Source of the DNA: Desulfuromonadaceae bacterium
GTDB taxonomy: Bacteria; Desulfobacterota; Desulfuromonadia; Geobacterales; Pseudopelobacteraceae
Assembly (NCBI GenBank): GCA_028686055.1
Contig: JAQUCU010000008.1
Span: 1-32,750 of the forward strand
Direction: 5' to 3'
DNA: 32,750 bases
Below the pieces are notes generated by a model that was not told the DNA's origin, made no database searches, and saw only the letters and a program-made list of their open reading frames with translations. The stretch's first letter is position 1; each line of letters begins with the position of its first letter. The position numbers and the translations under genes were made by a program. This document shows positions 1 to 32,750 of the stretch, piece by piece.

Positions 1-57
1 GTATCGCCGGATATAGCGGATATGCTGGAAGGGCTTGCAACGACTAACAATCTGTAA
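1..57 (+). CDS. C-terminal tail of a CDS entering from the left edge (possible)
   Basis: Frame 1 is open from base 1 to a TAA at 55-57 (VSPDIADMLEGLATTNNL*). Too short to identify. Confidence 0.25.
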   Translation, partial: VSPDIADMLEGLATTNNL

Positions 58-89
58 GTAAAGGGGAGTCCACTATTTCAAGGTCACGC

Positions 90-1079
90 CTATGCATCAT
101 CAACGCACCGGTTACCCATGATTGAAATCAGCTTTTTTGCATGGGATCTGGATATCCCCAATGAACATGTAAGCGCCTGAAGGAATACGCGCAGATTCCA
201 TGTGCGACAATATGCTTTCCAGAGGCACATGCGGGCACGAGGATCATCATGCACATATAATAAATATGCAGCCCCCGACAACATCCTAGTCCATCTCTGT
301 CGCTGGTCAAAAGTCAGCAAATCAGATTTAAGCCATTTTTCGTATATCAAAAACTGTGAATAACTGTGATTTGCCGTAGGCGCAGCAAATAATGTCCGGA
401 TCATTGACGTAGCTACAATCCGGTAGCTGGCAACAGTTCCCGGGCAGAAGACAAAATTATATACTACGGACAAACGAAGCCACATGTCGTAATCCTCGTA
501 AGTCAAACGCTCATCATATCCACCCACAGCTTCAATCGCCTTCCGGCGGATGAGTGTTGACATTGCCGGGATAAAATTGTGATCTACAAGGTGCGAAAAG
601 ATCCTCCCCGAAGGCACATCACTGCCAGTGAAGTTCGCCTCGATGAATCTTTCAGCCAGTTTACGTCCCGACTCGTCCACTTGTGCGGCATCAGAAAAGA
701 CCACGGCCACCTGCTCCGGCTGTGCCTGCATAAGTGCCACCTGGTGCTCGATTTTTTCTGGTTCCCAGGTATCGTCGGTGGCAATCATACTTATATATTC
801 GCCTTGAGTATGGGACAACGCCTCATTTAATGACTTACAAACACCTACATTCCGGGTATGGGCAATAAACGTGCAATAAACTCCATTTTTTTCAATCCAG
901 TCGCTGATAATGAAGACCGATCTATCCCTGGAACAGTCATCCATAATTATTAGTTCGGTGTTGGTGTACGTCTGTTCGCGAATATGCTCTAGACACTCGA
1001 CAACGTATTTTTCATGGTTATAGCAAAGAGCGATAATGGTAACTAAGGGAAGATCCGATTTGACGGCAGTTTTTAACAT
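90..1079 (-). CDS. Family 2 glycosyltransferase
   Basis: N-terminal LVTIIALCYNHEKYVVECLEHIREQTYTNTELIIMDDCSRDRS (GT2 nucleotide-sugar binding pattern); 329 aa. Confidence 0.9.
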   Translation of the reverse strand: MLKTAVKSDLPLVTIIALCYNHEKYVVECLEHIREQTYTNTELIIMDDCSRDRSVFIISDWIEKNGVYCTFIAHTRNVGVCKSLNEALSHTQGEYISMIATDDTWEPEKIEHQVALMQAQPEQVAVVFSDAAQVDESGRKLAERFIEANFTGSDVPSGRIFSHLVDHNFIPAMSTLIRRKAIEAVGGYDERLTYEDYDMWLRLSVVYNFVFCPGTVASYRIVATSMIRTLFAAPTANHSYSQFLIYEKWLKSDLLTFDQRQRWTRMLSGAAYLLYVHDDPRARMCLWKAYCRTWNLRVFLQALTCSLGISRSHAKKLISIMGNRCVDDA

Positions 1080-1085
1080 TAAAGA

Positions 1086-2177
1086 TCACCTCACAATCAC
1101 TTCAACAACGTAGGAGCTATCCACCTCGCTCATGTGAGGTCCCATCGGCAGACTTAAAACATTTTGCGCAAGACTCTCACAGAGAGGAAGTTCTCCATCA
1201 CCATATTCGAGTTCTTTGTATGCGGCCTGCAGGTGCGGAGGAATGGGATAATGGATCAGTGAGCCGATGCCGGCCCCTGTCAGTTTTTCCTGCAGGCCCC
1301 CTCTATTGGCGCACTGGATGACATAAAGATGCCACACCGGCTCTGCATAATCAGGTACAAAAGGCAATACAAGGGCGCTGCCGGTTAGTGCCATCGAGTA
1401 TGCTTCCGCAATTGTTGATCGCCTGATATTCCATTCATCCAGACACGTTAGTTTAACGCGCAAAAAAGCCGCTTGCAGCTCATCGAGCCGGGAATTGAAA
1501 CCTTTGCATTCATTCACATACTTCTGCCTGCAACCATAGTTGCGCAGCATACGTATTTTATCGGCCAATTGATCATCGTTGGTTACGATGGCTCCCCCGT
1601 CACCAATCGTCCCCAGGTTTTTCCCAGGGTAAAAACTGAACCCGGCCGCATCACCCAGGCTCCCTGTCCTGCGCCCTCTATAGCGGGCACCATGAGCCTG
1701 AGCTGCGTCTTCAATGACTTTCAGACCGTAACGTGAGGCGATGGCCAAGATCGGGTCCATATCAGCCGGTTGTCCATAGAGATGGACCGGCATAATGGCC
1801 TTGGTTCGGGATGTGATGGCAGCCTCAATACGTGCCGGATCGATATTATAAGTCCGTTCGTCAGGCTCTACCGGTACCGGCGTAGCCCCTGCATAGGTAA
1901 CGGCCAGCCAGGTGGCGATAAACGTGTTGGACGGAACTACGACCTCGTCACCGGTCCCAATGCCATAGCCTCGCAGAATAAGATGCAGAGCGTCAAGTCC
2001 GTTTCCGACTCCGATACAATTCCTGGCTTCACAATACTCCGCAAACTCGGTTTCAAAGGCTTCTATCTCGTTGCCTAGTATGTACCGTGCAGACTCCATG
2101 ACACGACTATAGGCAGCATCTAGACCATCTTTTAGTTCAATATATGCTGCTTTGAGATCAAGAAATTGAATCTTCAT
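1086..2177 (-). CDS. DegT/DnrJ/EryC1/StrS family PLP aminotransferase, FdtB/QdtB-like (dTDP-3-keto-6-deoxyhexose aminotransferase)
   Basis: [61 protein letters not shown] (PLP lysine region). Start placed at the internal Met (2177), giving an ATGA overlap with the upstream gene, instead of the track start at 2207. Confidence 0.9.
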
Positions 2178-3184
2178 CGTATTTCCACCTTGTCTTCGAC
2201 TGCCCAACTTTCCTGGGAATCAAACGTCAAAGGATTCGACGCAGAACAACCCTTTTGCTTTTTAAGCGCAACAAAATCATCATAGTCTCGAATATAGTCG
2301 CTTTCCTCGTACACTTCTGACGCAAGTACCAGAAGAATGGCATCGGGAGAGTATTTGTACTGGACTGTCCAGGTCATAGAAGAGAGGTGAAGACCGACAC
2401 GGGGGCTGTCGAGAAGAAATTCCTCACTATTCTCGCAATCATCGACGAGCACGCTGCACGAGCCTTTCAAACAGACCAGAAATTCATGCAGTTCCTTATG
2501 CGCATGCTCGCCACGCACCTCTTTGCTGGGCACGTCATAAACCACGAAATATCGTTTGGGAATGAACGGTAGCAGCTGTCCATATTCAGCAAAACTTAAT
2601 ACACCGCGAATATCCTTTATCTCCGGCATTCGGAACAGGGAAACCCCCATAACGACAGAATCCCGGCGCGACGGCATATTTTCAGATGCCCTGAACACTG
2701 CAATGCCATTGTTCTTGTTGGAAGAAACGTATCCGGTAATGCGGGCAGGGTTGCCAGCCACTATTGCATTTTGCGGGACATCACGGGTGACCACTGCGCC
2801 GGCGCCGACCATAGCGTTTTTCCCGATTGTAAGGCCTGGAAGAATTGTGGCATTGGCACCGATTGACGCACCGTTAAGAACCAGTGTCCTCTCCAGCTTC
2901 CATTCTTTTGACCTGCTTCTCGGATTGGCATCATTAGTAAATGTTGCATTCGGACCAACAAAAACATCATCCTCAAGCCTTACTCCGTCCCATACCTGCA
3001 CACCGCATTTAATGGTTACCCGATTACCGATGCTGACATCGTTCTCAATAAATACATTGTCGCAGATATTGCAATTGGCACCGATGTCAGCACCTGGGAG
3101 GACATGGGCAAACGCCCATATCTTTGTGTTTTCACCGATATTTTTGCTTTCTACCAATGCGTGTGCATGACTGAAAAAACTCAT
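2174..3184 (-). CDS. Fused hexapeptide-repeat N-acyltransferase + FdtA/WxcM-like sugar 3,4-ketoisomerase (cupin)
   Basis: N-terminal left-handed beta-helix repeats ([43 protein letters not shown]). C-terminal [39 protein letters not shown] is FdtA-like. Confidence 0.88.
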
Positions 3185-3202
3185 AACGCCCCCTTGTCTG
3201 GA

Positions 3203-4687
3203 CTACTGCTTGGCTATAAAACCCACCTCTCCAAGAATACCCCTGAATTCGATGATATAACGCCCTTTAGTTGCAAGGCTGTGCACGATGATAAAAAGTA
3301 AGGCTGCAGCAATACCCTTCTTGAAAAATCCGGCAAGGCTGTATTCGAAAATGTTTTCCCACGTAAAAAAGACAAAAACTACCACTATCGATGCAATAAA
3401 TGATGGCCATACGACTGAGAGCAACTCACGCCACTGTACATCAACAACCCTCCGGAGACCTGGGATATAGATAGGCAATTGGATAAACGTTACGCCCAGA
3501 AGGAGAAGAGCCAGTCCTTCGATACCAAAATATTTAAGAACCGGGTAAACCAGGGAAAGCTGAACTATTGCAACGAGCAGATCGGATACGAGAAAAATCC
3601 TTGAATTTCCTACTGCAAGGAAAACAGGCGCAACCATGTAAATCATTATCCTGAAAATGCCGTAAATACACAATATCTGAAAGCTGCTGACCGCGGGAAG
3701 CCACTTATCAGTCCCTTTGCCGAGAACAAAACAGAGAAACTCAGATGCCGTTACAAAAAGGGTGATATTGAGCATGGCGGAAACCACGGTGACATAACCA
3801 AGTCCCTGGAGAAATACGTTCTTCATTTTAGGCAGGTTATCCTGAAATCGGGCAAACGTTGGATTCAAAACACTCATAACCACACCGAGAATGACGGTAA
3901 AAACCATTGATCCCCAGCTTGCGGCAAGGTTGTAATACCCGAGTGATGTTGCTCCATTGACAGCCCCTACCACAAAGCTATTGACGTTTAGTATCGCAAA
4001 GGCAACAAGACCGGTAAGAAACAGGTTACCTCCAAACCGAAAATATTCCATAGCGACTGAACTATCGAGACAAAACCTGATTTTGATCGGTTTTATTATA
4101 TTCATAAGAGTGACGGAACAGACCATGGTGAACAGGTTGGCAATCACCAAGCTCCAGAAGCTAAAACCGCTGTACGCCAAAGTGATAGCTATCAAGGATG
4201 TTGCAATACTTGAAATCATATTTATTGACGAAATAGCTTTAAAGTTAAGCTCACGAGTCAACAGAACAGATGGGATAAACTGGAAAAAATTTATCAGAAA
4301 TTGCAAGGAACTGACTCGGACTACGTTTACTATTACCGGATTATCAAAGAACAACCCGGCAATAGGCGCCCCAACAAACGTTATGAGGAACAGAGCCAGC
4401 CCTAATAGAAACTTCATGGTAAAGCCGGTATAGAGCTGATCATCTGACAGAGTTAAGCGGCGAGTTACCGCGCCGCTTATGCCAAAATCATTGAACTGGT
4501 TGATAAATGCAATAAAGACGTAAGCTAAACCAAGAATGCCATAATCAGCCGGAAGGAGAATACGAGTAAGAATGATATTTGCCACAGCCTGCACCGCCAT
4601 GGAAAAGAACTTGGAAATAGTATTGTATCCTATATTTTTTAATGTTTTTGACCTAAGAGAGTCATTCATAAATACCTGTTGAAACAT
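3203..4687 (-). CDS. Polysaccharide flippase, MOP superfamily (WzxC-like)
   Basis: SKTLKNIGYNTISKFFSMAVQAVANIILTRILLPADYGILGLAYVFIAFINQFNDFGISGAV; many hydrophobic segments; 494 aa. True start may be the internal Met (MNDSLRSK). Confidence 0.9.
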   Translation of the reverse strand: MFQQVFMNDSLRSKTLKNIGYNTISKFFSMAVQAVANIILTRILLPADYGILGLAYVFIAFINQFNDFGISGAVTRRLTLSDDQLYTGFTMKFLLGLALFLITFVGAPIAGLFFDNPVIVNVVRVSSLQFLINFFQFIPSVLLTRELNFKAISSINMISSIATSLIAITLAYSGFSFWSLVIANLFTMVCSVTLMNIIKPIKIRFCLDSSVAMEYFRFGGNLFLTGLVAFAILNVNSFVVGAVNGATSLGYYNLAASWGSMVFTVILGVVMSVLNPTFARFQDNLPKMKNVFLQGLGYVTVVSAMLNITLFVTASEFLCFVLGKGTDKWLPAVSSFQILCIYGIFRIMIYMVAPVFLAVGNSRIFLVSDLLVAIVQLSLVYPVLKYFGIEGLALLLLGVTFIQLPIYIPGLRRVVDVQWRELLSVVWPSFIASIVVVFVFFTWENIFEYSLAGFFKKGIAAALLFIIVHSLATKGRYIIEFRGILGEVGFIAKQ

Positions 4688-4718
4688 AAAATTGGTACGC
4701 GGTTAATTCACCGAAACG

Positions 4719-5291
4719 CTATTCTACAACTTTGCTGCCTCTGTACCCGATAATTCGTGCAGGATTTCCAGCGATGATTGAATATGGTTTATACGTCTTC
4801 ATGCCTACCACAGAACCAGCTGAGACCACGATGCCATCAGGCAAGGTGACACCGGGCATGATGAAAGAGTTTGAAGCGATGAACACATCATTGCCGATGA
4901 CAACTTCAGAGGTTATCTCGGGCTGATTACGGATCAAAATGTCCGGATCTTGAAAACCATGATTCTCAGACCATATTTTCACTCCGGGAGCCGTCATTAC
5001 ATCGTTACCTATGGTTATACCACCCCGTGCCTGAATAAAATTGTCATACCCGATACTGACGTTATCTCCTATGCTGAGATTTTCCATAGAACGAAACCGA
5101 GTCCCCGCAAACACATTTAAGTTCTCGCCGCAATGATGAACTTGCCTGGAGACAAACCTTCCTCTTAATAAATTACCGAAGATGCCGGGAATTTCAGAAA
5201 TAAACCCATATAATAGGTACTTTCTTTCATGGCTGTCGACTAAATCCCAATACAGTCTTTTTAATAGGTTGGCGAGAGAGTGGTTAGACAT
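4719..5291 (-). CDS. Hexapeptide-repeat acyltransferase (WbbJ/CysE-like LbH)
   Basis: ENLSIGDNVSIGYDNFIQARGGITIGNDV...VVIGNDVFIASNSFIMPGVTLPDGIVVSAGSVV...IIAGNPARIIGYRG. Confidence 0.9.
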   Translation of the reverse strand: MSNHSLANLLKRLYWDLVDSHERKYLLYGFISEIPGIFGNLLRGRFVSRQVHHCGENLNVFAGTRFRSMENLSIGDNVSIGYDNFIQARGGITIGNDVMTAPGVKIWSENHGFQDPDILIRNQPEITSEVVIGNDVFIASNSFIMPGVTLPDGIVVSAGSVVGMKTYKPYSIIAGNPARIIGYRGSKVVE

Positions 5292-5367
5292 TTGATTAAA
5301 ATTCTCCTTGTATATATTTTTCTACAAGCTCAGCTCAGCCTACTTAAACAAACTCCAGGCACTTCAA

Positions 5368-6144
5368 TTATATCTTCTGCCCGATCGTCATATAACTTTC
5401 GACCAAAAAATCAATAGTTGTGCTGATTTTTCTTTGAAACATAAATGAGTGCAGAAGATCACACAGCTTTATACTTATGAAGTTGTTCAATGGAGCGTTA
5501 TATGACCCGAAACATACTGGATAGGTAACGACGTTTTTAAGACCATTTTCCCTATAGTATTCTTCAAGCTCACTCCACTCGATCCAGTCAGATTGTAAAA
5601 TATCATTTTCATATGAAATAGCTGGTTGTAAAGACTCTTTTACTTTGTCCATCCACCGCGGATTCTTGGTGATTATGACAAGAAAGCCTTTATCTGTGAG
5701 TATCTCGCAGCTTTTTGATACCATAGCCCGTTTGTTGTCCATATACTCCAATGCTCGAGCCGAAAAAATAACATTAATTCCATTAGGGAGTAACACCTCA
5801 TCGGAAATAAAGTCACCACATACAAGTTCAATCTGATAATTTTTAAACCGTTCCCGGACCACTTTAAGCATCTCGCTCGAAATATCTACAATAGTCATTT
5901 TACGCGTATGACTAAGACATATGTCCGTCCATGTACCGGGGCCTGATCCTATTTCCAGCAAATGATTGGCAGTCCCATCAATTAGACTAAATGAGAATTC
6001 AACCGATTTTTTTGTGTGACGGTAATGACTCCGGTTTACCGGATGATTCTTCCATCGATAATTAAAATAGTCATCACCGATATCATGAATCAAATCTTCA
6101 TAATATTTCTTGGTTGCTGTTGATAATACTTTCTCATTATCCAC
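5368..6144 (-). CDS. Class I SAM-dependent methyltransferase
   Basis: HLLEIGSGPGTWTDICL (motif I), IELVCGDFI, INVIFSARALEYM. Confidence 0.85.
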   Translation of the reverse strand: MDNEKVLSTATKKYYEDLIHDIGDDYFNYRWKNHPVNRSHYRHTKKSVEFSFSLIDGTANHLLEIGSGPGTWTDICLSHTRKMTIVDISSEMLKVVRERFKNYQIELVCGDFISDEVLLPNGINVIFSARALEYMDNKRAMVSKSCEILTDKGFLVIITKNPRWMDKVKESLQPAISYENDILQSDWIEWSELEEYYRENGLKNVVTYPVCFGSYNAPLNNFISIKLCDLLHSFMFQRKISTTIDFLVESYMTIGQKI

Positions 6145-6497
6145 AAGGTTCCTTCCTTTCGGAGATATAATCTCAAAATCAGCAATAGTAAGTCAGTTAA
6201 TTATTGACGGTAGTTCCGTTCCATATTTCATGCCAAAGGGAATTTGTTAATTTATTACTGATTTTGGGGTATTATGAATGCGGCAGGTGAAATGGCATGT
6301 TACAAATTTACAGAATAGACGGTGAAACATTACGGTAGTGATTGTAATAAGCAGCTATTCCGGCAGGTTATTATTATGTTAGTATTAGCCTGTAATGTCA
6401 GTATTTTAACATCGTTGATGAGTTAGTTGCGCAAGCGCGGAATACCCATTGATGTGAACTTGAACTCATATTTTAATCTGCTGTCTACTCAAAACCA

Positions 6498-7631
6498 TCA
6501 TCGCGACACAGTCAGCTTCCAATGGCTATATTTCTCGATAAGAAGCGGAACAAATTCTTCGGTGGCCTTTTTAAGGCCAGCTGACGAAGGATGATTGTCA
6601 CCAGGCTTGCGGGGATAAAGTAGTACATGATTATCAAACGCGACGACATGCTGTTCCACTCCTTTCCACAGGCGATGATGATTTCCTTGTTCCTCACCGA
6701 CATCGGATTCATTAGGTCCATGCCCTGATGTCAGCACGTTATACAGATCAAAAACCATGACATTCTTGAGTGGATATTTATTTTCTCTGAGCCAATCATT
6801 ATAGAGCCAGCTCGTAAAGCCTCTTGCGATCCGTCCGTTCTCCGGCAGTTCCAACCGTGGCGGGGGCGTTACAATAACAAAGAATTTGTCGGGACGGCTT
6901 TTGAAATAAGCAAGCGCATCATTAAATGCCCTCTTGGCATTTGCTACAGTATGCGACTCTGAACCGGCTGGATAGTTTAGAGGTGGTACAGCATCGGCGT
7001 TTGCTTTATCATTCGGTCTACCTTTCAGCAATGTATTGGGATAACAGGACTTAAAGACGACTATTTCGTTCTCCTTGCCCGCCACCAGCGCGGCAAGCCG
7101 TCCATTATTTGCATGATCGCCGAAACGGTCGGTTTCGTTATTTTCTGCATACACCGCCCGCATGATCATGTTAGAGTCCGGACCGGCAAACCAGTCATAC
7201 ATGTTACCGATATCAGTTCTATTGCCGATTCCGTAGGCGCCACGGTCATCACGTTTTAGAAGCTTAAGCAACTTTCTCTTGATCCGCTTTGTTTCAGTAT
7301 CGGTCAGCTCTTTGGGTTCCCAATCATAGGTAATGTCATTAACATATATATTATTCTGGTTCAGTGCCTTCACAAGGCCGCCGTCGTTGTGTGACAACCA
7401 ATGACCGCCTACAGAGTGATGTATGAAGATCAGTTTATGAGCCAATGACGAGCTGACGCCAGACTTACTATCATTAACCTCATTCATACCAGATACCGCC
7501 TCTGTTTTTTGTGATAAAGCTGCATTTTTCAGGTAGCCAATACACCAAGTAGCCATTTGTAAAATAAGACCACAACCGATTATTATAAATACAATTTTAA
7601 CAAATATTTTTGTTTTTTTCATATTATGCAT
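6498..7631 (-). CDS. Membrane-anchored or secreted protein with SGNH-hydrolase-like features, uncharacterised
   Basis: N-terminal hydrophobic segment (FVKIVFIIIGCGLILQMATWCIGYL); LIFIHHSVGGHWL; ...KFFVIVTPPPRLEL...; C-terminal DNHPSSAGLKKATEEFVPLL (D-x-x-H like SGNH block V). Start may be at Met4 (7622). Confidence 0.6.
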   Translation of the reverse strand: MHNMKKTKIFVKIVFIIIGCGLILQMATWCIGYLKNAALSQKTEAVSGMNEVNDSKSGVSSSLAHKLIFIHHSVGGHWLSHNDGGLVKALNQNNIYVNDITYDWEPKELTDTETKRIKRKLLKLLKRDDRGAYGIGNRTDIGNMYDWFAGPDSNMIMRAVYAENNETDRFGDHANNGRLAALVAGKENEIVVFKSCYPNTLLKGRPNDKANADAVPPLNYPAGSESHTVANAKRAFNDALAYFKSRPDKFFVIVTPPPRLELPENGRIARGFTSWLYNDWLRENKYPLKNVMVFDLYNVLTSGHGPNESDVGEEQGNHHRLWKGVEQHVVAFDNHVLLYPRKPGDNHPSSAGLKKATEEFVPLLIEKYSHWKLTVSR

Positions 7632-7660
7632 ACTCCAACGCAGATATTAGCAGGTTATAC

Positions 7661-7690
7661 TCTCGGTTTTCTCGGTTTTCTCGGTTTTCT
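7661..7690. repeat. 9-bp tandem repeat (TCTCGGTTT)x3.3
   Basis: Direct reading: TCTCGGTTT TCTCGGTTT TCTCGGTTT TCT, about 30 bp upstream of the minus-strand gene starting at 7631. Confidence 0.95.
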
Positions 7691-7874
7691 TGATTTGATG
7701 TCGATATAATTGACACAACGCACGGCAAAAAGAGTTACCCAACTATATACAACGATTACATATGGCCCCTATAATTACAATAATCAAATTAAAAGTGGTT
7801 TTTAACTGTAAGGATTTGATGATTGAAGTGCTGTTCCATAATGACCCTCAAGAAAGATCTGAAATATCCATTAT

Positions 7875-7890
7875 TGTGATTTAAATCACT
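7875..7890. promoter_or_regulatory. Candidate CRP/FNR-family site
   Basis: TGTGA-TTTAAA-TCACT, with a perfect 14-bp palindrome GTGATTTAAATCAC (7876-7889). Confidence 0.4.
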
Positions 7891-7949
7891 TCACTTATCT
7901 TAAAAATAGTCGATGATGTGATCACAATCATACATAGTTTAGTCAATAG

Positions 7950-8030
7950 ATAAACGATAATACTAAACCATTCGCGAGGATGGGGCGGAAAGCCTACTGG
8001 GTCTCAAAGAGACAGCCGGGTTGCCGAAAT
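7950..8030 (+). ncRNA. GEMM-I family cyclic dinucleotide riboswitch, probable GEMM-Ib (3',3'-cGAMP) variant
   Basis: ATAATACTAAACCATTCGCGAGGATGGGGCGGAAAGCC...GGGTCTCAAAGAGACAGCCGGGTTGCCGAAAT. P2 hairpin CCATTC-GCGA-GGATGG with GNRA loop, core GGCGGAAAGCC, P3 GTCTC/GAGAC, 3' GGGTTGCCGAAA. 'AATACTAAACC' matches my recollection of the Geobacter GEMM-Ib aptamers, where A replaces the G at the Vc2 G20 position. Confidence 0.88.
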
Positions 8031-8060
8031 GCCTATTGGTTTTCGGCCCCCGGTTTTTTT
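8016..8060 (+). terminator. Intrinsic terminator forming the riboswitch expression platform
   Basis: CCGGG-TT-GCCGAAA (8016-8029) pairs with TTTCGGC-C-CCCGG (8041-8053), followed by TTTTTTT (8054-8060). The 5' arm is part of the aptamer. Confidence 0.9.
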
Positions 8061-8136
8061 CTATTTGTTAAACATATTTCTGGCCACAAAATTTGGCTAG
8101 GATATATTCAAAAGGACGTTGTTAAAGGAGTGAATA

Positions 8137-9096
8137 ATGAACGTCCGTAGATTGACATATACTCTTATGTACTTTTCTGTAATCTCACTGGGCTGGACAA
8201 ATCCGAGTTTCGCCGGCACTATTCTCTTTCAGGAACGTTTCGAAGATGTAAATATGAGCAGCAGGGAATGGTACGACAACACCAACCCGATTCTATCTAG
8301 CTTGGAACACGTTGCAAACAGCACCAAATCAGTGGAATTTCATTTCTCCAAAGGCGCTGTTTTGCCCAACAACGGTTCAACCATGAGAAAAAAAATTTTG
8401 GATACTGATTCTGTGTATATCAGCTACTACGTCAAGTATAGCTCAAGCTGGGTCGGGTCGGGTGTATCTTACCATCCGCATGAGTTTTACCTTTTGACCA
8501 ACAAGGATACAGATTGGATCGGTCCTGCCTATACTCATCTGACAGTGTACCTGGAGGAAAATGCAGGTAAACCCCTGATAGCAATCCAAGACGGAGTCAA
8601 TATTGACACTGCAAATATCGGTAAAGACTTGACCACCATCACCGAAAAAAGGGGCGTTGCCGGATGCAATGGCGACAGCGATGGTTATGGCAACGGAGAT
8701 TGTTATGCTAATGGTGGCGCTTACTGGAACGGCAAAATATGGAAAGCCAGCAGTGTCATTTTTTCCAATGTCACCGGTCCGAATTACAAATCTGAGTGGC
8801 ACCTGATTGAGGCTTACGTCAAACTCAACAGTATTGCCAACAGCAAGGCAGTTAAGGACGGGATTATCCAATACTGGTTTGACGGCAGTCCTGTTCTGGA
8901 TTACAAAAACGTGGTGTTCCGTACCGCAATTAACCCCGATATGAAATTTAACCAGTTTATCATTGGACCCTACATTGGCGTTGGCTCACCCGTTGATCAA
9001 ACCTTCTGGGTGGACAACCTGGTAGTGGCAACAGACAGAACCACCAACACACAACCGTCTTCACCACAAAATTTAAGGATAGTCACTGTGAAATAA
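8137..9096 (+). CDS. Secreted protein, probable concanavalin/LamG-like jelly-roll fold
   Basis: RBS AAGGAG upstream; signal peptide MNVRRLTYTLMYFSVISLGWTNPSFA-G; ILFQERFEDVNMSSREWYDN; C-terminal FWVDNLVVATD. First gene after the riboswitch. Confidence 0.75.
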   Translation: MNVRRLTYTLMYFSVISLGWTNPSFAGTILFQERFEDVNMSSREWYDNTNPILSSLEHVANSTKSVEFHFSKGAVLPNNGSTMRKKILDTDSVYISYYVKYSSSWVGSGVSYHPHEFYLLTNKDTDWIGPAYTHLTVYLEENAGKPLIAIQDGVNIDTANIGKDLTTITEKRGVAGCNGDSDGYGNGDCYANGGAYWNGKIWKASSVIFSNVTGPNYKSEWHLIEAYVKLNSIANSKAVKDGIIQYWFDGSPVLDYKNVVFRTAINPDMKFNQFIIGPYIGVGSPVDQTFWVDNLVVATDRTTNTQPSSPQNLRIVTVK

Positions 9097-9185
9097 AATC
9101 TGGTATCAACCTTTTTTTGGCATAATTTAGTCAACAGATCATGCAACACGGATATTTTTCAAAAAAAATCAAACGGGAGTTAAAA

Positions 9186-9989
9186 ATGATAAAACTTACA
9201 ATCCCATCCTTATTGGCTGCAGTAGCACTACTAGTAGCGACCTCTTCCTTTGCTGCTATTTTTTATCAGAATGATTTCAATAACCAGTCTGCCGGAGCAT
9301 TATCCCTGGACAGTAGTTGGCAAATCATGACGTCAGGCGGAATCGGTAATTCTGCAGCTATCCGCTTAACGTATAACAAAGCGGGAACATCCGGTACTCA
9401 AGCAGTACTGCCCCTTTCCGCATTTAACACCCAGGAGTTTTGGCTTGAATTCGACACAAAGATTGAAGGGACAATGAATGGAGGCATGAAATTTGTGAAA
9501 GTTTTTGGCTCACTTAGCACTCCGAGCCAAAATAATTCTACTTTTATAATGGACTACAACGATAATATTATGAATAGAGTGTGCTATTATGGTGATACTA
9601 TTTGTGAAAAACGCCTTGATGGGTCTCCTGGTTATGACGCTTCTTGCCATGCCACCCCGGTTACAACGGTAAGCTCAATTGATTTACGAGGGGGTACATG
9701 GCACCACGTCAAGATACATTTTGTACGGGCAGCTCCGGGTACAGATTCCGGAGAATATCGAATTTGGATTGATGGCGTTGAAAAAGCTTACTTTACCAAA
9801 GTGAACAATAACAGTCCGACTGAAAGCGCAACATCCAGTATTTCTGCGATCACGTTTGGTGACTATACTAATTCCAATGACTCGACCTGGTATTTCTGGA
9901 TCGACAATTTGTCTGTATCGTCAACTGACTTAACAAGCTCTTTAACGGCATTGGCACCACCGACAAACCTTAAAGCAACACCAATGTAA
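9186..9989 (+). CDS. Secreted protein, probable concanavalin/LamG-like fold, likely paralogue of the preceding gene
   Basis: Start moved from 9141 to Met at 9186 (GGGAG RBS). Signal peptide MIKLTIPSLLAAVALLVATSSFA-A; IFYQNDFNNQSAGALSLDSSW; WHHVKIHFVRA; FWIDNLSVSS; C-terminus APPTNLKATPM. Confidence 0.75.
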   Translation: MIKLTIPSLLAAVALLVATSSFAAIFYQNDFNNQSAGALSLDSSWQIMTSGGIGNSAAIRLTYNKAGTSGTQAVLPLSAFNTQEFWLEFDTKIEGTMNGGMKFVKVFGSLSTPSQNNSTFIMDYNDNIMNRVCYYGDTICEKRLDGSPGYDASCHATPVTTVSSIDLRGGTWHHVKIHFVRAAPGTDSGEYRIWIDGVEKAYFTKVNNNSPTESATSSISAITFGDYTNSNDSTWYFWIDNLSVSSTDLTSSLTALAPPTNLKATPM

Positions 9990-10316
9990 GTGATGAATGG
10001 TGCTGAATTAGAATGAACATGCCATGAAGATTCGAAAAAATACATTAGTTCATAATTCGCTTTTGTATTCATTCGGTGTCTTCATGGCTGTGATATTTAC
10101 TGATTTAATCTTTACAACTGCACCTCTTGCAAAAGTCCTGACCAGAGGAGCATAAAGCCATCGGAGAGGGCACTGAGGTGGCCGGGGTTTTCAGAAAAAA
10201 ACCAATACAGGGGCATTTTGTAGCACCATTTTTCTGAATACGGACACACTGAAAAAGACAATCGGAACCAAACTGAGAACAATCTTCCACATCGTCAGGT
10301 TATCAACAATCTGATG

Positions 10317-11339
10317 CTACGTTCTAACCAATTTTCGGTTACCTTTTTCTATGTGCGTATAACAAATACGTAAAAGCGCATCAATTCTCGCCACAAAATA
10401 TACCAGGTACAACAAAACTAATTGCGGGAAATACAAAAAATTCCGAAATTGAAAGCATCTGTAAAACGTAGTAATTATAGGAATAGAAAGAATAAGCATA
10501 ACTGCAAACACCTGACTATTCAGATCAAACATATTTTCGTTGTAAAATGCCGTTAGTAATGAAAACAATAAGCAAAAAGCAAAGGCTATAGTCATCATTA
10601 CCGGCTTATCAAAACATGACACTTTAAATGTGCCAAACATTCCCAGACTGTGCCATCTTTGTTGCTTGTAAAAACGCCATAGATTTTTAGGGTTGCCGAG
10701 ATGGATAGCCTTTATATCCGGATTTTCAAAAACAATGTTGTCCGTATGGCTTAACCGCCAGCAAAGCTCCGAATCCTCACCGGTAATGAGCGTTTCGTCG
10801 AATCCGCCGACCCTCAAAAAGACATCCTTCCTGATCGCCAAATTTCCGGAATTAATATATTTTGCTTTCCCCGCCGTTTTATTCCGTTGAGAATACCAAA
10901 CTTTTTCAATCCAGCATGCGGACTCAGGCAAGCAATACTTCGAACCACTCGCCGCCACAGACCGGACTTTAAGGGTCTGCACGAGTTGTTTCCGCCAATC
11001 TATGCAGACAATACAGTCTGAGTCTATGAAAGCTAAAACGTTGCCCTTTGCCATCTTGGCACCAAAGTTTCTTACAGCCGCCACGGTAACTCGAGGTCGC
11101 TCCAGCAAAGTGATGCTCTGGTAAGCACTCACAATATTAGCCGACTTATCAGTAGAACCGTTATCGACAACGATTATTTCATCAGTTACATGCATCTCTG
11201 CGATTATGGAATCAAGACATGAGGCAATAGTTTTTTCCTCATTATACAAGGGAACTATGAAACTGATCTGTATATCATCCATAAAATCACCATCCTTTCT
11301 ATGGTCGGTTTTATCCAACATACAAGTATAAACAACCAT
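10317..11339 (-). CDS. Family 2 glycosyltransferase with C-terminal membrane segments
   Basis: ISFIVPLYNEEKTIASCLDSIIAEMHVTDEIIVVDNGSTDKSANIV, VLAFIDSDC, GGFDETLITGEDSELCWRL. Start is probably at the internal MDDIQISF (MVVYTCM... looks spurious). Confidence 0.92.
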   Translation of the reverse strand: MVVYTCMLDKTDHRKDGDFMDDIQISFIVPLYNEEKTIASCLDSIIAEMHVTDEIIVVDNGSTDKSANIVSAYQSITLLERPRVTVAAVRNFGAKMAKGNVLAFIDSDCIVCIDWRKQLVQTLKVRSVAASGSKYCLPESACWIEKVWYSQRNKTAGKAKYINSGNLAIRKDVFLRVGGFDETLITGEDSELCWRLSHTDNIVFENPDIKAIHLGNPKNLWRFYKQQRWHSLGMFGTFKVSCFDKPVMMTIAFAFCLLFSLLTAFYNENMFDLNSQVFAVMLILSIPIITTFYRCFQFRNFLYFPQLVLLYLVYFVARIDALLRICYTHIEKGNRKLVRT

Positions 11340-11382
11340 TAGTTAAGTAAATGCGCACCCCGCTCCAATCCAATCTGCTCAG

Positions 11383-12420
11383 TTAAGAGGAGGCAGAATA
11401 TATTCTGTATGCTAGGAGTGCTGCCGTATTGGATATGTCCTGATGTACGCCAACCCTGTTCAGTGCAAAAAGAGGCGTCCGGGTGTCGTTCCAACCACAT
11501 CGGGTAGTAAAGGCACAGGCATAACCTGATGACTTGAGCTGCTCAATAACTTTTTCATTTAAATTACCATTCGGATAACAGAACGCTACGCCATCTCCAT
11601 CAACGGCTTTACGCTCCCGCAGGGCTTGCATAGAAAGGGTAACTTCCCTGTAAATTTCATCCTGACCCAGCGTTGTAAGAATGCGATGTGTATTCGTATG
11701 GGAACCGAACGACACCAGACCGCTACTCCGCATTTCCTCGATCTGCACCCAGGTCAAAAAATTACTTTGATCAGTGCGGTTGACAAGCGCAAAATGGTTT
11801 TCGATCTGCTCAAGGATATCTTCGATCGCTTCCTCGCGATATTTCTTTAGCGCCTCAAGGACAACCTCATAAAAATCCGTCACAGGCAAAGTCTGAAAAC
11901 TGTCTTGCAGCAAGAGCTGCCGCTGGGCAAACTCCTTGAAAGCATCAAAATTTCCGGCGGTAGCCACCGCCGCGCAGATATTTCCCAGACGTTCACTCCA
12001 GAAGATCTTTCCTGTGTCAATGAAGCCGGTTGGCAGGAAAACCGTTGCCGAAACTGTGTGCTTGACCAGCAACGGAAACGCATATTCATAAAAGTCGACC
12101 CAGCCGTCATCAAAAGTGATTGCACATTCAGGCCTGCCATGAAAACCTTTTACTGTAGAGTTTACTGATGGATAGAGTGCGCTGACATGTTGCATGCTGA
12201 AATATTTTTTTAAGAATTGCAGATGAAGCTCAAATGTCTCTGGTTCAACGTACATACCTGGTTGAAGAAAGGCACCGACTTTGCTGCGGGGGATAATCCG
12301 GTGATACATAAGGGTCAACGAGCGTCCTTCCCCTACATTGTTCAAATGCGTACTGAACAAGCCTGAATAATAGACCAAGCGCGCCAGGAGGTGTTTGATA
12401 CCCGCCCTGATATCATCCAT
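11383..12420 (-). CDS. Polysaccharide deacetylase (NodB-like)
   Basis: LTLMYHRI, CAITFDDGWVDFYEYAFPLLVKHTVSATVFLPTGFIDTGKIFWSERL, SFGSHTNTHRIL, FCYPNGN. Start placed at Met5 of the track ORF. Confidence 0.9.
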   Translation of the reverse strand: MDDIRAGIKHLLARLVYYSGLFSTHLNNVGEGRSLTLMYHRIIPRSKVGAFLQPGMYVEPETFELHLQFLKKYFSMQHVSALYPSVNSTVKGFHGRPECAITFDDGWVDFYEYAFPLLVKHTVSATVFLPTGFIDTGKIFWSERLGNICAAVATAGNFDAFKEFAQRQLLLQDSFQTLPVTDFYEVVLEALKKYREEAIEDILEQIENHFALVNRTDQSNFLTWVQIEEMRSSGLVSFGSHTNTHRILTTLGQDEIYREVTLSMQALRERKAVDGDGVAFCYPNGNLNEKVIEQLKSSGYACAFTTRCGWNDTRTPLFALNRVGVHQDISNTAALLAYRIYSASS

Positions 12421-13549
12421 GATCCACCCCACTCCGGCGATCGGTTATGCTCTGATAAATGGTCTGATAACCATCGACCATCGCCTGGATGGAAAAATCT
12501 GTTTCCGCAAGATGTGCTCCTGCCTGTGATAATTTATCAGCAAGAGCTTCATTCCGATAAATAGCCGCGATTGCCGAGGCGATCTTTTCAGGAGCCCCGC
12601 TTTCTACCAGCAGCCCGGTCTCGCCGCTGCGAATGATTTCTTCGGGGCCACCGCTACGTGTAGCCACAACCGGCAACCCGATCGCCATGGCCTCGACGAC
12701 GGTGAGGGAAAAACCTTCGCTTGTCGAGGAGGTCAGGTAAACATCAAAAGCGGGAAAGATGTTTTCGATATCGGGGCGAAAACCCAGAAATTCAACCTGG
12801 AGCCGAAGCCCCAGACAATCCCTAAGCTCTTCAAGGCCCGGAAAAAGATCTGTCTTCGTGCCAACAATGAACAGTTTAAGATCAGCTATCACAGGCTTAA
12901 GCACAGCCACGGCACGCAAGGCGGTTTGGTAATCCTTGGCAGGACGAAGGTCTCCAACGCAGCCGATTACGAAGCTTTTATCCGATAAACCGAGTCTTTC
13001 TCTGGCCTCCGGCTTTGAGAGTCCCTGCCTTAACCTGTCAATATCAATACCGTTATGCACAACCAGTGACTTTGCAGAATAGGCCAACCGCTGATCTACA
13101 AAATAGTCCCGCAGATAATTGGAAACAAAGACAACCCTGTGGGAGAAGCGGTTGATGGCCTCCCATTTCAGTTTTTTCAAGAGATCTTGCTCTGCCACAT
13201 CCATTGTGCCGTGAAGGGTCGAAACAACTGGCACTCCTGACAATGCCCCGATAACACACGAATACACACTGGTAGTGAACAAGTGTGAATGAATCAGATC
13301 AATATCGTGGCGTTTTATGAGTTTTCCAATTCCCCGCAATAACCCCAAATCGAAACCACCTTTACGTGTCGTGATCAGATGCGGTGTCACGCCCAGAGCA
13401 ACAAGCTTATCCAAAAGCCATCCTTCATAGAGCAACGCCACGTGCGGTATGTAGCGTTCCCGGTCTACTCGCAGAACAAGCTCGGCGAAGATACTTTCCG
13501 CGCCGCCGGTTTCAGACGATTCAATAATGAAAAGAATATTCTTTTTCAT
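12413..13549 (-). CDS. Family 4 glycosyltransferase
   Basis: FIIESSETGGAESIFAELV, VIGCVGDLRPAKDYQTALRAV, DVYLTSSTSEGFSLTVVEAMAIGLPVVATRSGGPEEII. Confidence 0.93.
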   Translation of the reverse strand: MKKNILFIIESSETGGAESIFAELVLRVDRERYIPHVALLYEGWLLDKLVALGVTPHLITTRKGGFDLGLLRGIGKLIKRHDIDLIHSHLFTTSVYSCVIGALSGVPVVSTLHGTMDVAEQDLLKKLKWEAINRFSHRVVFVSNYLRDYFVDQRLAYSAKSLVVHNGIDIDRLRQGLSKPEARERLGLSDKSFVIGCVGDLRPAKDYQTALRAVAVLKPVIADLKLFIVGTKTDLFPGLEELRDCLGLRLQVEFLGFRPDIENIFPAFDVYLTSSTSEGFSLTVVEAMAIGLPVVATRSGGPEEIIRSGETGLLVESGAPEKIASAIAAIYRNEALADKLSQAGAHLAETDFSIQAMVDGYQTIYQSITDRRSGVDHG

Positions 13550-14844
13550 ATTTCAGCGATGGCATGTTTTTGGGCAATGTTGTGCAGGGCAACCGTCAGG
13601 GCCATATTGATCCAAAAATAGGGATAATAGAGCACTGTAACAAAAAAACCGCTTACCATAAATCCAATTAAAGCCCCATCGAGACCGTGGCTCATCACAT
13701 AAATAAATCCATTTTCCATCTTTCGGGCGCGAAGGATTATCCGGGTGCGGTAATTGTTAACCAGGGTATACAAGATCATCAGAATATAGAGCACCAAACC
13801 GCTGTACCCAAGTTCCGACACACACTCCACAAAAACATTATGGCTAAGGGAACCATTGCCTGAGAATATTCTCACATCTGCAATTGCCCAGTTTCCGTAC
13901 CCTACACCTAGTATAGGATACATTTCCGCCATTTTAAGCCCTTTTTCCCATCGTTCGGTTCGGGCTAGTGACGTCTGGTCCTCTCCTGCCTTATTAAATC
14001 TTGAGACCTGCTCTTCAGGAACCATCGTGTATGCGAGGAAACAGACCAACGTGAGAACCAAAGCAGCCAGGATTTTCTTTTGGCTCTTCAACAGTATCCA
14101 GGCCATAACGGCAAATCCGCCTACTAGTGCACCTCTGGAGGAAGATGAGATGATCCCCGCTATTGCCGTTAAAGGGAGCAGCCAAAAAATGGATATTTTC
14201 CATTTTGGCCACCGATCCTTAAGAGCGATAATGAAATATATCGCAAGAGGCAAAAACACGCACATTTCTATAGCGAATTCTCCTGAATTTTCAAACCAAC
14301 CCGGTCCACCGCCAGTGCCTTCCTTGCCAAATCCAAAACCGATTCTTGCCCAACCTCTCAAAGCATATTGCGACATTTTGAAATTATAAAGCAGGAACAT
14401 CAACATGAATATCTGAAAACGGCTTTCGGTGTTTATGATGTTTGTTATTAAAAAATATATAAGTAGCCATGAGATAAACACTGCTATTGTGTCAAATGCG
14501 ATCCCAGGTGAGATGGCAAATATGCTTGAAAGAAGCACTACCCCAAAAAAGAGGAGTAAAAGCCGATTCTCAACGTTATGAACTAATTTAATATTTTTTT
14601 TTACCATCAGCAAAAATAGCATTACAATAATAATTATACGGTTGTAAGGCATGATATCCAGCACCGGATAGAGTGTCTGTGGTCGTACGTATTCAAAAAA
14701 AAGATAGATATTTAACAGCCAGAAGAGGATATCCTGGCTTTTACAGAAAGCCCAGATGTCTCTGACCCTGAGACATTCAAGGTCGGCTGTTGTCTGCACA
14801 TCTGTTACTGGAAATCCTTTAGCAACAATCGCGCTTTCCTGCAT
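13546..14844 (-). CDS. O-antigen ligase/polymerase (Wzy/WaaL)-like membrane protein, possibly the exosortase A-associated O-glycosylation ligase type
   Basis: LLNIYLFFEYVRPQTLYPVLDIMPYNRI; many TM segments; ILGVGYGNWAIADVRIFSGNGSLSHNVFVECVSELGYSGLVLYI (Wzy_C-like). Confidence 0.85.
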   Translation of the reverse strand: MQESAIVAKGFPVTDVQTTADLECLRVRDIWAFCKSQDILFWLLNIYLFFEYVRPQTLYPVLDIMPYNRIIIIVMLFLLMVKKNIKLVHNVENRLLLLFFGVVLLSSIFAISPGIAFDTIAVFISWLLIYFLITNIINTESRFQIFMLMFLLYNFKMSQYALRGWARIGFGFGKEGTGGGPGWFENSGEFAIEMCVFLPLAIYFIIALKDRWPKWKISIFWLLPLTAIAGIISSSSRGALVGGFAVMAWILLKSQKKILAALVLTLVCFLAYTMVPEEQVSRFNKAGEDQTSLARTERWEKGLKMAEMYPILGVGYGNWAIADVRIFSGNGSLSHNVFVECVSELGYSGLVLYILMILYTLVNNYRTRIILRARKMENGFIYVMSHGLDGALIGFMVSGFFVTVLYYPYFWINMALTVALHNIAQKHAIAEI

Positions 14845-14856
14845 CTGTTAACCTCC

Positions 14857-16071
14857 TCACGGCGTAAACCGTTGAAAGATCTTTTGCATTTTCTCTGCAT
14901 ACAGTTTGTTGTTGAAGAGTTCTTCAACTCTTTCGCGACCCAAACGTCCCATCTTCTGTCTCAATTCAATCTGTTGTAATAGTGCGATCACCGCTTCCGC
15001 CAAAGCCACCTCATCGCCAACATCAACCAGCAAGCCGGTCCGGCCGTCAGCTACAATATCAATAGGCCCACCGGCCCGAGTAGCAACCACCGGTTTGCCC
15101 ATTGCCATGCCCTCGATAACAACCATCCCAAAAGGTTCTGGACGATTTGAAGCGTGCACCACTACATCCATTAATTTCATCAGTGCCGGAATGTCTTTTC
15201 GATATCCTGTGAAGACCACCTTGTCCTTTAAACCGAGTTCGTACGCAAGTACTACCATTTCGTCATAAAATGCCACATCACCATCTGAAGGCCCGCCAAC
15301 TATAAAACCGCACGCTTCAGGGAATTGATCAGCAATAATGCGCGCTGCGTGGAGAAACTCCCTGATACCTTTCCAATCAACTACCCGGCCAAATATGCCA
15401 TATCTAAGCTTGCCTGATTCAAGTCCGAATTCGCGGACCAAGTAGTTACAGTGGACCGCACCATTGAACTCATCTAGATCCAGCGCATCATGTACAACTG
15501 ATATTTTTTCTTCAGACACACCAAGCAGAAGTAAATTATCCTTTATGGCGCCGGAGATCGCAACATGGTGGTCCACTAATCTGGCATAAAATTTAGTGAT
15601 GGGATGTACTTCTTCAAAATCCCTCAAATGAGCTACACATGGCACTCCAAGCAGCTTTGCCGCCATGATACCTGACAATTGGCTTCCCATTATGTTATTG
15701 AGATGCACCAGTTGCACACCATGCCTTTTGCCGATACGCCTGAAATAAAGTGCCTCAGAAAAATCAACCAGAAAAACCCAATACAGGAAGCGGCTAAGGT
15801 TTAGAATAAAGCGAAGCATGCTGTTTTTAAAGAATGGCAGCGAGGCAATTTTTGTATAGTTGTGATTATCAATCCACGGCAACCTTGGCATATGATTATA
15901 GCAAGTGGTGCCGGTAAACTTCTCTTTAAGCAGTTCCTCCCGCTGACCGGTAACTATAATCGGTTCAAACCGCTCCTTATCAAGCGCATTAATCAGATGG
16001 CACAGGCTGTTGATAGCACCTCCGAATGTAAAGGTGTTATCGAGAACCAGGACTTTAATCTTGTCGTTCAT
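14857..16071 (-). CDS. Family 4 glycosyltransferase
   Basis: VLDNTFTFGGAINSLCHLINAL, LRYGIFGRVVDWKGIREFLHAARII, VVHASNRPEPFGMVVIEGMAMGKPVVATRAGGPIDIV. Confidence 0.93.
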   Translation of the reverse strand: MNDKIKVLVLDNTFTFGGAINSLCHLINALDKERFEPIIVTGQREELLKEKFTGTTCYNHMPRLPWIDNHNYTKIASLPFFKNSMLRFILNLSRFLYWVFLVDFSEALYFRRIGKRHGVQLVHLNNIMGSQLSGIMAAKLLGVPCVAHLRDFEEVHPITKFYARLVDHHVAISGAIKDNLLLLGVSEEKISVVHDALDLDEFNGAVHCNYLVREFGLESGKLRYGIFGRVVDWKGIREFLHAARIIADQFPEACGFIVGGPSDGDVAFYDEMVVLAYELGLKDKVVFTGYRKDIPALMKLMDVVVHASNRPEPFGMVVIEGMAMGKPVVATRAGGPIDIVADGRTGLLVDVGDEVALAEAVIALLQQIELRQKMGRLGRERVEELFNNKLYAEKMQKIFQRFTP

Positions 16072-17645
16072 AGCGGCAACCGTTCCAACAACAAATCCAG
16101 AATCGCCTGATAATCATTTTGTTCTAGCTCAAATACATTTGGGTATTGAGCAGCTCTGGTAACGTACCGAATGTAACTTAGATACACTATGACGCTATGG
16201 AGATTTTCTGGAATATTAAGCAACACCAAGTAATTACGAAAATTATTGCCGATTATTTCAGCAATTCCTCTGCCCACTACAGTTGCAAACGCCGGCAAGA
16301 CGGCACTGTTTTTTTCAGCACGTTCCTTCTGGATAAGCAGATTCATCATGTCAACTCCAGGGAAATCACTTGCTTTTCCGGTATCCCAGTCAATTATTCC
16401 CTGTATACTACCGCTTTGGGGATTAACCAGGATGTTTCCATAGCCGTAATCTCCATGGGAAATAACCAGGTCTATTTCCGTACCAATCAGGCGATGCTGA
16501 AGAGTTTCAATGAGTGCTACAACTCTTTCACGGAAATCGGCACTAATCACTTTGCAGCTTGCCAAGCGGGCTTGATCGTCAGCAAAGAGAATGTTGAGTT
16601 TATAAGATGTCATGATATCGTTTTGGCAACTGGCAAAATGTACTTGATATAAAAAATCTACAGCGGCCTGAAAAATATGCTCGCGTTGTTCACAACTATT
16701 GACTTTCCATGCTGGCATGCCTGCCACCATTGTTTCCGCATAAACTGTACGGTCGTCATGTTCTATCCGGCAGATCGGCCGGGGCAGTTTATCCATGATA
16801 GAAGCAGGCAACCCGGCACCACCCTGAAGATATTCAAGAAATTTATGATTTTTGCATACTATGCTGTCAATTCGGCGATCAGCCACGAGTCGAACAATAA
16901 AACCTTTTCCTGAATTGTTTTCTGTCAAAAACAATACGAAAGTTCCCCTGAGCCGGATATCGACTCTCTCCAGAAGGCAGTTGGCGACAGGAAGCTGTAA
17001 CTGGCGCGAAATCGCCTCATTAACCATTTGCAGCAAATGAGATGATTCGAATGAGTTGGATCCGCCCAGGATAACGAAACCTTCAGCAATGGCTAGGTAG
17101 CCTCCAAACCTGTTGACAAGATGAAGCAGTGGATGAGCGTAATGCGGCAACTCCAGCATCTTGCTCCCTGCCAACACCAACTCTTCCGGCTGTTGCAAGC
17201 CAGGAAACGGAAGAAAACAGTATATTGGCTTAAAGCCAGACCGGTGGAGTGCATTCTGATAGCCTGAAAGGCGATACCACAATTTATCAAAAAACGAACA
17301 AAAACGCCCTCGCACAAGATTCTTTAGCTGTTTAAAAGAGCACGTATTTTCGGCAAAAAGTAAAATCGAACCGTTTGACGCCAACATTTGATGCGCCTGC
17401 TTCAGGTCGGCGTTAAACATCCGGCGTGAGTTGGAAGAGGCGGAATAGTATAATATCAACTCGTATACTTCTGTTGAACTTGCTAGCGTGGGAATATGAT
17501 CGACACATTTGGCATTTTGAAAAACATGGTGCCAGAAGGAAAACTCATCTCCGACAATAAGGACACTGCTTGACGACGGCAGATCCATGAGTAGCAGCAG
17601 GTTATCGCCAGAAAAACATTCATATTCGTCAAATAACTCGATCAT
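16068..17645 (-). CDS. Aminoglycoside-phosphotransferase-fold protein with an N-terminal methyltransferase-like region
   Basis: LVISHGDYGYGNILVNPQSGSIQGIIDWDTGKASDFPGVDMMNLL (APH catalytic HGDxxxxN and IDWD). N-terminal VLIVGDEFSFWHHVF..., HQMLASNGSILLFAEN resembles a degenerate SAM-methyltransferase. Confidence 0.78.
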   Translation of the reverse strand: MIELFDEYECFSGDNLLLLMDLPSSSSVLIVGDEFSFWHHVFQNAKCVDHIPTLASSTEVYELILYYSASSNSRRMFNADLKQAHQMLASNGSILLFAENTCSFKQLKNLVRGRFCSFFDKLWYRLSGYQNALHRSGFKPIYCFLPFPGLQQPEELVLAGSKMLELPHYAHPLLHLVNRFGGYLAIAEGFVILGGSNSFESSHLLQMVNEAISRQLQLPVANCLLERVDIRLRGTFVLFLTENNSGKGFIVRLVADRRIDSIVCKNHKFLEYLQGGAGLPASIMDKLPRPICRIEHDDRTVYAETMVAGMPAWKVNSCEQREHIFQAAVDFLYQVHFASCQNDIMTSYKLNILFADDQARLASCKVISADFRERVVALIETLQHRLIGTEIDLVISHGDYGYGNILVNPQSGSIQGIIDWDTGKASDFPGVDMMNLLIQKERAEKNSAVLPAFATVVGRGIAEIIGNNFRNYLVLLNIPENLHSVIVYLSYIRYVTRAAQYPNVFELEQNDYQAILDLLLERLPL

Positions 17646-18292
17646 TTTTCAACGGGCCAATTACTAGGCAATTGATTGAGCACAATCTCGGCAAATTGCT
17701 CTACCCTCTGTTTTGTCTTCGAAACATCTTCATCCGCAGAATTTGCTGTTATTCGAACAAACGCCCCGTCGTTGCGATTGTGCAGAATCCTTCCCGTAAA
17801 GCGTTCAATATTCTGGCTCAATCCTGTTGAAATAACCGTCTTTCCTGCAGTTTGGTACCAGTGAAGCATGACAGTATTGGCGCCATCCATGCGAGACAGA
17901 ACGTAATTAACCGGGATACTTTTGCCGGTCGCTATCTGTTTGAGATGTACAATTCCGGTGTCGACAATCGCCGCTCCGCTTCCAGGCAGACAGGCATAGG
18001 GATTATGGCCGGTTCTGCCGCCTTTTGCAGTGCCGTAATAGCCGATATACAGGTCAAGCTGATCGCCGTTTTGCGACTTGTAATGTCGGTAAATATTCTT
18101 ATCAGCATTCAGTTCCTTATATACGGCAGCTGAGAATGAATCCTCCGTAGCGGTATATCCGGAAATAACCATTGGCAGTTTTTCAAGATTTGCCTGAACA
18201 ACAACCGGCACCGACCTGGAGGATTGTGCAGCAACGGCACATAGAGCTAACAGCAACATCACAAGAGATAGTGTGAAGGTTTTATTTGACAT
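17642..18292 (-). CDS. epsI: EpsI family exosortase-associated protein
   Basis: Signal/TM start; LDLYIGYYGTAKGGRTGHNPYACLPGSGAAIV, VNYVLSRMDGANTVMLHWYQTAGKTV; directly follows exosortase with an 11-bp overlap. Confidence 0.88.
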   Translation of the reverse strand: MSNKTFTLSLVMLLLALCAVAAQSSRSVPVVVQANLEKLPMVISGYTATEDSFSAAVYKELNADKNIYRHYKSQNGDQLDLYIGYYGTAKGGRTGHNPYACLPGSGAAIVDTGIVHLKQIATGKSIPVNYVLSRMDGANTVMLHWYQTAGKTVISTGLSQNIERFTGRILHNRNDGAFVRITANSADEDVSKTKQRVEQFAEIVLNQLPSNWPVEK

Positions 18293-19115
18293 CCGCGCTC
18301 TTCTTTCTGTTGATCAGGGCAAAAACACCCAACAATGCCATGAAACCGAAAACAAAGATGGCGATACCCGAGAATTCGTGGAGAAAGCCTCTCGCAACCT
18401 TGTCCCCGTAAAAGTTGGCCAACACCCCTGTGCCCGCGATACGGATTATGTTGGCCACCATAGCTATTGGTACTGCCGATGCTATCAGGATGGCATTATT
18501 CTTCCATCCACCATGCCGCATGCCTGTAAAGGCAAAGGCAATCATCAATAGAGACATTATTGATCGGATGCCGCTGCACGCTTCGGCAACTTCCAGCTGG
18601 GTCCCGACAAAATAGAGCATGTTGCCTTCGCGAAAGACAGGGATGTAACAAGCCCCTATGATCCCGGCGGATATTTTCGTGGCCATAAGCTGCAGAGGGG
18701 CAGAAACGAGACTTAACAGCGAATACGGCACGGGGATCATAAACAGCAGAAACAGGACAGGAAACGCGAGGATTCTGATCATCTCGCTGCCCAGGGTAAA
18801 CCAGATCAGGCCAAACAACGAAAAAACCATCGCAACCCTTGCCGGAAAGGCCACCCCGCCTGCGTAGCAGAGCAGATAGAGCGCCAGGAACAGGAACAGC
18901 AGGACGCCTCCCCACCACGAACTGCTAATGGTCGGCGGATTCAACTGTTTGATTCTTTCCCAGGCAAAATAACCGGCCACAAACGGCACGATAAAACCGT
19001 GGGAGTTATCGGAGTGACCGTACCAATCACGGAGAAGCTCCGGGTAGAGCGGATAAAAAACCACAACCCAAAGCAGAATAAGTATCGCTATTTTTATCCT
19101 GTCATGCTTCGACAT
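18282..19115 (-). CDS. xrtA: Exosortase (XrtA/EpsH-type)
   Basis: SDNSHGFIVPFVAGYFAWERI, AEACSGIRSIMSLLMIAFAF (Cys), MVANIIRIAGTGVLANFYG (Arg), HEFSGIAIFVFGFMAL (His); multi-TM; 277 aa. Confidence 0.93.
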   Translation of the reverse strand: MSKHDRIKIAILILLWVVVFYPLYPELLRDWYGHSDNSHGFIVPFVAGYFAWERIKQLNPPTISSSWWGGVLLFLFLALYLLCYAGGVAFPARVAMVFSLFGLIWFTLGSEMIRILAFPVLFLLFMIPVPYSLLSLVSAPLQLMATKISAGIIGACYIPVFREGNMLYFVGTQLEVAEACSGIRSIMSLLMIAFAFTGMRHGGWKNNAILIASAVPIAMVANIIRIAGTGVLANFYGDKVARGFLHEFSGIAIFVFGFMALLGVFALINRKKSADVK

Positions 19116-20310
19116 ACGATCTTTCCTGGAACACGTGCATGATGTTTTTCACATCAACTTCACCTACATAAGGATGTACAGGCAGGGTAACTATTCTTTC
19201 GGCAATATCTTTCGCCACCGGAAACGTATTTCCTCCTAATAGCCCCTGCAGTTCATGAATTCCATCAATGGAATCAGGATAACCGTCTGATATTCCCAAT
19301 CCCATCCGCTCACTTTTCCGGAGGATAGCTTTTTTGGTGTCCTTATCCGCTGCCAACACGGGATATCTGGTCAGATCCGGCATTGTTCCTCCAAACGCGC
19401 CCGCAGGCATCATCCCGTATGAGGCAATATTATTGGCATTTACCGATCTTGCTGCCTTGAGTTTGTTAATTCTTGCCTCCCAGTTTTTTGCGATCCCGGC
19501 CTGGAATGGCGACAACCTCCTGATTGGAAAGGATGGATTGAAATGTGTTTCGCCCAATCTCAAAAATGGTAACGATTTCGGCAGCCAGTATATGCGCGGG
19601 TGGATGAGTATCGAGAGTGCAACGGCATTAAGGAACAGCCTCAAAGTGTCCATGGCCCCTTCCCTGCCAATAGTGGCCAATTGTTTCTCAAGCTCTCTCC
19701 CTACCATATCGTTGTCTGTCAGAATGATGCCGCCTTCTACGGTAGAAAAGGCCTTTCCACGCCCCATGCTGAACAGCCCGACATCTCCCAGGGTCCCGAT
19801 CTTTTTTCCGTTCCATCCGCCACCCATCGCCTGGGCGGCGTCTTCCAGTACGAAGATATCGCGCGGGCTGACCAGTCTGTTCAAGCGTTCCACATCTGCC
19901 GGCATACCAAACAGATGGGTGGGGATCACGCAGAGCAGACGGGGATTCTCCAATTTCTCTACAATGCTGTTGAAATCAAAATCGAGCGTCCCTGGGGCCA
20001 TGTCGCATAATCTGACCTTGAAACCGGCCTTTATTATCGCAGCTGGAACGGAATAGCAGGTATAAGCAGGGATAAGGACTTCATCCTTTTCCGGGTGTAT
20101 CTGATGCAATGCCTGAAGTATAAGGGCAAGGGCCGCCTTACCTGAGGAAACCGCAAAACAGTATCTGACCCGGTAAAATGATTTGAGCTCATCCTCTAAC
20201 CTCCTGACTGCGGCCTCACCTTCAAAGATTACTGAAACCCCCGCTGCGATATCCCTAAAACGCAACGGCGCTGCCGCCGGGGGGAGAGTTCTTCCGATAC
20301 GCATTACCAT
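19102..20310 (-). CDS. DegT/DnrJ/EryC1/StrS family aminotransferase
   Basis: CFAVSSGKAALALILQALH, EVLIPAYTCYSVPAAIIKAG, FVLEDAAQAMGGGWNGKKIGTLGDVGLFSMGRGKAFSTVEGGIILTD. Confidence 0.9.
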   Translation of the reverse strand: MVMRIGRTLPPAAAPLRFRDIAAGVSVIFEGEAAVRRLEDELKSFYRVRYCFAVSSGKAALALILQALHQIHPEKDEVLIPAYTCYSVPAAIIKAGFKVRLCDMAPGTLDFDFNSIVEKLENPRLLCVIPTHLFGMPADVERLNRLVSPRDIFVLEDAAQAMGGGWNGKKIGTLGDVGLFSMGRGKAFSTVEGGIILTDNDMVGRELEKQLATIGREGAMDTLRLFLNAVALSILIHPRIYWLPKSLPFLRLGETHFNPSFPIRRLSPFQAGIAKNWEARINKLKAARSVNANNIASYGMMPAGAFGGTMPDLTRYPVLAADKDTKKAILRKSERMGLGISDGYPDSIDGIHELQGLLGGNTFPVAKDIAERIVTLPVHPYVGEVDVKNIMHVFQERSYVEA

Positions 20311-20426
20311 GATGGAATCCAGTCGCAGGTATTAGTAACGCAAACATCACCATCAGCTAATTGATAGCACTATTAATGCCAATACTTTATTTAGTATTAA
20401 CAGCTAGTTGTAACAGTTTTTAGCTC

Positions 20427-20449
20427 TTATGTGTGGAGCAAACACATAA
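20427..20449. other. Perfect 8-bp inverted repeat with 7-nt loop
   Basis: TTATGTGT-GGAGCAA-ACACATAA, in the gap upstream of the minus-strand gene starting at 20310. Confidence 0.6.
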
Positions 20450-20514
20450 CCTTAAAACCTGGAATGTCGCGGAAGCCGTAACAACGGTGGGGAGGAATGG
20501 ATAGTTATAAAAAT

Positions 20515-21384
20515 TTACAGTGTTAGATTTGGGGCAGGCAGGGTGGTATTCAACAGGCACTCTTTAGCGGGTGAGAAATTGAAGTTAGTCAACAGGTGTC
20601 TTATTTTTGATTCCATGCGTTCAAGATTCAGATAATGCCTGAAACATGATTTCAGGCCGACTCGAATACGCGGCTGATGCGGGTCAATTTCCCAGGGATG
20701 GAAATATACTATTACCGGCTGCTTCTCCCTGGCATTGATCGATTGGATTGCCCATGCCACCAATACAGCAGGAAAAAACCTCAAGTATCCGCCACCTGCT
20801 ATCGGTATATGAGACTTCCATCCTCCAATGTTAAGAGAGAAGGTGGATATCGGGAATTCCTGTATCTTTCCGGCATGTGTTGATATCTCATGCGGAAAAC
20901 GTTTCCCTCCCGGGATACCATAGATATCATGAGTAATAGGGAAGATGCTGGAGTCGTAGGAGAAACCCTCCTCCACAAGAATGTCGAGTGCCCAGAGTGA
21001 TTTTGCCGTAATTGAATAACTCGGGGCCCGGTACCCGCACATCCTCTCTCCACAGATATCTTCAAGAATATTTTTTGCTCTGGATATATCCTCCCTAAAT
21101 TCCTGCGGTGAATGACGATATATGAGTTGATGTCCATAGCCATGGCAGGCGATTTCATGCCCCCGACGCTGTATTTCTTTTACCAGTGCGGGACGTCTCT
21201 CTGCAACCCACCCCAGCACGAAGAACGTTGCCTTTAATGCAAATTCGTCCAGCATGTCGAGGATGCGCAGAGTGTTACCCTCAACCCGGAGCGGGTATGT
21301 GTCCCATTGGTCAGGTTTTATCTGCCGTTCAAAGGCTGTTACCTGGAAATAGTCTTCAACGTCTATGGTAAGGGCATTAATCAT
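20515..21384 (-). CDS. XrtA-system-type polysaccharide deacetylase (TIGR03006-like)
   Basis: MINALTIDVEDYFQVTAFERQI, RILDMLDEFALKATFFVLGWVAERRPALVKEIQRRGHEIACHGYGHQLIY, MCGYRAPSYSIT, IPIAGGGYLRFFP, VIVYFHPWEIDPHQPRI. Confidence 0.93.
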   Translation of the reverse strand: MINALTIDVEDYFQVTAFERQIKPDQWDTYPLRVEGNTLRILDMLDEFALKATFFVLGWVAERRPALVKEIQRRGHEIACHGYGHQLIYRHSPQEFREDISRAKNILEDICGERMCGYRAPSYSITAKSLWALDILVEEGFSYDSSIFPITHDIYGIPGGKRFPHEISTHAGKIQEFPISTFSLNIGGWKSHIPIAGGGYLRFFPAVLVAWAIQSINAREKQPVIVYFHPWEIDPHQPRIRVGLKSCFRHYLNLERMESKIRHLLTNFNFSPAKECLLNTTLPAPNLTL

Positions 21385-21393
21385 CTGCTTTCC

Positions 21394-22683
21394 TCAGAAT
21401 ATTTTCTTGATTTCAATCATCGCGCGGTTGACATGCCAGTTGTCAGAGACAATTTCCGGTGAATAATACCCAGTGTAGATATAGGTCAGCGAAGCAGTTA
21501 AATCCTTGGCAAGGAGGTAGCTGAGCCCTGATTCAACCTGAAAACGCCTGGTGTAACTACCGAGTATCGGTCTCTCATACTTTTCCGCAGTGAGGGCAAG
21601 GTTACCTTTCAAATCCGCGCTTAATTCGTACTGTCCACGTAATATTGCACCATATTTTTTTGTGTCCAGGGTGTCTGTTTCAGTCCTTACATATTCGGAG
21701 TACGTGGGGGAAAAACTGATGGTCACCCTGTTAAGTCTTTTTTCAATGATGCCGCTGACAAAGCTTTCTTTCAAAACACTGCTCAATGGATCTTCATCGT
21801 ATCTGACACCTGTTGTTACTGTCGCGGTAACCGTATTGAATACATGGGTTATCCCCGCATTCCAGACGAAGTTGTTAAGACTCCGGCCACTGTAGTCGTA
21901 ACTGATCCAGTTATTTCCTGCCTGAGCAAAAAGGAACGATTTATCCGCATATTCGTAGCGGAAGCCTCCCAGCACCTGATGCTGGCTGAAATTATCGAAA
22001 TAACCCAATTCCCTGGTAAAGGTATAGTCTGCGGTCAAACTGAAGCGCTTGGAAAATTCGTAGGCTATATTAAGAAAGGCAACGTGATCGACTTTGTCGA
22101 CACCGACTGAATCAGCATAGCGGGGGTCTGTGAATTGGAAACCGGAGGTGTCGGATGAGCCAAAATAGCGGGTGTCTATAAATCGGTAACCGGCCTTAAT
22201 CGGAATCCTTTCAGTAGGACGTATGGTAAAATAGGGTGCCACTGTGACTACGTTGCGGTCAATCTGGTTGACGAACAGACTTTCCCCCGTCACATCCCTG
22301 GTTGGATCCAGTGAAACGCGCTGATAATCATCGCTGACGTCGAGGTATAAGAAGTTTTCGACAGCAGTCAGATGCCCTTTAGCATTGAGTGTATGTGCAA
22401 TCTCATCGTCACGGGTTCCTCTGGCGTAGTGCCGGTAATCGAACACGTAACTGAGATCCCCGGTCAGTGCCGGCGCATTATAACGCATGGCAAGTCCCGG
22501 AAGCACCCGAGTGATGTAATCCGAATTGCGTCTGATATTTGTCTCGAAAACGTTGTCGGTAAATTCCTCGCTGACTGCCAGGGAAGGGTGCAGTTCAAAT
22601 TCAGCTCCCTGCGCAACAGTTGCCACCGAAAAAATACTGAAAACAATTGACTTCCTGAGTATGTTTGACATGGAAATCCTCAC
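21394..22683 (-). CDS. PEP-CTERM-system-associated beta-barrel outer membrane protein (TIGR03016-like)
   Basis: Signal peptide; FELHPSLAVSEEFTDNVFETNIRRNSDYITRVLPGL; alternating beta-strands; C-terminal MIEIKKIF; locus context. True start probably MSNILRKS (Met5). Confidence 0.82.
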   Translation of the reverse strand: MRISMSNILRKSIVFSIFSVATVAQGAEFELHPSLAVSEEFTDNVFETNIRRNSDYITRVLPGLAMRYNAPALTGDLSYVFDYRHYARGTRDDEIAHTLNAKGHLTAVENFLYLDVSDDYQRVSLDPTRDVTGESLFVNQIDRNVVTVAPYFTIRPTERIPIKAGYRFIDTRYFGSSDTSGFQFTDPRYADSVGVDKVDHVAFLNIAYEFSKRFSLTADYTFTRELGYFDNFSQHQVLGGFRYEYADKSFLFAQAGNNWISYDYSGRSLNNFVWNAGITHVFNTVTATVTTGVRYDEDPLSSVLKESFVSGIIEKRLNRVTISFSPTYSEYVRTETDTLDTKKYGAILRGQYELSADLKGNLALTAEKYERPILGSYTRRFQVESGLSYLLAKDLTASLTYIYTGYYSPEIVSDNWHVNRAMIEIKKIF

Positions 22684-22732
22684 AGTAATACCGATAACGC
22701 AGGATAAGTGGCTTTAGAAAATATGTTGAAAA

Positions 22733-23902
22733 TCAGAGTTTAAACATGCGACCGAACATATTTCCCATAAAGGATTGCGCATTTTCTTCACTGGCATATT
22801 CACCTGTTTTTTTATTTTCAGAGATTGGAGTACTATCATATGAATCCCGCACGAGATCACCACTCTTTTCCTGCTGGGACTTCAAAGACTTTTCCAGATC
22901 GGAGATCTTTGCCGCCATATCCTGAAGCATCTTCTGGCTGGCAGACCCGGATTCTTTACCCAGATTATCAAGCCTGTCATTAATGTCCTTGATCATTGCA
23001 GATAATGCAGGCTTGGAAAGGCTGGCGGGTGCTGTGCCATTGATGAGAATTTCTCTTGTAACGTGGCCATCCAGAGACTCACTCCCCCAGTAATGATACT
23101 CAAAATCCAGGTCTCCAATAATATCCAGAACCAGGGCGGCATCTATTGTCCTGGTCTCCTCGGCAAACGCTGCAAGCAGGATAAAATCGCAGATGATATT
23201 TATCAGCCGCGGGATTCCCCTGCTGTACGTAAATATTATTTCTATGGTTTCTTCGGAAAAACTTACAGCATTGCGGTCGCCGGCCTTTTCCAGACGATGA
23301 AGGATATAAAGCTCAATTTCGGTGCGACTTAGTGGTTGAATATGGCAGTTGATACTGATCCGCTGGCGCAGTTGAATCAGTTTTGCCGATGCCAGCGTTT
23401 TACGCAGTTCAGGCTGTCCCACGAGAATGATCTGCAGAAGTTTTGCATTGTCGGTTTCCAGGTTGGAAAGCATCCTGATCTCCTCAAGCAGGTCATGGCT
23501 AAGGTTCTGGGCCTCATCAATTATCAGTACCGGCTGATTCCCCTTCAAAAACTGCTCGATCAAAAAGTTATTCAGATCCCTCAGCAGTGTGATTTTATCT
23601 TTATTAAGGACAGGCAGACCGAAATCATCATTAATCATCGCGATCAACTGTTCCGAATCGACTCGCGTATTAAAGATCTTGGAAAGGACAACATCGGAGA
23701 GATTTTTTTTAATAAGGTTCCGGATTATGGTTGTTTTGCCGGAACCGACTTCACCGGTAAGAAGGATAAATCCTACCCGTTCCCGGATGCCGTAGTCCAG
23801 ATAGGAAAGCACTTTTTTGTGCGAACTGCTCATGAACAGGAAATCCGGATCCGGAAGGAGATCAAACGGTTTCTGTGTCAGGTTAAAAAATGCCTCGTAC
23901 AT
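22733..23902 (-). CDS. XrtA-associated ExeA-like AAA ATPase (TIGR03015-like)
   Basis: MYEAFFNLTQKPFDLLPDPDFLFMSSSHKKVLSYLDYGIRERVGFILLTGEVGSGKTTIIRNLI (Walker A), QPVLIIDEAQNLSHDLLEEIRMLSNLE (Walker B). Confidence 0.93.
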   Translation of the reverse strand: MYEAFFNLTQKPFDLLPDPDFLFMSSSHKKVLSYLDYGIRERVGFILLTGEVGSGKTTIIRNLIKKNLSDVVLSKIFNTRVDSEQLIAMINDDFGLPVLNKDKITLLRDLNNFLIEQFLKGNQPVLIIDEAQNLSHDLLEEIRMLSNLETDNAKLLQIILVGQPELRKTLASAKLIQLRQRISINCHIQPLSRTEIELYILHRLEKAGDRNAVSFSEETIEIIFTYSRGIPRLINIICDFILLAAFAEETRTIDAALVLDIIGDLDFEYHYWGSESLDGHVTREILINGTAPASLSKPALSAMIKDINDRLDNLGKESGSASQKMLQDMAAKISDLEKSLKSQQEKSGDLVRDSYDSTPISENKKTGEYASEENAQSFMGNMFGRMFKL

Positions 23903-23972
23903 GATTTATCCCCTTTTCAAACTATCACCCTTTAGGATACTGGCAATCACCATACGTGCCCAATAACAATGC

Positions 23973-23999
23973 AAAATTCAGAATTCAGAATTCAAAATT
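23973..23999. repeat. Short imperfect repeat AAAATTCAGAATTCAGAATTCAAAATT
   Basis: 7-bp unit (AATTCAG) iterated, in the intergenic gap between the ATPase and kinase genes. Confidence 0.8.
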
Positions 24000-24012
24000 G
24001 TACTTTTGCTCT

Positions 24013-24825
24013 TCACACATTTCCTTCCCGGCTGTAGTGGTAACGGTCAGCATGAAATTCCGTAGCCGCTGCGTTGTAAACGATGCCAAGCATCGGGGTT
24101 CCCTTGATGCATTCTATCGTTTCCTCAATATTGTGCAGAGTAACCAGCCCTTCCTTGGCAACAAGCACGATACCATCAACAATGGCGCTCAGGGAACGCG
24201 TCTCAGCAAACGGGAGCACAGGCGGGGTGTCGATGATAATGTAGCGATCATGGTAGCGGTTCTTCATCTCAAGGAAAAAATCCCGCATCCGCTTCGAAGT
24301 GAAAACTTCCGCAGGATTAGGCACATCACGGCCTGCCGGGAGAAAAGACAGCTTACCGACTCCGGTCCGTATGAGCGCATCCTTGACATCAGCACCATCA
24401 ATCAGGCAATCCGTAAGTCCCAATGAATTTTCTATTCCCAGATAGCGATGCAGTGATGGATTTCTGATATCTGCATCCACAAGCAGAACGGTGTGATCGA
24501 ATTCCTGGGCCAGACTCAAGGCAAGATTGACTGCGGTCAGGCTTTTACCTTCGCTGCCGATGGAACTGGTCACCATCAGCATGTTCATAAAAGGCCCCTT
24601 TTGGGTCAGCTTGACGATGACAGATTTCAGCTTGCTGTATTCTTCCGCCGCCTGGGTATGCGGATCGTTCACCGTCACAAGCAGTTGGTTGGTCAGCTTG
24701 ATTCCAGGGGTGGTCATTGGCGGCGGCTTATGAATACTGTGAACAGTTTTTTTTGCCGGAATCTCAAAGGTTGATTCCCCCCTCAACTTTGCCGCTTTTT
24801 CAAGAGCTTCTTCAATTCTGCTCAT
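24013..24825 (-). CDS. Exosortase-associated tyrosine autokinase-like protein (CpsD/CapB family)
   Basis: MSRIEEALEKAAKLR, MLMVTSSIGSEGKSLTAVNLALSLAQEFDHTVLLVDADIRNPSLHRYLG, YIIIDTPPVLPFAETRSL. Confidence 0.9.
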   Translation of the reverse strand: MSRIEEALEKAAKLRGESTFEIPAKKTVHSIHKPPPMTTPGIKLTNQLLVTVNDPHTQAAEEYSKLKSVIVKLTQKGPFMNMLMVTSSIGSEGKSLTAVNLALSLAQEFDHTVLLVDADIRNPSLHRYLGIENSLGLTDCLIDGADVKDALIRTGVGKLSFLPAGRDVPNPAEVFTSKRMRDFFLEMKNRYHDRYIIIDTPPVLPFAETRSLSAIVDGIVLVAKEGLVTLHNIEETIECIKGTPMLGIVYNAAATEFHADRYHYSREGNV

Positions 24826-24863
24826 GACATATCCTTTCGGATCGAGTAGTTTCGACCAGTAAT

Positions 24864-26363
24864 TTATTTGAATGTCAGATTCTTAAGCTGCGTTTTAACT
24901 TCGGCGGAGTTAAAAATATCTATGGATTGAGACCGCATCAACTCGAGAGGAACTGTTGCCAGAATCAGCATGAAACAGGCTGCGGCAATACCATAAAACC
25001 AGTAATCCCGTTTGCGTGCAGCCTGCGTTTCGATCGGATTTTTGATTGTCGGTACTACGGCAAGAACCGGAACCCCAAGCGTCTTGAGGGACTCAACATT
25101 CCGCACGGATTTATCCAGCTGGTCAAGCAGCACCAGGAAGCCGAAACTGGCCGCCACCCCCCCGACAATGCCTAACAGGATTATTCTCACCCGATCGGGA
25201 CTGTACGGTTTGGTCGGGAGGATCGCCGGGTCTACAATCCGGAAGGTTGTAGACTTGTCCTGCACCTCCATCTGCTTGGTAACCTCCGACTGTCCGTATC
25301 TGGCCATAAGTTGTTCATAAAGTAATTTCTGGCTGTTTTTCTCCCTCTCCACCGCTTCAAGGCCGGCTCTGGCAGCAGGGATGCTTCTCAGCAGGGCCTG
25401 TTTTGATGCAATAAGGCGATGCTGATCGTTTTCAGCACCTCGCAATGAACTCAACTCCATCGAGATCTTTTCCATTTCCAGCGAGGGAGCACCCGATGAG
25501 TCGGCTCTCCTGGAACCAGGTTTAAGCTGCTGTTTTACAGCCGCAATTTCGTTTTTTGTCTCTATCACTTCGGGATGATTATCTGTATAAACAAGACCCA
25601 GTTCCTGTTGTTTTTTCTGCAACTCAGCCAGCCTTGCCTTGAGCGGATCATTCTTCCTGTCCAGGCTCCTCATGCTTTCGAGTTGCCGGCGTCTCATTGC
25701 AAGTTCATCAAGCTTCTGCTGTGCTATACCTATCTCTGCAAGCACTGCAGCTTCATTCTGGGCAAGCACGCCCCCTTTATCCCTCATGTAACTATTTGAT
25801 TTGGCTTCTGCCTCTTCAAGCTTTGCCTTTATGGTTTTGATCTGTTCGGCAAGGAAACTGGTGGCACCGTATGACTCTTCCCGCTTTGATGTAATGTTCT
25901 CCTCGATATAGCGGCGGACCAGGGCATTCACATAGTCCCGGGCAAGACGTGGATTCTCGCTGGTGAAGGTTATGGTAAAAAAGCCCTCCTTCTCTTTCTG
26001 CTTGATGTCAGTCTTTTCCTGAAACTCACTGACCATCTTTTCCAACTGTGCATTGTTCTGTTGTTTGACGTTCAGGTCGAGATCATCCAGCACTTTGAGC
26101 AACAACGTCCGGCTTTTCAGTGTTTGTGCCAGAACCTTTAGCTTGTCATCAAATGATGGCGTTACCGCAATTCCCTTAACAAGCTCACTGATGACGCTTT
26201 TTTCAATATAAACAGTACTTTTTGCCTCATACCGTTCCGGCAGGAGATAGCTGATGATAACCACTCCAGCCATGAGCGCGAGGGCAAGTATCACGAACAG
26301 ATACTTCTTTTTACTGACCAGCTGCAGGTATTTTTTATAGTCATAATCCTCTGTATGGCTCAT
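24864..26363 (-). CDS. Wzz/GNVR chain-length determinant (TIGR03007-like)
   Basis: DYKKYLQLVSKKKYLFVILALALMAGVVII; coiled coil; SQKLLYEQLMARYGQSEVTKQMEVQDKSTTFRIVDPAILPTKPYSPDR; C-terminal TM. Confidence 0.92.
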   Translation of the reverse strand: MSHTEDYDYKKYLQLVSKKKYLFVILALALMAGVVIISYLLPERYEAKSTVYIEKSVISELVKGIAVTPSFDDKLKVLAQTLKSRTLLLKVLDDLDLNVKQQNNAQLEKMVSEFQEKTDIKQKEKEGFFTITFTSENPRLARDYVNALVRRYIEENITSKREESYGATSFLAEQIKTIKAKLEEAEAKSNSYMRDKGGVLAQNEAAVLAEIGIAQQKLDELAMRRRQLESMRSLDRKNDPLKARLAELQKKQQELGLVYTDNHPEVIETKNEIAAVKQQLKPGSRRADSSGAPSLEMEKISMELSSLRGAENDQHRLIASKQALLRSIPAARAGLEAVEREKNSQKLLYEQLMARYGQSEVTKQMEVQDKSTTFRIVDPAILPTKPYSPDRVRIILLGIVGGVAASFGFLVLLDQLDKSVRNVESLKTLGVPVLAVVPTIKNPIETQAARKRDYWFYGIAAACFMLILATVPLELMRSQSIDIFNSAEVKTQLKNLTFK

Positions 26364-26419
26364 GGTCCACCCCGCGATTAATTTTTCTTAGTTGTTACCC
26401 ATAAATACTGCTGTCTACT

Positions 26420-27277
26420 TCAGAACATACCTTCCTTGACTATGATGTAATCGTTAGGCTTTAATTTAAAATTCTGACTCAGATCGCCATCGTTCAATAT
26501 ATCTTTTGCCTTTACCTGTATAATTGACTCCTTGCCATCTTCATTACGGAGGATGGTCGTATCATTCTGTTTGGCGAATTTGCTGAAGCCACCCGCCTCA
26601 AGAACAGCCTGCATGACTGTCATTCCATCCCGGTATTCAATCGATTTTGGAGTATTCACCGCTCCAAGTACATAGATACTCTTTTCCGTAAGAAGCGGAA
26701 TATAGATTGAATCGTTAGATTCGATCGCAATATCCTCGTTGGTGGCACCGTCTATGAAGAGTTTGTAAAAATCCGTTTTGATCTTTTTCCCGTTTCTGAG
26801 TACGTACGCTCTTCTGAGGTCGGCACTCTTGATATCACCTATATTGCACAGCAACTGCAGAAGTGTTGTGCTGCGATTGAGGTCGTATGCCACCGATTTT
26901 ACGCCACCGCCGAAGAGATAGACCTTGCTGTTGGTAATCTCCCTTACCGTAACTGTAACATTGGGGTTTTTTATCAACTCCTTGATCTTCTCGCCGAGTG
27001 ACTTCTGTAGTCCCGGCGGCGTGAAACCGGATGCTTTTACGTCACCTATTCCGGGGATGGTAATTTTACCGTCCGGTCTCACCTTGACCGAAACATTCAG
27101 CTCCTTGACCCCCCAGACAAATACATCCAGGACGTCTCCCTCCCCGATAACGTAATCACCCGCGTGAGATGGTTGCGGCAGCATCATTATTCCGAGAAGA
27201 ACTATCATCAGCCACGTTTTCATCGCATTCTCCTTTTCTATAGCGTTTGAAATCAGTGCATCTATACGCGCGGTCAT
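26420..27277 (-). CDS. Polysaccharide export protein (Wza/BexD-like, SLBB)
   Basis: YVIGEGDVLDVFVWGVKELNVSVKVRPDGKITIPGIGDVKASGFTPPGLQKSLGEKIKELIKNPNVTVTV. True start probably MKTWLMIV (internal Met). Confidence 0.92.
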   Translation of the reverse strand: MTARIDALISNAIEKENAMKTWLMIVLLGIMMLPQPSHAGDYVIGEGDVLDVFVWGVKELNVSVKVRPDGKITIPGIGDVKASGFTPPGLQKSLGEKIKELIKNPNVTVTVREITNSKVYLFGGGVKSVAYDLNRSTTLLQLLCNIGDIKSADLRRAYVLRNGKKIKTDFYKLFIDGATNEDIAIESNDSIYIPLLTEKSIYVLGAVNTPKSIEYRDGMTVMQAVLEAGGFSKFAKQNDTTILRNEDGKESIIQVKAKDILNDGDLSQNFKLKPNDYIIVKEGMF

Positions 27278-28641
27278 CTCGCTCCCCGCCTGAAGAGAAC
27301 CACCTGAATGGTTTCCAGTATTATCATCAGGTCAAAGGTCAGTGATATATTCTTGATGTAATAGAGATCATAGCGAAGCTTTTCCAGTGCGTCCTCGACA
27401 GAAGCCCCGTAAGGATAGCTGACCTGTGCCCACCCGGTAACCCCCGGCTTGACAAAATGCCGCTCTGAATAATAGGGGATGGCCTCTTTCAGCTTCCTGA
27501 CAAATTCGGGACGTTCCGGGCGCGGCCCCACCATGCTCATATCGCCGCGCAATATATTGAAAAATTGCGGCAATTCGTCGATGCGGCTCTTGCGAAAGAA
27601 CTCACCTATACGGGTAACACGTGAGTCATTTTTCTGGGCCCATACCGCACCCGTCCCGCTTTCAGCATCCGCACGCATCGTTCTGAATTTATAGAGAAAG
27701 AAGCTTTTCTCCATCTCACCAACCCGTTCCTGGCGGTAAAAAACCGGACCGGGAGAATCGAGCTTTATGGCCAGGGCTATCAGCGGCATGAAGGGAGCTG
27801 TCAGGGCTATGCCTATTGTTGCACAGAAGACATCTACACCCCGTTTGACTACCTTGCGCAAGTGACTGATTTTGAAACCTTGTGAAAAGATGATCCAACT
27901 CGGGTTGATACCTTCCGGAAACAGCTTGCCGGTAACATGCTCATAGAATGATGGTGCATCCATCACTTCTACGCCCGCCAGCTTGCAGGCCATGACCTCA
28001 TGGAACGGAAACACTCCGCGCCGCTCCGTCAGAGACACAACGATCTTATCCGCCTTCACCCGCTTGACCGTTTCCAGGAGTCCGCCTCTGTTTTCCAGGA
28101 TCGTTCCCGGCGGCACCTGAGGGGTTTCATTAGAGCACTGTATATAACCGGAGAGCAGATAATTTTCGTCGGATTCAGGGATGATCGCCCCCATATCCCG
28201 AGCGGTAGGTCCGACACCGAGTATCACAATTCGTCGTGCAAGACCGCGGGACTTCACACAGATGCGGTATGTCATATGCAAAAAAAACTGAAGTATGCCG
28301 AAAATGATGATTGCAGTCGCCAACAGCCCCCGGCCATACATGTCGTTATCGTTCGTATAGATCAGAAATGAAAAGACAAAGCACGACACCCCCAGTGAAG
28401 CCAGTATCTTAACAGCGATCTCACTGGTGATAAGTTCGTGGTGGTTTTTATAGATTTCGGCCAGAAATGATAAAAACACGACTATCAACATAAACAGGAA
28501 GATTTTGACGCCTCCAAGCGCCATAGCATTCTCCATCGCCGGATTTTTGTGAGCCTGGATCGAAATAGCAGCCAGCATAGCCAGAAAGGCTGCCGTGCTG
28601 TCGCCCAGAACTAAAAGTATGGTTCTCTTGTTCTGTCCCAT
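27274..28641 (-). CDS. Polyprenyl-phosphate sugar phosphotransferase (TIGR03013-like)
   Basis: C-terminal KRGVDVFCATIGIALTAPFMPLIALAIKLDSPGPVFYRQERVGEMEKSFFLYKFRTMRADAE...GDMSMVGPRPERPEFV; N-terminal TM and CoA-binding-like region. Confidence 0.93.
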   Translation of the reverse strand: MGQNKRTILLVLGDSTAAFLAMLAAISIQAHKNPAMENAMALGGVKIFLFMLIVVFLSFLAEIYKNHHELITSEIAVKILASLGVSCFVFSFLIYTNDNDMYGRGLLATAIIIFGILQFFLHMTYRICVKSRGLARRIVILGVGPTARDMGAIIPESDENYLLSGYIQCSNETPQVPPGTILENRGGLLETVKRVKADKIVVSLTERRGVFPFHEVMACKLAGVEVMDAPSFYEHVTGKLFPEGINPSWIIFSQGFKISHLRKVVKRGVDVFCATIGIALTAPFMPLIALAIKLDSPGPVFYRQERVGEMEKSFFLYKFRTMRADAESGTGAVWAQKNDSRVTRIGEFFRKSRIDELPQFFNILRGDMSMVGPRPERPEFVRKLKEAIPYYSERHFVKPGVTGWAQVSYPYGASVEDALEKLRYDLYYIKNISLTFDLMIILETIQVVLFRRGAR

Positions 28642-28683
28642 AACAATGTTCCTTGAATCTCAATTATCAGAACAAGCCAGCCG

Positions 28684-31299
28684 TCAGAATTTTCTCGCCT
28701 GCTGGACCCCGGCGGTTTTCTTGGAACGGACAGCTGCCTTCGGCTTCGTCATTCCTGAAGCCTGTTGTAGAAGAGCAAGGTGGCTGTTGACCGTCGGATT
28801 ACCGGGGAGAAGCACCAAAGCCCTCTCCAGATACTTTCGGGCCTCCTGATGACGGCCGTTTTTAAGGAGTGCATAACCGACCGTATCCATGATGACCGGG
28901 TTTCCAGGATCCAGAGCAATTGCCCTTTCAGCCAGTCGGAGGGCTTCTTCTTTAGCCCCGTACCCATCGAGATACAAGTATGCGAGATTATTGAAGGGGG
29001 CGGCATACTCGTTGGATAAAGCCAGAGCCACGCGATACTTTTTGATGGCTTCCTTCCTGTTACCCTCTGCCTCCAGCAATGTCCCCTGGGTAAAATAGGC
29101 CGGGGCATAATCAGGGTGTTTCCGTAAAAGTTCATCACATACCTTTTGAGCCATGGCATGGTTTCCAGACCCGAAGTAAAGCCCTGCCAATGCAAGTGCC
29201 GGCTGAGGGTTGCGGCCATCACGCTGGACGGCTTTTTTCAGCGTTTCGATTGCCAACTGCGGTTTGTTTTGTACCTTGTATACGGAGGCAAGCAGCATGT
29301 ATCCGGCAGAAGAGTCCGGTTTGAGTGTAATCGCCCGCTCGGCCTCTTTTATGGCTTCCGGCAATTTCTTCATAGCCGTATAGACTGAGACTTTTACCGA
29401 GATTGCGCGTTCCGGTGATATGGCCTCCATATCGTCGCATGTTTTAAGGGCCTCGTTATACTGTCCCTTTTTCAGATACAATCGCACTTTCTGCTCCATT
29501 AGAATCGCAGAGCGCGGAATGTAGCGGCCGGCCTCAACAAGAATCGCAAGCGGTTTCTCTGTATCTCCCTTTCTTTCATAATAACGGGACAATGCAAGGT
29601 AGGCCGTAACATCCCGGGTTTCCTTGGCTTTAAGGTACCAGGCAAGTGCTTCGTTGTCGCGCCGATATGATTCCAGAAGCGCAGCCATCTGCAGCATGGC
29701 CTTCACATTACCTGGCTGTTTCTTCAGAACTTCCGAATATTCGTTCAATGCGCGATCGACATCACGAATTGCGGCATAATAGCCGGCAAGCATAAAATAG
29801 GGAGCAACGGCGCCTGGATCGCATTCTTTTGCTTTTTTCAGATAACGGATCGCTTCGGCAGGCTTATTGTCTGCAAACATGATTTTTGCTATTCCGTAAT
29901 TCAGAACAGAATCGCTTTTTTTGCCTGACATACCCGCGTTAAGGGTGGCCAGTGCTTTGGCGCGCTCATCATGTTGTTCATAAAAGGAGGATAATATAAG
30001 CCTTGTATTGAGGATTTCAGGCGCGACACGAACCGCCGTCTTAAGATCCGTTTCAACTTCTGCGGTTTTTCCCTGACGGAGGTGGAATACCCCCTTCTTC
30101 AGGTACGCGTCGGCCAGCTTTGGTTCTATTTTGGTTGCTCTATCAAGCTCTTTCATTCCTTCTTCATACGCTCCCTTTGCCATATAGGCGTTACCGAGCA
30201 TGTAATGCCCCTGTGAATTTTCATCATCAGTTTCAATGAGTTTTGTTAACTCCGCTATCGCATCGTCAACGCGCTTCTGCTGCAGAAGGATCATGCCGGT
30301 AAGGAGCCTGGCCTGACTGAAAGACGGGACGCGGTCGAGAATCTGCCGGAATTGGCTCAGGGCACTTTCCAGATCTCCGTTGCCATAAAGGCTGAGACCA
30401 AGAAAATAATAACCGGCCACGCTCGGTCGGAGTTTATTGGCATTCTGCAGAGCGGTGATTGCCTCGGTAAAATTCTTTTTATGGTAGGAAACAATCCCTT
30501 TTAGACGGTACCCCTCCGCGTTCTCCGGGAATTTTTTAACAAGCTCAGCGGCAATTGTTTCTGCGATGACAACATGGCCAAGATCAAAATGCAGAAGCCC
30601 GGCCTTATACGGTGCAACCGGGTCGGCGGGATTCATCTCACCCAGCTTTTTGTAACGTGCAATAGCGTCAGCTTTTTTCCCAAGCCTGGATTCAGTTCCA
30701 GCCAGGAGATAGAGCGCGCGGGTATTAGTTGGCGCTTTTTTGACAATTTCCTCCAGTAATACCCTTGCTTTTTCCAATTTCCCCTGTCCTGCCTGAAGTG
30801 CCGCCAGCTCAAGTTTAGCTGAAATACTTTCTGGGTCTCTCTTCAGGGCCTGATGAAAAAATGTTTCAGCTTCCTGAGGCATATTCTTGATTCTATAGGC
30901 GATGCCTATGGTTTCCAGTGCATCCGGCGAATCCGCATTGGTTGAGAGATATTCCCGGGCCTGACTTATAGCCACATCCGGTTTACCGAGAAAATTGTAC
31001 AGCTTTGCCAAATCCAGCTTTATGTCCTGCTGATTTGGATTAAGCAGCTTCACTTTCTGGAATTCCTTCTCTGCAAGCTCATATTTTCTTGCCGATACAT
31101 ACGCCTTGGCCAACTGGTAACGGGCATCAAGATGGTTCTGGTTTTTCTCCAGGGCATTCCTGAAAAGCACGATTGCGCCGTTGGCGTTTCCTTCGCGAAG
31201 CGCCTTTACTCCATCGGCATACAGTTCATCACTGGTTTTGCCGGTACAACCGGAACTGAAGATGATTACAGTCAGCAGGAATATTATTTTACTGTACAC
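28684..31299 (-). CDS. prsT: PEP-CTERM system TPR-repeat lipoprotein (PrsT-like)
   Basis: About 20 TPR-like repeats; lipoprotein signal VYSKIIFLLTVIIFSSGC. Start proposed at GTG 31299 (GGAGGG RBS 8 nt upstream) instead of the track start 31341. Confidence 0.9.
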   Translation of the reverse strand: MYSKIIFLLTVIIFSSGCTGKTSDELYADGVKALREGNANGAIVLFRNALEKNQNHLDARYQLAKAYVSARKYELAEKEFQKVKLLNPNQQDIKLDLAKLYNFLGKPDVAISQAREYLSTNADSPDALETIGIAYRIKNMPQEAETFFHQALKRDPESISAKLELAALQAGQGKLEKARVLLEEIVKKAPTNTRALYLLAGTESRLGKKADAIARYKKLGEMNPADPVAPYKAGLLHFDLGHVVIAETIAAELVKKFPENAEGYRLKGIVSYHKKNFTEAITALQNANKLRPSVAGYYFLGLSLYGNGDLESALSQFRQILDRVPSFSQARLLTGMILLQQKRVDDAIAELTKLIETDDENSQGHYMLGNAYMAKGAYEEGMKELDRATKIEPKLADAYLKKGVFHLRQGKTAEVETDLKTAVRVAPEILNTRLILSSFYEQHDERAKALATLNAGMSGKKSDSVLNYGIAKIMFADNKPAEAIRYLKKAKECDPGAVAPYFMLAGYYAAIRDVDRALNEYSEVLKKQPGNVKAMLQMAALLESYRRDNEALAWYLKAKETRDVTAYLALSRYYERKGDTEKPLAILVEAGRYIPRSAILMEQKVRLYLKKGQYNEALKTCDDMEAISPERAISVKVSVYTAMKKLPEAIKEAERAITLKPDSSAGYMLLASVYKVQNKPQLAIETLKKAVQRDGRNPQPALALAGLYFGSGNHAMAQKVCDELLRKHPDYAPAYFTQGTLLEAEGNRKEAIKKYRVALALSNEYAAPFNNLAYLYLDGYGAKEEALRLAERAIALDPGNPVIMDTVGYALLKNGRHQEARKYLERALVLLPGNPTVNSHLALLQQASGMTKPKAAVRSKKTAGVQQARKF

Positions 31300-31779
31300 A
31301 GCAGTACCCTCCGGGATGAACACCTTAAGCACCCTGCACATCCATTGATAGTAATCTTTTAATACAGATGGTTATCACAGAGTGTGCCATGCCGCCAAAC
31401 ACGGATATATTTGCCAATACAGCATGTTATGCACCACCGATCACGATGCCGGCATGTTAGGTTATGTGGCATTTATGAATATGATTTTGGCTGGAGACAG
31501 GATTTAAAAGGGATGGAATAAATGGTAAAAAATATGACCGATGTTAACTGAAAATGCCACCTTGCCGGATATCTATCAAAGGTCCTCTGCTGTAAAAGTT
31601 GCTATCTTTACTGTCGGTATGCTTTACGCTTATCGAGCAGAAGCGACCATGGAGAACTAAATTGTATCTCAATATCTGATGGTTACTATTTGGCATATCT
31701 GATGCTTGTGCCTTTACTGAGACGTCAGGCTGCATATTTTACTGATTACCCCGCAGGTGTTTAAACGGAGGGGGGTTCT

Positions 31780-32750
31780 ATGCCGACAAAGGCAAAAATA
31801 CTTTTGGCGGAAGATGATGGCGTTTCAGCGCGATATTTGAAACAGTCATTAGCCCGCATGGGGTATGAGATAACAGGCATGATTCAGGCCGGTGAAGAGG
31901 TCATCGAGTCGGTCGCAGAAAATCAGCCGGATTTGATCATTATGGACATTACCCTTGGCGGAAAAGTCGACGGAATAACCGCAGCGCAAAATGTACTTAC
32001 CCGGTTCGGTATTCCCGTTATCTATGTTACCGGCAATACAGATATTGATATTTTTGAGCGGGCCAAACTTACGGAACCGTATGCTTATCTCATCAAGCCA
32101 TATGAACTTGGCCAGCTGCAAAACACCATCGAGTTAGCCCTGTTCAAGCACACCTTCGAAAGCAGGTTAAAGGAGAGTGAGACCAGGTATCGCACAATAT
32201 TCGATGTAAGTGACAATGCAATGATGCTGATAGATTCCAATTCTATTATCACCATGATCAATGAGCAATTTGCGAACATGTTGGGGTGTTCAAAAGAATC
32301 AGTGGAACACAAGATGAACTGGACTGATTTTTTCACAGACAGTGACCGTATTAGACTTGAGAATGAACTGCAGCAGGTGCGGGGCGAAACCGGCGGGACA
32401 CCCGGTCGTTTCGAGACAACGCTTGTTGACAGGACAGGCCGTACAAGAATTGTTTATACGAATGTAAAGAAGTTCCCAGGTTCAAGTACATGTATTGTTT
32501 CCATGAATGATGTTTCGGAACTAAAACAGGCAGAGGCAGAAATTCGGGCGTTGAACGACAGGCTCAACAAGACGAATGAGGGGTTGAACGAGGAAATCAC
32601 CTTACGCGAAAGGATTGAAAAACAATTGCGGTATAAAGCAACCCATGACTATCTGACCGGCCTGCCTAATCGTGTCCTGTTCTTTGACCGTTTAAAACAG
32701 GCTATTGCCTTCGAAGAACGCCATAATACATTAATATCCCTGATGGTTCT
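31780..32750 (+). CDS. Response regulator REC-PAS-GGDEF protein (diguanylate cyclase-like), truncated at the window edge
   Basis: Open frame from ATG 31780 (GGAGGGGGG upstream): MPTKAKILLAEDDGVSARYLKQSLARMGYEITGMIQAGEEV...LIIMDITLGG...LIKPYE (REC); ESETRYRTIFDVSDNAMMLID... (PAS); YKATHDYLTGLPNRVLFFDRLKQAIA (GGDEF N-terminus). Missing from the ORF track because it has no stop in the window. Confidence 0.92.
   Translation, partial: MPTKAKILLAEDDGVSARYLKQSLARMGYEITGMIQAGEEVIESVAENQPDLIIMDITLGGKVDGITAAQNVLTRFGIPVIYVTGNTDIDIFERAKLTEPYAYLIKPYELGQLQNTIELALFKHTFESRLKESETRYRTIFDVSDNAMMLIDSNSIITMINEQFANMLGCSKESVEHKMNWTDFFTDSDRIRLENELQQVRGETGGTPGRFETTLVDRTGRTRIVYTNVKKFPGSSTCIVSMNDVSELKQAEAEIRALNDRLNKTNEGLNEEITLRERIEKQLRYKATHDYLTGLPNRVLFFDRLKQAIAFEERHNTLISLMV

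Follow-up and report, generated by a model that had tools for sequence, protein, structure and literature searches.

The window, by which we mean the whole 32,750-nucleotide stretch of DNA analysed here, is contig 159 of a Geobacterales assembly of 3.03 Mb in 306 contigs. We identified in it a unit of two forward-strand genes for polysaccharide-lyase-like proteins, P0001 (319 aa; 8137..9096) and P0002 (282 aa; 9141..9989); the second gene lies 44 bp downstream of the first and is probably cotranscribed with it. An AAAGGAG motif resembling a ribosome-binding site is found 5' of the ATG at 8137, and a scan of 7640–8140 for sigma-70 promoters gave three sites, compared with 2.3 expected. The genes profiled around this unit, which encode glycosyltransferases, a flippase, a Wzy-type protein, a deacetylase, DUF3485 and an exosortase (18282..19115, reverse strand; PF09721, E 1.4e-67), agree with the EPS/exosortase setting assigned in a preliminary description of this DNA. 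Beside the riboswitch, at 6498–7631 on the reverse strand, is the gene for a divergent protein of 377 aa, which had no Pfam or NCBIfam match and in which a membrane anchor was recognised by eye at the N terminus.

The GEMM-I aptamer and its terminator

Upstream of the gene for P0001, cmscan found a GEMM-I aptamer core at 7952..8028 (+), aligned over the full length of the RF01051 model (positions 1–87) with 49.0 bits and an E value of 7.7e-7; RF01051 was the sole Rfam family matched across the 32.75 kb. The preliminary description had claimed a full GEMM-I core within 7950–8060 and proposed an Infernal comparison with RF01051. That span is correct, the match exceeds the gathering score of 35, and P2 with its GNRA-type cap, the junction and P3 are all present in the cmscan alignment. 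The 5' segment AATACTAAACC (7959–7969) runs into the P2 hairpin (7968..7983, +; GCGA tetraloop at 7974–7977), which is followed by the junction GGCGGAAAGCC (7984–7994) and, further downstream, by GGGTTGCCGAAA (8018–8029). The 5' strand of P1, CAATAG (7944..7949, +), read directly from the DNA, is complementary to CTATTG at 8033–8038, and a 7-bp P1 helix is part of the minimum-energy fold of a transcript ending at 8040. The A said to occupy the G20 position of Vc2, the specificity nucleotide of GEMM-Ib, is A7962 (+); it aligns with Rfam column 11, which corresponds to that position in Vc2 numbering. Next to it is the 5' strand of P1.1, CU (7963..7964, +), which pairs in the cmscan alignment with GG at 7987–7988 and can still form a C-G and a U.G pair.

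In an alignment of 35 aptamers, 95.6% of the cells pair and both sides change in 12 of the 18 pairs; none of 500 shuffles reached the observed value, and slid controls were far lower. This covariation supports the P2 and P3 helices; for P2, both sides change in five of six pairs in the alignment of relatives. The pair of columns 12 and 37 is CG in 23 of the 35 sequences and GC in 12, and A20 is present without exception in the 23 Geobacterales aptamers of the CU/GG type that were aligned. Nucleotide 20 and P1.1 covary across columns 11–13 and 36–37, Geobacterales A20 aptamers having CU/GG and G20 aptamers GC/GC or GU/AC; A20 combined with a GC/GC P1.1 was seen at locus L003. A sequence taken as that of the crystallised Geobacter aptamer gave three matches in the order, with three mismatches, in two genomes; we do not use these matches as proof.

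Overlapping the aptamer is a predicted intrinsic terminator hairpin, absent from the preliminary description, at 8014..8055 (+; RNAfold, -25.6 kcal/mol for 8010–8065), with a T7 tract read from the sequence at 8054..8060 (+). The hairpin takes in the 3' strand of P3 and the conserved CC at 8024–8025. Folding of the growing transcript placed P1 in the best structure at 8040, with the terminator outcompeting the aptamer fold from about 8052–8054. Of 24 A20 sequences in an alignment, 22 keep the hairpin and the T-run, and the other two end short of the terminator region. The pilM switch of G. metallireducens follows an ON logic in which the terminator takes up a ligand-contacting C (PMC9262584); likewise, the hairpin predicted here would exclude the aptamer and covers the CC expected to contact the ligand. 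Because aptamer and terminator overlap, the ligand should turn the genes on. At low cGAMP, the nascent RNA would form the hairpin and T tract, sequestering the P3 3' strand and the CC, and transcription would end before the first lyase-like gene. At high cGAMP, as produced by a GacA-type Hypr GGDEF enzyme, the ligand-bound aptamer with its P1 (7944–7949/8033–8038) would persist and RNA polymerase would read into both genes.

The genome has many similar copies of this element, which might point to a decayed or non-regulatory relic of duplication. The window aptamer necessarily retains every column that is invariant among the 24 aligned A20 members, and aptamer and terminator have been retained before the same gene family across genera and families, which makes such a relic extremely improbable.

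Ligand specificity and the cyclases of the genome

In cmscan alignments and extracted sequences, the genome has 18 GEMM-I matches, 14 with A20 and four with G20 (C178, C240, C183 and C23). The window's ACT[A/C]AACC segment is shared by 13 of the 14 A20 members, and C118 has a GC/GC P1.1. A20 aptamers are located upstream of pilMNO, of an L,D-transpeptidase lipoprotein gene (in tandem), of genes for two DUF4382 lipoproteins (a multihaem cytochrome gene follows in one of these cases), and of genes for Kelch and fn3 proteins. The targets of the G20 aptamers, assigned by eye, are nucleotide-sugar genes together with genes for a lipoprotein, an fn3-like protein and a GGDEF-containing response-regulator protein. 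The GacA regulon measured in G. sulfurreducens includes pilMNOP and the GSU0181–0183 transpeptidases (PMC6456294).

The GacA orthologue of this genome is a REC-GGDEF protein whose gene is directly followed by hisS. As in Hypr GGDEF enzymes of the GacA type, it combines Ser at the nucleobase-contacting position with a GGDE[F/Y] motif (NDSHGHLVGS...GGDEY). Its best PDB chain is 6d9m, the Hypr GGDEF of G. metallireducens (E 1.7e-62; the next chain, 1.3e-40), with which it has 101 of 160 residues identical (63%), with GHLVGS conserved and the Ser aligned. A second cyclase fits GSU1937 as described in PMC8835794, having a HAMP domain, the Ser and a GGDDF motif. The start of a GGDEF domain is seen at 32638–32745 (+) of the window, where it runs off the contig end.

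The A20G substitution in the Gmet_0970 aptamer moves its selectivity from cGAMP to c-di-GMP (PMC6456294). Judged by its sequence, the window aptamer has cGAMP as its well-supported candidate ligand, and the preliminary assignment to cGAMP-type GEMM-Ib agrees with the A20 type and with the Hypr serine of the GacA orthologue; exclusive binding of cGAMP can only be presumed for this RNA, because the OmcST switch of the Geobacter cGAMP regulon answers both cGAMP and c-di-GMP (PMC6456294). That dual response, together with at least eight canonical Asp-type GGDEF domains in the genome, which make c-di-GMP very likely to be present, would suit an A20 aptamer of dual specificity, with the genes responding to both dinucleotides jointly and not to cGAMP alone. 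We consider this unlikely, given that the Gm0970 and pgcA switches are reported to be ~1600-fold and ~1200-fold selective, respectively (PMC8835794, PMC6456294), and that separate G20 aptamers exist in the same genome.

The Rfam family carries the name of c-di-GMP, and the window aptamer could in principle be an ordinary GEMM-Ia switch for that ligand, with A20 compensated elsewhere. Contigs of other phyla do have a different A20 subtype with a GC/GC P1.1, and some genomes with that subtype show Asp-type GGDEF alone among the domains read. However, mutation of A20 by itself alters the ligand in the Geobacter subtype (PMC6456294), and P1.1 looks clearly different in the G20 aptamers that this genome also carries, so that we regard an ordinary GEMM-Ia switch as highly improbable. 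The GEMM-Ia aptamer Vc2 shares its fold and covariance model (RF01051) with the window aptamer but has G20 and a G-C/G-C P1.1, whereas the window aptamer has A20 and C-U/G-G.

Taken with the terminator overlap, these features indicate that the window RNA is very probably a GEMM-Ib transcriptional ON riboswitch for 3',3'-cGAMP, located upstream of two genes for putatively secreted polysaccharide-lyase-like proteins. With the Geobacter GEMM-Ib systems (Gs1761 pgcA, Gm0970 and pilM) it shares A20, the aptamer/terminator overlap and a predicted ON logic, as well as co-occurrence in one genome with a Hypr GGDEF cyclase and with pilM and L,D-transpeptidase members. In contrast to the cytochrome and pilus genes that those systems control, its target would be a secreted polysaccharide-lyase-like pair in an EPS/exosortase locus.

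The two downstream genes

Both proteins match PF14099 just below its gathering score of 29.9 bits (P0001, E 4e-6, 27.3 bits; P0002, E 8.6e-7, 29.5 bits); the second-gene proteins at two related loci, L110 and L112, do pass this score, and weak matches to the PF21294 HMM were found in relatives. An AlphaFold2 model of P0001, based on an alignment of 16 relatives, had a pLDDT of 76.5 and shows a predicted beta jelly-roll closest in Foldseek to PL36, PL14 and PL20 lyases. The top eight PDB matches are PL36 and PL14 alginate lyases and PL20 glucuronan lyase, with TM-scores of 0.42–0.54 by query, and other jelly-rolls rank lower. Invariant in the 16 P0001 relatives are R84, K100, H115, Y138, E140, Q151, R172, N178 and H222. 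The window proteins have the predicted jelly-roll and weak PF14099 matches in common with vAL-1, glucuronan lyase A and Aly36B of the PL14, PL20 and PL36 families, but differ from them in falling below the Pfam cut-off and in the ~10–16% identity of the structural alignments. Catalysis is uncertain because the sequence similarity to characterised lyases is weak (2zzj, E 0.023), and since other jelly-roll proteins also match, the fold alone is no proof of it.

In the preliminary description, the pair had been called secreted lectin-like proteins. Secretion is in line with the putative signal peptides that we recognised by eye at the start of both P0001 and P0002. The lectin reading is not our first choice because both the HMM and the fold matches point toward lyases, and polysaccharide-lyase-like (PL14/PL20/PL36 fold) appears to be the better name for the gene pair. 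The proteins would probably trim, release or bind exopolysaccharide from the surrounding locus. A recent duplication does not account for the pair, for which BLASTP gives a short C-terminal match alone and no global similarity, nor is P0002 an equally conserved partner, with matches in just five of 141 genomes of the order.

Recurrence of the switch-gene pairing

P0001 has matches in 18 of the 141 order genomes, 16 of them strong (E below 1e-44). In 12 of these 16 genomes, the window included, a GEMM-I aptamer is found just upstream of the P0001-family gene or its operon, and all 12 aptamers have A20. No aptamer was found in the 9 kb fetched around the P0001 relative in three Geotalea genomes and one other genome of the order. 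A rough binomial estimate with ~15 aptamers per 4 Mb puts the chance of 12 in 16 at ~1e-33, a figure that overstates independence, as the genomes are related; the direction of the result, a pairing of switch and gene beyond chance, is not in doubt. Glycosyltransferase-like neighbours are present at 11 of the 12 loci, those of the window having been profiled and those of the relatives recognised by eye from ORF translations.

At locus L110, the P0001 orthologue follows an A20 aptamer and the adjoining relative of P0002 follows a G20 aptamer of its own. These two aptamers, one G20 and the other A20, lie at 2763–2854 and 4248–4324 on the reverse strand before neighbouring relatives of the window genes, and this locus could show directly how two dinucleotides divide control of one locus. 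At L120, a weak third GEMM-I-like match (3846–3927, 24.8 bits), possibly a decayed copy, separates the A20 aptamer from the gene. At L008, an A20 GEMM-I aptamer is followed after ~800 bp by a cobalamin riboswitch (535–724, reverse strand; 117.9 bits), which precedes apparent cobalamin genes.

A related arrangement is that of G. bemidjiensis Gbem_1796, Gbem_1798 and Gbem_1799, in which GEMM aptamers precede genes for secreted surface proteins. A stretch similar to P0001 occurs in one or more of these proteins, but they are much larger than P0001 and contain fn3 and bacterial Ig domains. Locus L118 is presumably this cluster, judging in part by its position. The preliminary description expected control of such genes to broaden the role of cGAMP. 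This was overstated because, in 2010, outer-surface proteins with fibronectin-III domains had already been described under GEMM control in G. bemidjiensis (PMC2996986), and a passage in PMC6456294, citing 2015 papers, places Geobacter GEMM-Ib ahead of genes for cytochromes, pili and polysaccharide biosynthesis. Our analysis corrects the identity of the gene products and adds the recurrent pairing of the switch with this gene family. The Geobacter cGAMP regulon is known mainly through cytochromes and pili, and a recurrent cGAMP switch before genes for putatively secreted lyase-like proteins in EPS loci would offer a testable link from cGAMP to the matrix where cells meet minerals.

In a scan of genome contigs, relatives of P0001 were found in contigs labelled with many phyla, although the taxon labels of MAGs may be wrong. 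A covariance search with a model built from the 35 aptamers detected GEMM-I near a few of these relatives, of the A20 type with a GC/GC P1.1 at L130, L145 and L169 and of the G20 type at L128 and L157. It is possible, and we propose it only tentatively, that control of the enzymatic remodelling of extracellular polysaccharide by cGAMP through A20 GEMM-I aptamers is a conserved output apart from electron transfer that extends beyond Geobacterales.

A distinct A20 subtype, CAGAGCAAA ... GCAGAG with a GC/GC P1.1, was seen at L130, L145, L169, L179–L181, L186, L187, L189, L192, L194, L199 and L200, in contigs labelled mostly Gemmatimonadota. By eye, it is largely located upstream of Ig-like or fn3-like lipoproteins, and hmmsearch detected a lyase-like domain in open frames downstream of the L180 and L189 aptamers. 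Among the subset of GGDEF matches read, no Ser-type domain was seen in genomes G141, G143 and G144; Ser with the GGDEF motif was present in G142, G146 and G147. This Gemmatimonadota-type A20 subtype before lyase-like lipoproteins, with Ser-type GGDEF in some of the carrier genomes, is offered as a lead.
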